From contig NZ_LN890327.1 of the NCBI RefSeq assembly GCF_001458595.1, positions 423,768 to 487,767 on the forward strand: a stretch of DNA of 64,000 nucleotides, in the 5' to 3' direction. This DNA is from Clostridium neonatale (GTDB lineage Bacteria; Bacillota; Clostridia; Clostridiales; Clostridiaceae). Below the pieces are notes generated by a model. It did not search any database and had not been told where the DNA came from. It saw only the letters and a program-made list of their open reading frames with translations. The translations under genes and the position numbers were made by a program. Shown in pieces: positions 1 to 64,000 of the stretch (position 1 is the stretch's first letter; each line of letters starts with the position of its first letter).

Positions 1-59
1 TAGCCAAAGAAAAAGATTTTGAAAATATGAGAAAATTAGCAGATGAAATATTAAAATAA
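1..59 (+). CDS. 3' end of an unidentified upstream gene (partial)
   Basis: An open frame enters from the left edge and ends at the TAA at 57-59, reading AKEKDFENMRKLADEILK. The charged helical tail is too short to assign to a family. A rho-independent terminator follows about 120 bases later on the same strand, which supports a real gene end. No function can be given. Confidence 0.55.
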   Translation, partial: AKEKDFENMRKLADEILK

Positions 60-182
60 AGATTGATATTATTAATATAAAATAACAATATCAATATAAT
101 TTTTACCATTGATAGTTTAATTTTTAACAATAATTAAATCTAGAAAAGATATATAGATATTAAAAATTAATTAATTGAGCTT

Positions 183-221
183 AAAAGATGACTTTTCTGC
201 TGAGGATAAGTCATCTTTTTC
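183..221 (+). terminator. Rho-independent terminator of the upstream gene
   Basis: The arms AAAAGATGACTT (183-194) and AAGTCATCTTTTT (209-221) form a stem with a T-run. It separates the partial gene at the left edge from the H-NOX receptor gene. The rest of 60-353 is AT-rich spacer with nothing else recognised. Confidence 0.8.
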
Positions 222-353
222 ATTATATTCATATTAAAATATCATGTTATATTGTATATAATATAACGAAGAATTTTAGTGACAATACCAATGTAAAGAT
301 ATAAACTTAAAATAAGTAAAAAATATAAAATTATTATAATAGGAGGTATCAAA

Positions 354-2144
354 ATGAAGGGAACTGTTGTAGCAACATGGATGAAAACCAACAGGAAATT
401 ATTTGATGATTCAATAGTTGATGAAGCAATGGAATACGTGGGCTGGGGAAGTAAAAGAATATTTTCTCCACTTGAAAATGTTGATGATCAAGAAATCAAA
501 AAAATAATACAGTATCTAGCAGAAAAAGAAAATATGAAAGTTGGAGAGCTTTGGAAGAAAATTGGACATGATAATATAGTATCTTTCAGTCAGGACTATC
601 CTGCTTTTTTTATACACGATAATTTATATTCATTTCTAAAGTCATTATTTGATATACATGTTGTAATGACAAAGAGATTTGCAGGATCAAAACCACCAAT
701 AGTTGAAATTGAGCCAATTTCAGCAAGAGAAGCTATTTTTACTTATAGATCTGATAGAGGAATGTTTGATTATTTTATCGGAATGCTTGAAGGGGCATGT
801 ATTTATTTTAATGAAAAGATTAAGACAGAAGAATTATCTAAAGCTAGTAACGAACTTACTTTAAAGTTAACTTTTGATAAAGATATATATTACAATAGAA
901 ATTATATTTTTAATAGATTATTTTCGTTTGGATTTATAAAAAGTTTTGGAGTTAAAGTTGGAATATTTAATTTTATAATATCATTTTTAATCATGTTACC
1001 TATCATAGGCTTAAAAAATGGAATAATCGCAAGCGCTATAGGTGGAATTTCAAGTATTATTGGGGTTTCATTAATGATTAGACCTATAAATGCATTGAAA
1101 GAAGAAATTGAAAGATTAATAAATAATCAATATAGTGTTGATGGAACAATTAAAACTAATGATTTCTTTGAAGATATATATATGTATATAAAAAAACATA
1201 GGAATAATATACAAACTGATTTTGTAGGTTTTAAAGGCGTTACAGATGAGATGAATACATTTATAAATAAAATAAATGTAATATCAGATTCTATGAATCA
1301 CACATCAAATGAAATAAGTGGTGTAGTTGAACAAGTTGCAGAAGGTGCTGTTACTCAAGCTCAAAATACAGATAATGCAGTACAGTCATTACATGAAAAT
1401 ATTCAAGATTTAAGACAGATAGTTAAAAAGGAAAATGACAACAAATCACAACTTGAAGATGCTATTGGAAAAATAAATAATAGTTATGAAAATGTAAATA
1501 ATGCAAGTAATAATATTACTAATTCATTACAAAAGTTTAATGAAGTTAGGGTTAAAGGTGGTAATCTTGAAGAAAAAGCAAATGATATAAATAACATTGT
1601 ATCAATAGTATCAGGAATAGCAGAACAGACAAATCTTTTAGCATTAAATGCTTCTATAGAAGCAGCAAGAGCTGGAGAACAAGGCAAAGGTTTTGCTGTT
1701 GTTGCTGATTCAATAAGAAAGTTAGCTGAACAATCTAAAGACGCTGTTGAAGAGATAAACTCTAACCTAAAGCAGTTTGTACATGAGATAAAATCATTAG
1801 TAGATAATATAGATGACCAATATGGCGTATTGGAAAATGAAACTACTAACTTAGAAAATGTAAGAAATATAAGTTTTGAAGCAAATAAATCAATACAAAT
1901 AGTAGCAACTTCTATGATAGAAACTATAAATAAACTAAATACTGAAGCTGATTCTATAAATAGTGTTTATGAGAGTATAGAATCCTTAGCAGCAATTGCA
2001 GAAGAAAACTCAGCATCATCAGAAGAAGTAAGTGCTAATGTAACAACTTATACTAATGAAATTAAAAAATTAATGGATAATATATCTGATTTCAAAGATA
2101 TAACTGAGAACTTTAAGAATGATTTAAATAAATACAACATATAA
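354..2144 (+). CDS. Methyl-accepting chemotaxis protein with N-terminal H-NOX heme sensor
   Basis: This 596-residue gas-sensing chemoreceptor has an N-terminal H-NOX (HNOB) heme domain at about residues 1-180. Two hydrophobic segments follow at about 205-245, then a cytoplasmic signalling domain with the hairpin tip ([19 protein letters not shown]). Heme-ligand His102, Pro115 and the Tyr131-Ser133-Arg135 motif fall at the same numbers as in Thermoanaerobacter H-NOX. Trp9, Asn74 and Tyr140, which bind O2 in that protein, are also present, so an O2-binding rather than NO-only pocket is inferred. The start is set by an AGGAGG site just upstream. This matches the known clostridial H-NOX-MCP architecture. 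It would signal to CheA/CheW, which are not in this window. It appears monocistronic, with a terminator after it. Confidence 0.93.
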
Positions 2145-2214
2145 CGAATAAAGCTTTAGATTGTATTAACTTTATTGAAAACTATAAAGTATGTTAATTA
2201 AGAAGATGTTTTAA

Positions 2215-2256
2215 GAATATAAGAATATAGGAATACATATTCCTATATTCTTATAT
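2215..2256. terminator. Bidirectional terminator between converging genes
   Basis: A long AT-rich palindrome (AAGAATATAGGAATA, then TATTCCTATATTCTT) sits between the stop of the H-NOX receptor and the stop of aguB. It has T-rich sequence on its right side, so it can serve both converging genes. Confidence 0.7.
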
Positions 2257-2257
2257 T

Positions 2258-3163
2258 TTATTGTAAAGTGGTGTTATTTGTAATTGGTCTAGTAATAGGA
2301 AAATAGCATTCAGGTCGTCTATCTCTAAATACACCCCAGCTCAATCTCATGTTTCGAATATGATCTAAATCAAATTCAGAAATTAACACTGTTTCAGTTG
2401 TGCGGTCGGAACTTTCTATGATTTCACCAGTTTCATTAGTAATAAATGATGAACCATAGAAATTTAAAGAAGATTCTTGATTAGAGTTATCTTCACTTGG
2501 AGTCACTTTTTCTAAGCCAATTCTATTAGCTGCTATAACTGGCATAATATTTGAAGCAGCGTGCCCTTGCATACAGCGCCTCCAATGAGGCATACTATCA
2601 CAGTCTAATATTGGTTCTGAGCCAATTGCAGTAGGATAAAATAATATCTCTGCACCTAAAAGAGCCATACATCTTGCAGCTTCAGGGAACCATTGATCCC
2701 AACAGATTCCAACTCCAATATTTGCATAAGCAGTTTTAAATACTTTAAAGCCAGTATCTCCTGGAGTAAAATAGAATTTTTCTTGATAAAAGTGATCATC
2801 TGGAATATGAGTCTTTCTATATATACCTAAATTTGTTCCATCTGCATCAATAACTGCAATTGAATTAAAAGTTGTATTTCCAGCACTTTCATAAAAGCTG
2901 ATTGGTAGAACTATTTTTAACTCTTTTGCAACTTTTGATAATCTTTGAATTGCAGGATTTTCATCAACTGATGTAGCTAGATTATAATAATTGTAGTTTT
3001 TTTCCTGACAAAAATATTGTGTTTCAAATAACTCAGGAAGAAGGATTATTTGAGCACCTTGTTTTGCGGCATCACGAACAAATTTTTCGGCTTTATCTAA
3101 ATTACCATTTCTATCAGTACCACAAGACATTTGAATAGCAGCAACCTTAATTTTTCTAGTCAT
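2258..3163 (-). CDS. aguB: N-carbamoylputrescine amidase
   Basis: This enzyme hydrolyses N-carbamoylputrescine to putrescine, ammonia and CO2, the second step of the agmatine deiminase route. The 301-residue length fits the nitrilase-superfamily amidase. The catalytic triad is visible as Glu44 (LLPELFETQ), Lys117 (YRKTHIPD) and Cys154 (GVGICWDQWFPE). No signal peptide is present, so it is cytoplasmic. It starts 1 base after the aguA stop, with its GGGAGG site inside the end of aguA, so translation is probably coupled. Neighbour and sequence agree well. Another nitrilase-family amidase is unlikely. Confidence 0.95.
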   Translation of the reverse strand: MTRKIKVAAIQMSCGTDRNGNLDKAEKFVRDAAKQGAQIILLPELFETQYFCQEKNYNYYNLATSVDENPAIQRLSKVAKELKIVLPISFYESAGNTTFNSIAVIDADGTNLGIYRKTHIPDDHFYQEKFYFTPGDTGFKVFKTAYANIGVGICWDQWFPEAARCMALLGAEILFYPTAIGSEPILDCDSMPHWRRCMQGHAASNIMPVIAANRIGLEKVTPSEDNSNQESSLNFYGSSFITNETGEIIESSDRTTETVLISEFDLDHIRNMRLSWGVFRDRRPECYFPITRPITNNTTLQ

Positions 3164-3164
3164 A

Positions 3165-4265
3165 TTATTTACCTCCCTTTGGAATCTGTTGAGTTATACA
3201 GTGTATATTTCCACCACCGATTAATATATCTCTTGCGTAAATTTGAATTACTTCTCTTGTAGGAAATAATTTTTGAAGCTTTTCTTTTGCAACCATATCC
3301 ATAGGATCATTAAATCCAGGCATTACTATTGCATCATTTGCAATATAGAAATTAACATATGAGGCAGCCAAACGTTCACCATCAACCCTCGTTGGCTCAC
3401 CATCCATATTTTCAAGACCTTCACATTCTTCTTTACTTATGTATACAGGAGAAGGTAGTGGAAGCTTATGAACAATTATTTTACGTCCTTTAGCATCAAT
3501 TTCATTTTCAAGTATATCTAAACAACTTTTTGACATTTTATATTGAGGATCGTTTTTATTATCTGTCCATGCAAGAACAACTTCTCCAGGTGCTGTAAAA
3601 GCACAAATATTATCTACGTGTTCATTTGTTTCATCATTATATATTCCATACTTTAACCAAATTACTTTTTCTACACCTAAATAATTTTTAAGAGTTTCTT
3701 CTATTTCATCTTTTGTCATTTTAGGATTACGTCCTTGACTTAGAAGACAAGCTTCGGTAACTAAAGCAGTACCTTGTCCATCTACATGAATAGATCCACC
3801 TTCGCATACAAAATGTCTTGCATTGTATGTGTCTACATTATATAAATCACATAATTTTCTTGCCATTTTATTGTCTTTATCCCATGGAAAATATAGACCA
3901 TCAACTAAACCTCCCCATGCATTGAAGTACCAATCAACACCGCGAATATCACCATTATGGTTTTTTACGAAAGTAGGTGCATAATCTCTAGCCCATGAGT
4001 CATTACTAGACATTTCTACAACACGTATATGGTCAGGAAGCATTTCTCTTGCAGTATCATATTGGATTTCACTAGCACAGACAGTTACGTTTTCAGATTT
4101 TGAAATAGCGGTAGCGACTTCTGTAAAAGCTTTTCTAGCGGCAACTGCTCCATATTGCCAAGAATCAGTACGTTCTGGCCAAATCATTATACATCCTTCA
4201 TGAATTTCAAATTCAGCAGGCATGTAAAAACCGTCTTGTTTTGGGGTTGATTTTAATATTTTCAT
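3165..4265 (-). CDS. aguA: Agmatine deiminase
   Basis: This enzyme converts agmatine to N-carbamoylputrescine and ammonia. The 366 residues match the porphyromonas-type peptidyl-arginine/agmatine deiminase family. Typical motifs are visible: MIWPERTDSW near the N-terminus, SNDSWARDYAP, the EGGSIHVDGQG block, an HVDN motif, and the C-terminal GGGNIHCITQQ with catalytic Cys356. An AGGAGAGG site precedes the ATG. It forms a two-gene operon with aguB. No agmatine/putrescine antiporter or carbamate kinase is adjacent, so this pair looks biosynthetic rather than the energy-yielding agmatine fermentation operon. Confidence 0.95.
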   Translation of the reverse strand: MKILKSTPKQDGFYMPAEFEIHEGCIMIWPERTDSWQYGAVAARKAFTEVATAISKSENVTVCASEIQYDTAREMLPDHIRVVEMSSNDSWARDYAPTFVKNHNGDIRGVDWYFNAWGGLVDGLYFPWDKDNKMARKLCDLYNVDTYNARHFVCEGGSIHVDGQGTALVTEACLLSQGRNPKMTKDEIEETLKNYLGVEKVIWLKYGIYNDETNEHVDNICAFTAPGEVVLAWTDNKNDPQYKMSKSCLDILENEIDAKGRKIIVHKLPLPSPVYISKEECEGLENMDGEPTRVDGERLAASYVNFYIANDAIVMPGFNDPMDMVAKEKLQKLFPTREVIQIYARDILIGGGNIHCITQQIPKGGK

Positions 4266-4661
4266 TAAAGAACCTCTCCTCTATAGTAAAATTATGCAAA
4301 ATGTGTGATTTTCAAAAATATCATGATTATTTTATCATAATCTGAATATATCAACAATAAAACTTATGTATATTAAACAATAGTAAATTGATTATTATTT
4401 GCCTTTACCTTGAGATAACTTTTGAAAAGTAAATAGTTTATGGATATTTTTATATTTCTAAGCTAATTTAAAGGAAGTAAAAAGATATTTCGTCAAAATT
4501 TAACTTAATTTTAACATTATATACGAACATTATAGTGTAAAATGTTTATGAACGTTAGTAAAATAAAATGATGAAGTTAATCAGCGGCTTCAGTATATTT
4601 TGCTTTATTTATTTAAATAAAATTTAATAGAATAAAATTTGTGATTAGAAGGGGACTAAAA
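4266..4661. other. Divergent intergenic region between aguA and the purine permease
   Basis: This is a 396-bp AT-rich spacer that must hold promoters for both divergent genes. The only structure seen is at 4525-4557. It comprises two direct copies of GAACRTTA 25 bp apart (GAACATTA at 4525, GAACGTTA at 4550) and an inverted repeat AACATT/AATGTT at 4526-4546. The half-sites faintly resemble a PurR PurBox (CGAA core), which would suit a purine permease, but the match is weak. No purine riboswitch core is present. Confidence 0.3.
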
Positions 4662-6095
4662 ATGGAAAAATTTTTTAAATTAAAAGAAAATAAAACAGAT
4701 CTTTCTACAGAACTTATGGCTGGTATAACAACATTTTTTGCTATGGCATACATAATTTTTGTTAATCCTTCAATGCTAAGCTTGGCAGGAACAGCTGATA
4801 ATCCAATGCCAACAGGTGCTATATTTTTAGCTACAATTATTGCATCAGCAGTAGGTACTTTAGTTATGGGACTATTTGCAAATGTTCCTTATGCGCAGGC
4901 TCCAGGAATGGGACTTAATGCATTTTTTACTTTTACTGTTTGTGGAGCATTAGGTTTCACATGGCAACAAGCTTTAGCAATGGTATTTATTTGCGGTATG
5001 ATTAATATTTTAATAACAATAACAAAGGTTCGTAAATTAATTATTAAGGCAATTCCAGAAAGTATTCAAAATGCTATTGGAGGTGGAATTGGTATATTCA
5101 TAGCATATATCGGTGTTAAGAATGCAGGATTAATTAATTTCACATCTGATCCAGGTACATATACAGCACTTGACAGTGGAACAGTAGTTGCAAATAGTAG
5201 TGCAGTTCCAGCTTTAGTTAACTTTAATACTCCAGGGGTTTTACTTGCAGTTATAGGACTAGCTATTATGACAGTTTTATTAATATTAAATGTTAAAGGC
5301 GCTATTATTATAGGGATTGCAGCTACAACAATTATAGGAATTCCAATGGGAGTTGTGGATTTATCAGCAATAGGTACAAGCGCAGGATTAGGAGAATCAT
5401 TTGGACAATTAGGACAAACATTTGGAGTAGCATTTGGTTCAAAGGGAATGCTTTCACTATTCTCAGATAGTTCGAAAATTCCATTAGTATTAATGACTAT
5501 TTTTGCATTTAGTTTATCAGATACATTTGATACGCTTGGTACTTTTATTGGTACAGGACGTCGTACAGGAATCTTTAGTGCAGAAGACCAAAAAGCATTA
5601 GAAAATGGATCAGGATTCAAATCAAAAATGGATAAAGCTTTATTTGCTGATTCTATTGCCACTTCAATAGGAGCAATTTTAGGTACATCTAATACAACAA
5701 CATATGTTGAAAGTGCAGCTGGTATTGGAGCAGGTGGACGTACTGGATTAACAGCAGTAGTTACAGCAATATTATTCTTGCTTAGTATGTTTTTAGCTCC
5801 AGTAATAGGAATAGTTCCAGCACAAGCAACTGCACCAGCATTAATTGTTGTAGGAATTATGATGCTAGCTTCATTTAAAGAAATAAAATGGGATGACTTA
5901 GAGGAAGCAATTCCAGCATTCTTCGCAGCAATATTTATGGCATTATGTTATAGTATTTCATATGGAATAGCAAGTGGATTTATATTCTATTGTATAGTGA
6001 AAGTATGTAAGGGAAAAACAAAAGAAATTCATCCAATTTTATGGGTATCAACAGGATTATTTATATTAAACTTTATAATTTTAGCAATATTATAA
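4662..6095 (+). CDS. Adenine/guanine/hypoxanthine permease (AzgA/PbuG-like)
   Basis: This is a 477-residue polytopic membrane protein of the AzgA branch of nucleobase-cation symporters, importing purine bases by ion symport. Motifs include TTFFAMAYIIFVNPSML in the first helix, the YAQAPGMGLNAFF segment, and NTTTYVESAAGIGAGGRTG near the substrate site. About 12 or more hydrophobic helices are visible. A GTG lies in frame at 4641, but the ATG at 4662 is preceded at proper spacing by AGAAGGGGAC, so it is chosen. It stands alone, followed by a strong terminator. Which purine it prefers cannot be read from sequence. Confidence 0.9.
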   Translation: MEKFFKLKENKTDLSTELMAGITTFFAMAYIIFVNPSMLSLAGTADNPMPTGAIFLATIIASAVGTLVMGLFANVPYAQAPGMGLNAFFTFTVCGALGFTWQQALAMVFICGMINILITITKVRKLIIKAIPESIQNAIGGGIGIFIAYIGVKNAGLINFTSDPGTYTALDSGTVVANSSAVPALVNFNTPGVLLAVIGLAIMTVLLILNVKGAIIIGIAATTIIGIPMGVVDLSAIGTSAGLGESFGQLGQTFGVAFGSKGMLSLFSDSSKIPLVLMTIFAFSLSDTFDTLGTFIGTGRRTGIFSAEDQKALENGSGFKSKMDKALFADSIATSIGAILGTSNTTTYVESAAGIGAGGRTGLTAVVTAILFLLSMFLAPVIGIVPAQATAPALIVVGIMMLASFKEIKWDDLEEAIPAFFAAIFMALCYSISYGIASGFIFYCIVKVCKGKTKEIHPILWVSTGLFILNFIILAIL

Positions 6096-6113
6096 GACAT
6101 AATTAAAATAAAG

Positions 6114-6158
6114 ATAGGATTTTAGAATAGTTAATTTTATTTTAAAATCCTATTTTTT
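6114..6158 (+). terminator. Terminator of the purine permease gene
   Basis: Perfect 11-bp arms ATAGGATTTTA (6114-6124) and TAAAATCCTAT (6143-6153) are followed by a T-rich tail. Confidence 0.85.
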
Positions 6159-6312
6159 ATTTTAATGAAAATGGAACTGTTTTGCACAGCTAGAATTTGT
6201 CTAGCAATTCTCAGTTATCAATGATCAATTTTCAATGAAGGATAAAAAAACTTCGTTTTTTCTTAAATTATTATATTGCATGTATATTTTCCGAGGAACA
6301 TATTCCTACAGA

Positions 6313-6364
6313 ATATTGGTTATAACTCTAAGCTCCTTTGTCGCTAAGATTTATATGCCAATAT
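6313..6364 (+). repeat. Dispersed hairpin repeat family A, copy 1 (diverged)
   Basis: The sequence starts ATATTGGTTATAACTCTAAG and ends TTATATGCCAATAT, so the ends can pair. It aligns with the better conserved copies at 6386-6452 and 17999-18062, whose shared frame is GG(C/T)TATA at the left and ATATGCC at the right. Confidence 0.45.
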
Positions 6365-6385
6365 AGTCCACTGTTTGATAGTAAA

Positions 6386-6452
6386 CATATTTTTCTTTCA
6401 GAAAAATATGGGCTATAGTGCTAAGTTCATACTTCACTAAGCACTATATGCC
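6386..6452 (+). repeat. Dispersed hairpin repeat family A, copy 2
   Basis: A short hairpin (CATATTTTT with AAAAATATG) is followed at once by a second hairpin running from GGGCTATAGTGCTAAG to CACTAAGCACTATATGCC, whose arms ATAGTGCTAAGT and ACTAAGCACTAT pair almost perfectly. The same two-hairpin order is seen at 17999-18062. Confidence 0.55.
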
Positions 6453-6558
6453 AGCGAATGTTATGGCTAAAGGGCATAACGATGCAATAATATAATTAAA
6501 AGTCGAAAACTTTTTTCATCCATTGATCATTGAAAATTGATCATTGAGCATTGGATAA

Positions 6559-6637
6559 AGAAACTCACTATTCACATCCGTTCATAGGAGTAAGCTAGAG
6601 TAGCCAAATGTAAAATTTTAGCTCTCACTTAAATTCT
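6559..6637 (+). repeat. Dispersed structured repeat family B, copy 1
   Basis: Starts AAGAAACTCACTATTCACAT and ends in AAATTCTA. It is close to the copy at 15226-15310 and more distantly related to 63827-63906. Two stems are possible: ACTC with GAGT, then a longer one from TAAGCTAGAG to CTCTCACTTA with AAAT/ATTT at its tip. Confidence 0.65.
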
Positions 6638-6674
6638 AATTTTGTTATGCATTATTAATGAAATAAATAAGTAG

Positions 6675-6727
6675 ATGATGTATAATATTTGTAATGGTTT
6701 ACCAAAAAGAAAAATATTATACATCAT
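6675..6727. promoter_or_regulatory. 16-bp perfect inverted repeat upstream of iclR-type gene
   Basis: The arms ATGATGTATAATATTT (6675-6690) and AAATATTATACATCAT (6712-6727) are perfect inverted copies separated by 21 bases, which contain a smaller palindrome TGGTTTACCA. It lies 30 bp before the regulator start codon and includes a TATAAT-like sequence. It may be an autoregulatory operator overlapping the promoter. An attenuator hairpin is an alternative. Confidence 0.55.
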
Positions 6728-6757
6728 GATTATATTTAAATAGAGGGTGAGAAGTTT

Positions 6758-7519
6758 ATGGAATCTAGTGTAAGGGTTATGGATCGTGCATTTGATATTA
6801 TTGAATTATTATCTAAAGAGAATCATCCAATGAATTTAACTGAAATTTCAAAAGCAACAGGAATAAGTAAATCTACAGCGTATAGGTTACTAAAAGCAAT
6901 GAATATACGTCACTATGTAGAAAAAGATAATAATGGATGCTATTATATAGGTATAAAACTTATAGAAATCGTTAGTTATCATATAAATGGATTAGAATTA
7001 CAGACAGAGTCAAAGCCGTTTTTATCTGAACTTAGATCTGAGCTAAATTTAACAGTACATTTAGGTATATTAGAAGCACATGAAGTAATATATATTGAAA
7101 AGCTAGATTTGTATCCAACTACAAGGCTTTATTCTCAAGTAGGGTATAGATCACCAGCATTTTGTTCATCTATGGGAAAATGTCTTTTAGCAAGTCTTTC
7201 TGGGGATGAATTAGATGAGGCACTGTATAATTGCACATTTGAAGAATTTACCCCAAATACTATAACTAATATGAAAGATTTAAAAAAGCACCTAAAAAAA
7301 GTAAGACAACAAGGTTGGGCAATTGATGATGAAGAATATATTATGGGACATAGATGCGTTGGAGCAACTATTTTTGACTATAGAGGAGATGCAATTGCTT
7401 CAATTAGTGCAAGTGGACATGTAGCACAAATGTCTGATGAAAAATTACCAATTATTATAGAGCATGTAAAAGAAGCTGCAAGTCAGATTTCTAGAAGAAT
7501 GGGGTACTTGGAAAATTAA
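6758..7519 (+). CDS. IclR family transcriptional regulator
   Basis: A 253-residue DNA-binding regulator. Residues about 8-70 form the winged helix-turn-helix (DIIELLSKENHPMNLTEIS, then TGISKSTAYRLL). Residues about 80-250 are the IclR effector-binding domain, with the typical blocks GYRSPAFCSSMGKCLLAS and GWAIDDEEYIMGHRCVGA. IclR proteins bind small carboxylates or aromatics as dimers or tetramers. It faces the FIST/aldehyde dehydrogenase operon across a shared terminator, so control of that operon is plausible, and a 21-bp palindrome lies upstream of it. A long inverted repeat before this gene suggests autoregulation. The ligand is unknown. Confidence 0.88.
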   Translation: MESSVRVMDRAFDIIELLSKENHPMNLTEISKATGISKSTAYRLLKAMNIRHYVEKDNNGCYYIGIKLIEIVSYHINGLELQTESKPFLSELRSELNLTVHLGILEAHEVIYIEKLDLYPTTRLYSQVGYRSPAFCSSMGKCLLASLSGDELDEALYNCTFEEFTPNTITNMKDLKKHLKKVRQQGWAIDDEEYIMGHRCVGATIFDYRGDAIASISASGHVAQMSDEKLPIIIEHVKEAASQISRRMGYLEN

Positions 7520-7562
7520 TTTATAAAATATATAATAGTTTAAAATATTTGAATTTAAGTGG

Positions 7563-7591
7563 AAGGGGAGCTGAAAATTTCAGCTCCCCTT
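7563..7591. terminator. Shared hairpin between converging iclR and aldehyde dehydrogenase genes
   Basis: A GC-rich perfect palindrome, AAGGGGAGCTGAAA paired with TTTCAGCTCCCCTT, lies between two converging stop codons. T-runs are short on both sides. Confidence 0.7.
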
Positions 7592-7614
7592 GTTAATTAA
7601 TATGAGATAATATA

Positions 7615-9048
7615 TTATAGGATATTTTTGAGCACTATTGATTTTGTTCTTGTCATTTCATTAAATGTACTCATTACACCTTCTGTACCAATACCTGAGA
7701 ATTTATATCCTCCAAAAGGCATTTCAAAACTTCTAAAGAAGCTGGCACCATTAATGACTGAACCACCACATTCTAATGCGTTAGCTACATAAAATGCATT
7801 TTTCATATTTTGGCTAAATACACAGCCGCATAAACCAAATTTAGAACTATTAGCAATTTCTATTGCTTCCTCAATTGTATCAAATGTAATTATAGGAACA
7901 ACAGGTCCGAAAATCTCCATATCAATAGCAACATCAGCAGTTTTAGGAACATCTATAATTACAGTAGGATCATAAAAAGCACCGTTTCTGTTTCCACCTA
8001 AGATTACTTTTCCACCTTGAGATACAGTGAGATTTACTTGATCTTCAACTTTAATTGCAGCTCTTTCACTAATTAAACATCCAAGTTCAGAATCTTCATC
8101 TGATGGCATTCCAGCTTTAATTGCACTTATCTTTTCTACAGCCTTCTTAGAAAATTCAGAAGCAACATTTTTATGAACTAAAAATCTCTTTGAAGCACAA
8201 CAAACTTGCCCTGTATTATACATACGCCCCCATAATAATTCATCTGTAGCTAAATCTATATCAGCATCTTCTAAAACAATGAATGCGTCATTTCCACCTA
8301 ATTCTAAAGCAACATGAGTTAAATTATCTGCACAAGCTTTTGCAGTTTCTATTCCAACTTCTGTTGATCCTGTTAAAGTAACTAAATGTACATCGGGATT
8401 AGAACAAAGCCAGCTTCCAACAGAAGAACCACGTCCAGTAATTATTTGTATTGCACCAGGAGTTACACCTGCCTTTACCATTAACTCTGTTAACTTGCAT
8501 AAAGTTAAAGGATTATCAGTTGATGGCTTTACAATTGCAGCATTACCAGCAAGTAAAGCTGGAGCAACTTTTTGATCATATAGGTCACAAGGGAAATTGA
8601 ATGGTATTACGCAAGCAACTACACCAATTGGTTCCATTTGAGTAAATAATATATTTTTATCTTGTCCAGCTTCTAATCCTGCTGGAACCACTGTGCCATA
8701 TAAATGTTTAGCTTTTTCAGAGAAAGCATCAAAAGCAATTGGAATATTTGCAATTTCAGCTCTAGCTTCTTTAATTGGCTTGCCAGTTTCATTAGATAAT
8801 GTTCTTGCTAAATCTTCCTTATTTTCTAAAACAAGATTTATAAATTTTTTTAGTATTTCTACTTTCTCATATACTGGAACTTTAGCCCAGATCTTTTGTG
8901 CTTCTTTTGCACAAGATACAGCTTTATTAACATCATCTTCAGTAGCTAATGGAACAGTATCAATAACTTCTCCAGTAGCAGGATTTAAAACATTTAATAC
9001 TTTGCCATCTGAAGAATCAACAGCCTTACCATCAATAATCATTTTCAT
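7615..9048 (-). CDS. NAD(P)-dependent aldehyde dehydrogenase
   Basis: A 477-residue classical aldehyde dehydrogenase that oxidises an aldehyde to the acid. It shows the family motifs VIPFNFPCD (Asn of the active site), the Rossmann-type TGSTEVG, LELGGND (general base Glu), and GQVCCASKRF with nucleophile Cys283. It is closest in overall look to lactaldehyde or succinate-semialdehyde dehydrogenases, but the substrate cannot be assigned. An upstream in-frame ATG at 9063 would add five residues. The ATG at 9048 is preferred because GGAGGA lies 7 bases before it. It is the second gene after the FIST gene, 58 bases downstream. A cre-like sequence at 9099-9112 hints at carbon control. Confidence 0.9.
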   Translation of the reverse strand: MKMIIDGKAVDSSDGKVLNVLNPATGEVIDTVPLATEDDVNKAVSCAKEAQKIWAKVPVYEKVEILKKFINLVLENKEDLARTLSNETGKPIKEARAEIANIPIAFDAFSEKAKHLYGTVVPAGLEAGQDKNILFTQMEPIGVVACVIPFNFPCDLYDQKVAPALLAGNAAIVKPSTDNPLTLCKLTELMVKAGVTPGAIQIITGRGSSVGSWLCSNPDVHLVTLTGSTEVGIETAKACADNLTHVALELGGNDAFIVLEDADIDLATDELLWGRMYNTGQVCCASKRFLVHKNVASEFSKKAVEKISAIKAGMPSDEDSELGCLISERAAIKVEDQVNLTVSQGGKVILGGNRNGAFYDPTVIIDVPKTADVAIDMEIFGPVVPIITFDTIEEAIEIANSSKFGLCGCVFSQNMKNAFYVANALECGGSVINGASFFRSFEMPFGGYKFSGIGTEGVMSTFNEMTRTKSIVLKNIL

Positions 9049-9098
9049 AATAAAATCCTCCATTCATATATATATAATTCTAGAAATAATCTATATTT

Positions 9099-9112
9099 GT
9101 TACCGTTTACTC
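9099..9112 (-). promoter_or_regulatory. Possible CcpA cre site before the aldehyde dehydrogenase gene
   Basis: On the minus strand this reads AGTAAACGGTAACA. It matches the clostridial/bacillar cre consensus TGNAANCGNNNNCA at all fixed positions but the first. It overlaps the stop codon of the FIST gene and precedes the dehydrogenase. Inference only. Confidence 0.3.
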
Positions 9113-10273
9113 TAAAAATCCAGTGAAAGAAAGCATTAAACCACCACAAGTATTATTATTGTCACTTTCAAATCCATATTCACCAAATGTAAACTCTACA
9201 ATGAAAGGGATATCACCAGCAGCTTCTTTAATAAGCTTTGCAACTTCATCTATTCTACTATCTATACCAGCTCGACGGCCACCACAATGAACTAAATGAA
9301 ATGCTATTGGAGGCTTATCCATTTTTTCTATTAAAGCTTTTAATGTTTCACCAGTAGATGAAATTAGTTCATCAACAGTTGCTTCCATACGAATTACACA
9401 TGTTTTCTCAGATAAATTGTTACCAATAGCCATAGAAAGATCATCATTTCCATTCATAGGATGACGTATTGCGATTAAATCACCTAAACGGTCTTTTACA
9501 CCAAGAGGAGATGTTATAGTAGTTGAAAGTAAGTTTCCGCCAGTAACGGCTTCCATGTCAATTCCTCTCCATTCAGCATATTTTTTGGTAGCAGGAACAC
9601 CATCAATTTCAACTAATGTACGATTACCATCTATTTTTGTTATTACTCCAAAATCATCAGTTTCTCTATAAGTTCCAGTGAAGAGGTTGGTCATTTTTAT
9701 ATCTCCATAGAAAAATGCAATAACAACACCATCTGAAAATTGAGAATTATCAGTGTATAATTTCCAATTTCCTGAGATACTATTATCAGCGGCACTTCCA
9801 CCAAAGAAAGGAATTCTTCCAATAATAGAGCTTATGCCTTTTAAATAAAATTCTTCTTCTGCTGGTGATGCAGCCATATAAAAGAAATTTGGAGAAGAGT
9901 TTTGATTAGCAGCTTTCATAGCTTCAGCAGCAATTAATTTACCATCTTCAACAGGAGAAGCTCCACGTTCTTTAGACGCTATACCAATTATCATATCAGG
10001 GTCAGAGAGTGCCATTACACCAACAAATCCATCGTCAGAACCAATAAAACCTTCAGGTGTTATGATTCCTGTGAATGAAGTATTTCCGATTAGAGGTATA
10101 TCAGGAAGCTCTTCAGCTACCCCAGATAACATTTCATCAATATTGTAATCACAACTACCATAAACAAATGCCATTTTTATTGAATCTAGACCAAGCTTTG
10201 CCTTAGATGCAGCTTCTTTACCTGCAGTTTTTGCACAAGATGATATACTTGATCCTACATTTACTTTTAACAT
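9107..10273 (-). CDS. FIST domain protein (FIST_N + FIST_C)
   Basis: A 388-residue soluble protein made of the FIST_N sensory domain (about residues 1-200, with LIGNTSFTGIITPEGF) and FIST_C (about 215-370, ending GECGF-like EYGFESDNNNTCGG). FIST proteins are predicted small-ligand sensors, often next to signalling genes. This one has no output domain. The longer frame from 10321 has no ribosome site. The ATG at 10273 follows GGGAGG at good spacing. It leads an operon with the aldehyde dehydrogenase, so its ligand may be related to that aldehyde or acid. This is inference. Confidence 0.85.
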   Translation of the reverse strand: MLKVNVGSSISSCAKTAGKEAASKAKLGLDSIKMAFVYGSCDYNIDEMLSGVAEELPDIPLIGNTSFTGIITPEGFIGSDDGFVGVMALSDPDMIIGIASKERGASPVEDGKLIAAEAMKAANQNSSPNFFYMAASPAEEEFYLKGISSIIGRIPFFGGSAADNSISGNWKLYTDNSQFSDGVVIAFFYGDIKMTNLFTGTYRETDDFGVITKIDGNRTLVEIDGVPATKKYAEWRGIDMEAVTGGNLLSTTITSPLGVKDRLGDLIAIRHPMNGNDDLSMAIGNNLSEKTCVIRMEATVDELISSTGETLKALIEKMDKPPIAFHLVHCGGRRAGIDSRIDEVAKLIKEAAGDIPFIVEFTFGEYGFESDNNNTCGGLMLSFTGFLE

Positions 10274-10344
10274 AAATCTCAACCTCCCAATTAATATGGT
10301 TAATAATATATATTTATTCAATGATTTGTTTTTCTTATAATTTA

Positions 10345-10372
10345 ATTATACAATGTTTACGTTATCATACAA
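10345..10372 (-). promoter_or_regulatory. Sigma-A type promoter of the FIST/aldehyde dehydrogenase operon
   Basis: On the minus strand there is a TTGTAT -35 (10367-10372), a 16-bp spacer and a perfect TATAAT -10 (10345-10350), about 70 bp before the FIST start. Confidence 0.6.
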
Positions 10373-10398
10373 TTGACATATCCCATTCTGTAAAATTG

Positions 10399-10419
10399 TT
10401 GTTCCACTGAGCGGAACAA
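10399..10419. promoter_or_regulatory. 21-bp palindromic operator candidate
   Basis: The arms TTGTTCC (10399-10405) and GGAACAA (10413-10419) surround a 7-base centre. It lies upstream of the -35 of the FIST operon, the position expected for an activator, and about 65 bp before the SGNH hydrolase gene on the other strand. The GTTCC/GGAAC symmetry resembles operators reported for IclR-family proteins, so the nearby IclR regulator is the first candidate to bind it. Confidence 0.5.
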
Positions 10420-10485
10420 ATAGCAAATAAACAATAAATAGTGTATACTAAGGATTATTATCAAAATATTAACAGGAGTAAATTT

Positions 10486-11772
10486 ATGAATATATTAATT
10501 TGTTTTATAGCAATAATTATTTTATCACTATTTATAGCACTTTTTTCTACATACATATTTAGAAAAAACGCATGGATAATAATTCTTATTGAAATACCTA
10601 TGGTATTATCATCAACATTAAAAGATATAATTGAAATATATCCTTCAGGAGATATTAAATATCAATTAATATCTTATTTTATAAATTTTAGTAATAAATT
10701 TTATCTTAGGTATCTTCCGCTTTTTATATTTACAACTATTTTTATAATATATTTTAAGGGAAAATTTAAAAATCTAAAATCAATAAATAAAGAACATATT
10801 GTACTAAGAAATGATTTTTCAAAATATTATTTCTTAGGAAGATGGACAGAAAAAATAATAGATAATGCAGAATGCATATATACGATAAATTTGGGATCAG
10901 AAATACATGCAAAAATTAAAGGTACTAAAACAATAAAAATAAATTTCTTAAATACTAATCCAATTGGCAATCCAGTTGAAATTGCTTATAAGATTAATGA
11001 TGAGGATTATATTAGAGATAATGTATCAAATTCACCATTTATAATAGATAACTTAGATAAAGATAAAGAATATATACTAAAGATTGTAGTTTCTGGAAAT
11101 AAAGATGAAGATGAAGTATGGAATAAAGAACAAGGAATAGCTTTTACAGGAATAGATATTGATGTAGATGGAAAGATCGAACCTTTTACACAAAATAAAA
11201 AAATAGGATTATTTTATGGAGATAGCATAACTGCAGGATGTTGGTTACTAGATAGAAATACACCAAGCCAAGGTTATGCGGCGGAAGCAAATTATGTAGC
11301 TAAATGCTGTGAGACATTGGGCTGCTTGAATGTAAGAGTAGCTTTTTCAGCAGCAGGTGTAACTAAAGGTGGAACTGGAGGAGTTCCTAAATTTATAGAC
11401 TTTATTGATAATATGGATTCTATAACAAAAGAAAAATCACAATTTCCAGATTTCATAGTTATAAATATGGGAACTAATGATAATGATGCATCAATGGAAG
11501 AGTTTCAAGATGAATTATTAAGATGTGTAGTAAGAATACAAGATAAATATAGTGGAGTAACTATATTTTTGATGTTACCATTTATTAATGTGCGGAAAGA
11601 AGAAATAAAGAAAGTAGTCTCAATGACAGAAAATACAGTATTCATTGATACATCTGAATGGAATGTTCAATGTATAGATGGTGTTCATCCAAATCTAGAA
11701 GGATCTAAAGTTGCAGGAGAAAAGCTTGCAGGTGAGCTATTAAAGTATTATGGAATAGAATTCTTTAAATAA
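10486..11772 (+). CDS. Membrane-anchored SGNH/GDSL esterase, CE2-like
   Basis: A 428-residue protein. Two hydrophobic segments occupy about residues 1-85. A beta-rich jelly-roll-like region follows at about 110-235. A C-terminal SGNH hydrolase domain comes last, with FYGDSITAG (nucleophile Ser), an INMGTNDND block and DGVHPNLEGS (Asp/His pair). The jelly-roll plus SGNH order resembles carbohydrate esterase family 2, which removes acetyl groups from plant polysaccharides, including mannan. The start is the ATG at 10486 after ACAGGAG, not an in-frame GTG at 10441. It probably belongs functionally with the mannan genes that follow. Specificity is inferred. Confidence 0.75.
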   Translation: MNILICFIAIIILSLFIALFSTYIFRKNAWIIILIEIPMVLSSTLKDIIEIYPSGDIKYQLISYFINFSNKFYLRYLPLFIFTTIFIIYFKGKFKNLKSINKEHIVLRNDFSKYYFLGRWTEKIIDNAECIYTINLGSEIHAKIKGTKTIKINFLNTNPIGNPVEIAYKINDEDYIRDNVSNSPFIIDNLDKDKEYILKIVVSGNKDEDEVWNKEQGIAFTGIDIDVDGKIEPFTQNKKIGLFYGDSITAGCWLLDRNTPSQGYAAEANYVAKCCETLGCLNVRVAFSAAGVTKGGTGGVPKFIDFIDNMDSITKEKSQFPDFIVINMGTNDNDASMEEFQDELLRCVVRIQDKYSGVTIFLMLPFINVRKEEIKKVVSMTENTVFIDTSEWNVQCIDGVHPNLEGSKVAGEKLAGELLKYYGIEFFK

Positions 11773-11883
11773 AAATATACATAAAATTATAAGGATGAAA
11801 ATTATATCTATCAGATTTATTAGAGGTAGTTGAGAAAGATATTTTAAATAATTATAACAACTTATATAATACTTAAAAATAAA

Positions 11884-11930
11884 ATAGAGAGTTTGGATTC
11901 AGTTTGAATCTAACCTCTCTATTTCTTATT
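11884..11930. terminator. Bidirectional terminator
   Basis: The arms ATAGAGAG (11884-11891) and CTCTCTAT (11915-11922), with an inner GGATTCA/TGAATC stem, are followed by T-rich sequence on both strands. It serves the esterase and the converging PTS operon. The 222 bp between genes hold nothing else. Confidence 0.75.
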
Positions 11931-11994
11931 CAAGAGAGTCTATAAATATTATAAAAATTAACATATTTAAATTATATTAATTTAAGAAGACTAA

Positions 11995-13326
11995 TTAAGC
12001 TTGTGCTCCATTTGATGCATCAAGTTCTTGTTGGTAGTTCATTGTATCAAGCTTCTTAAGGAATGGGAAGTATACTATAAATCCTACTATTAGTACAACT
12101 AATTGCATTACTGCATATTTCCATCCACCTAATATGAAACCTGAAATTATTGGTGGAACTGTCCATGGTGGTAATTGTCCACCCATTGGAGGAATTATTT
12201 GAGTCTTAATTGCCATGTATAATAATATTGAATTGATAACTGGTACTAAAACAAATGGTACACCGATTATTGGGTTCATTACAACTGGAGTACCAAATAG
12301 TATTGGTTCATTAATGTTGAATAATTCTGCTGGTCCAGCCAATTTACCTAGTTGCTTAAATTGAGCTGATTTAGCGAAGAATAGCATAAATAATACTACT
12401 CCAAGTGTTTGGCCTGAACCTGATAAGTTGACGAAGTTATCAAGGAATTGTTGAGTAACTATATGAGCTCCGTGAGCTAAATCTAATGTACCTGCTGCTT
12501 GTAGAGCTGCATTATCCATAGTGTTAGCTGTCAAAAGAGTTCCAACCATACCTCCAACTGTAACTCCACCGTGGATACCAAAGAACCATAAGAATGGAAC
12601 GAAGAATGTAATTAATATTGCTCCACCTAATGAATCGGAAGCGCCTTGTAATGGTATTTGTAAGAATTTGTAAATCATTTCTGGTAATGAAGTATCAAAT
12701 CCAAATTTGAATATTCCATAAATTAAAGTTGAACCTACAAGGATTGCAGCTGCTGGAATTAAAGCTGAGAAAGAATTAACAACACCTTCTGGTACACCAG
12801 CTGGCATTTTAATTCTAATATCTTTGTGTATAAACCAAGAATATATTGCTGCTACAGATAAAGAAACCAATATGGCCGTAAACATACCTTTACCACCTGT
12901 CCAATCCAAGGGAATTACGCTTCCAACTTGTAAAGCATCTGTAGCTCCTTCTGGAGTGAACATAGTGAAATTATTATTAAGTATTAAATAAGTGCTTAAA
13001 GAAATACATGATGCTGATAAAGGTTCAACACCTTCATTTCTTGCATAAACATAAGCCATACCTATAAGACCTACAAGCGCCATTATATTCATTGTGGCAT
13101 CTTGACATTTGTATAATGGATCATTCCAGCTTGGACCGAAAGTATTTACCATAAAGTTAGTGAATGATTCCAATGGAAAAGCAGCTATTAATAGAAATAT
13201 TGATCCAATGATATTTAATGGTAATGTGTAAAGCATACCGTCTTTTAGTGCAACAATGCCTTTCATGTTAACAAATTTCATTACCACAGGAACTACTTTG
13301 TCGTTCATAACTTGACTAACTGACAT
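11995..13326 (-). CDS. PTS lactose/cellobiose-family EIIC permease
   Basis: A 443-residue membrane channel subunit of a phosphotransferase system, taking up and phosphorylating a beta-disaccharide such as cellobiose. About 10 hydrophobic helices are present, together with the family blocks FFGIHGG and FNINEPILFGTPVVMNP. An AGGAGAG site precedes the ATG. The EIIB gene lies 98 bp upstream in the same operon. No EIIA is adjacent, so one must come from elsewhere. The GH1 enzyme at 38.9 kb could hydrolyse its phosphorylated product. Confidence 0.92.
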   Translation of the reverse strand: MSVSQVMNDKVVPVVMKFVNMKGIVALKDGMLYTLPLNIIGSIFLLIAAFPLESFTNFMVNTFGPSWNDPLYKCQDATMNIMALVGLIGMAYVYARNEGVEPLSASCISLSTYLILNNNFTMFTPEGATDALQVGSVIPLDWTGGKGMFTAILVSLSVAAIYSWFIHKDIRIKMPAGVPEGVVNSFSALIPAAAILVGSTLIYGIFKFGFDTSLPEMIYKFLQIPLQGASDSLGGAILITFFVPFLWFFGIHGGVTVGGMVGTLLTANTMDNAALQAAGTLDLAHGAHIVTQQFLDNFVNLSGSGQTLGVVLFMLFFAKSAQFKQLGKLAGPAELFNINEPILFGTPVVMNPIIGVPFVLVPVINSILLYMAIKTQIIPPMGGQLPPWTVPPIISGFILGGWKYAVMQLVVLIVGFIVYFPFLKKLDTMNYQQELDASNGAQA

Positions 13327-13403
13327 AATATTTCTCTCCTTTAAAAAATAATTTTATATTGAAATCCTAAACAATATAAGAAAGTTACTTGCTTAGGATT
13401 TTA

Positions 13404-13423
13404 CAATCCTTTACAAAGGATTG
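13404..13423. promoter_or_regulatory. Hairpin between PTS EIIB and EIIC genes
   Basis: CAATCCTT and AAAGGATTG form a short perfect stem-loop just after the EIIB stop. A second inverted repeat (AAATCCTAA with TTAGGATTT, about 13360-13401) lies beside it. Such structures commonly stabilise or partly terminate the upstream message. Confidence 0.5.
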
Positions 13424-13424
13424 C

Positions 13425-13730
13425 TTATTTAGCTAGACTTAAAGCTAAATCTAAAACCTTAGCTCCATTCATCATCCCATAGTCAACCATAGGGATAACT
13501 TCAACTGGAACACCTGCTGGATCACACTTCTCTTTAACCTTAGATAGTGTATACGCTACTTGAGGTCCAAGTAAAGCTACATCCATGCTGCCTAAATGTT
13601 GATCTAGTTGTGATTCAGAGTATGCGTTTATTTCGCAGTCAACTCCTTTTGCTTTAGCAGCGTCTCTCATTTTGCCAACTAAAACACTAGTAGACATACC
13701 AGAAGCACAGAATAATTTGATTCTTACCAT
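13425..13730 (-). CDS. PTS lactose/cellobiose-family EIIB
   Basis: A 101-residue cytoplasmic phosphocarrier that passes phosphate from EIIA to the sugar bound by EIIC. The phosphorylated Cys8 sits in the signature LFCASGMSTS, and the fold length is typical. A strong AGGAGGAG site precedes the ATG. It is the first gene of the two-gene operon with EIIC. Confidence 0.93.
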   Translation of the reverse strand: MVRIKLFCASGMSTSVLVGKMRDAAKAKGVDCEINAYSESQLDQHLGSMDVALLGPQVAYTLSKVKEKCDPAGVPVEVIPMVDYGMMNGAKVLDLALSLAK

Positions 13731-14059
13731 AAATAACTCCTCCTTAATAATTAATTTTTTTGATATAAGATATTCAATAAAATAAATAAGTTATATCTTT
13801 TGGAATATAAAGACACATCAATGATATTATAGTATTATTTTTGTAACAAATATACATAATGCGTATTAAATTAAAGTAAAACTGAATAATTGCATATATT
13901 TCGTAATTATTGTTAAGATTTAAGAAAAACATAAGATTAGGAGGAATATATATAATGATTTTTATATATATTGAGCTAACTAATTGTTGATATAGTAGAC
14001 TTAATAGGATATAATAAATTAATATTATTAGCCCTATTAATTAAGAGGAAAGTAAAGAG

Positions 14060-14161
14060 ATGAATATGAAAGACATTAGATCGGTTAGTGATATAAGGCA
14101 GAGTAATATTTTTAATGAAAATGATATAAAGAGGTATAATCTACACGTTATTAAATGGTAG
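14060..14161 (+). pseudogene. 33-codon ORF, possible remnant of a ROK-type regulator
   Basis: It encodes a peptide starting MNMKDIRSVSDIRQSNIFN, preceded by AGAGGAAAG. The DIRQSNIFN stretch resembles the first residues of ROK-family repressors before their helix-turn-helix, but the frame stops after 33 codons inside a terminator-like hairpin. It could be a decayed regulator of the PTS operon or a real micropeptide. The evidence is slight. Confidence 0.3.
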
Positions 14162-14176
14162 TTTATACCTCTTTCA
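14128..14176 (+). terminator. Hairpin with terminator-like form
   Basis: AAAGAGGTATAA (14128-14139) pairs with TTTATACCTCTTT (14162-14174). Only three Ts follow, so termination may be weak. Confidence 0.5.
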
Positions 14177-14213
14177 TATTATAAATAAATTTAGAAAGAG
14201 AAAGGAGAACATT

Positions 14214-15023
14214 GTGGATAGTAATATTTTATTAAATATGCTTAAAGGATTATTTGTAGGAGGTTCTATGCTTATACCAGGTGTTAGCGGAGGATCAATG
14301 GCAATGATTCTTGGAATATATGATAAATTAATAACATCTGTAAGTTCGTTTTTTAAACATAAAAAGCAAAGTATTATAGTTTTAGGAACATTTGTTTTAG
14401 GGGCAGGTATAGGAATTTTATTATTTGCAAAACCACTGCTTTATTTAACTGATACATTTACTTTTCCAATGATGTATTTATTTATGGGGGCAGTAGTTGG
14501 ATCAATTCCTATGATTTATAAGAAAGCAGATATAAAAAAAATATCATTATCAGTAATATTATATACTATATTAGGAATGGCTATTATATTTATGATTTCA
14601 TTTATTCCAGAAGAATTATTTTCAGTAAATTTAGATATTGGAGTAACTGATATATTGCTTTTAGTAATTGCAGGAATTGTTGCCGCTATAGCATTAGTTT
14701 TACCAGGAATAAGTGTATCCTATATGCTTTTAGTACTAGGAATGTACGAAGAAACTATGAAGGCAATTGATCAATTTTATTTACCATATCTAATTCCATT
14801 AGGTGTAGGAGTACTTTTGGGAATAATATTGACAACTAGAATTTTAGAGAAAGCAATGAATACATATACTGCACCAACATATTTAATAATTCTTGGTTTT
14901 GTAATTGCATCAGTTATAGAAGTATTTCCGGGAATACCATCAGGAATAAATATAATAATAAGTATAGGAACATTCTTAATTGGATATTTTGCAATAAGAA
15001 AATTATCAGCTTTTGATAATTAA
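14214..15023 (+). CDS. DUF368 membrane protein (PopT-type undecaprenyl phosphate translocase family)
   Basis: A 269-residue integral membrane protein with about 8 hydrophobic segments. It has the DUF368 signature repeated near the start of each half: GGSMLIPGVSGGSMAMILGI and ALVLPGISVSYML. Members of this family (PopT) were shown to recycle undecaprenyl phosphate across the membrane for cell-envelope synthesis. By family membership that is the likely role. The start is GTG at 14214 with AAAGGAG at good spacing. It stands alone. No envelope gene is adjacent. Confidence 0.85.
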   Translation: MDSNILLNMLKGLFVGGSMLIPGVSGGSMAMILGIYDKLITSVSSFFKHKKQSIIVLGTFVLGAGIGILLFAKPLLYLTDTFTFPMMYLFMGAVVGSIPMIYKKADIKKISLSVILYTILGMAIIFMISFIPEELFSVNLDIGVTDILLLVIAGIVAAIALVLPGISVSYMLLVLGMYEETMKAIDQFYLPYLIPLGVGVLLGIILTTRILEKAMNTYTAPTYLIILGFVIASVIEVFPGIPSGINIIISIGTFLIGYFAIRKLSAFDN

Positions 15024-15124
15024 GTGTTCATAAAAATAGAATTCAATTATGAGTGAAACGAGGAGATTAAACATGAAATTATAAAAAACATAAGTCCAAG
15101 TAGACTTATTGTTTTGAGTTTTTT

Positions 15125-15220
15125 GAGATAAGCCCAGACTGTATTTTATCCGAAAATGATTTAATTGTAGTAATCGGCAAAAAGAATAGTGTTTCAAGAT
15201 TTGAAGAATTTTTAGGTTAA
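15125..15220 (+). pseudogene. Remnant of a TrkA/KtrA C-terminal (RCK_C) domain
   Basis: The frame reads EISPDCILSENDLIVVIGKK and then ends SVSRFEEFLG before TAA at 15218-15220. This is the typical end of potassium-channel gating subunits (RCK_C: a P-D-x-x-L-x-x-x-D-x-L-x-V-x-G pattern). The frame is blocked by stops just upstream and no start exists, so only about 31 codons survive. It suggests a deleted ktrA-like gene here, right next to repeat family B copy 2. Confidence 0.5.
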
Positions 15221-15225
15221 GTGTT

Positions 15226-15310
15226 AAAGGAAACTCACTATTCACATTCGTTCATAGGAGTAAGCTCGAGCAGCCAAATATAAAATTTGGGCTCTTGCTT
15301 AAATTCTAGT
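15226..15310 (+). repeat. Dispersed structured repeat family B, copy 2
   Basis: About 80 bp closely matching 6559-6637 (shared runs include AAACTCACTATTCACAT and TTCATAGGAGTAAGCT). The second stem is best formed here: TAAGC, GAGC and CCAAAT pair with ATTTGG, GCTC and GCTTA. The remaining 170 bases up to the GH36 gene hold only its ribosome site. Confidence 0.7.
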
Positions 15311-15478
15311 TTGTGCAACAGCCCATTGTTTTTGAGTTTTATATACAAAAATTCGGCATTTGATACAAATATAAATGATATTAAAAAATAGCATTGATTA
15401 AGATTAATGTTTATATTATCGTCAATATATAGTAAACCTTTTCTATAGAAATATAGATTAATAATAAGGAGGATAACA

Positions 15479-17668
15479 ATGGGCATAAAATTTTTTGAAG
15501 ATGATAAAATATTTAAGTTAGATGCGAAGAATACATCATATATCATATCAATTGTTGATGAAGAAAAATTTATAGGTCATGTTTATTATGGAAAAAAGAT
15601 TATTGATGAAAATGTTAATTATTTATTACGTTTAGAAGAGCCGCCATATGTTCCATCTAAAAATAATAGAGATAGAGTATCATTTTATGATAGCTTTCCA
15701 ATGGAATATTCAACTCATGGTATAGGAGATTTTAGAGAAACTGCATTAGCAATAAAAGATTTCAATGGAAATACAACATGTAAACTTAGATATTGTTCAC
15801 ATAAAATTTATGAAGGCAAGAAAGAGCTTAAAGATCTTCCTGCTACCTTTGGTAAAAATAATGAGTGTACAAGTCTTGAAATAACATGTTTAGATGAAGA
15901 TGCGAATTTAGAAGTAATTTTAATATATACTGTTTTTGAAAGCTTAGATGTAATAACAAGAAGTGTTAGAGTTGAAAACATTGGAAAAGAAGAGGTTTAT
16001 CTTACAAAAGTTTTATCAATGTGTATAGATTTTGATGGACTAAATTATGATATGATTTCATTACATGGTTCATGGGCTAGAGAAAGACATATTTTGAGAA
16101 AAAAAGTTACTTATGGAACACAGACAGTATCTTCAGTAAGAGGAGAATCTAGTCATCAAGATAATCCTTTTATAGTACTTTTAGATAGTAGTGCAACACA
16201 GGATTTTGGTGAAGTATATGGATTTAACTTAGTATATTCAGGAAATTTTTTAGCACAAGTAGAAGGATGCCAATTTGATACAACAAGAGTACTTATGGGA
16301 ATTAATCCAAGTGATTTTGAGTGGAAATTAGAACCTAATGAAGAGTTTGTAGCTCCAGAAGTTGTTATGGTATATTCTGATGAAGGTATAGGAAAAATGA
16401 CAAGAACTTTCCATGATTTATATCGTAACCATTTAATAAGAGGAAAATTTAAAGATAAAAAACGACCTATTTTAATTAATAATTGGGAAGCAACGTATTT
16501 TGACTTTGACACAGATAAGCTATTATTAATTGCTAGAGAAGCAGCCAATGTTGGAATTGAGATGCTTGTTATGGACGATGGATGGTTTGGCCATAGAAAT
16601 GCAGATAATTCTTCACTTGGAGATTGGATTATTAATGAAAATAAAATAAAAGGTGGATTGAAATATCTTGTTGATGAAGTAAATAAATTAGGATTAGAAT
16701 TTGGAATTTGGTTTGAACCAGAAATGATATCTCCAGATTCAGATTTATATAGAGAACATCCAGATTGGTGTATACATATAGATGGACGTACACCAGCTTT
16801 ATGCCGTGAACAATATGTTCTAGATTTAACCAGAAAAGAAGTTGTGGATTATATTTATGAAAGTATAAAAAAGGTTCTTTCAAGTGCAAATATAACTTAT
16901 GTTAAGTGGGACATGAATAGGCAGATTACTGATTTAGGAAGTAGTGTTATTGGAAAGGAGCAGCATGGTGAGATACTTCATAGATATGTACTCGCAGTAT
17001 ATGATATGATGAACAGATTAACAACTGATTTTCCAAATATATTACTTGAAAATTGTTCTGGTGGAGGAGCAAGATTTGATCCAGGAATGTTATATTATAG
17101 TCCACAAATCTGGTGCTCTGATGATACTGATGCAATTGAAAGACTAAAAATTCAAGAAGGAACAGCTATGGTTTATCCATTATCAGCAATGGGGGCCCAC
17201 GTAAGTGATTGCCCAAACCATACAGTAGGAAGAACTACTCCTTTTGAGACAAGAGGATATGTGGCGCTTAGTGGAACATTTGGATATGAGCTAGATATTA
17301 CTAAGATATCAGAAGAAGATAGAAATATGATACCAAAACAAGTTGCAATGTATCATAAATATAATGATTTAGTTAGAGAAGGTGATTATTATAGAATTGA
17401 TAATTTCTCTGAAAATAATAATTTTGATTCTTGGGCAGTAGTTTCAAAGAACAAAGATGAAGCGTTAATTACATGTATTCAAGTTTTAGGCAGACCTAAT
17501 TATCATAGCAGAAGAATAAAATTAAAAGGATTAGATGAAAACTCAATGTATAGAAATGAAGAAACAAATGAAATATATTCAGGTGGAGTACTTATGAACG
17601 GGGGTATAAATCTAACTGACTTATATGGAGACTATGCAGGAAAATTAATACATCTAATAAAATGCTAA
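15479..17668 (+). CDS. Alpha-galactosidase, GH36
   Basis: A 729-residue cytoplasmic enzyme removing alpha-1,6-galactose from galactomannan oligosaccharides, raffinose or melibiose. It has an N-terminal beta-sandwich (about 1-330) and a catalytic barrel (about 330-640) with the GH36 motifs MDDGWFG, KWDMNR (nucleophile Asp478) and WCSDDTDAIERL (acid/base Asp548). A C-terminal beta domain ends the protein. Both catalytic positions equal those of the Geobacillus AgaA/AgaB enzymes. There is no signal peptide. An AGGAGG site precedes the ATG. It lies at the edge of the mannan locus, which suits debranching of imported galactomanno-oligosaccharides. Confidence 0.95.
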   Translation: MGIKFFEDDKIFKLDAKNTSYIISIVDEEKFIGHVYYGKKIIDENVNYLLRLEEPPYVPSKNNRDRVSFYDSFPMEYSTHGIGDFRETALAIKDFNGNTTCKLRYCSHKIYEGKKELKDLPATFGKNNECTSLEITCLDEDANLEVILIYTVFESLDVITRSVRVENIGKEEVYLTKVLSMCIDFDGLNYDMISLHGSWARERHILRKKVTYGTQTVSSVRGESSHQDNPFIVLLDSSATQDFGEVYGFNLVYSGNFLAQVEGCQFDTTRVLMGINPSDFEWKLEPNEEFVAPEVVMVYSDEGIGKMTRTFHDLYRNHLIRGKFKDKKRPILINNWEATYFDFDTDKLLLIAREAANVGIEMLVMDDGWFGHRNADNSSLGDWIINENKIKGGLKYLVDEVNKLGLEFGIWFEPEMISPDSDLYREHPDWCIHIDGRTPALCREQYVLDLTRKEVVDYIYESIKKVLSSANITYVKWDMNRQITDLGSSVIGKEQHGEILHRYVLAVYDMMNRLTTDFPNILLENCSGGGARFDPGMLYYSPQIWCSDDTDAIERLKIQEGTAMVYPLSAMGAHVSDCPNHTVGRTTPFETRGYVALSGTFGYELDITKISEEDRNMIPKQVAMYHKYNDLVREGDYYRIDNFSENNNFDSWAVVSKNKDEALITCIQVLGRPNYHSRRIKLKGLDENSMYRNEETNEIYSGGVLMNGGINLTDLYGDYAGKLIHLIKC

Positions 17669-17679
17669 ATAAATTAGAG

Positions 17680-17902
17680 TTTAGAGGATAAGAACCGAAA
17701 TAAAGCACTTATATGGTGCTCGCTTGCTACAAAAATGAAGCTAAGAATTCAAACATCAATGATTGTGCTCAAAACCGTTTGTTCCAATATAAAATTGGAC
17801 AAACAATTTTGAAACAATCATTGATGTAAAAATTCTAAAGCTTCATTTTTTAATGCAAGACACCGCACCACATAAGTGCTTTATTTCTTTGTTTCATCTA
17901 AA
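17680..17902. repeat. Palindromic element family C, copy 1 (223 bp)
   Basis: The element starts TTTAGAGGATAAGAACC and ends CATCTAAA. Nearly all of it folds into one long imperfect hairpin with nested stems: AAATAAAGCACTTAT/ATAAGTGCTTTATTT, AAAATGAAGCT/AGCTTCATTTT and ACATCAATGATTGT/ACAATCATTGATGT. The central part TTGTCCAA/TTGGAACAA is shared with copy 2 at 18164-18384. There is no coding frame. Confidence 0.7.
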
Positions 17903-17998
17903 TTCATAGTATCAATGTTACGTTGCTATATATAATTATATTAAAATTTAAAAAGTTAATATTTTATTATTTTTTAAAATGTATCAATAAAAGAAATC

Positions 17999-18062
17999 TC
18001 TTCATCAGTAGATGAAGATGGGCTATACAGCTAGGTACGTACCTCACCAAGCATTATATGCC
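17999..18062 (+). repeat. Dispersed hairpin repeat family A, copy 3
   Basis: A short hairpin (TCTTCATC with GATGAAGA) is followed directly by GGGCTATACAGCTAGG and, after a loop, CACCAAGCATTATATGCC. The order and sequence match the copy at 6386-6452. It lies in the spacer between the two palindromic C elements. Confidence 0.55.
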
Positions 18063-18163
18063 AAAGAGCAGCTATGTGCAATTCGGATCTTTTCTTATTT
18101 TATGGGGGAAGGTTGAGTTTATAGGTAATTTCATAAGTTACTTCAATTGATTGAAAACTATAT

Positions 18164-18384
18164 TTTAGAGAAGAACAAAGAAATTAAATATATGATATGC
18201 GTAGTATTGTATTTAGAAATTTAAGCTTTTAACTTCTTAGACAAAGGCTGTTCCAAAATTATTTGTCCAACACTTGCTGTTGGAGCAAATTGTTTTGGGC
18301 ACAGCCTTTGTCTTTAGAAGTTTAGCTTAAATTTCCCTACAATCGAGCATATCATATATTGAATTTCGGTTGTTATCCTCTAAA
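18164..18384. repeat. Palindromic element family C, copy 2 (221 bp)
   Basis: Starts TTTAGAGAAGAACAAAG and ends CCTCTAAA, nearly the same ends and length as copy 1. The arms include AATATATGATATGC/GCATATCATATATT, AGACAAAGGCTG/CAGCCTTTGTCT and a central GTCCAAC/GTTGGA. The left end of copy 1 and the right end of copy 2 are also a 25-bp inverted match, so the pair could act as one composite. Confidence 0.7.
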
Positions 18385-18405
18385 CTTTGGTTCTACGTCA
18401 TATAT

Positions 18406-20172
18406 TTAATTTATTAAATAGGGGAGAGTTAAGGTCATAGATGTTCCTTTACCTAATACACTGAAGACTTCTAATCCATAATCATTTCCATAGTGCAATT
18501 TTAAGCGTCGATTTATATTTCTTAAAGCAATACCATTAAATGATTCATTTTTCCCATTAATATAATCATTTAATGATCTTAATCTTTTTTCCTCAATTCC
18601 AATTCCGTTATCTGAAATAGTTATAACAAGATTATTATCTATATGTAATGCTTGAATAATAATCTTACCATCACCACTACATTCACTTAAACCATGATAA
18701 ATTGAATTTTCAATTAAAGGTTGAATTATCATTTTAATTATTTCACATTCAAGGACATCATCATTTACTAAATTTTCAATTGTAAATAAAGTATCAAATC
18801 TTATCCGCTGAAGATATATATAATTTTCAATTATAGCTATTTCCTCTTTTAGTTTAACAGTATTAATTCGTCTATTCATACTATATCTTATTATTGTTCC
18901 AAAATATTCAGCCATTGTTGAAGTTTCAGGATCATCATTAATTTCTGCCATCATATGTATAGATTCAAGTGTATTATAAATAAAATGTGGATTGATTTGA
19001 TTTTGAAGTTGTTTAAGTTCAAGCTCTTTTTGTTCAATCTTATTTTTATAGTTAATATTAATAAGATTATGTATTCTATTTTTCATATCATTATATGAGT
19101 TTACTAGTATTCCAATTTCATCATTTCTATTATATTTAAAACTATAACTTAGATTCTTTTCAATTCGGCTACTCATATTTTCAATTAAGTGTTCAATTGG
19201 CTGAAATATTCTTCTTAAAAAGAATATATATATTATAATAAATAATATTAAACAAAAAATTAGATTACTAACAAAAAGAATAATATATAGACTACTTATG
19301 TGATAAGCATCATTCTTAGGAATTGAAGTTATCAATGTCCATTTATACGGTAAAAGATTATTATAGCAAATTATATGTTGTAGATTATCATTTATATATT
19401 CTATATTTGGGGAAGGATTAATTTTATCAATATATTTTTGGTACTGATCAAGTGTTTTATTTGGATCTGTACTGGTAATCAAATTACCTGAAGAATTATA
19501 AAGAGAAATTACTTGATTATTAAATGGAATATCACTTTTTAATAAAGATAATATTGAATCAGTTGGTAATGTTAACAGTAAAATTCCAGTAATCTTTTGA
19601 GTTTTTAAATCTATGATTTTTCTAGTAATGGCAATTAACTTAGTATCTGATGAATCAGTATATTTGAATATATTACTAACATCTATGTTATCAGTTACAC
19701 TAGTTTGAGAAGGAGAATTAACAGCATCTATAAACCATTTTTCTAAAGATGGATTTTTTAAAATATCATTAGAATTATTTCTTGAAGTATATACGCCTGT
19801 ACCGGTTAAATTATATATATAAGCACCATTAACAGATTCATTTTGTATAAGCATCATATCACAAAGATATAATAAATAATTATATTCGTCTATTGAATAC
19901 GGTTTATCTGATTGCAAAATTTTATTTACAGTATCTATTTCAGGAATGATTAACGGATATTTAGAAACATCTAGAACTGTATCTATTTTTTGATTTATTT
20001 GCTTTGTCAAACTTATATTGAAATTTTTTATGAGCTTTTCGGTTTTAGCAAATTCATATTCTGAATATGAATACAGATTTAAAGTTGTAACTATAAAAAA
20101 TAATACATACATAATAATAAAAATAAGTAATGTCAGCTTTTTTATAGATAAATCATTTTTTAAGAATTTCAT
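18406..20172 (-). CDS. Sensor histidine kinase, YesM/LytS-like
   Basis: A 588-residue membrane kinase. It has a first transmembrane helix at about 13-35, an extracellular Cache-like sensor at about 36-290, a second helix at about 295-317 and a HAMP linker. The His_kinase domain (QINPHFIYNTLESI, phospho-His396) and an HATPase_c domain (DNGIGIEEKRL, GIALRNINRRL) follow. This type pairs with AraC-output regulators and controls polysaccharide or sugar uptake genes. It is divergent from the response regulator gene at 20376, with about 200 bp between, so they share a regulatory region. Its signal is probably a mannan-derived or other oligosaccharide, perhaps presented by the anchored solute-binding protein at 21656. 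Confidence 0.92.
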   Translation of the reverse strand: MKFLKNDLSIKKLTLLIFIIMYVLFFIVTTLNLYSYSEYEFAKTEKLIKNFNISLTKQINQKIDTVLDVSKYPLIIPEIDTVNKILQSDKPYSIDEYNYLLYLCDMMLIQNESVNGAYIYNLTGTGVYTSRNNSNDILKNPSLEKWFIDAVNSPSQTSVTDNIDVSNIFKYTDSSDTKLIAITRKIIDLKTQKITGILLLTLPTDSILSLLKSDIPFNNQVISLYNSSGNLITSTDPNKTLDQYQKYIDKINPSPNIEYINDNLQHIICYNNLLPYKWTLITSIPKNDAYHISSLYIILFVSNLIFCLILFIIIYIFFLRRIFQPIEHLIENMSSRIEKNLSYSFKYNRNDEIGILVNSYNDMKNRIHNLININYKNKIEQKELELKQLQNQINPHFIYNTLESIHMMAEINDDPETSTMAEYFGTIIRYSMNRRINTVKLKEEIAIIENYIYLQRIRFDTLFTIENLVNDDVLECEIIKMIIQPLIENSIYHGLSECSGDGKIIIQALHIDNNLVITISDNGIGIEEKRLRSLNDYINGKNESFNGIALRNINRRLKLHYGNDYGLEVFSVLGKGTSMTLTLPYLIN

Positions 20173-20375
20173 AAAATCACCTATAATATCATGATAAATA
20201 AAAAATTATTTTAAATAATAAAATTTTGAATTATAATCATAATATATAGTATATATTTTTTTTATTCAATATTAAAGAGTCTATTATAAGAATAATAGTA
20301 TATATTTATTAATAATCAATGCTATTATTTTATTAAGGTTTTATAAAATTATTGTTTAATAGTTTAGGAGGAGCA

Positions 20376-21620
20376 ATGAAAATAGCAATTGTTGATGATG
20401 ATAATATAATTAGAATAGGATTATCAAAAATAGTGGAGAAGTTAAATGATGATTATAAAGTAGTTGGTAGTTTCCAAAATGGAGCTCTCGCACTAGATTA
20501 TTTAAAAAAACATGGACAAGATATAGATTTAGTTATAACAGATATAAAGATGCCTTTAATGACAGGAGTGGAATTAATAGAAACATCTATAAAAGAACTG
20601 GAAAAACCACCTTTATTTATAGTATTAAGTGGATATGATGAGTTTAATTATGTGCGAGACTCTATGAAATTTGGCGCATTTAACTATCTGTTGAAACCGA
20701 TTAAAAAAGACGAGCTAAAGAACATTATTCAAGAAGTCCAAGAAAAAATAAACCATAATAAGAACGATAATATACTATTTAATAAATCAATTGAGATATT
20801 AAAGAAAGACTTCTTCAAAAGTATATTATTTTCTAATAAAGAACTTGGAAAGAAAAATGATAATCCATTATTAAGAAATATGCAACTAGATGAAAATTAT
20901 GTTTATAAAATGATTGTGGTTGATAGGAATGATGAAAGCATAAACTTAGTAACAGCTTTTATAAAAGAAGTTGTTAAAGAGCATACAAATATAGAATATT
21001 CTTCATTTTATTATAAAAACATTATTTATACAATATTTTACATAAATAATAAAATGTATAATGATTTTAATGAAATAATTGAAAGCATAGTAGAAAAAGC
21101 AGATTCTTTCATAGAAAATAAAATTAATATGTATGTTCTAGAAACAACAGATGAAGTATGGAAGCTTAGAGAACAATCTAATTTAGTTAGAAATGTAAAA
21201 GAAAAGATATTAAATAATATGCAACCAAAGACGTATTTTTTAAATAATGAAACAAAATTAGCAGAGATATTTGAAAGAGATGATAATCAATCTAATGATA
21301 TAAACGTTATAAAGCTGGCAAAAGAATATATAATAAATAACTTTAATAAAAATATAACATTAAAAGATGTAGCAGATGAGGTTTTTTTAAGTCAAAATTA
21401 TTTGTCTGAACTTTTTAAAAAGGAAATAGGGGAGGGGTTTTATGAATTTCTCTCTAATTACAGAATAAAAAAGGCTAAAGAGATATTAGTAACTACAAAT
21501 TTAAAAGTATATGAAATAGCTAAAATGGTAGGATATAATGATTCTATAAGTTTTGGCAGAGCATTTAAAAAAATAACTGGAACAACGCCGAATAATTTTA
21601 GAAATAATAAAGAGGATTAG
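20376..21620 (+). CDS. Response regulator, YesN-like (receiver + AraC output)
   Basis: A 414-residue regulator with an N-terminal receiver (acidic IVDDDN, phospho-Asp56 in VITDIKMP, Lys in LLKPIKKDEL), a variable middle region and a C-terminal AraC-type double helix-turn-helix at about 315-412 (YLSELFKKEIGEGFYEFLSN, then AKMVGYNDSISFGRAFKK). The ATG at 20376 is chosen because TTAGGAGGAG sits directly before it; the frame is open 24 bases further. It is partner of the divergent kinase. The next gene, an anchored solute-binding protein, follows after 35 bases and is probably co-transcribed. Confidence 0.93.
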   Translation: MKIAIVDDDNIIRIGLSKIVEKLNDDYKVVGSFQNGALALDYLKKHGQDIDLVITDIKMPLMTGVELIETSIKELEKPPLFIVLSGYDEFNYVRDSMKFGAFNYLLKPIKKDELKNIIQEVQEKINHNKNDNILFNKSIEILKKDFFKSILFSNKELGKKNDNPLLRNMQLDENYVYKMIVVDRNDESINLVTAFIKEVVKEHTNIEYSSFYYKNIIYTIFYINNKMYNDFNEIIESIVEKADSFIENKINMYVLETTDEVWKLREQSNLVRNVKEKILNNMQPKTYFLNNETKLAEIFERDDNQSNDINVIKLAKEYIINNFNKNITLKDVADEVFLSQNYLSELFKKEIGEGFYEFLSNYRIKKAKEILVTTNLKVYEIAKMVGYNDSISFGRAFKKITGTTPNNFRNNKED

Positions 21621-21655
21621 ACAAACGTTATTATTTTATGAAAGAGGTAAAGTTA

Positions 21656-22939
21656 ATGAAAAGTCTAAAAAATTCTAACAAAATATGGTGCATAATTTTT
21701 GTGATTTTATTCATTCCCTTAGTTATAGCTTTAAATAAGGTTCAAAAGCATTATACAGATAAAAATGAAGATGAATTACAAGGGGATATAAGTTTTGTTA
21801 GCAATAGAACAGATAAAAGTGATGAACTTAACAAATTAATAGAAGAATTTGAAAAAATTCACCCCAATGTGACAGTAAAATTAGAGCTTATTGGTGATGC
21901 AGAAGAAATATTGGAGAGAAAGGCATCTCTTGGAGATATGGCAGATGTAACATTAGTTCCATCAGTTATACAAAGAAAAGAATTTTATAAATATTTTTTA
22001 CCCATAGATGATTTAGGAATTACTAAAGAAAAAGTATATGACTATTCATCAGGGGTGGGGACTGATGGAAAGTTATATACATTAACAACATCTGAATCTT
22101 GGCATGGAGTAATATATAATAAGGATATTTTTAAGGAGTTGGGGATAACTAGACTTCCAACAAATCAAGCGGAATTTTTAGATGTATGTAATAAAATAAA
22201 AAGCAATGGTATAGTACCAGTAGCATTAAATTATAAGCAATCATGGATCATGAGAATGTGGAGTGATATAATTCCATATCTATACAATATAAATTTTGAA
22301 AAAGGTGTATTATTAAATAATGAAGATATATTAGGAAATGATAGTGCAATATATAAAGCATTAAATTTGGCAAGAAATATTTATTCTAATGGATATTGTG
22401 AGGAAGATCCTTTAAATTATGAATGGAGACAATGTAAGGAAGATATTTTAGATGGAAAAATAGCTATGATAATATGGAATTCAGATTTTATATACCAATT
22501 AGAAGATTTAGGTATGGGTAGAGATTCAATTGGCATGTTTCCATTACCAGATACTAATGTGATAAATATGACAGGTGATTATAAGATAGCAATCAACAAA
22601 AATACTAAATATCCAGAAGCAGCAAAAGAATTTTTAAAATATTTATTTGAAGAAGATAGATATGTAAAAGCGGTGAATATAATGTCAAACTCAAAAGAAA
22701 GTGAAAGAACTAAGGAAGTGTTAAATAATCTAAATGAGTTTAATTTGCCAGTAAAATTTCAGTCAGATAAACTTTTAAATGAAACTGATGAAGATAGAAA
22801 GATATATAATAAATACTATACTTTGAAAAATAGTGTTGGGTTAAATTATTGTTTTATACAAAGTTATATAACTTCAGAAAATCCAGAAAAGTTAAGAGAA
22901 GATATGAATAGTGAATGGAGGGAACAACGCGATAATTAG
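21656..22939 (+). CDS. Membrane-anchored extracellular solute-binding protein (family 1)
   Basis: A 427-residue sugar-type solute-binding protein whose N-terminus has one hydrophobic helix (about 11-28) but no lipobox cysteine and no clear signal peptidase site. It should therefore remain anchored by an uncleaved helix. The body shows SBP_bac_1 features (SDELNKLIEEFEKIHPNVTV; a TSESWHGVIYNKDIFKELGI block). The start at 21656 follows AGAGGT. It sits directly after the kinase/regulator pair and not in the transporter operon. This suggests a co-sensor that presents ligand to the kinase, as in the XylFII-LytS-YesN system of C. beijerinckii. A transport role is the alternative. Confidence 0.8.
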   Translation: MKSLKNSNKIWCIIFVILFIPLVIALNKVQKHYTDKNEDELQGDISFVSNRTDKSDELNKLIEEFEKIHPNVTVKLELIGDAEEILERKASLGDMADVTLVPSVIQRKEFYKYFLPIDDLGITKEKVYDYSSGVGTDGKLYTLTTSESWHGVIYNKDIFKELGITRLPTNQAEFLDVCNKIKSNGIVPVALNYKQSWIMRMWSDIIPYLYNINFEKGVLLNNEDILGNDSAIYKALNLARNIYSNGYCEEDPLNYEWRQCKEDILDGKIAMIIWNSDFIYQLEDLGMGRDSIGMFPLPDTNVINMTGDYKIAINKNTKYPEAAKEFLKYLFEEDRYVKAVNIMSNSKESERTKEVLNNLNEFNLPVKFQSDKLLNETDEDRKIYNKYYTLKNSVGLNYCFIQSYITSENPEKLREDMNSEWREQRDN

Positions 22940-23086
22940 CAAAAAGTAAACTATAAATAAGAAATATAAATAAAAATATTGTTTATTTAAGTAAAATATA
23001 GACAAGAATTATCTGAAAAATATATAGTTTTGATTATTAATAAATAGTTAAATTTTATAAAATTATATATTTAAGGAGAGTTAAAG

Positions 23087-24028
23087 ATGAATAATAAATT
23101 TGAGATTAAGAGTTTTAATTTTATCACATGGAATTGGAAAAATGATTTTAGATTTGAAAGTGTTAAAGAAGAAATTGATTATCAAGTTGAAAAATGTAGC
23201 GTAAATACAATAACGTTTGCCTTTTCTGCATATCAAGAACATTGCTATTCAACAAATATAAATTGGAAAGGTTCTCATATGCCTAACTTGAAAGAACTTT
23301 CAAAATTAATAGATTATGTTAAAAGTAGGAACTTAAAAACAATAGTAAAACCAATGCTTAATGTTAGTGATGGGTATTGGAGGGCATATATTAGATTTTT
23401 TGATGAAGATGTTCCATGTGAACCCAAATGGAGTGATTGGTTTAAAAATTATTATGAATATTTATTATTTTATGGTAAGTTTTGTGAAGAAAATCAGGTT
23501 GATATGATCATTATTGGATGTGAATTAGTAGGAACAGATCATAGAGAAGATGAGTGGAGAGAGTTAATAAGGCAGTTAAGAAAAGTATATAGTGGTAAAT
23601 TGACATATAACTGTGATAAGTATCAAGAGCATAATGTTAAATGGTGGGATGCCTTAGATTATATATCCTCATCTGGATATTATCCTAAAAATACAATAGG
23701 TAAAGAGCTTGAAAGAATTGAAAAAGTAATAAAAAAATATAATAAACCTTTCTTTTTTGCTGAAGGTGGCTGTCCATCAACTTTAGGGGCTAATAAAAAT
23801 CCAAATGACTGGACTGTTGTTAAAGATGGTATTAGTTCAGAAGATGAGCAGTATGAGTATTATAAGGAATTTTTGGAGGAATCATTTAAAAAAGATTTTA
23901 TTAATGGATTTTGTTTTTGGGATTGGCCTATGAAATCGCCATTAAGTGAGCAGGAAAAATTATATGGAGATTATAGTATTAAATATAAAAAAGCAGAAAA
24001 AATAATAAGTGAATATTTCAGAAAGTGA
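23087..24028 (+). CDS. Intracellular beta-mannanase/mannosidase, GH113
   Basis: A 313-residue TIM-barrel enzyme without signal peptide. It fits family GH113 (endo-beta-1,4-mannanase or reducing-end mannosidase acting on manno-oligosaccharides). Acid/base Glu146 lies in IIIGCELVGTD and nucleophile Glu226 in PFFFAEGGCPS. Their 80-residue spacing equals that of the Alicyclobacillus enzyme (151/231). VKPMLNVSDGYWR is the usual substrate strand. An AAGGAGAG site precedes the ATG. It follows the sensor block and ends at a terminator, just before the ABC uptake operon. Confidence 0.85.
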   Translation: MNNKFEIKSFNFITWNWKNDFRFESVKEEIDYQVEKCSVNTITFAFSAYQEHCYSTNINWKGSHMPNLKELSKLIDYVKSRNLKTIVKPMLNVSDGYWRAYIRFFDEDVPCEPKWSDWFKNYYEYLLFYGKFCEENQVDMIIIGCELVGTDHREDEWRELIRQLRKVYSGKLTYNCDKYQEHNVKWWDALDYISSSGYYPKNTIGKELERIEKVIKKYNKPFFFAEGGCPSTLGANKNPNDWTVVKDGISSEDEQYEYYKEFLEESFKKDFINGFCFWDWPMKSPLSEQEKLYGDYSIKYKKAEKIISEYFRK

Positions 24029-24066
24029 AATTTAATAAAAGTTTATAATTAAGTAAAGATTATAGA

Positions 24067-24130
24067 AATGAGCTTATAAGTTTTATATTTGGGTTATCCA
24101 ATATATTTAACTTTAAGCTCATTTTTATAT
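24067..24130 (+). terminator. Terminator after the GH113 gene
   Basis: AATGAGCTTATAAGTT pairs with AACTTTAAGCTCATT (24109-24123), followed by a T-rich tail. Confidence 0.75.
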
Positions 24131-24251
24131 TATGTATGAAATACATTAGTAGTATTAACAGGATTAAACAGATTCATTATACTTTTATACCGATTTAAAG
24201 AAAAGGATAAACAAATTCTACTATATATAAACCAAAATTCACTCAAATGCC

Positions 24252-24265
24252 CTCTAACGTTTACA
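24252..24265 (-). promoter_or_regulatory. Weak cre-like sequence over the ABC operon promoter
   Basis: The minus strand reads TGTAAACGTTAGAG. It keeps the TGNAANCG half of the CcpA cre consensus but not the final CA. Its position across the -35 element would fit repression by preferred sugars. Weak inference. Confidence 0.25.
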
Positions 24266-24288
24266 TAGCTCTATTTCAAAAATATAAT
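24260..24288 (+). promoter_or_regulatory. Sigma-A promoter of the mannan ABC transporter operon
   Basis: TTTACA (24260-24265), exactly 17 bp, then TATAAT (24283-24288), about 72 bp before the ATPase start codon. Confidence 0.7.
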
Positions 24289-24360
24289 TAACTTAACAAC
24301 AACAGATATAGAAGAAAACAAAGTAAAAATTATATTTATGAATCTATAAGGAGGCTTATT

Positions 24361-25473
24361 ATGGCTGGTATATCACTTAAAAATATTGTAAAAACTTATC
24401 CAGGTAATGTAACCGTTATTGAAGATTTAAATTTAGAAATTAATGATAAAGAATTTGTTGTTTTAGTTGGACCATCAGGATGTGGAAAATCTACAACATT
24501 AAGAATGATAGCGGGGCTTGAAGATATTACAGGTGGAGAAATGTATATAGGAGATACTTTAGTTAATGATGTAGCTCCAAAAGATAGAGATATAGCTATG
24601 GTATTCCAGAATTATGCATTATATCCTCATATGACTGTATATAAAAATATGGCATTTGGTATGGAGTTGCGTAAGGAAGATAAAAAAATAATTGATAAGA
24701 AAGTAAGAGAAGTAGCTAAAAGTTTAGATATTGAATATTTATTAAATCGTAAACCAAAGGAACTTTCAGGAGGACAAAGACAACGTGTTGCTGTAGGACG
24801 AGCTATGGTTAGAGAACCTTCGGTTTTCTTGTTTGATGAACCACTTTCAAACTTAGATGCAAAGCTCCGTGGAGAAATGAGAACAGTAATAACTAAGTTA
24901 CATCAACAACTACAAACAACATTTGTTTATGTAACTCATGATCAAATTGAAGCAATGACTATGGCAGATAGAATTGTTGTTATGAAAGATGGATATATTC
25001 AACAGGTTGATATACCTCAAAATTTATATGATTATCCATGTAACATGTTTGTAGCAGGATTTATAGGAATGCCACAGATGAACTTCTTTAATTGCAAACT
25101 TGGAAAACAAGATGATGATTATTACATAGACTTTAATGGGCATAAGCTTTTACTTCCAAAGGATAAGAATAAAGATGGAAAATTAGAAGAATATGTTGGA
25201 CAAGAAATAACGGCAGGTATAAGACCGGGGGATATCTATATAGACAAAGAAAAAAAAGAAGAATTAAAGAGATATATTATTAAAGGGAAGGTAGAGATTT
25301 CTGAACTTATGGGAGCAGAATCATATATATATGTAAAATGTGGTGAAAAGAAATTTACAATTCGTACAATTGGTAATAAGAAATATGAAGTGGGTGAAGA
25401 AGTAGAATTAGCATTAAATTTAGAGAAGGTTCATTTATTTGACAAAGAAAGCACTTTAACTATTTGTAATTAG
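24361..25473 (+). CDS. Sugar ABC transporter ATP-binding protein (MsmK/UgpC type)
   Basis: A 370-residue ATPase powering carbohydrate uptake. Walker A is GPSGCGKST, the signature is ELSGGQRQRV and Walker B is VFLFDEPLSNLDA. The C-terminal region of about 130 residues is the regulatory/TOBE domain of the MalK group. An AAGGAGG site precedes the ATG. Firmicutes often use one distant shared MsmK, so a dedicated copy at the head of this operon is notable. It would couple to the two permeases at 27.6-29.4 kb. Confidence 0.93.
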   Translation: MAGISLKNIVKTYPGNVTVIEDLNLEINDKEFVVLVGPSGCGKSTTLRMIAGLEDITGGEMYIGDTLVNDVAPKDRDIAMVFQNYALYPHMTVYKNMAFGMELRKEDKKIIDKKVREVAKSLDIEYLLNRKPKELSGGQRQRVAVGRAMVREPSVFLFDEPLSNLDAKLRGEMRTVITKLHQQLQTTFVYVTHDQIEAMTMADRIVVMKDGYIQQVDIPQNLYDYPCNMFVAGFIGMPQMNFFNCKLGKQDDDYYIDFNGHKLLLPKDKNKDGKLEEYVGQEITAGIRPGDIYIDKEKKEELKRYIIKGKVEISELMGAESYIYVKCGEKKFTIRTIGNKKYEVGEEVELALNLEKVHLFDKESTLTICN

Positions 25474-25488
25474 TGAGGTGAATAAGTT

Positions 25489-26169
25489 ATGACAATAAGA
25501 TCTTTACTTTTTCCAGATTACACAAAGGCTGGACCAGGAGTAGATAGAAATGCTCCTAAGAAAACAGGAAGTGCACTTTTTATAGATATATTTTGTCGTG
25601 AATTTACAACATTGCTAAAGCTAAATTTAATATTCTTAGTAAGTTGTATACCAATAGTTACCATTGGACCTTCAATTGGAGCAATGACTGCAGTAACAGT
25701 AAAAATGGTTAAGGATGAACCATCAGATATTTATTACGATTTTAAGCAGGGGCTTAGAAAAAATTGGAAACAATCATTTATACTAAGCATATTTGGTGGT
25801 CTTACTTTGATAATAATAATAAGTGCATTTTTATATTATTTTCAACTAGAAGGAATTTCATATTATAGTATGATGTTTATAATTGCAATAGTAACTATTA
25901 TATATGGAATGATATGGATATATGCTTATCCAATGGCTGTATCCGTAAATTTGAAACTTCATTATATAATAAAGAATTCATTTATATTATCAGTAATGTA
26001 TATAAAGAATTCAATTATAGCATTTTTAATATGCTCATTATTGATAGTATTAAGTATAATATTTTTACCTATGTCAGTTCCAGTAATTTTAGTATTTAGT
26101 TTTTCAGGATGCTCATTTGTAAGCAGCTTTTGTGCATGGAATGCAATAGAGAAAAACATTATTAAATAG
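25489..26169 (+). CDS. DUF624 (YesL-like) membrane protein
   Basis: A 226-residue integral membrane protein with about five hydrophobic segments and the DUF624 pattern near the N-terminus (FCREFTTLLKLNLIFLVSCI, then PIVTIGPSIGAM). Family members sit in polysaccharide-uptake operons such as the yes rhamnogalacturonan cluster. Their biochemical role is not established; an accessory transporter function is assumed. It lies 15 bases after the ATPase gene and before the lipoprotein gene. Confidence 0.85.
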   Translation: MTIRSLLFPDYTKAGPGVDRNAPKKTGSALFIDIFCREFTTLLKLNLIFLVSCIPIVTIGPSIGAMTAVTVKMVKDEPSDIYYDFKQGLRKNWKQSFILSIFGGLTLIIIISAFLYYFQLEGISYYSMMFIIAIVTIIYGMIWIYAYPMAVSVNLKLHYIIKNSFILSVMYIKNSIIAFLICSLLIVLSIIFLPMSVPVILVFSFSGCSFVSSFCAWNAIEKNIIK

Positions 26170-26286
26170 TTGGAAAAATTATAAAAGACTTTTAAATAAA
26201 AAAATCTAAAACTTTAATAATTGCGATAATTTATAAATTTTTATAAATTAAATAAACTCAAATTAAATAGAAGAGGGGTATGAAAA

Positions 26287-27576
26287 ATGATATTTCGTAA
26301 ACAAATAGCTTTATTAATGGCTGGAGCCTTAGCTGTTGGAACTCTAGTTGGCTGTGGAGGCAGCAAAGAAAGTGCAGATGCTGGAAGCGATAGCAAGGGA
26401 AATAAAACATTAACAGTATTAACACACAGAACTGATATGGATAACGTGTTCAAAGGATATAAGGAAGAATTTGAAAAAGCACATCCTGGAGTGACAGTAA
26501 ACTTTGAAGCGGTAAACGATTATCAAAACACACTTTCAACAAGAATGGGTACTGAAGATTATGGTGATGTATTAATGATGCCAGCTAACATAACTAAAAA
26601 TCAGTACAAGGATTTCTATGAACCAATGGGAACATATGATGAGTTAAAAGATAAATATGGTTACTTAGATAATGTAAACGTTGATGGAACAGTCTATGGA
26701 CTTGCAACAGGTGTTAATGCTATAGGATTTGTTTATAATGAAGCAGTATTTAAAAAAGCAGGAATAGAAAAAAATCCAACAACTCCAGAAGAATATATAG
26801 CAGACTTAAAACTAATAAAAGAAAAGACAGATGCAATACCTTATTATACAAATTATGTTGCAGACTGGTCACTAACTAATTTCTCAAACACAATAGAAAT
26901 AGAAATGGCTGGTGATACAGACTATATGAATAAACTTGTTTATGATAAGAATACATTCTTACCAGGTTCAGCTATTTATGATTCTTTAAAACTTTTACAT
27001 GATGCAGTAAAAGAAGGTTTAGTTGAAGATGATCCAATGACTTCAGACTGGGAATATTCTAAACAAGCCATGGCTGATGGAAAAATTGGTGTAATGTGTC
27101 TAGGTTCTTGGGCTGTTGGCCAAATTAAAGATTTATCAAAAAATCCAGATGATATTAAATTTATGCCAGCGCCAGCTATACATGATGGAAAACAAATGAT
27201 ACAAATAAGTCCAGATTATAATATGGGCGTTAATATTCATAGTAAGAACAAAGAATTAGCAAAAGAATTTGTTAAATACTTTGTAGAAAAATATCCAGAA
27301 GATTCGAATATGATTTCTTCTATAGTAGGTGCAAAACTTCCTGATTATTTAAGTACTGATGAAAATACAGAATTAGTTCAAGCAGTTCCAGGAACTACTG
27401 AATCAGCTAAAGATTTTGATACAGTTCAAAAAGAATCGCTAATAAATCTTGCAGATGGTACTTGGATAAAGACTATTATTGAAATTGGTTTAGGAAATAA
27501 CAATCAAACATTTGATGAGTATATGCAATCATTAAATAAAGCATGGGTTAGTGGTATTGAAGCTACTGGAAAATAA
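26287..27576 (+). CDS. Sugar ABC transporter substrate-binding lipoprotein
   Basis: A 429-residue extracellular binding protein. The signal peptide ends in the lipobox LVGC with lipid-attached Cys23 followed by a GGSKES linker. The mature part is SBP family 1 (LTVLTHRTDMDNVFKGYKEE; GDVLMMPANITKNQ). It delivers oligosaccharides, by context manno-oligosaccharides, to the two permeases downstream. It shares family and layout with the anchored protein at 21656. A hairpin after its stop likely allows more of this protein than of the permeases. Confidence 0.93.
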   Translation: MIFRKQIALLMAGALAVGTLVGCGGSKESADAGSDSKGNKTLTVLTHRTDMDNVFKGYKEEFEKAHPGVTVNFEAVNDYQNTLSTRMGTEDYGDVLMMPANITKNQYKDFYEPMGTYDELKDKYGYLDNVNVDGTVYGLATGVNAIGFVYNEAVFKKAGIEKNPTTPEEYIADLKLIKEKTDAIPYYTNYVADWSLTNFSNTIEIEMAGDTDYMNKLVYDKNTFLPGSAIYDSLKLLHDAVKEGLVEDDPMTSDWEYSKQAMADGKIGVMCLGSWAVGQIKDLSKNPDDIKFMPAPAIHDGKQMIQISPDYNMGVNIHSKNKELAKEFVKYFVEKYPEDSNMISSIVGAKLPDYLSTDENTELVQAVPGTTESAKDFDTVQKESLINLADGTWIKTIIEIGLGNNNQTFDEYMQSLNKAWVSGIEATGK

Positions 27577-27586
27577 TTAGATATAG

Positions 27587-27617
27587 AAAAGGTGATATTA
27601 AAAAGATATCACCTTTT
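27587..27617 (+). terminator. Intra-operon hairpin after the binding-protein gene
   Basis: AAAAGGTGATAT pairs with ATATCACCTTTT around a 6-7 base loop, with no T-run. This is the usual arrangement for partial termination or message stabilisation behind a highly expressed binding protein. Confidence 0.6.
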
Positions 27618-27643
27618 CACCTAAAAAGTAAAGAGGTGTTATT

Positions 27644-28588
27644 ATGACAACAGATATTCAAAAAACTGAGATGAAACCAAATCCTGTTAATAAGTTAAAG
27701 AAAAAATTAAGCTTTTCATCTCTACCATATAAAAAGCAGAAAATTATAATTTCTATATTATTTTTAATGGTTCCTGTAGTATTACTTACAGTATTCACCT
27801 ATTTACCCGCTATATCAATGGCTGGATATAGTTTCACTGACTGGGATGGTATTAGCAAGACTAGAAACTTTATTGGACTTAAAAACTATAAAACTATTTT
27901 CAGTGATATAAAATATTTTGAACCAATGTTTGTTAGTATTTATTATTTTATAGCATCATTTGTTCAAATTGGATTAGCAGTAGTAGTTGCTTATTTAGTT
28001 TCTTTTGGCTGCAGAGCTTCAAATTTCTTTAAAAGTGTTTACTTTTTTCCATCATTAATTAATAGTGTTGCAATTAGTTTTATCTTTATATTCTTTTTCC
28101 AACCAGGAAGTACATTAGATACAGTTTTGAATTCCATTGGATTAGGAGGCTTAGTAAAATACTGGTTAAAAGATCCTAATATAATTAATGTATCTATGGC
28201 AAGTGTATCTGTTTGGAGATATGTAGGGTATAACATAGTAATGTTTTCCGCCGCTATGGCATCTATTTCACCAGATATAATAGAAGCAGCAAGAGTTGAT
28301 GGAGCAAATAAATTCCAACAACTTAGGCACATAGTTCTTCCAGGAATTTCAACAATATTAGGATTACAATTATTTTTATCAATAACAGGTGCTTTATCTG
28401 CATTTGAAACTCCATATATTATGACAGGTGGAGGAAATGGCAGTATGACATTTATTATACAAACTGTTAAATATGCATTCCAAAATCATAGGGTAGGACT
28501 TGCTTCAGCAATGGCAATGATATTATTAGCAATGTGTATAATAATAACAACTATTCAAAAGTTAATTTTCAGAAATAAGGAGGCTTAG
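27644..28588 (+). CDS. Sugar ABC transporter permease (MalF/LacF type)
   Basis: A 314-residue inner-membrane subunit with six main hydrophobic helices after a positively charged N-terminus. It has the EAA loop MASISPDIIEAARVDGANKF that contacts the ATPase. An AAAGAGGTG site precedes the ATG. The second permease starts 4 bases after its stop. Confidence 0.93.
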   Translation: MTTDIQKTEMKPNPVNKLKKKLSFSSLPYKKQKIIISILFLMVPVVLLTVFTYLPAISMAGYSFTDWDGISKTRNFIGLKNYKTIFSDIKYFEPMFVSIYYFIASFVQIGLAVVVAYLVSFGCRASNFFKSVYFFPSLINSVAISFIFIFFFQPGSTLDTVLNSIGLGGLVKYWLKDPNIINVSMASVSVWRYVGYNIVMFSAAMASISPDIIEAARVDGANKFQQLRHIVLPGISTILGLQLFLSITGALSAFETPYIMTGGGNGSMTFIIQTVKYAFQNHRVGLASAMAMILLAMCIIITTIQKLIFRNKEA

Positions 28589-28592
28589 GAAT

Positions 28593-29441
28593 ATGAAAAT
28601 GGATAAACTCACACCAAAAAACATAGCATTTGGAATACTGAAATATGCATTACTTATATTTCTAGTTTTAGTTTTTATTATTCCTATATTAACAGTATTT
28701 TTTGCAGCATTTAAAACAGGTGAAGAATATGTAACTACAAGTGTTTTAGCACTTCCACATTCCTTTGGAAACTTAGATAACTTTAAAGCTGTATTTAAAG
28801 ATGGGGATATGCTTACCGGATTTAAAAATACAACAATAATACTTGTATTCTCATTAGCAGGAGCAGTTTTATCAGGTTCAATGGCTGCTTACATATTTTC
28901 AAGATTTAAATCTAAATTCAGTAAATTTGTAAATGGAATGTTTTTAGTTGCAGTAATGATACCAGGGATAGCAACACAAGTTGCAACATTCCAAATAATT
29001 TCAGCATTAGGACTTTTTAATACACGACTAGCACCAATTATACTTTATTTAGGAACAGATATAATGACAATATATATATTCTTACAGTTCCTTGATAATA
29101 TATCAATTTCATTAGATGAATCTGCAATAATAGATGGAGCTAATTATTTTCAAATATTTTTCAAAATAATACTCCCATTGCTTTCACCAGCAATAGTAAC
29201 TGTATTAATAACTAAAGGGGTAGGTATATATAATGATTTCTATACACCATTCCTTTATACGCCAAAAGCAGATTTATTAACATTATCAACAACATTATTT
29301 AAATTTAAAGGTCCTTACGGATCACACTGGGAAATAATATCAGCAGGAATAATTATAATAATGATTCCAACATTAATTATTTTCTTAACATTACAAAAAC
29401 AAATATATAGTGGTCTTGTTTCAGGATCAGTGAAAGAATAG
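28593..29441 (+). CDS. Sugar ABC transporter permease (MalG type)
   Basis: A 282-residue partner permease with six helices. Its EAA loop is ISLDESAIIDGANYFQIFFK, and the C-terminus (LQKQIYSGLVSGSVKE) is typical of the MalG group. The AAGGAGG site overlaps the end of the preceding gene, showing tight coupling. It completes the ABC importer. Confidence 0.93.
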   Translation: MKMDKLTPKNIAFGILKYALLIFLVLVFIIPILTVFFAAFKTGEEYVTTSVLALPHSFGNLDNFKAVFKDGDMLTGFKNTTIILVFSLAGAVLSGSMAAYIFSRFKSKFSKFVNGMFLVAVMIPGIATQVATFQIISALGLFNTRLAPIILYLGTDIMTIYIFLQFLDNISISLDESAIIDGANYFQIFFKIILPLLSPAIVTVLITKGVGIYNDFYTPFLYTPKADLLTLSTTLFKFKGPYGSHWEIISAGIIIIMIPTLIIFLTLQKQIYSGLVSGSVKE

Positions 29442-29532
29442 TATAAGTTAAATCATTTTTAATAGTAAGATTGAAAGAGAATAATTTAAAAGTTATTTCA
29501 GATAAAATATTGATATAAAGAGGAGATAAAAT

Positions 29533-30549
29533 ATGAGTAAGATAATAGGTGATAATTTACCCAATATACCTTGGCAAGAAAAACCAGAAGGATTTAATGG
29601 TCCAATTTGGAGACATACAGAAAATCCTGTAATAGGAAGAAATCCAGTAGAAGGAGTAGCTAGAATATTTAATAGTGCAGTAGTACCTTATGAAGGAGCA
29701 TTTATTGGAGTATTTAGAGGTGAAACTATAAATGGAAGACCACATATTTATTTAGGACATAGTAAAGATGCAGTACATTGGGAATTTGATAAAGAAAGAA
29801 TAAACTTTGTAGATGAAGATGGAAAGCCATATCAACCACTTTATGCTTATGATCCAAGACTTGTTAAAGTTGAAGATGCATATTATGTAATTTGGTGTGG
29901 TGACTTTGACGGAGCTGCAATTGGAATTGCAAGAACAACAGATTTTAAGACATTTGTAAGACTTGAAAATCCATTCCTTCCATTTAATCGTAATGGTGTA
30001 TTATTCCCTAAGAAAATTGATGGAAAATATGTAATGTTATCAAGACCAAGTGATAATGGTCATACTCCATTTGGAGATATATTCTTAACTAAGAGCCCAG
30101 ATTTAAAATATTGGGGTGAGCATAGAATAGTAATGCAAAAAGGAGGAAATGGATGGTGGCAATCAGTTAAAATTGGTTGCGGTCCAGCTCCAATTGAAAC
30201 TGATGAAGGATGGCTTATATTCTATCATGGAGTAACAGGTACATGTAATGGATTTGTATATTCAATGAGTGCAGCAATACTAGATAAGGAATGTCCATCT
30301 AAAGTATTATACAGAGCTGGAAGCTTAATGATGACTCCAGAAGAATGGTATGAAGAACGTGGATTTGTACCAAATGTTGTGTTCCCATGCGCAGCTTTAA
30401 CAGATGCAGAAACAGGAAGAATAGCAATATATTATGGAGCCGCAGATACTTATGTGGGATTAGCTTATACTACAGTAGATGAAACAGTAAAATTTATAAA
30501 AGAACATAATGAGCTTATTGGATTAGATGAAACCGAAGGAAGATTGTAA
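29533..30549 (+). CDS. Beta-1,4-mannooligosaccharide phosphorylase, GH130
   Basis: A 338-residue cytoplasmic five-bladed beta-propeller enzyme of family GH130. It cleaves beta-1,4-mannosyl linkages with phosphate to give mannose 1-phosphate. The proton donor Asp107 lies in LYAYDPRLV. Phosphate-binding Arg/His residues sit in RPSDNGHTPFGD and IFYHGVTG. Length and sequence fit the mannooligosaccharide (GH130_2-like) rather than the mannosylglucose group, but that choice is inference. AGAGGAG precedes the ATG. Downstream use needs a phosphomannomutase, which is not in this window, and ManA, which is. Confidence 0.9.
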   Translation: MSKIIGDNLPNIPWQEKPEGFNGPIWRHTENPVIGRNPVEGVARIFNSAVVPYEGAFIGVFRGETINGRPHIYLGHSKDAVHWEFDKERINFVDEDGKPYQPLYAYDPRLVKVEDAYYVIWCGDFDGAAIGIARTTDFKTFVRLENPFLPFNRNGVLFPKKIDGKYVMLSRPSDNGHTPFGDIFLTKSPDLKYWGEHRIVMQKGGNGWWQSVKIGCGPAPIETDEGWLIFYHGVTGTCNGFVYSMSAAILDKECPSKVLYRAGSLMMTPEEWYEERGFVPNVVFPCAALTDAETGRIAIYYGAADTYVGLAYTTVDETVKFIKEHNELIGLDETEGRL

Positions 30550-30577
30550 TTAAAAGAATAATGCAAGTTTAATATAA

Positions 30578-30619
30578 AAGCAGTAAATAGCTTGGGGTTA
30601 GAGCTTTTTACTGTTTTTA
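30578..30619 (+). terminator. Terminator after GH130
   Basis: The stem CAGTAAATAGCT / AGCTTTTTACTG is followed by TTTTTAG. It probably ends the ABC-GH130 transcript. Confidence 0.7.
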
Positions 30620-30646
30620 GTGCATAATAGAGAAAATGGAGGTCAT

Positions 30647-32410
30647 ATGAAAAAGGCTCAGTTAACTAAGAAAACAAAGAAAAATGGTGAATATAAAAGA
30701 AGTGGTAGAAAAATAATTCTAAAAAGTAGCAAAAGTTTTAGAGATATGCCAATTAAAAAAAGGTTGTTAATATCATTTATAATAATTTCTATTCTTAGTA
30801 ATATGGCAGGAGTAGTAGGATTGATATTTTTACAAAAGACAAGTAGTGAATACAATACTGCTTTACTTAAGTATGGAATGTCTCAAGGAGATATCGGAAA
30901 ATTAGGAATCGAGATAGAAAAAACAAATACATTAGTTAGAGATATTTTATTTATAAAAGATGAATCAGAATTAAAGTCTATTAAGAAGGAATTAGTTACT
31001 TCATTAGATGTTATTGAGGGTTCTCTTGATTCAATTGGAAACTATATGGTTACTAGTGAAGAAAAAGATATATTTAATAGAATAAGAACTAATTTAGCAA
31101 AGTACAAACAAACTAGGAATCAAGTGGTAATATATAGTTTAAGTGGAAGGAAAGATGACGGATTAGCACTTTTTAGAAGTGAAGGAACAACTATAATGAA
31201 TCAAATATCAAGTGATATTTCGCTTTTACTTCAAAAGAAGATAGATAATTGCAATGAACTTGCAGATGAATTAATGATTTTAAAATCAATAAGTATTATA
31301 TGCGTAATTGTAGCAATTATTGCATCAAGTGCACTTGTATTAGTAATATCTAAAAATTTAACTAAAGAGATAAGTCAGCCAATAGATATTATGAGAAAAG
31401 TTGCAGAAGAAATTGCAGATGGAAATTTAGATGTATCTGTAGATATTGAATCAAAAGATGAGTTTGGAATGTTAGCTTTTGCATTCTCAAAGATGATTAA
31501 CAATTTAAAAGCGTATATCAGTGAAATATCTATAATTTTAGGAAATATTTCCAGAGGAGACCTAATAACATCGACAAATGAAGACTATAAGGGGAATTTC
31601 ATTGAAATAAAGCAATCATTAGATAATATTGTTAAGTCATTGTCAGATGTATTTACTAATATTAAAACAACTAGTGACAATGTAAATTTAAATTGTGAAC
31701 AGGTAGCAAATACAGCACAGATATTATCTGAAAGATCAGTAAAACAGACTGATTCAGTGGAAAAACTTTCGTATTATATGAATGAAATTAATGAGCAGGT
31801 TCAAAGTAATGCTCAAAATGCTAAGAATACCAATGATATTACAATCAGTCTTGGAAGTGATATAGAAAAATGTAATATGAAAATGGAAGAAATGCTTATA
31901 TCTATGGGAAATATAGAATCAGCATCAAGAGATATTAATAATATTATAAATACAATAAATAATATAGCATCACAGACAGAACTCCTTGCTTTAAATGCAG
32001 CAATAGAAGCAGCAAGAGCTGGAGATGCGGGAAAAGGGTTTGCAGTTGTAGCAGATCAAGTTAGAAAGCTTTCAGGAGAAAGTGCAAATGCAGTAACTCA
32101 AACTAGTAATCTTATTAAAAATTGTATCGAAGCAGTTAATGGTGGTAAGAAATTAGCAGAAGATACAGCCATGTCATTATTAGAAATAGTAAATAATACA
32201 AAAAAGGCTACAGAATTTGTATCAGAAATTGATTCAGCATCAGAAGAACAAGCTACATCAATAGAACAAATTAATAATGATATTATAAATATTTTAGAAA
32301 TAATCCAGGAGAATTCCGAGACGGCTAAAGAAAGTGCATGTGCAAGTCAAGATTTAACAGCACAAGCTGAAACATTAAACAAGATGATACAACGTTTTAA
32401 GATTGAATAG
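30647..32410 (+). CDS. Methyl-accepting chemotaxis protein with four-helix-bundle sensor
   Basis: A 587-residue chemoreceptor. A basic N-terminal tail leads to a first transmembrane helix at about 39-62, then a 4HB_MCP-type extracellular helical domain at about 63-205, a second helix at about 210-232, HAMP, and the signalling domain with tip [20 protein letters not shown]. The ATG at 30647 follows GGAGGT; an earlier in-frame ATG at 30620 lacks a site. Its place inside the mannan locus suggests it guides cells toward mannan breakdown products, possibly through the binding lipoprotein. This is inference. Confidence 0.88.
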
Positions 32411-32523
32411 GATGTTTTTTAATTATGATTGAAAGAAAGCTAACTGCAATTTTTTTATGGAGTGTATTAGATAAAATTCATAAATAGCTAAAATATAGTG
32501 TGAATTTGTAGAAGGAGTAAAAA

Positions 32524-33645
32524 ATGAGTATTGAATTAAATAATGAATTAATAAAAAAATCTTTGGTAAATAAAGGTGATATATCAAGAATATTAAAACT
32601 ATTTAATAAGGCAAAAAATGGAGAAAATATATTAGTAGCATTTTTAGGTGGATCTATAACCCAAGGCTGCAATTCTACTGTTCATGAAAAATGCTATGTT
32701 GAATTAGTTTCAAAATGGTTTGAAGAGAAATTTAATAATGTGAAGGTAGAGCATATAAATGCAGGAGTAGGAGCTACGGGTTCCCTTATTGGAGTTCATA
32801 GAGCGGAGAGGCAAGTAATAAGCAAGAATCCAGATATAATTTTCGTAGATGCTGCTGTAAATGATGATGATAGCTATACATGTAAAGTTTCTTATGAAAG
32901 TGAAATAAGAAAATTATTAAGTAGTCCAGGTAAACCAGCAGTTATAGAAGTTTTTATGACAATGGAAAATGGAGTTAACTATCAAGAGCAACAAATAGAA
33001 ATAGGGAAACATTATAATTTACCAATGATAAGTTTTAGAGATTCTGCTTGTGAGATAGTGAAGAGTCAAAATCTAAAATGGTCAGATTTATTAACAGATG
33101 AAGTTCATCCAAATGATGATGGACATAATATAATTGCTACACTCTTAATAAATTTTTTAGAAAATATATATTCAAATGATTATAAAGGTGGACAATATAT
33201 AGAAATAACTGATGATACATTAGAAAAAGACTGTGTGTTTGGAGATAGATATATTAATGGAAAAATATTAAACAATAGAGACATAGAACCAAGTGAAATT
33301 ACTGGATTTAAAAATTATTCGGAAGGTTTTCAAGTATTCCAAGATGGATGGAAATTTGAAGGCAAAGAAAATGAAGATGGAAAATTAACTTTAGAGGTTG
33401 AAGGAAAAAATATAATTTTGCTATACAAAAAAATTATTGCTGATAATGCTGGAAAGTTCACTGTTAAAGTTAATGGAAAAGAAAAGGTTAAGTTAGATAC
33501 TTATTTTAAAGATGGATGGGGAGATTGGACTGTAACAGAAATTTTAGAAGAAAGTGATGAAATAAAAAAATATAAACTGGAAATAGAAGTAGAAAATGAA
33601 AATAGAAAAAGAGAAGTAACCATACTTGGAGTTTTAGTATCATAG
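32524..33645 (+). CDS. Cytoplasmic SGNH esterase with C-terminal beta domain, CE17-like
   Basis: A 373-residue protein with no signal peptide. The N-terminal SGNH domain (about 35-215) has FLGGSITQG (nucleophile Ser), an AGVGATGS oxyanion block, VDAAVNDDD, and TDEVHPNDDGH (Asp/His). A C-terminal beta-rich domain (about 225-373) resembles a carbohydrate-binding module. This order matches the CE17 mannan acetylesterase described from Roseburia, which deacetylates imported manno-oligosaccharides. The assignment rests on architecture and locus context. An AGAAGGAG site precedes the ATG. Confidence 0.72.
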   Translation: MSIELNNELIKKSLVNKGDISRILKLFNKAKNGENILVAFLGGSITQGCNSTVHEKCYVELVSKWFEEKFNNVKVEHINAGVGATGSLIGVHRAERQVISKNPDIIFVDAAVNDDDSYTCKVSYESEIRKLLSSPGKPAVIEVFMTMENGVNYQEQQIEIGKHYNLPMISFRDSACEIVKSQNLKWSDLLTDEVHPNDDGHNIIATLLINFLENIYSNDYKGGQYIEITDDTLEKDCVFGDRYINGKILNNRDIEPSEITGFKNYSEGFQVFQDGWKFEGKENEDGKLTLEVEGKNIILLYKKIIADNAGKFTVKVNGKEKVKLDTYFKDGWGDWTVTEILEESDEIKKYKLEIEVENENRKREVTILGVLVS

Positions 33646-33723
33646 TGATTTAAAAAAGTAACTTTTTATAAGAAAATGAATATAAAGTTAATATTAAAAT
33701 CATAGTTTTTAAGTTGTTTTTAC

Positions 33724-33766
33724 CTTCTAAATAAGAACTGATGATTATGCAGTTCTTATTTAGAAG
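33724..33766. promoter_or_regulatory. 17-bp perfect inverted repeat before the GH26 gene
   Basis: CTTCTAAATAAGAACTG (33724-33740) and CAGTTCTTATTTAGAAG (33750-33766) are exact inverted copies with a 9-base loop, 38 bp before the mannanase start. No T-run follows on the plus strand, so an operator or message-stabilising 5' stem is as likely as a terminator. Confidence 0.55.
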
Positions 33767-33803
33767 AAAAATATAATTTTTATATATGAGAGGAGTTAAT
33801 TTG

Positions 33804-36659
33804 ATGAATAGAAAAAAAATACTAAAATTATTGGCAGGTCTAACAATAGTTCTTTCAAGTAGTACAATAATAAATCTTAAAGGTATGCTAGTAATGGCTG
33901 ATGATACTCACTCTGAAAACGTTGACTGGAAGTTTAATAATTCTGATGATGGATGGAAATATGGGGGTGAATATGATTATACAGGATCCAAGGAAGTTTC
34001 GTATGATAAGTTGACTAATGCATTAGAATTAAATTTAGATTATAGAAATAATGCTTTGTCATCATGGAGTGAGTTTAAGATCTCAAAGGCTTTAGATTCT
34101 CCAATTAAGTTTGATGGATATAATATTTTAACTTATGATTTTATATATAATCCTCAAAATATGACAACTGGAAGTTTTAAGTCAAAACTATTTATAAATG
34201 GCGCTGCTGATAGTTATTCAGATATAAATTTAGAAAATTCAGAAGATGCTGGGAATGGTCTAAAGAAAGCAAAAGTTACAATAAAATTTGATAGTAAAAG
34301 TGTTAATATAGATTCAATAATAATTAGTATTATAGGAAATAATACAGATTATAATGGGAAAATATATATTGATAATATTAAGTTTAACAAGGAAAATAGA
34401 AATGTTTATGTAGAAAAAACTAATGAACCTAAATCACAAAATAGTATTGATGTATCTAAGTTAGATACAAAAGAAGAGGTAAAGTTAGTAGATGAAAATG
34501 CAATTAAAGAAGTTGGTAGCTTATATTCATATTTAATTGGTGTTGGAAAAAGTGATAAAGTTTTATATGGTCATCAAAATGACACTCATCATAAAGCTAT
34601 TCTTAAGGATAGTGGAACAAATTCAGATACAAAAGACGTAACAGGATCAATAGCAGCTATCTCTGGAATAGATTCACTATCATTAACAGGTGCAGAGCTT
34701 CAATTAAGTGATGAAGAAAAAGAAAAAGGCCTAGATCTTATTACTAAGGCTGCTGAGCTCGGAATAGATGCTTCAAAAGAGGGTGGAATTATAGCTATGT
34801 CGTGTCATATGCCTAATTTTGCAGAAGTGGCTAAAAAAGGAAAGATAGATGGTAAATATGATTATTCTGGATACACACCAAATGTTACAACTGGAGATGT
34901 GGTTTCTAGAATAATGCCAGGAGGTGATTTAAACGAAGCTTATACTGGATATTTAGATATGGTAGCAGAATATGCAAAGAAGTTAGAAAATGCAGGAGTA
35001 CCAGTACTTTTTAGACCATTTCATGAGAATAATGGAAGCTGGTTCTGGTGGGGAAAAGCTTTTTGTGATTCAGAAGCATATAAAAACTTATATAGATACA
35101 CTGTAGAATATTTAAGAGATACTAAAGAAGTTCACAATTTTTTATATGTATATTCACCAAATGGGCCATTTGAGGACGAAGATGATTATTTATCACGTTA
35201 TCCAGGAGATGAATTTATAGATGTTTTAGCTTTTGATTTTTATGAAAATACTACTCCATTAAGTGATTCAAAAGAAGATCCATGGATGACAAGCTTTAAA
35301 GATACTATTAAACTTGTACAAGGAATTGCAGATAAGAAAGAAAAACTTTCAGCAGTTTCAGAAACTGGAATAATATCTGATACTGGTGCTGCAATTTTAA
35401 CTGGAAATCCTAATAAGAATTGGTTCCAAGATATTTCTGATATAGTATCAGAATCAAATATGCCATATTATATGGTATGGGCAAATTTTGATACAAAAAA
35501 TTTCTTCGCTCCATTTATGGCTAATGATACAGAAGGTCATGAAATGATAAACGAATTTATAGATTATTATAATGATGAAAAATCAATCTTTGCAAATCAA
35601 ACAGGTAATTATACAAAGGTTAATACTAAAATTACTGATTCTTATAGTTATGGTTTTATTACATCTCCAGCATCTAGAAATAGAATGCTAAAACCAGTAA
35701 AAATTACAGCGTCAGTGAAAGGGTATACGAATGATATTAAATTTATAATAAAAAATAAGAATGGAGATATAATAGAAACAATTAAAGCTAATTTAGATAA
35801 TAATATATACAGTGGATATATAGATCAAAATATTTTAGATAAAATAGGTAAGACAATTGGAACAATTGATTTATATTCTGGAAATATTAAATTAAATTCT
35901 ATAACTGCATTATTTAATATAAAAGAGCCTGATAAAGATCCAAAAGTTGTAGATGATTTTGAAAGTTATATAGGAGAACAAGATCTTTTAGATGCAGTAT
36001 GGGCCACCAATTCTGGAGATGGATGTTATGTTAAACCACAATTGAAAACAGAAAATTATAGTAATGGAGAATATGGACTAGAATTTAATTATAAGATTTC
36101 AACAGAAAAGATTTCAGAAGGATGGGCTGGAATAACAAGAACAGTTGGAGCTGACTGGACAGACTGTGATGCTCTAAGATTATGGTGTAAGCCAGATGGA
36201 TATGGTCAAAAGCTTGTTATACAGATAACTTCAAATGGTGAAGATTTTGAGGTATTTCTTCCTGAATTTGCAGCTACAACAGAAGCCAAAGTTTTAACTA
36301 TACCTTTTAGTGAATTTAAAGGCAAAAATGGAGGAACTTTAGATTTAGCTAATATAGAAAAAATGGGGATATGGTGTAATACAATTAAACCACAAGGAAG
36401 TACTGGAACTTGGACTGTAGAATCAAAGATGTATTTTGATAATATTAAAGCTGTAAATACAAATGCTGAAACAAAAGTAGGTTGGAATCAGAATTCAGAT
36501 GGAAACTGGTATTATTTAAATGAAGATGGATCTATGAAAAAAGGTTGGTTTAAGGATACTAATGGAAGATGGTACTATCTAAAAGAAAATGGAGAAATGG
36601 CTATAAATGAAGTGATTAATGGATATAAGGTTAATAATAATGGCGAATGGGTTAATTAA
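33804..36659 (+). CDS. Secreted multidomain endo-beta-1,4-mannanase, GH26
   Basis: A 951-residue extracellular mannanase. A signal peptide covers about 1-33. A beta-sandwich module (about 40-200, probable mannan-binding CBM) comes next. The GH26 catalytic domain (about 225-560) has acid/base Glu408 in FRPFHENNGSWFWW and nucleophile Glu520 in AVSETGI. A further beta domain, a C-terminal CBM (about 716-882, VVDDFESY to YFDNIKAV) and two to three cell-wall-binding repeats (893-951, GNWYYLNEDGSMKKGW type) follow. The ATG at 33804 follows AGAGGAG. It would cut mannan outside the cell while held on the wall, feeding the ABC importer. CBM family numbers are not assigned. Confidence 0.92.
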   Translation: MNRKKILKLLAGLTIVLSSSTIINLKGMLVMADDTHSENVDWKFNNSDDGWKYGGEYDYTGSKEVSYDKLTNALELNLDYRNNALSSWSEFKISKALDSPIKFDGYNILTYDFIYNPQNMTTGSFKSKLFINGAADSYSDINLENSEDAGNGLKKAKVTIKFDSKSVNIDSIIISIIGNNTDYNGKIYIDNIKFNKENRNVYVEKTNEPKSQNSIDVSKLDTKEEVKLVDENAIKEVGSLYSYLIGVGKSDKVLYGHQNDTHHKAILKDSGTNSDTKDVTGSIAAISGIDSLSLTGAELQLSDEEKEKGLDLITKAAELGIDASKEGGIIAMSCHMPNFAEVAKKGKIDGKYDYSGYTPNVTTGDVVSRIMPGGDLNEAYTGYLDMVAEYAKKLENAGVPVLFRPFHENNGSWFWWGKAFCDSEAYKNLYRYTVEYLRDTKEVHNFLYVYSPNGPFEDEDDYLSRYPGDEFIDVLAFDFYENTTPLSDSKEDPWMTSFKDTIKLVQGIADKKEKLSAVSETGIISDTGAAILTGNPNKNWFQDISDIVSESNMPYYMVWANFDTKNFFAPFMANDTEGHEMINEFIDYYNDEKSIFANQTGNYTKVNTKITDSYSYGFITSPASRNRMLKPVKITASVKGYTNDIKFIIKNKNGDIIETIKANLDNNIYSGYIDQNILDKIGKTIGTIDLYSGNIKLNSITALFNIKEPDKDPKVVDDFESYIGEQDLLDAVWATNSGDGCYVKPQLKTENYSNGEYGLEFNYKISTEKISEGWAGITRTVGADWTDCDALRLWCKPDGYGQKLVIQITSNGEDFEVFLPEFAATTEAKVLTIPFSEFKGKNGGTLDLANIEKMGIWCNTIKPQGSTGTWTVESKMYFDNIKAVNTNAETKVGWNQNSDGNWYYLNEDGSMKKGWFKDTNGRWYYLKENGEMAINEVINGYKVNNNGEWVN

Positions 36660-36841
36660 TAATTTATACTATTTTATAATATAATCTCATAACATTTTTT
36701 ATAGGAAAAGTATTGAGGCTATCTAATTTAAAAACATAACTTTAAATCATGATGGCTTCTCTTAATTTAACTTATATTACACAAATATACATATAAGCAT
36801 TAAATTAAAAATATTATTTTTAATTTAAAAGACATAACATA

Positions 36842-36870
36842 TTGCAACTTTTATTCAAACGTTATACTAT
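36842..36870 (+). promoter_or_regulatory. Sigma-A promoter of the manA operon
   Basis: TTGCAA (36842-36847), 17 bp, then TACTAT (36865-36870), about 35 bp before the manA start. Confidence 0.6.
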
Positions 36871-36904
36871 ATAAGTAAGAAGATAATTTAGGAGGAATGC
36901 TATT

Positions 36905-37885
36905 ATGTATCCAATAAAATTTGAAAATTTATATTATGAAAGAATCTGGGGTGGGGATGGCTTAAATAAATTTAGAAATAATGTTCCATCGGATAAAGTT
37001 ATAGGTGAAAGCTGGGATATTGCTTGTCACAAAAATGGGACAGGAACTGTAATAAATGGTGAACTTAAAGGTAAGAGATTTGATGAAATAATTGATTTAT
37101 ATAAAGAAAAATTAGTTGGAACAACTATTGATACATCAGATTTTCCATTATTAATAAAATTAATAACTGCAAACGATAAATTATCAGTTCAAGTACATCC
37201 TGATGATGAATATGCAAACAGAGTTGAAAAGGATTCTGGAAAAACAGAATCTTGGTATGTTATTGATGCAGAGGAAGATGCATGTCTTATTGTTGGAACA
37301 AAAGACTGTGATAAGGAAAATTTTAAAAAGGCATTAGAGAATGGTGAATTAGAAGGATGTCTAAATAAGATAAAAGTAAAGAAGGGCGATTTCTTCTTTG
37401 TTCAAAGTGGCTTAGTACATGCAATATGCGAAGGTGTATTAATAGCAGAAATTCAACAAAGTAGTGATACAACTTATAGGGTTTATGATTATAATCGAGG
37501 TAGAGAAATACATGTTGAAAAAGCTTTAGATGTAATAGATTTTTCTCTCGAAGGAAAAAACACTCAAGGAATCACAATGAAACATGATAACTATGATAAG
37601 ACTGTTTTATGTTTAAGTGAGTTTTTCACAGTGCAAAAATATGAAGTTAAAACTAGTGTAAAAGAAGAAAGCGACGAAGAAAGATTTTATTTATTTACTT
37701 GTGTAGATGGTGAAGGCGCAATTAAGTACAATGGTGGCGAAGAAAAGATATTAATGGGAGACAGCATATTTATTCCAGCTACTCTTGGAGAATATGAATT
37801 AGTAGGAAACTTCACATTATTAAAAAGTTATGTTCCAAATATAAAAAATGAAGAAAAAGAAATATTAAGCGTAGTAGAAAAATAG
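36905..37885 (+). CDS. manA: Mannose-6-phosphate isomerase (class I, zinc)
   Basis: A 326-residue cupin enzyme converting mannose 6-phosphate to fructose 6-phosphate. It is of the short Bacillus type. Zinc ligands are visible as His98 (VQVHPDDEYA), Glu115 (GKTESWYV) and His172 (SGLVHAICEG). A TTTAGGAGG site precedes the ATG. It begins a run with a ROK kinase and a GH1 enzyme, linking mannan breakdown to glycolysis. Confidence 0.93.
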   Translation: MYPIKFENLYYERIWGGDGLNKFRNNVPSDKVIGESWDIACHKNGTGTVINGELKGKRFDEIIDLYKEKLVGTTIDTSDFPLLIKLITANDKLSVQVHPDDEYANRVEKDSGKTESWYVIDAEEDACLIVGTKDCDKENFKKALENGELEGCLNKIKVKKGDFFFVQSGLVHAICEGVLIAEIQQSSDTTYRVYDYNRGREIHVEKALDVIDFSLEGKNTQGITMKHDNYDKTVLCLSEFFTVQKYEVKTSVKEESDEERFYLFTCVDGEGAIKYNGGEEKILMGDSIFIPATLGEYELVGNFTLLKSYVPNIKNEEKEILSVVEK

Positions 37886-37917
37886 AAATTAAATCAAAAA
37901 TTGATGAGGTGTTTATA

Positions 37918-38796
37918 ATGTCATATTTTATAGGAATAGATATTGGCGGTACTAACCTTAGAGCAGCTATTATTTCTAAAGAAGGAGAAGTAATAGAGAC
38001 ATTCAAAACGTCTAATGAAGTTGTTAATGGAGCTGAACACAATTTAAATAAGCTTGTAGATCATATAAAAAATCAATGGAAAGAATATGAAGTTGAAAAA
38101 GTAGGTGTTGGAGCACCTGGTCCATTAGATTTAAAAGTAGGAAAGATTCTTAATCCCCCTAATTTAAAAGGATGGGAAAACTTCAATATTAAAGAATACT
38201 TAAGTGAACAATTAAATCTTCCAGTTAAAGTTAATAATGATGCAAACGTTGCTGGTCTTGCAGAGGCAATTGTAGGTGCGGCAAAAGAAGCTGAGTCAGT
38301 ATTTTATATTACAATTTCTACTGGCGTAGGTGGAGGATTAATTTTAGATAAAAAATTAGTTAATGGAGCACATAGTCAGGCTGCTGAAATTTATAACATG
38401 ATTATTAATGAAGATAGCTATATTCAGCCAGGATTAAATAAAAGTTCTTTAGAAGGACAATGTAGTGGTGTGAATATAGCAAGAATAGCTAGCACAGAAT
38501 GTTCAAAAGAACTTTCAACTAAGGAAGTCTTTGATTTATATAATAAAAAAGATGAAAAGATAGTGAAAATAATAGAAAATTGGATAGATAATATTTCAAC
38601 TGGTATAGCTAATATAATTACTGTAGTAGATCCCGAAGTTATTGTTTTAGGTGGTGCAGTTCCAATTAATAACAAAGAACTGATACCTTTAGTTATTGAA
38701 GCTGTCAAAGGTAAAGTAGCAGATCCTAATATGGTAGATATAAGAGTTGCAAAAATAGGTGATAACGCAGGACTTATAGGAGCTGCTATGCTTTAG
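37918..38796 (+). CDS. ROK family sugar kinase with altered zinc motif
   Basis: A 292-residue kinase of the ROK family, likely phosphorylating mannose, glucose or a related sugar. It has the ATP phosphate loop GIDIGGTNLRAA, the catalytic NNDANVAGLAEA and GVGGGLILD. The usual GEIGH plus CxCG zinc motif is changed. Glu is kept in AAEIYNMII, but the His and most cysteines are absent. There is no N-terminal helix-turn-helix, so it is not a repressor. The ATG at 37918 is chosen because GAGGTG lies just before it. It lies between manA and the GH1 gene. Confidence 0.85.
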   Translation: MSYFIGIDIGGTNLRAAIISKEGEVIETFKTSNEVVNGAEHNLNKLVDHIKNQWKEYEVEKVGVGAPGPLDLKVGKILNPPNLKGWENFNIKEYLSEQLNLPVKVNNDANVAGLAEAIVGAAKEAESVFYITISTGVGGGLILDKKLVNGAHSQAAEIYNMIINEDSYIQPGLNKSSLEGQCSGVNIARIASTECSKELSTKEVFDLYNKKDEKIVKIIENWIDNISTGIANIITVVDPEVIVLGGAVPINNKELIPLVIEAVKGKVADPNMVDIRVAKIGDNAGLIGAAML

Positions 38797-38883
38797 TATA
38801 AAGAATATATTTAATTAATAATTAAATAAGTAATCTAAATAAATTATATAGATTTAAATAACGTTAAGATTTGGAGGAATAAA

Positions 38884-40278
38884 ATGAGTATAAAATTTAA
38901 GTTCCCAGAAAACTTTTGGTGGGGATCAGCAACATCAGGACCACAATCTGAAGGAAGATTTAATAAGAAACATGCAAGTGTATTTGATCACTGGTTTGAT
39001 ATAGCTCCACAAGAATTCTTTAATGGCATAGGGCCAAACGTAGCATCAAATTTCTATAATAGCTATAAGGAAGATATAAAGTTAATTAAGGAAATTGGGT
39101 TAAATAGTTTAAGAACATCTATTCAATGGACTAGATTAATAAAGGATTTTGAAACTGGAGAAGTAGATGAAGATGCAGTAAGATTTTATAATGCAGTAAT
39201 TGATGAGTTTATTGCAAATGATATAATTCCAATTATGAACTTACATCACTTTGATTTACCAGTTGAATTATATGATAAATATGGCGGATGGGAATCTAAA
39301 AAAGTGGTAGATTTATTTGTTGTATTTGCTAAGAAATGTTTTGAGTTATTTGGAGATAGGGTTAAGTATTGGACTACATTTAATGAACCAATGGTTGTTG
39401 TTGAAGGTGAATATTTATATCAATTCCATTATCCAAAGATAGTTGATGGAAAGAAAGCAGTTCAAGTTTTATATAATATAAATCTAGCTTCTGCAAAAGC
39501 TATCGAAGAATTTAGAAAATGTGAAGTTGCTAAGGATGGAAAAATAGGTATTATTCTTAACTTAACTCCTGCATATCCAAGATCTCAAGATGAAGCAGAT
39601 GTTAAGGCATCAGAATTTACAGAAGATTTCTTTAACAATTCATTCTTAGATCCAGCTATAAAAGGACACTTTACTGAAAGATTAGTAAAAGTTCTTGAAA
39701 AAGATAATGTTATATGGGAATCAACTCCAGAAGAATTAGAAATAATCAAAAATAACACAATTGACTTCTTAGGAGTAAACTATTATCAACCAAGAAGAGT
39801 TAAAGCTAAAGAAACACCATTTGATGAATCGAATGGATGGATGCCAGATAAATATTTTGATAATTATGAGATGCCAGGAAGAAGAATGAACCCATACAGA
39901 GGATGGGAAATTTACCCACAATGTATGTACGATATAGCAATTAATATTAGAGATAACTACAACAACATCCCATGGTACATTTCAGAAAATGGTATGGGTG
40001 TTGAAGGCGAAGAAAAATATATAAATGCTGATGGAGTTATTGAAGATGACTATAGAATAGATTTCTATAAGGAACATTTAGAATATCTTCACAAAGGAAT
40101 AGAAGAAGGATCAAATTGCTTCGGATATCATACATGGACTCCAATTGATTGTTGGTCATGGGCTAATGCCTATAAAAATAGATATGGATTTATTGCAGTA
40201 GATCTAGCTACTCAAATAAAGACAATAAAGAAATCGGGAAGATGGATTAAAGAAGTTGCTAAAAACAACGGTTTCTAA
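38884..40278 (+). CDS. GH1 beta-glycosidase, probably 6-phospho-beta-glucosidase-like
   Basis: A 464-residue GH1 barrel enzyme. The acid/base Glu lies in TTFNEPMVVVEG, the nucleophile Glu in PWYISENGMG, and the substrate-binding block is MNLHHFDLP. The C-terminal loop DCWSWANAYKNRYGF aligns with the phosphate-binding loop of 6-phospho-glycosidases. The Ser and Tyr positions are kept, but the Lys position holds Asn. Substrate choice between phosphorylated cellobiose (from the PTS) and unphosphorylated gluco- or manno-oligosaccharides is therefore open. No signal peptide. A TTGGAGGA site precedes the ATG. Confidence 0.85.
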   Translation: MSIKFKFPENFWWGSATSGPQSEGRFNKKHASVFDHWFDIAPQEFFNGIGPNVASNFYNSYKEDIKLIKEIGLNSLRTSIQWTRLIKDFETGEVDEDAVRFYNAVIDEFIANDIIPIMNLHHFDLPVELYDKYGGWESKKVVDLFVVFAKKCFELFGDRVKYWTTFNEPMVVVEGEYLYQFHYPKIVDGKKAVQVLYNINLASAKAIEEFRKCEVAKDGKIGIILNLTPAYPRSQDEADVKASEFTEDFFNNSFLDPAIKGHFTERLVKVLEKDNVIWESTPEELEIIKNNTIDFLGVNYYQPRRVKAKETPFDESNGWMPDKYFDNYEMPGRRMNPYRGWEIYPQCMYDIAINIRDNYNNIPWYISENGMGVEGEEKYINADGVIEDDYRIDFYKEHLEYLHKGIEEGSNCFGYHTWTPIDCWSWANAYKNRYGFIAVDLATQIKTIKKSGRWIKEVAKNNGF

Positions 40279-40293
40279 GAAATTTTTATAATA

Positions 40294-40352
40294 AAATTAG
40301 GACTTTGATTAAAAATTTATAATATTTTTAGTGAGAAGTCCTAATTTGTTAT
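40294..40352 (+). terminator. Terminator after GH1
   Basis: AAATTAGGACTT (40294-40305) and AAGTCCTAATTT (40336-40347) form the stem. The T-run is short. Confidence 0.7.
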
Positions 40353-40490
40353 TATGAGTTTTACAAAGGTTAATAAATTTGTATAATTTTTTAGGGAAAA
40401 TGTTTTCATAAATATGATTATGAAATATAATATTATAAGATAGAAAAGTATATTTTTATTATATGCAGTAAAGAGAGGCGGATTTAAACG

Positions 40491-41402
40491 ATGAAAAATT
40501 ATATGGTTTTTGATATTGGAGGAAGTTCTATAAAATGGTCTGTTATTACAGAAAATGGTGATTTTAAAGAAAAGGGTAGCATAAAAACTCCAGATAATAA
40601 AGAGGGTTTCTTTCAAAGTTTAGAAAATATAACTAATGAAATGAAAGAAAAATTTAATGTTGAAGGTATTGCAATAAGTGCTCCAGGAGCCGTTGATTCT
40701 GTTACAGGAATTATTGGAGGATTAAGTGCTATTCCATATATACATGGTCCAAATTTTAAAGAAATATTAAAGGAATCAACAGGATTGAATGTTGCAATTG
40801 AAAATGATGCAAATTGTGCAGCATTAGGCGAATGCTGGCTTGGAGCAGGTAAAGAAAATAATGATATGGCTTTTATTGTATGTGGAACAGGAATTGGAGG
40901 AGCCATAGTAAAAGATAGAAAATTACATGTAGGAGTTCACAAACATGGAGGAGAATTTGGTTATTGCTCTGTAAGTTGTACTTTTGATGAAGAAGGAGTT
41001 AAATGTCTTAGCTGGAGCAAAGCAGGATCAACTATTCAATTAGCAAATAATGTAGCAAAATTAAAAGGGCTGGAAGAAGGCAGTTTAACTGGTTTAGATG
41101 TATTTGAGCTGTGTGAAAAAGGTGATGAAATAGCACTTAAAGAAGTGGACAAATACTACTATACTATGGCGGTAGGAATATATAATATTCAATACACTTA
41201 TGATCCAGAAGTTATAATACTTGGTGGGGCAATAAGTGAAAGAGAAGATTATGTAAATCAAATAAATAAACATATGGAATATTTAATGAAAAATACTTCG
41301 CTAGAAGGTACCATAGTACCATCTATAAAGAAATGTAAATATGGTAATGACGCAAATAAATTAGGTGCACTATATAATTATTTTCAATCAGTAGCAAAAT
41401 AA
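40491..41402 (+). CDS. ROK family sugar kinase
   Basis: A 303-residue ROK kinase with FDIGGSSIKWS near the start, catalytic ENDANCAALGE and GTGIGGAIV. Again the GEIGH motif is altered (GGEFGYCSVSC), losing the zinc His while keeping the Glu. BglK-type beta-glucoside kinases and N-acyl-hexosamine kinases in Firmicutes belong to this group, so a disaccharide or mannose substrate is possible. It has its own spacer and terminator, closing the carbohydrate block. Confidence 0.83.
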   Translation: MKNYMVFDIGGSSIKWSVITENGDFKEKGSIKTPDNKEGFFQSLENITNEMKEKFNVEGIAISAPGAVDSVTGIIGGLSAIPYIHGPNFKEILKESTGLNVAIENDANCAALGECWLGAGKENNDMAFIVCGTGIGGAIVKDRKLHVGVHKHGGEFGYCSVSCTFDEEGVKCLSWSKAGSTIQLANNVAKLKGLEEGSLTGLDVFELCEKGDEIALKEVDKYYYTMAVGIYNIQYTYDPEVIILGGAISEREDYVNQINKHMEYLMKNTSLEGTIVPSIKKCKYGNDANKLGALYNYFQSVAK

Positions 41403-41411
41403 TTATAATGT

Positions 41412-41457
41412 GAAAAGAGAAACTACAAAGAATAGTCTTATGTAGTTTCTCTTTTTT
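41412..41457 (+). terminator. Terminator after the second ROK kinase
   Basis: GAAAAGAGAAACTACA pairs with TGTAGTTTCTCTTTTTT. Confidence 0.85.
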
Positions 41458-41735
41458 AACTTATAGGAAAGTATAAAATTTTTATAATAGCAAAAGCCTT
41501 AAGAATAGAGCGTTTCTGTAATTTAGATAGTACAATACGTTAAAAAATAAATTATAGTCCCGCAAAAGAACCCAAAAGCAAGTTTTGGGACCTTTTGCAT
41601 GGGTAAAAAAAGTGCCTTCTTATTTAAAAAAGTGTTTTAGCAATTGCTTATTTTATAGCGTTAAGGTTTATATTTTACGTATAAAGCGTGGCGAAGCCAC
41701 TTTTTTATTCATATTATTAAGCTTTTATTGAAATA
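41458..41735. other. Intergenic region with two hairpins
   Basis: 278 bp with no gene. It contains a nested hairpin at 41562-41598 (GCAAAAG, CCCAAAA / TTTTGGG, CTTTTGC) and a strong terminator at 41688-41706. The strand of the second points left to right, although the flanking gene on the right is on the minus strand, so a short transcript across this region is possible. Confidence 0.4.
41688..41706 (+). terminator. Rho-independent terminator without an obvious gene
   Basis: A GTGGC, GAA, GCCAC stem-loop is followed by TTTTTTATT. It is well formed for plus-strand transcription but lies 286 bp after the previous plus-strand gene, which already has a terminator. Confidence 0.7.
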
Positions 41736-42041
41736 TCATATGGTAAATAAAATATATACAATAAAGAAAAGAGTACCTATGAGTAAACCTATTACAGAGG
41801 AAATTATTCCTGCAATAGCTAATTTAAATCCATCTCTTTTCTGAGCAATACTGATAATTCCTAGAATTAAACCAATTATTCCAACAATAATTGAGTACAT
41901 AATAGAAAAGAAAAGTATACAAGACATTATTCCGAAAACTAATGATGAGATAGATATAGAATCATTTTTTTGGGATAGTTTATTTACTATAACTGGTTTT
42001 GGCGTATTGGATAATTTTGTTTTACTATTATCATTATTCAT
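41736..42041 (-). CDS. Small DUF4190-like membrane protein
   Basis: A 101-residue protein with a polar N-terminal 30 residues and two hydrophobic helices (about 35-58 and 74-100) joined by QKRDGFK, the DUF4190 pattern. The function is unknown. Its ribosome site is weak. It follows the 155-residue membrane protein gene after 21 bases and is likely co-transcribed with it. Confidence 0.7.
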   Translation of the reverse strand: MNNDNSKTKLSNTPKPVIVNKLSQKNDSISISSLVFGIMSCILFFSIMYSIIVGIIGLILGIISIAQKRDGFKLAIAGIISSVIGLLIGTLFFIVYILFTI

Positions 42042-42062
42042 AATATAAAGCCTATTAAATTA

Positions 42063-42530
42063 TTAATATAGAAGTGAAGCTATTCCAAATGCCAGTATTA
42101 CTTGAAGTAAACAACAACCAATAAAACTACCAATAACAACACCATTTTTCTTTTGAAGTGCAAATTGAACATACAACATACTCATTGCTAATCCAATTAG
42201 TAATGCAAGAAGTCCTGCAAAGAACATTCCACCTAAAGTGCTTATACCGACAAGTACCCATATCCATGAAGGTACATTTGAAATTGGCTCATAAGGCTTA
42301 TTAGACCCTAAAAATGTACCATTAACTGCTAAATCAGCCTTGGCACCTAAAACAACTAATTGGCAAACTGTATTATTAAATGTGATTTCATAATCAATTA
42401 CATTAATAAACCAGTTTGATGATTTTAATTTATTAAGTTCTCCATCAATTATAAGCTTTTTCCCAAAGCCAGCCTTATATTCGATTTCATGCGTTATTCC
42501 ATCAACTTCAACTTCCCATTTCTTTTTCAT
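42063..42530 (-). CDS. Uncharacterised membrane protein with N-terminal soluble beta domain
   Basis: A 155-residue protein. Residues about 1-75 look soluble and beta-rich (KKKWEVEVDGITHEIEYK, VDGITHEI-type repeats), and two to three hydrophobic helices follow at about 85-155. I do not recognise the family. The ATG at 42530 is chosen because GGAGGGG lies before it; the frame extends 45 bases upstream without a site. First gene of a two-gene unit with the DUF4190-like protein, divergent from the MATE gene. Confidence 0.7.
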   Translation of the reverse strand: MKKKWEVEVDGITHEIEYKAGFGKKLIIDGELNKLKSSNWFINVIDYEITFNNTVCQLVVLGAKADLAVNGTFLGSNKPYEPISNVPSWIWVLVGISTLGGMFFAGLLALLIGLAMSMLYVQFALQKKNGVVIGSFIGCCLLQVILAFGIASLLY

Positions 42531-42725
42531 TAAATCCCCTCCAAAATAAAGTATTAACCATAATAAGTATACCAAAAAATAGAATATTATTCAAATTATA
42601 GATTTTGGTTGATTACTATATATTATAAAGTAATAATATATGGTCTTTGAAATTTGATATATTATGTAAAATATATCTTCTTAAATAAATAATTCTATGA
42701 TAATATGAATTTAGGAGGGGAAGAG

Positions 42726-44099
42726 ATGAATATGAAACAACTTTATAGAAACATGCTAGATGATAAAAAATTCATCAAAAAAGCAATAGCAATAGCTATA
42801 CCAATAACTTTTCAACTATTGTTAAATACAACTTTAAATTTTATAGATATATTGATGATTGGAAGTTTAGGGGAAACTACCATTGCAGCAGTTGGACTAG
42901 CTAATAAAGTATTCTTTGTCTTTAGCTTACTATTATTCGGAATATGTAGTGGATCTTCAATACTTACATCACAGTATTTCGGTAAAAAAGATATAAAAAG
43001 TATAAGAAGGGTGTTAGGAATCTCATTAGTAATAGGATTAATAGGTTCTATTTTTTTTGTAATACCAGGAATATTATGTCCTAAATTAGTAATGAATATT
43101 TTTACTCCAAGTACAAATACAATTGCCATAGGAGCATCATATTTAGCGATTGTTGCAATAAGTTATCCATTAACAGCTATAACTAATGTTTATACTGCAG
43201 TATTGCGCTCTATTAATGAAGTTAGATTACCTGTTGTAATAAGTTTAGTATCTATTTTTATAAACATAGTTTTAAATTACACATTAATTTTTGGACATTT
43301 TGGCGCTCCGGCTTTAGGGGTTCAAGGTGCAGCATTAGGAACACTAATAGCTCGAATAATAGAATGTTTAAGTATTTTAACTATTATATACATAAAAAAT
43401 GGTCCGGCAGCAGCAAAGATAAAAGAACTTATAGATTTTAATAAAGAATTTACTAAGAAGTTCTTTATTACAGTTACTCCAGTTATTATTAATGAATTTA
43501 TGTGGGGACTAGGAGTTACAATGTATTCATTAGTGTATGGAAGAATGGGAGATGGTGCTGTGGCTGCTATCACAATTACTCAAAATGTTGAACAGATTAT
43601 TACTGTAATGTTCCAAGGAATTGGATCGGCTACAGCTGTTATATTAGGAAATGAACTTGGTGCTAATAAATTAGAGAAAGCAGATATTCATGCTAAGTAT
43701 TTGATAGTAATGCAATTAGTTTTAAGTTTAGTTATGGGAGTTGTATGTTTTCTAATAAAAATGCCTCTTATAAGGCTATTCTCTGTAAGCGAATTTGTTG
43801 CATTAGATATAAGTAAATGTTTAATAGTATTTATAATATATTTACCATTTAAGATGTTTAATTTAGTTAATATAGTGGGAGTATTAAGAAGTGGTGGAGA
43901 TACAAAAGCGGCACTATTTTTAGATGTTACAGGAGTTTGGATTATTGGAATACCATTGGCATTCTTAGGTGGTATATTCTTAGGGTTACCTATATACATA
44001 GTTTATGCTATGGTAATGTTTGAAGAAGTATACAAATTTATTTTAGGAATAAGAAGATATAGACAAAAGAAATGGCTCAAAAATATAGTTGGGAACTAA
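42726..44099 (+). CDS. MATE family efflux transporter
   Basis: A 457-residue, 12-helix multidrug and toxin extrusion protein, exporting organic cations or drugs by Na+ or H+ exchange. It shows the duplicated MatE fold with FIDILMIGSLGETTIAAVGL in the first half and VYGRMGDGAVAAITIT in the second. The ATG at 42726 sits 5 bases after AGGAGGGG. The ATG at 42705 lies upstream of that site and is rejected. Alone on its transcript; substrate unknown. Confidence 0.9.
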   Translation: MNMKQLYRNMLDDKKFIKKAIAIAIPITFQLLLNTTLNFIDILMIGSLGETTIAAVGLANKVFFVFSLLLFGICSGSSILTSQYFGKKDIKSIRRVLGISLVIGLIGSIFFVIPGILCPKLVMNIFTPSTNTIAIGASYLAIVAISYPLTAITNVYTAVLRSINEVRLPVVISLVSIFINIVLNYTLIFGHFGAPALGVQGAALGTLIARIIECLSILTIIYIKNGPAAAKIKELIDFNKEFTKKFFITVTPVIINEFMWGLGVTMYSLVYGRMGDGAVAAITITQNVEQIITVMFQGIGSATAVILGNELGANKLEKADIHAKYLIVMQLVLSLVMGVVCFLIKMPLIRLFSVSEFVALDISKCLIVFIIYLPFKMFNLVNIVGVLRSGGDTKAALFLDVTGVWIIGIPLAFLGGIFLGLPIYIVYAMVMFEEVYKFILGIRRYRQKKWLKNIVGN

Positions 44100-44202
44100 A
44101 AAGATGGTAACTAATAACCATACTGTAAAACTACAATATAAATAATAAATATTATGATATACTACTAATGTATAATATAAGTAAAATAAAAGGTAGAAAG
44201 AG

Positions 44203-44901
44203 ATGAGAAAGATGAAGAGAAAGAAAAATATATTATTAATTTGTTCTATATTTATTATAGGTTTATTTGCTTTGATTGGCTGTGGAAATAGCAGTACTAC
44301 TGAACAAGGAAAAGAAAATACAGAAAAAACTCAGGAAAAATCAGAACAAGAAACAAAAGAAACAAAAGAAACAAATGAAAATTTACCAATAGTAACAATG
44401 AAAATAAAAGATTATGGGACAATTGAATTAGAATTATATCCAGAGGTCGCTCCTAATACAGTAAATAATTTTATTTCATTAGCTAATAGTGGATTTTATG
44501 ATGGATTAACATTTCATAGAGTTATTAAAGGATTCATGATACAAGGTGGAGATCCAGATGGAGTAGGAACTGGAGGTCCAGGATACTCAATTGTTGGAGA
44601 ATTTACATCAAATGGGTTTGCAAATAGCTTAAAACATACAAAAGGTGTAATATCTATGGCAAGATATCCAGATAATCCTAATAGTGCTGGAAGTCAGTTC
44701 TTTATTACGTCAGCAGATGCGTCACATTTAGATGGAGATTATGCTGCATTTGGAAAAGTCATCTCAGGAATTGAAGTTGTTGAAAAGATAGAAAATGTAA
44801 AGACAGATTCTAATGATAAACCAGAACAAGATGTTGTTATTGAATCAATTACAGTTGACACAAAAGGTGTTGAGTATAAGGAACCTGAAAAGATTCAATA
44901 G
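44203..44901 (+). CDS. Cyclophilin-type peptidyl-prolyl isomerase lipoprotein
   Basis: A 232-residue exported protein. The signal peptide ends in LFALIGCG, whose Cys would be lipid-modified, followed by a Glu/Lys/Thr-rich linker (about 30-62). The cyclophilin domain (about 65-225) has the catalytic [21 protein letters not shown] and the [11 protein letters not shown] strand. It assists folding of secreted proteins on the outer face of the membrane. A terminator follows. Confidence 0.92.
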
Positions 44902-44939
44902 AAGATTTATATAAATTTAGAAGTAATATTTTATAAAAG

Positions 44940-44991
44940 TACCTATGATTTTATAACTACTTAATTTAGTTAAAAATCATAGGTATTTTTA
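44940..44991 (+). terminator. Terminator after the cyclophilin gene
   Basis: TACCTATGATTTT pairs with AAAATCATAGGTA, followed by TTTTTATA. Confidence 0.85.
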
Positions 44992-45135
44992 TATTAAAAT
45001 TTAATTATGAGAAATAAGATAAATGATATATAAGTATAAAAGTTATTATATTAATTATAGATATAAAAGATTTGATTTTTAGGAATACTGTCACCTTTTG
45101 GTTGAATATATTTTAATAAGAAGGGGGTAGGATTT

Positions 45136-45804
45136 ATGGATTTCAAAGAATTTATAGAAATAGACCGTGAAAAAAGAAGCACAGAAAAATTTGAAGGAAA
45201 TTTTTTGGATTATCTACAGATATTAAAGAATAATCCGGATATACCTAAATTAGGACATCAAAGACTATATGAAATGATTTTAAGCAAAGGAGTTGAAGAT
45301 TTAAAACCTGATGAAAATCCAAGAATAAGAAAAATCTATGGTAACCAAGTAATAAGAAAATATGGTTTCTTTAAGAATGATTTTTATGGTATTGATAAAG
45401 TAATAATGAAGATTGCAAGTTATTTAAAATCTGCGGCAATGAAAGGTGAAGAAGCAAGACAGGTATTATATTTAGTTGGTCCTGTAGGTGCAGGTAAATC
45501 TTCTATAGTAGAAAGTTTAAAAAAGGCATTAGAGGAGTGTGAAGAAATATATGCACTCAAGGGATGCCCAATGCATGAAGAACCTCTTCATCTTATTCCT
45601 AAACATTTAAGAAGCAAATTTGAGGATATGCTAAGTATAAAAATAGAAGGTGATTTATGTCCAGTATGTAAATATAAATTGCTACATGAATTAGATGGTA
45701 AATATGAAGATTTTCCAGTAGAAAGAGTAGGTTTTTCTATTCGCTCAAGGAAAGGTATTGGTGTTGTGCCTCCAGTGGATCCTAACAATCAAGATACTTC
45801 ATAA
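45136..45804 (+). CDS. prkA: prkA 5' part (serine protein kinase, interrupted by a 12.6-kb element)
   Basis: The first 222 codons of PrkA, an AAA-type ATPase/serine kinase of the sporulation prkA-yhbH-spoVR operon. Walker A (GPVGAGKSS, residues 115-123) is present; the Walker B region and the entire kinase C-terminus are missing. The sequence runs to PVDPNNQDTS, where family members continue with a TGSID-type block. Here TAA comes at once, supplied by the inserted DNA. The missing continuation (ILTGSIDISK, then the rest) is found intact at 58440-59696. A strong AAGGGGGT site precedes the ATG. Unrearranged DNA can give only this truncated product; excision would give a 640-residue protein, close to the 631 of B. 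subtilis. Confidence 0.95.
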   Translation: MDFKEFIEIDREKRSTEKFEGNFLDYLQILKNNPDIPKLGHQRLYEMILSKGVEDLKPDENPRIRKIYGNQVIRKYGFFKNDFYGIDKVIMKIASYLKSAAMKGEEARQVLYLVGPVGAGKSSIVESLKKALEECEEIYALKGCPMHEEPLHLIPKHLRSKFEDMLSIKIEGDLCPVCKYKLLHELDGKYEDFPVERVGFSIRSRKGIGVVPPVDPNNQDTS

Positions 45805-45817
45805 TTTATTATTTAGG
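45778..45817. other. attL-type junction of the prkA-intervening element
   Basis: Left half from prkA (GATCCT at 45778, AACAATCA), then core AGATACTTCA (45792-45801), then element arm TAATTTATTATTTAGG (45802-45817). The core plus its preceding A is repeated exactly at the other end (58429-58439). Confidence 0.88.
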
Positions 45818-45866
45818 ATGTAATTTGAACTGTTATCAATATAATATTATTTTGGGGTGTGAGAAT

Positions 45867-46088
45867 ATGAGGGATATATTTATGTATATATCAGAAGAAG
45901 AATATTATAGGGTTTGTGAAGAAATAGATGATGGACAAACCATTAATATATATAAGAGTAAAAATATAGAAATAGACATTAAGAGAAGTGGAAAAAAAAT
46001 ATATAAATTTATAGCTGACTATGGTGAATGTAGTTTGAATGAATGCCTAGAAGATATGTATTTAAAAAAAGATAAAATTATAATATAA
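45867..46088 (+). CDS. Small protein at the element's left end, candidate recombination directionality factor
   Basis: A 73-residue protein, start ATG 45867 after TTGGGGTG; the frame extends 42 bases further without a site. It is acidic in the first third (ISEEEYYRVCEEIDDG) and lysine-rich near the end. No family is recognised. It sits 50 bp inside the left junction and 55 bp before the recombinase. Small proteins of this size next to serine recombinases act as excision factors (for example SprB of SPbeta and the 72-residue factor of the C. difficile skin element), so that role is proposed from position and size only. Confidence 0.6.
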   Translation: MRDIFMYISEEEYYRVCEEIDDGQTINIYKSKNIEIDIKRSGKKIYKFIADYGECSLNECLEDMYLKKDKIII

Positions 46089-46143
46089 AGATTATTATAA
46101 TTTTAAATCAACAATTATATAACTTTAAAAGGGGAAAAATCTT

Positions 46144-47652
46144 ATGCGGAAAGTAGCATTCTTATCAAGAGTATCAACATTAGATCAGCATTCATCAATA
46201 GATAATCAAGAAGAAGTATTTAAAAATTGGTTAAAAAGAAATAGCGGATGTATTTTATATAAGATCTATACAGATGAAGGGATAAGCGGTGCAAAAGGAT
46301 ATAAAAGAAAGCAATGGCTTAATATGCTGGAGGATGGAAAAAAGAAAAAATTTGATATACTAATATCTAAATCTTATTCTAGATTTGGGAGAAATCAAAG
46401 AGAAACATTAGATGCCATTGCAATGCTAAGAAATAATGGAATACGAATTATATTCCTAGAAGATAATTTGGATAGTGAGCAGGATTCTAATAAATTTGGA
46501 TTATTTGCATGGCTTGCAGAGCAGGAAGCTCAAAAAACAAGTGAAAGAATTAAGATAGTATGGGAAAATTACAATTCAGAGGGAAAGGTTCATGTAACTC
46601 TGGCTCCTTATGGTTATGATTATAATAAAGAAATAAAGAATTTTGTAGTAAATGATATTGAAGCTGATATAGTTAGAAAAATATTTTCATTATATATAAA
46701 AGGAAATGGATATAATAAGATAGCAAAATTATTAACAGAAAATAATATACCTACTAAGAGAAATGGAAAATGGGCCGGAACTACAGTTGGTAATATGCTG
46801 AAAAATGATTTTTATTTAGGTGTGCTTACACAGGGCAAAACAAAAACTATTGATGTTACAATGGATACTAAAAAGAAAATTCCTAAAGAAGAATGGATTA
46901 AGCATATTAATAATCATGAAGCAATAATTTCTAAAGAATGTTTTGAAAGTGTTCAATATAATATTAAGAAAAGGTCAAAAAGAATTAAGGAATTTTATAA
47001 TGAGACAAGTATAAAACAAAGCAATTCTTCATTATTCAGTAATTTACTTATATGTGGAGAATGTAACTCTAGATTATCTATTAAAAGAAAGAAAAAGTTA
47101 AATAATTATAAACCTTTTTATAATTGTATAAATTATGAGTTAAGAGGAATAAAGGTATGTGGACATAGATCTAATTTTATTTGGGAAGATATATTAATAA
47201 ATTATATAAAAGAAAAGCTGGATAGTATAGTGAAAAATAATTATAAGGAATTAAAAAATAAGATAAAACAAAAAAATACATGTAATATAAAATATGAAAA
47301 AGAATTGAAGTGTATAGAAAATAAAATAAAAGATCAGATAAATATTTCGACTAGATTATTATGCGAATATACTAAAGGAAATGTTGGTGAAATGAATTAT
47401 AAATTACAAAATGAGAAGATAGAAAAGATACTCAAGCATTTAGTCAATAGAAAAGAAGAATTAAATTCTTTCGCAAATAGCGGAAGAAAAATAAAGCAAG
47501 AAGAAAAATTATTGATAGGTGGAATAAATGATTTGCTTGAAACTAAAACAGAAGACTGGAATAATGCAATGATAAAATCAATAATAGATAATATTGTAGT
47601 TTATATCGATGGAACTATTGAGATATATTTCAAGTATTTAAATGATAAATGA
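46144..47652 (+). CDS. Large serine recombinase (SpoIVCA/integrase type)
   Basis: A 502-residue site-specific recombinase. The N-terminal resolvase domain (1-145) has FLSRVSTLDQ with catalytic Ser11 and SKSYSRFGRNQRETLD with the active-site arginines. A recombinase domain (about 160-270) follows, then a zinc ribbon (LICGECNSRL, with later Cys residues in YNCINYELRGIKVCGH). The last part is a coiled-coil (about 350-460). The length equals B. subtilis SpoIVCA (500). An AAAGGGG site precedes the ATG. It appears intact, and its position 340 bp inside the left junction makes it the enzyme that moves this element. Confidence 0.95.
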   Translation: MRKVAFLSRVSTLDQHSSIDNQEEVFKNWLKRNSGCILYKIYTDEGISGAKGYKRKQWLNMLEDGKKKKFDILISKSYSRFGRNQRETLDAIAMLRNNGIRIIFLEDNLDSEQDSNKFGLFAWLAEQEAQKTSERIKIVWENYNSEGKVHVTLAPYGYDYNKEIKNFVVNDIEADIVRKIFSLYIKGNGYNKIAKLLTENNIPTKRNGKWAGTTVGNMLKNDFYLGVLTQGKTKTIDVTMDTKKKIPKEEWIKHINNHEAIISKECFESVQYNIKKRSKRIKEFYNETSIKQSNSSLFSNLLICGECNSRLSIKRKKKLNNYKPFYNCINYELRGIKVCGHRSNFIWEDILINYIKEKLDSIVKNNYKELKNKIKQKNTCNIKYEKELKCIENKIKDQINISTRLLCEYTKGNVGEMNYKLQNEKIEKILKHLVNRKEELNSFANSGRKIKQEEKLLIGGINDLLETKTEDWNNAMIKSIIDNIVVYIDGTIEIYFKYLNDK

Positions 47653-47709
47653 AATAATATTTTAATATGAGAATTAATACAGCTTTAATATAGTAGAGTT
47701 TTTAAATCT

Positions 47710-47744
47710 AAAACACCATAGAAAACAATTTTCTATGGTGTTTT
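47710..47744 (+). terminator. Terminator after the recombinase gene
   Basis: AAAACACCATAGAAAA pairs perfectly with TTTTCTATGGTGTTTT around a 3-base loop. Confidence 0.85.
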
Positions 47745-47974
47745 AAAATAAAGTAAATGTTGAAATGAATAATATTTTGAAAAAATATATAATGTTTAAG
47801 CAAAAAAATGTCGATAATATGATTAAATAAAAATAATATATTAATATAAATAATTATTTTATAAGATACATGAAAACGATAAAAGCATATATATTATAAA
47901 TAACAATGTATTAAAAATTTAATATGCGCACTTTTACAAACGATTGCGAAGCTTTATTCTTAGGAGGTAAAAAC

Positions 47975-49993
47975 ATGAAGAAAAATACGTTTTATAGTAT
48001 TGGAAACAAAATAATGTTTCAAATAATAGTATTGGTTATAGGAATATGTTGTTCCTTATCGTTCTTATCGTATTATAAAACAAAGAGTAATATTTTAGAA
48101 ACTACATATAATACTTTAGCAGAAAGAACAAAAGACAGTGCTACATCAATTGAAAGAGAGTTTTATTATAGGCAAGAACAACTTAACTATATTTCATCAT
48201 TACCAGAAATACAATCAATGGATTGGAAGATACAAAAGCCAGTTCTTTTAGAAGAAATAGAAAAATGGAATTATGATGGAATGTTTATTATGGATACTAA
48301 TGGATATGGGTATTACGCATTGGATTCAGAAGAAGAAATTAAAGATCAATCGAATGATGAATTTTTTAAAACAATGCAAGAAAAAGGCTCTTTTATTACT
48401 GAACCATACATAAGACAGGAAGAAAAAGAATCAATAACGACTATTGTAACACCAATAAATAGTGAAAATGGAACAATAGTAGGCTATTTATGTGGTACAA
48501 TTAAATTAGATGATGTAAATAATATTGTTCAATCTGTTAAGATCGGAAATACTGGTTATGCATTTTTATTAAATGATTCAGGAAATTTTGTGGCACATAA
48601 AAATATGGATTTAGTATTTAATGAAACTAATTTTATAGATGCTTTTAATAACGATTCCGATGAACAAGTTAATGAAAAATTAGAAGAAGTTCTTAATAAA
48701 ATAAAATCAAAAGAAACATCTATAGATGAAATTAAGAGTAAAAGTACAGATATTTTTATGTCATATACTGAAGTGAAAAATACACCTTGGTCTATTTGTA
48801 CAGTTGTTGCTTCAGAGGATGTGTTAAGTGGAATTAATCAGATTGCAGTTAAACAAGTTATTTTAACTATAGTAGCTATAATAATAGGGGGAGTAATATC
48901 ATTATTAATTAGAAAATATTTATCAGTAGAAATAAATTATATAAAGAAATATTCATCTGAATTATCTGCATATAATTTAGGATATAGAGGAAAAGCAAAA
49001 AGGCAGGATGAGTTCGGACAAGTTATAGAAGCATTAAACTCAGGTGTAGATACTCTTGATTCAACAATGAAGGAAGTAAAATTAAATAGTAGTGAAATAA
49101 GTGCAAGCAGTGAACAAATAGATTCTATGTTATCAGAAATGTCATTTGAATTAGAACAGGCGGCAGCAACAACGGAGGAGATTTCAGCTAGCATGGAAGA
49201 ATGTAATGCATCTTTGCAGGAAGTTAATTCGATTTCACAATCTATAAATAATAATACGCAAGCGTCTGTGAATAAAGCACGTGAAAGTTTAGAATTGGCA
49301 GATAAGATTGAGAAAGATGCAAGTGCTGTTCATATTGCAACTATCGAATCAAAAGAAAATATTGAAGAAATTTATAAAAAATGTAGTGTGAAATTGAAGG
49401 AAGCATTAGAAAAAATATCTGTTGTTGAAACTATTTCACAAATGTCAAATAGTATATTAGATATTTCAGAGCAAACTAATTTACTTTCTCTCAATGCTTC
49501 AATAGAAGCTGCAAGAGCTGGTGAACATGGTAATGGGTTTGCTGTAGTTGCAGAAGAAGTAAGAAAATTAGCAGAACAGTCAGCATCAACAGTTAGTAAT
49601 ATACAATCTAATGTTGATAAGGCATTAAATGCGGTTAAAGATTTATCTAATACTTCATCAGAATTATTATCTGTAGTTGAAAAAGATATACTGAATGATT
49701 ATAAGAAATTAATTGAAGTAGCATTATCATATCAACAGGCTGGAACTAATGTTAAAGGTATGGCATCAGAGTTCTCGAGTATATCAGATGAAATTTCAGA
49801 TTCAATAAATACTATAACAATGAGCATTAAAGAACTTACAGAAGCAATTTCAGTAGTATCTGAATCGTCTGTAACAATTGCAGAAAATATGAACAATATT
49901 AATACAAAGAAGGAATCCATAATATCTAATTCAGCTGATAATAAAAACAAGTCTTTAAAATTATCTAAATTAGTAAATAAATTTAAATTATAA
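47975..49993 (+). CDS. Methyl-accepting chemotaxis protein with dCache sensor (element cargo)
   Basis: A 672-residue chemoreceptor with a transmembrane helix at about 13-33, a double Cache extracellular domain at about 35-285 (typical [18 protein letters not shown] and [20 protein letters not shown]), a second helix at about 292-312, and a signalling domain with tip [20 protein letters not shown]. The ATG at 47975 follows TTAGGAGGT; an earlier in-frame ATG at 47924 has none. Ligand unknown; dCache domains often bind amino acids or other small molecules. It lies between recombinase and kdp genes and has its own terminator. Confidence 0.9.
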
Positions 49994-50027
49994 ATATATT
50001 TTTAATAAAAGAGAGCTATAGAATACT

Positions 50028-50092
50028 AAAATGGCCTTATTATAGCAGATACTCATAAAAAGAGTCTATCTACTATATAAGGCCATTTTTAT
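50028..50092 (+). terminator. Terminator after the cargo chemoreceptor
   Basis: AAAATGGCCTTAT (50028-50040) pairs with ATAAGGCCATTTTT (50077-50090). Confidence 0.85.
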
Positions 50093-50139
50093 ACTGGATA
50101 GTTATCTTTTATTTTTTATATAAATATTCAAATACTATC

Positions 50140-50152
50140 TTAACACAATCTT
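50140..50152 (+). promoter_or_regulatory. Candidate KdpE box upstream of kdpFABC
   Basis: TTAACACAATCTT, 81 bp before kdpF. The identical 13-mer occurs upstream of kdpD (54780-54792), the only other kdp transcription start expected. It overlaps TTAA direct repeats spaced 11 bp, the usual spacing of OmpR/KdpE-type sites. Inference. Confidence 0.5.
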
Positions 50153-50232
50153 AATTCAAAAATAAAAACCCTAACACCATACTAATTTCTTTGGTGCTAA
50201 ACTAATGCTATCAAAAGGAAGGGGGAATTTAA

Positions 50233-50319
50233 ATGAATATATTAGTAAGTATTATAGGATTAGTTGCATTTATATATTTCATTTATTTAACAAATATTTT
50301 ATTAAGAGGTGATAAGTAA
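50233..50319 (+). CDS. kdpF: KdpF small membrane subunit
   Basis: A 28-residue single-helix peptide (MNILVSIIGLVAFIYFIYLT, then NILLRGDK) that stabilises the KdpABC potassium pump. A strong AGGAAGGGGG site precedes the ATG. Its stop overlaps the kdpA start as TAATG, showing translational coupling. Too short for routine gene calling. Confidence 0.88.
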   Translation: MNILVSIIGLVAFIYFIYLTNILLRGDK

Positions 50320-52058
50320 TGACAAATGTATTATTACAGTATGGACTGTATCTTTTAATTCTAATAGTACTAGCAATACCGCTTGGAAATTATATAGGTA
50401 AAGTAATGAATGGAGAAAAAGTATTTTTATCTAAACTATTAGTTCCATGCGAAAATGCTATATATAAAGCTTTACGTATAGATAAAGAAGAAGACATGGG
50501 ATGGAAAAAATATTCAATTTCAGCTTTAGCGTTTTCTATTATTAGCTTTGTAGTATTATTTTTACTACACATGTGTCAAGGGTTTTTACCATTAAATCCA
50601 GAAAAGTTGCCAGGAACAACTTGGGATTTAGCATTTAACAATGCAGTAAGTTTTGTAACAAATACTAACTGGCAATCATATTCAGGTGAAAGTTCATTAA
50701 GTTATTTCACACAGATGATGGGATTAACAGTACAAAATTTTGTTTCAGCTGCAGTTGGTATATCGGTATTATTTGCATTAATTAGAGGATTTATAAGAGC
50801 TAAAGAAAATGGAATAGGAAATTTTTGGGCTGATATTACTAGAACACTTCTTTATATATTAATTCCACTTTCAATAGTAGTATCAGTAGTTCTAGTATCA
50901 CAAGGAGTTGTTCAAAACTTTAAGCCATATGAAACAGTTTCTTTACTGGAACCTATAACACTTGACGATGGAACTGTAGTTACAGAAGAAGTGGTTCCAC
51001 TTGGACCAGCAGCAAGCCAAGTGGCTATAAAACAATTAGGAACAAATGGTGGAGGATTCTTTGGAGCTAACTCAGCCCACCCCCTTGAAAATCCAAATGC
51101 ATTATCTAATTTATTTGAAATGATATCAATATTATTAATACCAGCAGCATTATGCTTTACATTTGGTAGAAATGTAAAAGATAAGAAACAAGGAATAGCA
51201 TTATTTTTAGCAATGGGTATTATGCTAGTTGCAACACTTGGAATAATAGGAGTAAATGAACAAAATGCAACCCCACAATTAGCAATGAATGGACAAGTTG
51301 ACCTATCAGCAGTTGACCAGGCAGGTGGAAATATGGAAGGGAAAGAATCAAGATTCGGTATAGCAACATCCACTACATGGTCAGCATTTACTACAGCTGC
51401 ATCTAATGGTTCAGTAAATGCAATGCATGATAGTTATACACCAATTGGTGGTATGATTACAATGATTCAAATGCAGTTAGGTGAAGTTATATTTGGAGGA
51501 GTCGGCTGCGGACTTTATGGAATGTTAAGTTTTGCAATATTAACAGTATTTATGGCAGGGCTTATGGTTGGCAGAACGCCTGAATATTTAGGAAAGAAAA
51601 TAGAACCATTTGAAATGAAAATGGCCGTATTAGTATGTTTGGCAACACCTATAGCAATATTAATAGGTAGTGGAATAGCTACATTATTACCTTCAATGGT
51701 TGATAGTTTAAAAAATAGTGGAGCTCATGGATTTTCAGAAATACTTTATGCGTACTCTTCAGCAGGTGGTAACAATGGTTCTGCATTTGCTGGATTAAAT
51801 GCAAATACACCATTTTTAAATGTAAGTTTAGGTTTTGTTATGTTATTTGCACGTTTTGTTCCTATGGTATGTACTCTTGCAATAGCAGGAAGCTTAGTTA
51901 AAAAGAAAAAGGTTGCAGAAAGTGAAGGAACATTACCAACACATAATGCTATGTTTGTATGTCTTTTAATATTTGTAGTATTACTTATTGGAGCATTAAG
52001 CTTCTTTCCAGCATTAGCACTTGGACCTATTGCTGAATTCTTTCAAATGTTAGGTTAA
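50319..52058 (+). CDS. kdpA: Potassium-transporting ATPase subunit A
   Basis: A 579-residue channel-like subunit that selects and moves K+. Ten or so hydrophobic helices are seen with selectivity-loop motifs [31 protein letters not shown] and [13 protein letters not shown]. It starts at the ATG overlapping the kdpF stop. It forms the KdpFABC complex with the next genes. Confidence 0.96.
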
Positions 52059-52072
52059 ATGAGGTGACGAAT

Positions 52073-54139
52073 ATGAATGAAAATAAGAGTAGTTTTGCTG
52101 ATAAAAAAATGATAATAAGAGCCATTAAGGATTCTTTTATAAAATTATCACCTAAAACTCAAATGGAAAATCCAGTTATGTTTCTTGTATACATTTCATC
52201 TATATTAACAACTATTTTATATGTAGTTTCACTAGTTGGTATTAGAGATGCAAAGCCAGGTTTTATACTGGGAATTACAATAATTCTATGGCTTACAGTA
52301 TTATTTGCAAACTTTGCAGAAGCAATAGCACAAGGGCGTGGTAAAGCACAAGCAGATGCGCTAAGAGCTAGTAAAAAGGATGTAGAAGCTCATAAAATAC
52401 CTTCAGTAGATAAAAAAGATGAAATAATAAAAGTTTCATCAGCATTACTTAAAAAAGGTGATATAGTGATTGTAAAAGCTGGCGAACAAATACCAGCAGA
52501 TGGTGAAGTAATTGATGGTGCAGCATCAGTTGATGAAAGTGCAATAACAGGAGAATCAGCACCTGTTATAAGAGAAAGCGGCGGAGATAGAAGTGCTGTT
52601 ACTGGTGGTACTACAGTTACTTCAGATTGGTTGGTTATTGAGATTACAAGTGAAGCTGGAGAAAGCTTTCTTGACAAAATGATTGCAATGGTTGAAGGAG
52701 CTTCTCGTAAAAAGACTCCTAATGAAATAGCATTACAAATTTTATTGGTTGCATTAACAATTATATTCTTATTAGTTACAGTTTCATTATATTCATATTC
52801 AATTTTTTCAGCTAATCAAGCAGGAAAAGTAAATCCAATCTCAGTAACTTCTTTAGTTGCGTTACTTGTATGTTTAGCACCAACAACAATAGGTGCATTA
52901 CTTTCAGCTATTGGTATTGCTGGTATGAGTCGTTTAAATCAAGCTAATGTTTTGGCAATGAGTGGACGTGCCATTGAAGCAGCGGGTGATGTAGATATAT
53001 TAATGTTAGATAAAACAGGAACTATTACTCTTGGTAATCGTCAAGCTTGTGAATTTATACCAGTAGATGGTGCATCAGAAAAAGAATTAGCAGATGCAGC
53101 TCAGCTTTCATCATTAGTAGATGAAACACCAGAAGGACGTAGCATAGTAGTTCTTGCTAAGGAAAGGTTTGGAATTAGAGAAAGAAATATAAGTGAGCTT
53201 AATATGGAATTTGTACCATTCACAGCAAAGACTCGTATGAGTGGTGTTAATTTTAATGGAAATGAAATTCGTAAAGGTGCGGCAGATTCAGTAAGAGCGT
53301 ATGTAATATCAAAAGGTGGAAAATACAGTAAAGAGTGTGATGATGCTGTTACTCAAATAGCAAATAAGGGTGGAACTCCTTTAGTTGTTGCTAAAAATGA
53401 TAAAATACTTGGAGTAGTTTATTTAAAAGATATTATTAAACAAGGTGTGCAAGAGAAATTTGCTGATTTAAGAAAAATGGGTATTAAAACTATTATGATA
53501 ACTGGAGATAACCCATTAACAGCAGCAGCAATTGCGGCAGAAGCTGGTGTTGATGATTTCTTAGCAGAAGCTACTCCAGAAGGAAAATTAACTATGATTC
53601 GTGATTTTCAAGCTAAAGGACATTTAGTTGCTATGACAGGTGATGGAACCAATGATGCACCAGCACTTGCACAAGCTGATGTTGCAGTAGCAATGAATAC
53701 TGGTACACAAGCTGCAAAAGAGGCAGGAAACATGGTTGATTTAGATTCATCACCAACAAAATTAATAGATATAGTTAGAATAGGAAAACAATTATTAATG
53801 ACTCGTGGTAGTTTAACAACATTCAGTATTGCTAATGACCTTGCTAAATATTTTGCAATAATACCAGCTTTATTCATTGGGCTGTATCCAGGACTATCAG
53901 CATTAAATATCATGAATTTGCATAGTGCAGAAAGTGCAATTTTTTCAGCAATAATATATAATGCATTAATAATAATAGCATTAATTCCATTAGCCCTTAG
54001 AGGTGTAAAATATCGTGAAGTTTCAGCAGGAAAATTATTATCAAGAAATCTTCTTGTATATGGTTTAGGTGGTATAGTGGTACCATTTATAGCTATAAAA
54101 ATAATTGATGTGATTATTACTTCAATAGGTATTATTTAA
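52073..54139 (+). CDS. kdpB: Potassium-transporting ATPase subunit B (P-type ATPase)
   Basis: The 688-residue catalytic subunit. The phosphorylated Asp313 lies in [16 protein letters not shown] (actuator), the KTRMSGV block, and the [16 protein letters not shown] hinge are all present, so it looks functional. The ATG at 52073 follows GAGGTG; a GTG at 52064 is within that site. It is 14 bases after kdpA. Confidence 0.96.
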
Positions 54140-54154
54140 GAAAGGATGATTTTA

Positions 54155-54760
54155 ATGAAAGATTTTAAAGCAGTATTTCCAAAAGCTTTAATAATATTTT
54201 TAATATTTACAGTTTTATGTGGAGCAGTATATACATTGGTCATAACAGGTATCTCTCAAATATTATTTCCCAAACAGGCTAATGGAAGTATTATAGAGAT
54301 TGATGGTAAGAAATATGGAAGTGCATTATTAGCACAGCAATATACTGATGAAAAACATTTATGGGGAAGAATAATGAATATTGATACAGACACTTTTACA
54401 GATGATAAAGGGAATAAGGTCGCATATGCGTGGGCATCAAATTTAACTCCAACAAGTGATGAATTACAGTCAGTAATTAATGAACGCATTAAAAAAATTA
54501 AAGAAGCACATCCAGAAAAAGGGGACACTCCTATTCCAGTTGATTTAGTAACATGTTCAGGAAGTGGATTAGATCCACATATTTCAGTAGCAGCAGCTGA
54601 GTATCAAGTGGATCGGATTGCAAAAAATAATAATATGTCAAAAGAAGAAGTACAATCAATAATTGATAAATATACAGATAATAAATTGCTAGGAGTGCTT
54701 GGAGAAAAAACAGTTAATGTATTAGAGGTAAATCTTGCACTTGATGGAATTTTGAAATAA
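54155..54760 (+). CDS. kdpC: Potassium-transporting ATPase subunit C
   Basis: A 201-residue subunit with one N-terminal transmembrane helix (about 9-32) and an extracellular domain bearing LVTCSGSGLDPHISVAAA, the KdpC signature. The start at 54155 is placed after AAAGGATGA. It completes kdpFABC. Confidence 0.95.
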   Translation: MKDFKAVFPKALIIFLIFTVLCGAVYTLVITGISQILFPKQANGSIIEIDGKKYGSALLAQQYTDEKHLWGRIMNIDTDTFTDDKGNKVAYAWASNLTPTSDELQSVINERIKKIKEAHPEKGDTPIPVDLVTCSGSGLDPHISVAAAEYQVDRIAKNNNMSKEEVQSIIDKYTDNKLLGVLGEKTVNVLEVNLALDGILK

Positions 54761-54779
54761 TATAAAGAAAATAATAATA

Positions 54780-54792
54780 TTAACACAATCTT
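54780..54792 (+). promoter_or_regulatory. Candidate KdpE box upstream of kdpDE
   Basis: TTAACACAATCTT, identical to the 13-mer before kdpF, lies 19 bp after the kdpC stop and 104 bp before kdpD. It suggests that KdpE controls its own operon too. Confidence 0.45.
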
Positions 54793-54795
54793 TAT

Positions 54796-54838
54796 ACTAT
54801 AGCTAAAATATTTATAAAATAATTATTTTGGCTATAGT
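54796..54838 (+). terminator. Hairpin between kdpC and kdpD
   Basis: ACTATAGCTAAAATA pairs with TATTTTGGCTATAGT, followed by ATAATTTATTT. It could terminate kdpFABC or attenuate read-through into kdpDE. Confidence 0.65.
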
Positions 54839-54895
54839 ATAATTTATTTACAAGAAGATTTTATAAAATTAAAATTGATTTTGGAGGTGGAATAT

Positions 54896-57598
54896 ATGAT
54901 AGAGGAGCGACCTAATCCAGATGCAGTCTTAAAACAAATCTTAGATGAAAAAGAAGAAAATGTGAAGAGGAAAGGAAGACTAAAAATATTTTTTGGATAT
55001 GCAGCAGGAGTTGGAAAAACATTTGCTATGCTTGAAGCTGCACATGAAGCAAAGAAGAGTGGAATTGATATAGTAGCAGGATATATAGAACCGCATACAA
55101 GAGTTGAAACACTTGCACTTTTAGAAGGTCTTGAGATGCTTCCTAATTTAAAAATACAGTATAAAGGAATTACATTAAATGAATTTGATCTTGATGGAGC
55201 AATCAAAAGAAAGCCACAACTAATTTTAGTAGATGAGTTAGCTCACAGTAATGCAGAACAATGCAGGCATATAAAGAGATATCAAGATATAAAAGAATTG
55301 CTGGAAAATGGAATAGATGTTTATACAACAGTAAATGTTCAGCATATTGAAAGTTTAAATGATATTGTAGCATCAATAACAGGTGTAATTGTACGTGAAA
55401 GGGTTCCAGATAGTGTTTTTGATGATGCTGACCAAGTTGAATTAGTAGATATTGAACCAGAAGATTTAATTGCACGATTAAATCAAGGAAAAATATATAA
55501 AGAAAATCAAGTAAAAAGAGCGCTAGTAAACTTTTTTACAAAGGAAAAATTAGTTGCATTGAGGGAAATTGCATTAAGACGTACGGCTGATGCTGTAAAT
55601 AAGAAAATAGATAAGGAAAGAGAAAATAACAAGAGTGGCTATTATACTGAAGAACATATTTTAATATGTCTTTCAAGTGCACCAAGTAATGCCAAAGTGA
55701 TTAGAACTGCAGCTAGAATGGCATCCGCATTTGATGGACTATTTACAGCGTTATTTGTTGAAACTCCAAATACTAAAGAATTCGAAAAAGATAATAGAAT
55801 TAGTCTGGAGAAGAATTTAAAATTAGCTGAACAACTTGGAGCAAGAATTGCGACTGTATATGGAGAAGATATTGCGAGTCAAATATCAGAATATGCAAAA
55901 ATAAGTGGAGTATCTAAAATTGTACTTGGTAGATCAAATACGAGGAAAGGATTACTTATAAATAAGAAAACTCTAGTAGATAAGCTGACTGAGCTTGCAC
56001 CTAATATAGATATCTACATTATTCCAGATAATTCAAAAAAGTATAATAAAATAAATATTAAAAGAATAGAAATACCTAAATTTACAGTAATAGATATTTC
56101 AAAAACATTAGGAGTATTATTAATTACTACAATAACTGGATTAATATTTTATAATTTAGGATATGGGGAATCGAATATTATTATTATGTATCTTTTGGGA
56201 GTTTTAATTACTTCTATTATCACAAGTGGTAAGACTTATGGAATATTAATATCAATACTGGGAGTTTTAACATACGATTTTATGTTTACTGAACCTAGGC
56301 TTACATTAAAGGCATATGATGCTAGCTATCCAGTTACATTTTTAGTTATGCTTGTATCTTCTGTTTTATCTAGCAAATTAGCAACAAGAGTAAAGATAGA
56401 AGCTCAAAATTCAGCAAAAAAAGCTTATAGAACCGAAGTGTTGTTAGAAACCAGTCAGAAATTGCAACTTGCAAAGAGTAAAGAAGAGATATTTAATGAA
56501 ACAGCATATCAAACAAAGAAATTATTGGATAAACCCATAATATTATATATACAAAATGATAAAGGAAATTTAGAACCAATTATATTTAAAAAAGATAATG
56601 ATACGGATATTAAACAATATATAACAGAAGAAGAGCATGCAGTTGCAGAATGGGTGTTTAAAAATAAAAAACATGCAGGAGCAACAACTGATACATTACC
56701 AGGGGCTAAGTGTCTTTATTTAGCAATAAGAAATTATGAAAAATCATTTGCAGTAATTGCAATTCCTATAGATAAAAATGAAATTTTAGATCCATTTGAA
56801 AAGAATTTATTAATTGCAGTTTTAGGTGAAAGTGCAATATCCTTAGAAAAAGAGGAGATTAATATAAGTAAAAATAAGATAAAGATGAAAGCAGATCAGG
56901 AAAAACTAAGGGCAAATTTGTTAAGAGCTATTTCACATGATTTACGTACTCCACTTACTAGTATATCAGGAAATGCAGGAATTTTGATGAAAAACTCTAA
57001 TATATTGAATGATGAAAAAAAGCAGGAGCTGTATTCAGATATTTATGATGATTCAATGTGGCTAATAAACTTGGTTGAAAATCTATTATCTATAACACGT
57101 ATTGAAAATGGTTCAATGAATATAAAAATAGAACCTGAGTTAATTGATGAAGTTATACAGGAAGCTTTACTTCATGTTAATAGAAAGAAATCAGAATACA
57201 ATATAGAAGTATTGGTAGAAGATGATTTGATGATGGCTAAAATGGATTCCAGACTAATAATTCAAGTAATAATAAATATTGTGAATAATGCTATAAAATA
57301 TACGCCAAAAGGTTCAAATATAAGAATTTCTGCAGCTAGAAAAGAAAAAATGATTGTAGTTGAAATTTCTGATAATGGATATGGAATTAGTGATTCGGTT
57401 AAAGACAAGATATTTGATATGTTTTTTACAATAAATGATAAGCATGGAGATGGCAGAAGAGGCCTTGGATTGGGATTGTCACTATGTAAGTCAATAATAA
57501 ATGCTCATGGCGGAGAAATTTACGTAAAAGATAATATACCTAAGGGAAGTACTTTTGGATTTACTTTACAGGAAGAGGAGGTTAAACTAGATGAATAA
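54896..57598 (+). CDS. kdpD: Osmosensitive K+ channel sensor histidine kinase
   Basis: A full-length 900-residue KdpD. The N-terminal KdpD domain has Walker A GYAAGVGKT (34-42) and LILVDELAHSN. A UspA-like domain (about 250-370), four clustered transmembrane helices (about 395-500) and a GAF region follow. The HisKA has phospho-His681 (RAISHDLRTPLTSISG), and the HATPase_c ends the protein (DNGYGISDSVKDKIF, GLGLGLSLCKSI). It senses K+ limitation and phosphorylates KdpE. The ATG at 54896 follows TTGGAGGTGG. It overlaps kdpE by 8 bases. Confidence 0.95.
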   Translation: MIEERPNPDAVLKQILDEKEENVKRKGRLKIFFGYAAGVGKTFAMLEAAHEAKKSGIDIVAGYIEPHTRVETLALLEGLEMLPNLKIQYKGITLNEFDLDGAIKRKPQLILVDELAHSNAEQCRHIKRYQDIKELLENGIDVYTTVNVQHIESLNDIVASITGVIVRERVPDSVFDDADQVELVDIEPEDLIARLNQGKIYKENQVKRALVNFFTKEKLVALREIALRRTADAVNKKIDKERENNKSGYYTEEHILICLSSAPSNAKVIRTAARMASAFDGLFTALFVETPNTKEFEKDNRISLEKNLKLAEQLGARIATVYGEDIASQISEYAKISGVSKIVLGRSNTRKGLLINKKTLVDKLTELAPNIDIYIIPDNSKKYNKINIKRIEIPKFTVIDISKTLGVLLITTITGLIFYNLGYGESNIIIMYLLGVLITSIITSGKTYGILISILGVLTYDFMFTEPRLTLKAYDASYPVTFLVMLVSSVLSSKLATRVKIEAQNSAKKAYRTEVLLETSQKLQLAKSKEEIFNETAYQTKKLLDKPIILYIQNDKGNLEPIIFKKDNDTDIKQYITEEEHAVAEWVFKNKKHAGATTDTLPGAKCLYLAIRNYEKSFAVIAIPIDKNEILDPFEKNLLIAVLGESAISLEKEEINISKNKIKMKADQEKLRANLLRAISHDLRTPLTSISGNAGILMKNSNILNDEKKQELYSDIYDDSMWLINLVENLLSITRIENGSMNIKIEPELIDEVIQEALLHVNRKKSEYNIEVLVEDDLMMAKMDSRLIIQVIINIVNNAIKYTPKGSNIRISAARKEKMIVVEISDNGYGISDSVKDKIFDMFFTINDKHGDGRRGLGLGLSLCKSIINAHGGEIYVKDNIPKGSTFGFTLQEEEVKLDE

Positions 57599-58304
57599 AC
57601 CACATATTTTAGTAGTAGAAGATGATAAAGCTATTAGAAATTTAATTATAACTACATTAGAGACTCAAAATTATAGATATCATATTGCAGAGAATGGTGA
57701 ATCAGCTATTATGGAAGCTGTAACATCAAAACCTGATATAATAATTCTAGACTTAGGACTTCCAGATATTGAGGGTATAGATATTATAAGAAAGATAAGA
57801 ACGTGGTCTAATGTACCAATTATAGTAGTTAGTGCTAGAAGTGAAGATAAAGATAAAATTGAGGCGCTTGATTCTGGCGCTGATGACTATTTAACAAAGC
57901 CATTTAGTGTAGATGAATTATTAGCCAGATTAAGAGTTACATTAAGAAGGATTAATTATAGTAATGATATAAAAGATAAAAATAGCAGTTTATTTATTAA
58001 TGGAGAACTAAAAATAGATTATGCAGCAAGGTGCGTTTTTATGAAAGATAACGAAATTCACCTAACACCTATAGAATATAAATTATTATGTCTATTAGCA
58101 AAAAATGTTGGTAAAGTTCTAACTCATAACTTTATTTTAAAAGAAATATGGGGCAATGTTTTACCTAATGATACACCTTCATTAAGAGTTTTTATGGCAA
58201 CTCTTAGAAAGAAAATCGAAGAAAAGCCATCAGCTCCCAAATATATTCAAACTCATATAGGTGTTGGATATAGAATGATAAGAATTAATGATAATATAGA
58301 ATGA
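57591..58304 (+). CDS. kdpE: KdpE response regulator (OmpR family)
   Basis: A 237-residue regulator. The receiver has acidic VVEDD, phospho-Asp54 (IIILDLGLPD) and Lys in LTKPFSVDELL. The C-terminal winged helix (about 130-232) carries HLTPIEYKLLCLLAKNVGK and IQTHIGVGYRM. It activates kdpFABC under low K+ in known systems. Last gene of the element; a strong terminator follows. Confidence 0.95.
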   Translation: MNKPHILVVEDDKAIRNLIITTLETQNYRYHIAENGESAIMEAVTSKPDIIILDLGLPDIEGIDIIRKIRTWSNVPIIVVSARSEDKDKIEALDSGADDYLTKPFSVDELLARLRVTLRRINYSNDIKDKNSSLFINGELKIDYAARCVFMKDNEIHLTPIEYKLLCLLAKNVGKVLTHNFILKEIWGNVLPNDTPSLRVFMATLRKKIEEKPSAPKYIQTHIGVGYRMIRINDNIE

Positions 58305-58320
58305 AATTACTGTATATATA

Positions 58321-58360
58321 AGGGGTATCGCATAAAAAATCTGCGATACCTCTTTTTTAT
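58321..58360 (+). terminator. Terminator after kdpE
   Basis: AGGGGTATCGCA pairs with TGCGATACCTCT, followed by TTTTTT. It insulates the element from the 3' half of prkA. The 70 bp up to the junction contain GTATCTT (58397-58403), an inverted partner of AAGATAC in the core. Confidence 0.9.
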
Positions 58361-58413
58361 GCATTATAAATTCAAATTAAACTTTGTAGGTGTATAGTAT
58401 CTTCAGGCTTGTC

Positions 58414-58453
58414 CCTAAACAGTAAATTAAGATACTTCAATATTAACAGGATC
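58414..58453. other. attR-type junction of the prkA-intervening element
   Basis: Element arm CCTAAACAGTAAATTA (58414-58429), core AGATACTTCA (58430-58439), then prkA ATATTAAC and AGGATC (58440-58453). The element arm here is an inverted near-copy of the arm at the left junction. Confidence 0.88.
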
Positions 58454-59696
58454 TATAGATATATCAAAAATGGATTTATATTCAGAAGATGACCCAAGAA
58501 TATTCTCATTAAATGGTGCATTTAACGTTGGTAATAGAGGTTTAGTTGAATTTATTGAAGTATTCAAAAATGATGTTGAGTATCTTCATACAATAATTAC
58601 AGCAACACAAGAAAAATCTGTTCCATCACCTGGAAAAGGATCAATGATTTATTTTGATGGTGTTATCGTAGCTCATTCAAATGAAGCTGAATGGAATAAG
58701 TTTAAATCAGATCATACTAATGAAGCTATTTTAGATAGAATAGTAAAAGTTGAAGTTCCTTACTGTTTAGAGCTTGATGAAGAAGTGAAAATATATGAAA
58801 AAATATTAAAGAAGAGTACTTTTAAAGCACATATAGCACCACATACAATTGAAATTGCTGCTATGTTTGCAATACTTTCAAGGCTTATACCTTCATCCAA
58901 GGTAGATACTATGACAAAGCTTAAGATTTATAATGGTGAAGAAATAGTTGAAAAAGGAACTACAAAGAAGATTGATATAGGTGAACTTAGAGAAGAAGCA
59001 GGGCAATATGAAGGAATGAAAGGAATAAGTACAAGATTTATAATAAAAGCTATTGATAATGCACTCTCAGAATCTGAATATGACTGCATAAATCCTCTTA
59101 GTATAATGGAAAGCATGATCAAGTCTGTTAAAGAAATGGACATTGGTGCTGATGATAAGAAGAAATATCTTGCATTTATTCAAGATAGTATTAGAAAAGA
59201 ATATAATAAAGTTCTTGAAAAAGAAATTACTAAGGCATTTATACATTCATTTAGAGAACAGGCAGAAAGTCTATTTAATAACTATATAGATAATGCTGAA
59301 GCATATGTAAACAAAACAAAAATTAAAGATGATTCTACAGGAGAAGAATTAAATCCAGATGAAGATTTCATGAGAAGCATAGAAGAACAAATAGGTGTAT
59401 ATGCAGCATCAAGCAAAGGATTTAGATCTGATGTAACTTCTTATATGTTTTATATTGTTAGAAATGGCGGAAAGCTTGATTATACATCTTATGAGCCATT
59501 AAAAGAAGCTATAGAAAAGAAATTAACAGCTTCAGTTAAGGATTTATCAAGAATAATAACAAAATCAAAAGTTAGAGATAAAGAACAAGCGGAAAAATAT
59601 GATTCTATGGTTGAAGAGATGAAAAGAAATGGATATTGCCTTCACTGCTGCGATGTAATATTAAAATATGCAGCTAATAACTTATGGAGGGATTAA
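58440..59696 (+). CDS. prkA: prkA 3' part (serine protein kinase, interrupted)
   Basis: Codons 223-640 of PrkA, beginning ILTGSIDISK and continuing as MDLYSEDDPRIFSLNGAF, with the AAA remainder (GLVEFIEVFKNDVEYLHTII) and the PrkA C-terminal kinase-like domain, including YCLHCCDVILKYAANNL. An ATG at 58470 exists but has no ribosome site. The frame is blocked upstream by a TAA inside the element (58428-58430), so this part is not an independent gene. No frameshift or internal stop is present, which argues that the sequence is under selection as part of a full protein. Confidence 0.95.
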   Translation: MLTGSIDISKMDLYSEDDPRIFSLNGAFNVGNRGLVEFIEVFKNDVEYLHTIITATQEKSVPSPGKGSMIYFDGVIVAHSNEAEWNKFKSDHTNEAILDRIVKVEVPYCLELDEEVKIYEKILKKSTFKAHIAPHTIEIAAMFAILSRLIPSSKVDTMTKLKIYNGEEIVEKGTTKKIDIGELREEAGQYEGMKGISTRFIIKAIDNALSESEYDCINPLSIMESMIKSVKEMDIGADDKKKYLAFIQDSIRKEYNKVLEKEITKAFIHSFREQAESLFNNYIDNAEAYVNKTKIKDDSTGEELNPDEDFMRSIEEQIGVYAASSKGFRSDVTSYMFYIVRNGGKLDYTSYEPLKEAIEKKLTASVKDLSRIITKSKVRDKEQAEKYDSMVEEMKRNGYCLHCCDVILKYAANNLWRD

Positions 59697-59704
59697 AGTA
59701 GTAT

Positions 59705-60880
59705 ATGGCTATTTTTAGGGATTATACTAACAATCCAATTGATCATGACAGATCCATAGAAGATAGAAGAAGGCATAGGCAGCTTGTAGAAAAATCAATA
59801 AAAGAAAATCTAGGTGATATATTATCAGAAGAAAGTATAGTTGGAGAGAGTAAGAATAAAAAATTTAAAATACCTATAAAGGGGATAAAAGAATATCAGT
59901 TTGTTTATGGAAAAAATTCTAAAGGGGTAGCTACTGGAGTTGGAAATGAAAAACGTGGACAAAAGATAGGAAGTGGTGAAAATGCTCCAGGTCAAGGAAA
60001 CAAAGGAGCGGGAAATTCTGAGGGAGATGATGTATATGAAACTGAAATAACCTTGGAAGAGCTACTTGACTATATTGCTGAAGATTTGAACTTACCTAAT
60101 TTAGATGAAAAGAAGTATTCAGAAATAATAAATGAAACTAGTGGTAAGAAAAAAGGTTATCAAACACATGGAATAAGACCACGTTTGGCTAAGAAAAAAA
60201 CAGTAGCAACCAAGATTGCTAGAAAGCAATGTAAAAAGAGAGCTTTAAGTGAATTAGGCAATGAAGAAGAGCTTGAAAGATTTCCATTTATTGATGATGA
60301 TTTAAGATATTACAGGGTAAAAGTAAAGCCTAAAAAGGTTAGTAATGCTGTTATGATTTTCATAATGGATGCATCAGGTTCTATGGATGTTACAAAGAAA
60401 TATTTGGCACGTTCTTACTTTTTCGTATTGGCTACTTTTTTAAAAAGAAAATATAACAACATTGCTTTTGAATTTATATACCATACAACAGTGGCTAAAA
60501 GAGTAGATGAATATGAATTTTTTCATAGATCTGAATCAGGAGGAACTTATATATCAAGTGGAATTAATGAAGCATTAGCATTAATAGAAGAAAAATATCC
60601 AATTGCTGCATGGAATATTTATCCTATATATGCTAGTGATGGCGATAATTGGTCTGAAGACAATGAGAGAGCTGTTAAAGCTGTTAAGAAAATTTGTGAA
60701 ATAAGTAATATGTTTGGGTATGCAGAACTTTTACCGTCAACATATACAACAACCATGTATCATAAATTCAAGAAAGAAATAACAAATGAAAAATTTGTTC
60801 CTGTAATAATAAAGGAAAAGAAAGATTTATGGGAAGCACTAAAAGTTATGCTTAGGAAGGAGCTAAAGGAGGAAGGTTAG
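59705..60880 (+). CDS. yhbH: Sporulation protein YhbH (DUF444)
   Basis: A 391-residue protein of the DUF444 family found with prkA and spoVR in spore formers. It has the conserved N-terminus [20 protein letters not shown] and a C-terminal von Willebrand A-like domain with a MIDAS-like motif [10 protein letters not shown] and a later SGGTYISSG. The exact role is unknown, but mutants in Bacillus affect spore traits. It starts 8 bases after the prkA stop and is co-transcribed with it. GGAGGG is 14 bases from the ATG, a long spacing. Confidence 0.93.
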
Positions 60881-60881
60881 T

Positions 60882-62252
60882 TTGGATTATACAGTAGAGG
60901 ATTTAAAAATATGGAATGAAAAGATAGAAAAAAAGGTTGAAGAATATGGATTAGATTTTTATCCACAGGAATTTGAAATGATAGGATTTAATGATATGAT
61001 TGGATATGAGTCTTATGTGGGTATGCCATCAAGATATCCCCACTGGAGCTTTGGAAAATCATATGAGAAAAATAAAATGTTATATTCTTTAAATCTTACA
61101 GGGCTTCCTTACGAAATGGTTATTAACTCTGATCCTTGTTTAGCATATTTGATGAAAGACAATACAGTGTTGCTTCAAATATTAACAATGGCTCATGTAT
61201 ATGGTCATAATGATTTTTTTAAGAATAATAGATTATTTAAACAAGGAACTAAAGCTAAATATACTTTAGAAATGTTCAATTTGAATTCAAAGATTATAAG
61301 AGAATATATAGATGATCCAAGTATTGGATATGAAAAAGTTGAAAGAATATTAGATGCAGCTCATGCTATAAAATATCAAGTTGGAAGAACAATTGGAGTT
61401 AAAGAGTTATCAGATAATGAAATAAAAGAAAGCATAATAAAGGATTATGAGAGTAAAAAAGAAAATCGAAGTTTTTTAGATTCTTATGAAGAAATTAAAT
61501 TGCCTAATTTAGATAAAATACCATTAGAGCCAGTAGATGATATTATGGGATTTATAATAGAGTATGGTTCTCTTAAGGAATGGGAAAAAACAATTTTAAG
61601 TATTGTAAAAAGAGAAGCTGAATATTTTCTTCCTCAAATAGAGACTAAGATAATGAATGAAGGATGGGCAAGTTATACTCATTATAATATATTAAAGCAG
61701 CTAGATTTACCACAAGAGCTATATTTAGAGTTTATTAAGAGGCACAATGATGTAATAGCACCAGCTATAGGTGGCTTAAATCCATACTATATAGGATTTA
61801 AAATGTTTGAAGATATAGAAAAAAAATATGGAAAAGAAAAAATTTTTGAAGTTAGAGCTATCGAAAGAGATTCTTCATTTTTACGTAGATATTTAACACA
61901 AGAATTGTGTGAAGAGTTAAATCTTTTTGAGTACAATCAAAGAACATTCGATACAATTATTGAAGAAATATCAGATGAAGATGGCTGGAAAACTATACGT
62001 GATACATTAAGTTATACATGTGGTATGGGAGGAATACCATATGTAAGAATCATTGATCTTAATAAAAATGATAGAACTCTGACTTTAGAAAATGTATATG
62101 ATGGTCGAACTTTGGATTTATCATATGCAAAAGCAACCTTACAATATATACAAGAGCTTTGGGGATATGATGTTAAATTAATTACTAAAGGAAGTGATAA
62201 GCAAAGCGTAGTTATGTTATGTAATTCAGAAAAACAAATAAATATATTATAA
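60882..62252 (+). CDS. spoVR: Stage V sporulation protein R family
   Basis: A 456-residue SpoVR protein, involved in cortex formation in Bacillus. Typical blocks are the PSRYPHWSFGKSYE N-terminal motif, LAYLMKDNT, MAHVYGHNDFFKNN and NEGWASYTHYN with metal-binding-like His/Glu residues. It starts with TTG at 60882, 2 bases after yhbH, with an AAAGGAGGAAGG site just upstream. Third gene of the prkA operon. Confidence 0.93.
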   Translation: MDYTVEDLKIWNEKIEKKVEEYGLDFYPQEFEMIGFNDMIGYESYVGMPSRYPHWSFGKSYEKNKMLYSLNLTGLPYEMVINSDPCLAYLMKDNTVLLQILTMAHVYGHNDFFKNNRLFKQGTKAKYTLEMFNLNSKIIREYIDDPSIGYEKVERILDAAHAIKYQVGRTIGVKELSDNEIKESIIKDYESKKENRSFLDSYEEIKLPNLDKIPLEPVDDIMGFIIEYGSLKEWEKTILSIVKREAEYFLPQIETKIMNEGWASYTHYNILKQLDLPQELYLEFIKRHNDVIAPAIGGLNPYYIGFKMFEDIEKKYGKEKIFEVRAIERDSSFLRRYLTQELCEELNLFEYNQRTFDTIIEEISDEDGWKTIRDTLSYTCGMGGIPYVRIIDLNKNDRTLTLENVYDGRTLDLSYAKATLQYIQELWGYDVKLITKGSDKQSVVMLCNSEKQINIL

Positions 62253-62274
62253 GGCATATATAATTATCAAATAT

Positions 62275-62362
62275 CAATGCTCAATAATCAGTTAAGGAAA
62301 ATTTTAAATATATTTTAAGAAATTCTAAAAGAATTTCAACTTAAATTGATAATTGGGCATTG
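62275..62362. repeat. Long AT-rich inverted repeat after spoVR
   Basis: CAATGCTCAATAATCA (62275-62290) pairs with TGATAATTGGGCATTG (near 62347-62362). The CATTG/CAATG-rich sequence recalls the ends of the MITE-like element at 6.2 kb. It may be a solo terminal repeat or act as a terminator. The remaining bases up to 62591 hold only AT-rich spacer and the GntR ribosome site. Confidence 0.5.
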
Positions 62363-62591
62363 AAAAATGATAATTTAATATTGAATAATTAAGCATAAAA
62401 ATCATATAAACATATAATTGACAGTTTATGTTGATAGACGTATTCTAAGCATAGAGAGAAATAATAATATGCATTAAATAAAAATGATTATATAATTTTA
62501 TGTGAATATAGATTTTATTTATTCATATAAAATTAGGATGTATTTGAATAGAATATGTATACAGTATTCATAAATGGGAGGTAAGTCAACT

Positions 62592-63251
62592 GTGGAAAAA
62601 CTTGGCTCAATAAAAAAAAGTAAATCATTAGCTGATAAAGCATATGATACAATAAAAGAAGCAATAATTTATAATAAATTAAAGCCAGGAGAAATATTAG
62701 CAGAAGAAAAGCTGGCAGAAGAATTAAATATTAGCAGAACACAAATAAGATCTGCATTATCTAAACTTGTGTTTGAAGAAATTGCATTTATAAACAAAAA
62801 TAAAAATGTAATAGTGTCTGATATTACTCAAAAAGATATTGATGATATATTTTTTATACGTGAATCCCTAGAGCCATTGGCAGTGTCTTTGCTAAAAGAT
62901 AAAATAACAAAAAGTCAGATAGAAGATTTAAAAAATAAGTATATAGAACAATTACATACCATAGAACAATTTGATGGATATAGCTTTATAGAATTAGATT
63001 ATGATTTTCATAATACTATTTCAGAATATACAGGAAATTCATTTTTGAATGAAACAATAAAAAAGGCAACTCTAGTAACAAAACGTTTTTTAATATTGTC
63101 TGGTACTGTACCACAATATAGTATTATAGCTAATAAGGAACATAAAGAAATAATTGATTATATAGAACGAGGACAATTTGAAGAAGCAAGTGAATCAATG
63201 CTTAGACATTTGAAGAATGTAAAAGAAAAAATATTAAGAAAAAATGCATAA
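62592..63251 (+). CDS. GntR family regulator with FCD (FadR-type) domain
   Basis: A 219-residue regulator. The N-terminal winged helix (about 12-75) has LKPGEILAEEKLAEELNISR and TQIRSALSKL; the all-helical FCD ligand domain (about 85-215) has the metal-binding-type DYDFHNTI and SIIANKEHKEI histidines. The start is GTG at 62592, since GGGAGGT lies directly upstream; the ATG at 62574 is part of that site. These regulators respond to organic acids or sugars' breakdown products. No target gene is adjacent. Confidence 0.88.
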   Translation: MEKLGSIKKSKSLADKAYDTIKEAIIYNKLKPGEILAEEKLAEELNISRTQIRSALSKLVFEEIAFINKNKNVIVSDITQKDIDDIFFIRESLEPLAVSLLKDKITKSQIEDLKNKYIEQLHTIEQFDGYSFIELDYDFHNTISEYTGNSFLNETIKKATLVTKRFLILSGTVPQYSIIANKEHKEIIDYIERGQFEEASESMLRHLKNVKEKILRKNA

Positions 63252-63334
63252 ATGTCTGATAATCTAAATTATTAGTGTCTTATCAATAAAATACTGAAAG
63301 TAAAATAATTAATGATTAATATACAATTAAAGGC

Positions 63335-63377
63335 AATAAAGTCAAAGATTTTAAATTTTTGACTTTATTATTTTTTT
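63335..63377 (+). terminator. Terminator after the GntR gene
   Basis: AATAAAGTCAAA pairs with TTTGACTTTATT, followed by ATTTTTTTAT. From 63378 to 63660 I see no gene, only short broken frames. Confidence 0.85.
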
Positions 63378-63660
63378 ATATCAATGTGTTGTATACAGAA
63401 TATAAAAGATATAGAACCAAGGAGTAAGTATATATAATATGAAGGGGGTAAGGCTAAAAAGAATAATTGAATGGCTGTAATCATCTTTTTAAAATCGTCT
63501 ATTAGATAACGTAGATAAAAAAGAAATTCAATTGGAAATAGCAAGAAAGGTATCTTAATAATTAAAAAGAGCTTATATGTTATAATTTATAATTAAAAAA
63601 ATATTAGGAAAATGAAGAAAAAACTATTGTATAAATATTTAGAATAAGGTAAAATACCCA

Positions 63661-63788
63661 GAATTTAAGAATTTAAGAATTTAAGAATTTAAGAATTTAA
63701 GAATTTAAGAATTTAAGAATTTAAGAATTTAAGAATTTAAGAATTTAAGAATTTAAGAATTTAAGAATTTAAGAATTTAAGAATTTAA
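63661..63788 (+). repeat. Perfect tandem repeat, 16 copies of an 8-bp unit
   Basis: GAATTTAA repeated 16 times without error (128 bp). It is intergenic. It ends in GAATATGC, which starts the flanking direct repeat described next to repeat B copy 3. Confidence 0.95.
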
Positions 63789-63927
63789 GAATATGCTTAT
63801 TTTATGCGGGATTATAAAGGAGTTTTTAAGGAAACACCTGCTCATATACATTCGTAGGTGTAAGCGATTCGCACCAAATACAAGATTTGGGTTCTCTGCT
63901 TAAGAATATGCTTATTTTATGTGGATT
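63786..63927 (+). repeat. Direct repeats of about 28 bp flanking repeat B copy 3
   Basis: TTAAGAATATGCTTATTTTA begins at 63786 and again at 63900. Both continue TG(C/T)GG and GATTA with few differences. The unit between them is repeat family B copy 3. Confidence 0.7.
63827..63906 (+). repeat. Dispersed structured repeat family B, copy 3 (diverged)
   Basis: AAGGAAACACCTGCTCATAT leads into CATTCGTAGGTGTAAGC and CCAAAT...ATTTGG...GCTTA. It keeps the order of elements of copies 1 and 2. The first stem is CACCT/AGGTG here versus ACTC/GAGT there, so pairing is kept with different bases. Confidence 0.6.
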
Positions 63928-64000
63928 AGAGTGTGCAAATAAATTTTTATCTCAAATTAATATATTATTTTGAGATGACCCCAAAAAGATGAGTCTATAT

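What the first reader, a model, noticed from the sequence alone, without database searches (positions are those of the whole stretch)
45136..59696. prkA is split by a 12.6-kb skin-like element whose removal restores the gene exactly
The 5' part (45136-45801, 222 codons) and 3' part (58440-59693, 418 codons) are both intact and meet at an 11-bp repeat, AAGATACTTCA (45791-45801 and 58429-58439). Joining there gives PNNQDTSILTGSID with no lost or added codon and a 640-residue PrkA. A serine recombinase of SpoIVCA size lies just inside the left end. Known sporulation elements interrupt sigK, spsM, spoVFB and others. prkA is a mother-cell sporulation gene in B. subtilis, and only the mother cell can afford such loss of DNA. 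I do not know of a described prkA-intervening element; a literature check is needed. Programmed excision is inferred from structure.
Basis: partly seen in the sequence, partly recalled or inferred. Interest (0 to 1): 0.97.

Follow-up and report, generated by a model that had tools for sequence, protein, structure and literature searches.

The report
Removable DNA insert splitting sporulation gene
In a Clostridium bacterium a 12.6-kb mobile DNA segment splits prkA, a gene that Bacillus uses in making spores, at the codon where related segments split it in other clostridia, and it is predicted to cut itself out precisely in spore-making cells so that the gene would work again.

Summary
Two clean halves of prkA (45136-45801, 58440-59693) flank a 12.6-kb element with an 11-bp repeat at its ends. 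It carries a small ORF, a large serine recombinase (LSR), a chemoreceptor and kdpABCDE. In 62 of 68 genus genomes prkA is one continuous frame; in three it stops exactly at residue 222, and these hold the three closest relatives of the LSR. Seven loci from several genera have such an LSR at a prkA split at this point (3.5-43 kb in the six with both ends). Of 120 listed database proteins 36 end at residues 222-225. Both halves keep nearly all invariant residues (1 of 111 and 0 of 300 changed), and the window lies in an all-split clade of nine, so the split gene appears still selected. I read it as a new prkA-intervening element of the skin/SPbeta/gin kind. Excision, and its limitation to the mother cell, are inferred, not shown. 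In this copy the small ORF (likely directionality factor) and LSR lie just behind the 5' half with no terminator found, so prkA's own promoter would drive excision. The same LSR family splits spoVB.

The parts
45082..45112 (+). prkA promoter GGAATA-N16-GAATATATT, sigma-E-like by recalled consensus
   Evidence: Best-scoring site of the whole window, both strands (16.4, next 14.0), for a matrix made from 23 of 28 uninterrupted relatives
45136..45804 (+). prkA 5' half, 222 codons plus a TAA that lies in the element, with the P-loop GPVGAGKS
45791..45801 (+). 11-bp core repeat, left copy
45802..45817 (+). element arm of attL
   Evidence: Inverted match to the arm at 58414-58429; 13 of 18, reached by 17 of 20,000 random pairs
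45867..46088 (+). 73-aa ORF, likely recombination directionality factor (RDF)
   Evidence: A relative is found with the LSR in 14 of 17 loci, window included; no Pfam or PHROG match
46144..47652 (+). large serine recombinase, 502 aa
   Evidence: PF00239, PF07508, PF13408; S11 invariant in 11 of 11 aligned
47924..49993 (+). methyl-accepting chemotaxis protein, cargo
   Evidence: PF02743, PF00015
50319..52058 (+). kdpA, cargo
   Evidence: TIGR00680; only match in the host genome at E <= 1e-60
52064..54139 (+). kdpB, cargo
   Evidence: TIGR01497
54146..54760 (+). kdpC, cargo
   Evidence: PF02669, TIGR00681
54875..57598 (+). kdpD sensor kinase, cargo
   Evidence: PF02702
57591..58304 (+). kdpE response regulator, cargo
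   Evidence: PF00072, PF00486
58320..58360 (+). terminator-like hairpin with T tract, shortly before attR
   Evidence: Fold of 58312-58372: -24.1 kcal/mol, z -7.9; missed by the consensus scan, which allows loops of 3-8
58414..58429 (+). element arm of attR
58429..58439 (+). 11-bp core repeat, right copy
58440..59696 (+). prkA 3' half, 418 codons plus stop
59705..60880 (+). yhbH, 8 bp behind prkA
   Evidence: TIGR02877
60882..62252 (+). spoVR, 1 bp behind yhbH
   Evidence: NF008737 SpoVR family, below its curated cut-off

Best explanation
This is a site-specific mobile element that splits prkA at codon 222/223 and is predicted to be cut out precisely by its own large serine recombinase, likely only in the mother cell of sporulating cells, so that prkA would be made whole there. 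Shown from sequence: the two halves, the repeat at both ends, the recombinase, the small ORF paired with it, the continuous gene in relatives, recurrence of the split at the same point in other genera, and conservation of both halves. Inferred: the small ORF is the directionality factor; the prkA promoter is sigma-E-dependent in this host; its transcript would run from the 5' half into the small ORF and recombinase (62 and 339 bp past the stop codon), so that the split gene would trigger its own repair; excision would then cut the recombinase genes off from that promoter and connect prkA, yhbH and spoVR to it; the spore chromosome would keep the element.
For: Continuous prkA in 62 of 68 genus genomes; the three split ones hold the three closest LSR relatives, while the five next have continuous prkA. 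Six split loci besides the window with such an LSR: G028 = Clostridium sp. DL-VIII, G061, G196 = C. mediterraneense, G199, a Marinisporobacter MAG and a Bacillota MAG. 36 of 120 listed database proteins end at residues 222-225 against at most 4 at any other residue. The split label needs 22 changes on a tree of 83 rows, 16 forced by well-supported branches; the window is in a clade of nine rows, all split, support 99/98. Invariant residues changed: window 1 of 111 (5') and 0 of 300 (3'), DL-VIII 0 and 1, against 0-4 and 0-3 for uninterrupted genomes left out in turn. prkA promoter kept in the window, G028, G061 and G196. No stable hairpin between the 5' half and the small ORF, a strong one before attR. 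prkA is sigma-E-transcribed in B. subtilis and its loss lowers sporulation (abstract and passages).
Against: No read, PCR or circle shows excision. Inverted arms are better than chance in 3 of 6 elements tested, not in G196, G199 and Marinisporobacter. The small ORF has no tested function and no clear promoter of its own: its best site in DL-VIII does not stand out (12.4). In G061 the LSR runs against prkA, so read-through cannot be general. prkA-type LSRs are not one clade on the tree (2 changes; one manC-type branches among them), so the LSR does not predict the target alone. dN/dS of the window halves (0.101 and 0.040) is a little above that among 14 uninterrupted relatives (0.065 and 0.026), dS is near saturation, and its 5' half is more diverged than the trend predicts. 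Sporulation of this host was not tested.
Confidence: 0.8

Rival explanations
1. An ordinary genomic island uses prkA as a landing site and leaves it permanently broken; the halves look intact only because the insertion is recent.
For: Integrases often land in genes. Strain-level presence and absence is likely: P0016 (split) is 99% identical to the uninterrupted L027. Forty of the 206 family genomes and most class genomes have no match to the 5' half at E <= 1e-20 in the lists (48 of 206 and 356 of 391 without a match), so prkA can be missing altogether.
Against: The window lies in an all-split clade of nine whose 5' halves have diverged (path about 0.23 changes per column) yet change only 1-3 of 111 invariant residues each; 0 of 300 in the window's 3' half; no stop or frameshift in any half of the split loci tested; promoter kept.
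Confidence: 0.1
2. The element leaves precisely, but not under sporulation control: it comes out at low frequency or by a stress cue at any growth phase, and the restored cells alone sporulate.
For: The yin element in yabG was found excised in part of the population at all time points (PMC10747680, passages). The kdp cargo and the osmotic-stress role of PrkA in another spore-former (PMC13001217, abstract) would fit a stress cue.
Against: The small ORF and LSR lie directly behind the 5' half in the direction of the prkA promoter, with no terminator found between.
Confidence: 0.09
3. The two halves are made as separate proteins that assemble into a working split PrkA, and excision plays no part.
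For: Both halves are open and conserved.
Against: The split runs through one AAA domain. The 3' half starts in mid-domain; its first ATG (58470) has no evident ribosome site, and a strong terminator-like hairpin lies just upstream. The tails of the 5' halves differ between carriers.
Confidence: 0.02
4. Assembly artefact.
For: Draft genome of 16 contigs.
Against: The window lies inside an 833,594-base contig. The same split with an LSR stands on one 6.48-Mb contig of DL-VIII and on one 2.63-Mb contig of C. mediterraneense.
Confidence: 0.01

Closest known systems
skin element of Clostridioides difficile (sigK; CD1231 recombinase, CD1234 directionality factor; PMC5025042, passages)
   Same: Clostridial mother-cell gene split by an element with an LSR and a 72-aa directionality factor (here 502 and 73 aa); excision rebuilds the gene there.
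   Different: Target is prkA, not sigK. CD1234 lies apart from the prkA elements' small ORF family as far as seen: CD1234 was not compared. Here small ORF and LSR follow the 5' half directly.
SPbeta prophage in spsM of B. subtilis (SprA, SprB; PMC4191935, passages)
   Same: LSR element in a mother-cell gene with an RDF; the window LSR's best match among solved structures is YokA of SPbeta (that YokA is SprA is recalled).
   Different: SPbeta is a prophage; the window element shows no phage gene among its eight ORFs scanned.
gin element in gerE of B. cereus (GirC, GirX; PMC5595907, abstract, introduction and discussion)
   Same: Non-phage element splitting a mother-cell gene, with LSR and RDF.
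   Different: 28.6 kb, gerE, three recombinase genes; here one recombinase and a kdp cargo, and the split recurs in several genera.
vrin in spoVR of Geobacillus (named in PMC4191935, passages)
   Same: Hits the same prkA-yhbH-spoVR gene group.
   Different: Other gene, and another bacterial class. Its original report (2013) is not held.
yin element in yabG of C. botulinum (PMC10747680, abstract, introduction and passages)
   Same: Clostridial sporulation gene split; recombinase gene downstream of the 5' part and in similar orientation; excised circle detected there.
   Different: Described as prophage-like and unique to one strain; excised in part of the population at all times tested.

Membership tests
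Sporulation gene-intervening elements (skin kind) | Element interrupts the coding sequence of a mother-cell sporulation gene | tested here: met
   prkA halves on both sides. Sigma-E transcription and sporulation role are reported for B. subtilis, not tested in this host.
Sporulation gene-intervening elements (skin kind) | Encodes a serine recombinase | tested here: met
   46144-47652, three domains
Sporulation gene-intervening elements (skin kind) | Short repeat at both ends, placed so that excision would restore the frame | tested here: met
   11-bp repeat; 62 of 68 relatives continuous with abutting halves
Sporulation gene-intervening elements (skin kind) | Directionality factor in the element | tested here: inconclusive
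   Conserved small ORF with the LSR in 14 of 17 loci; activity unknown, no family match for the window's copy
Sporulation gene-intervening elements (skin kind) | Excision with a circle during sporulation, limited to the mother cell | not testable with these tools
   Needs DNA from sporulating cells
Sporulation gene-intervening elements (skin kind) | Excision affects sporulation | not testable with these tools
   Needs mutants
Large serine recombinases | Resolvase, Recombinase and zinc-ribbon domains in this order, with the catalytic serine | tested here: met
   S11 invariant in 11 of 11; its catalytic role is recalled
Large serine recombinases | Attachment site with inverted arms around a short core | tested here: inconclusive
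   Better than chance in 3 of 6 elements with both ends, the window among them
Prophage | Phage structural or replication genes | tested here: not met
   None among the window element's eight ORFs: all eight in Pfam, six of them in NCBIfam

The most novel reading that the evidence does not exclude
The codon-222 region of prkA is a hot spot across clostridia for self-excising elements, and in the window's copy the split gene is its own trigger: the prkA promoter transcribes the directionality factor and recombinase in the mother cell, excision then disconnects them and switches on prkA-yhbH-spoVR as one operon, while the mother cell drops its only Kdp potassium pump. One recombinase family has moved between sporulation genes (prkA, spoVB) and a sugar-nucleotide gene.
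Probability: 0.4. Interest if true: 0.88.

Novelty: new member of a known kind. Interest (0 to 1): 0.76.

Why it matters
It would add prkA, and spoVB, to the short list of genes rebuilt by DNA excision during sporulation, and show such elements to be recurrent in clostridia rather than odd single cases. Six complete elements of 3.5 to 43 kb at one site form a natural series for finding the smallest excision unit; the 3.5-kb copy in C. mediterraneense holds little besides recombinase and small protein. It offers a new family of recombinase and small-protein pairs with natural attachment sites, of use as a recombination tool. It also warns that prkA genes annotated as broken may be working genes.

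Tried and rejected
Population evidence of excision: G062's assembly breaks exactly at the site with an exact 55-bp contig overlap, but the 15-mer at the break occurs only at these two contig ends, and G062 has no LSR relative at E <= 1e-60; not counted as split. G199 also shows a contig overlap, at the left side; it is counted as split because element and 3' half stand on one contig whose end reaches into the 5' half. G200's match ends 49 bases from a contig end; not counted.

Endpoint control: the query ends at residue 222, which disfavours shorter proteins but not those that end later. A second search with 320 residues of an uninterrupted relative favours long proteins; at least two of its 120 listed rows (P0012, P0008) are of the split class; I did not tabulate its endpoints. 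Only 120 of 419 hits and 120 of 1256 are listed. Family search: 158 of 206 genomes match, and the lowest-scoring matches were not printed. Class search: 35 of 391 match.

Full report
WHAT IS THERE. prkA (PrkA AAA/kinase family) is in two pieces, 45136-45801 and 58440-59693, on the + strand, followed by yhbH and spoVR. Between them lie 12.6 kb: a 73-aa ORF, a 502-aa large serine recombinase (LSR), a chemoreceptor, kdpABCDE and a strong terminator-like hairpin. AAGATACTTCA stands at both ends and nowhere else in the window. The host genome has 4.7 Mb in 16 contigs, and the window lies inside a contig of 833,594 bases. I did not learn its species.

THE UNINTERRUPTED STATE. Without joining the halves, I asked how relatives look. 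All 68 genus genomes have matches to both halves. In 62 the frame is continuous at 640-659 aa and the two matches abut with no base between. In G000 (this window), G028 and G061 the 5' frame stops right after residue 222. G062 and G033 are broken by contig ends, and G005 has a 600-aa frame that ends in the 3' half. In G061 only residues 113-418 of the 3' half are seen, on another contig.

THE RECOMBINASE GOES WITH THE SPLIT. At E <= 1e-60, 8 of 68 genus genomes have a relative of the LSR. The top three are the three split genomes (100, 71 and 55% identity). The other five (47-53%) have continuous prkA; four of them lie beside a mannose-1-phosphate guanylyltransferase gene, and in the fifth (G026) the contig ends there. 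Of 206 family genomes, 12 have a relative at E <= 1e-100; two more of these, G196 and G199, have split prkA, G197 is of the sugar-nucleotide type, and in G077 the LSR lies behind spo0A.

RECURRENCE. Seven loci have this LSR at a prkA split at codon 222 or within about three codons of it: the window (12.6 kb); G028 = DL-VIII, 43.3 kb on one 6.48-Mb contig, small ORF 55% and LSR 71% identical; G061, a Clostridium MAG, left side only; G196 = C. mediterraneense, 3.5 kb; G199, a Clostridium MAG, 4.6 kb; a Marinisporobacter MAG, 4.9 kb; and a Bacillota MAG, 7.9 kb. No other carrier has the window's kdp genes within what was fetched. In the 5.8-billion-protein set the 5' half found 419 relatives, 120 of them listed. 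Their last PrkA-like residue falls at 222-225 in 36 of 120, against at most 4 at any other residue. On a tree of 83 rows (44 split) the split state needs 22 changes, and well-supported branches force at least 16. Most of the split rows are metagenome proteins whose neighbours I could not see, and gains cannot be told from losses.

STILL UNDER SELECTION. Of columns identical in 28 uninterrupted relatives, the window differs at 1 of 111 (5') and 0 of 300 (3'), DL-VIII at 0 and 1, and G061 at 1 (5' only). Leaving out one uninterrupted genome at a time gives 0-4 and 0-3. More distant split genes differ more: C. mediterraneense 4 and 9, G199 12 (3' only), Marinisporobacter 10 and 38, the Bacillota MAG 12 and 42; none has a stop. 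The window falls in a clade of nine rows, all split, support 99/98, each with 1-3 of 111 changed although the path from the clade's base to the window is about 0.23 changes per column. A dead gene would not spare these residues. Against a simple picture, dN/dS (0.101 and 0.040) is somewhat above that among 14 of the uninterrupted relatives (0.065 and 0.026), dS is near saturation, and the window's 5' half is more diverged than its 3' half would predict.

ATTACHMENT SITES. The core lies in the conserved codons of ...PNNQDTS. In the window the element arms next to the core are inverted repeats (13 of 18; 17 of 20,000 random pairs as good). DL-VIII and the Bacillota MAG also pass (3 and 7 of 20,000); C. 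mediterraneense, G199 and Marinisporobacter do not. Inverted arms round a short core are what LSR sites have (PMC5595907, discussion), but the evidence is uneven.

THE PARTNER ORF. A small ORF related to the window's is found with the LSR in 14 of 17 loci, the window included; it was not found for Marinisporobacter and the partial Defluviitaleaceae locus, and in G077 only by position. Of 47 database relatives, those that carry a name are hypothetical or uncharacterized proteins. By size, place and pairing it is the likely directionality factor, as the 72-aa CD1234 is for skin of C. difficile. This is inference; I did not compare it with CD1234.

HOW IT LIKELY WORKS. The prkA promoter GGAATA-N16-GAATATATT is the window's best site for a matrix built on relatives, and it is kept in the split genomes G028, G061 and G196. 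In B. subtilis prkA is sigma-E-transcribed (passage); that this box is a sigma-E promoter is recalled knowledge. In the window nothing stable folds between the 5' half and the small ORF and no terminator was found there, so mother-cell transcription would make the small protein and the LSR, the element would leave, and prkA, yhbH and spoVR (gaps of 8 and 1 bp) would come under the promoter while the recombinase genes lose it. The hairpin before attR would keep element transcripts out of the operon beforehand. In six of seven elements the LSR runs in prkA's direction; G061 is the exception, so read-through cannot be the rule everywhere. The host's only KdpA at E <= 1e-60 lies in the element, so the excised state would lack it.

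KNOWN OR NEW. Known relatives by way of working: skin (sigK), SPbeta (spsM), vfbin (spoVFB), vrin (spoVR), gin (gerE), yin (yabG). The word prkA is absent from PMC5025042, PMC4191935, PMC6957869, PMC10747680 and PMC5595907. Searches listed no paper that by title or abstract reports a prkA-intervening element. One search likewise listed two papers for spoVB, neither opened. The 2013 report on intervening elements (Abe and co-workers) is not held, so an earlier mention there is not excluded. I file it as a new member of a known kind, with two twists: recurrence at one point of prkA in several genera, and a recombinase family that also splits spoVB.

Noticed in passing
L081:2474-11924 (Eubacteriaceae MAG); L086:1220-4217 (Defluviitaleaceae MAG): The same LSR family lies at spoVB: in L081 SpoVB model positions 2-131 and 133-488 stand on either side of a 7.9-kb element with LSR and small ORF; in L086 only the N-terminal part and a cut-off LSR are seen.
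   Followed up: partly
L071:9176-19044 (G197); L059, L060, L061, L062: Other members sit in or beside a mannose-1-phosphate guanylyltransferase gene; in G197 its pieces stand at both ends of about 9 kb. The related element in C. saudiense (L063) runs beside phage structural-looking ORFs (phage label by eye).
   Followed up: partly
L068 (G077, Clostridium sp. DSM 17811): A relative of the LSR lies about 3.5 kb behind an intact spo0A; what it interrupts was not worked out.
   Followed up: no
window 50319-58304: The host's only KdpA at E <= 1e-60 is in the element; 30 of 68 genus genomes have one.
   Followed up: partly
L036:1-55 and L048:3111-3165 (G062): Two contigs end with an exact 55-bp overlap at the prkA site, as an assembly branch would give if two forms had been sequenced; no element contig was found.
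   Followed up: partly
P0016 versus L027 (G019): A split and an uninterrupted 5' half 99% identical, which suggests presence and absence of an insert within a species.
   Followed up: no
G000:C15:303944-306245: Two further serine recombinases side by side elsewhere in the host genome, 31% identical to the window's.
   Followed up: no
window 46144-47652: Nearest solved structures are YokA of SPbeta and a YokA-YotN chain (9dxh, 9dxd), which could serve as templates for the recombinase and its partner.
   Followed up: no
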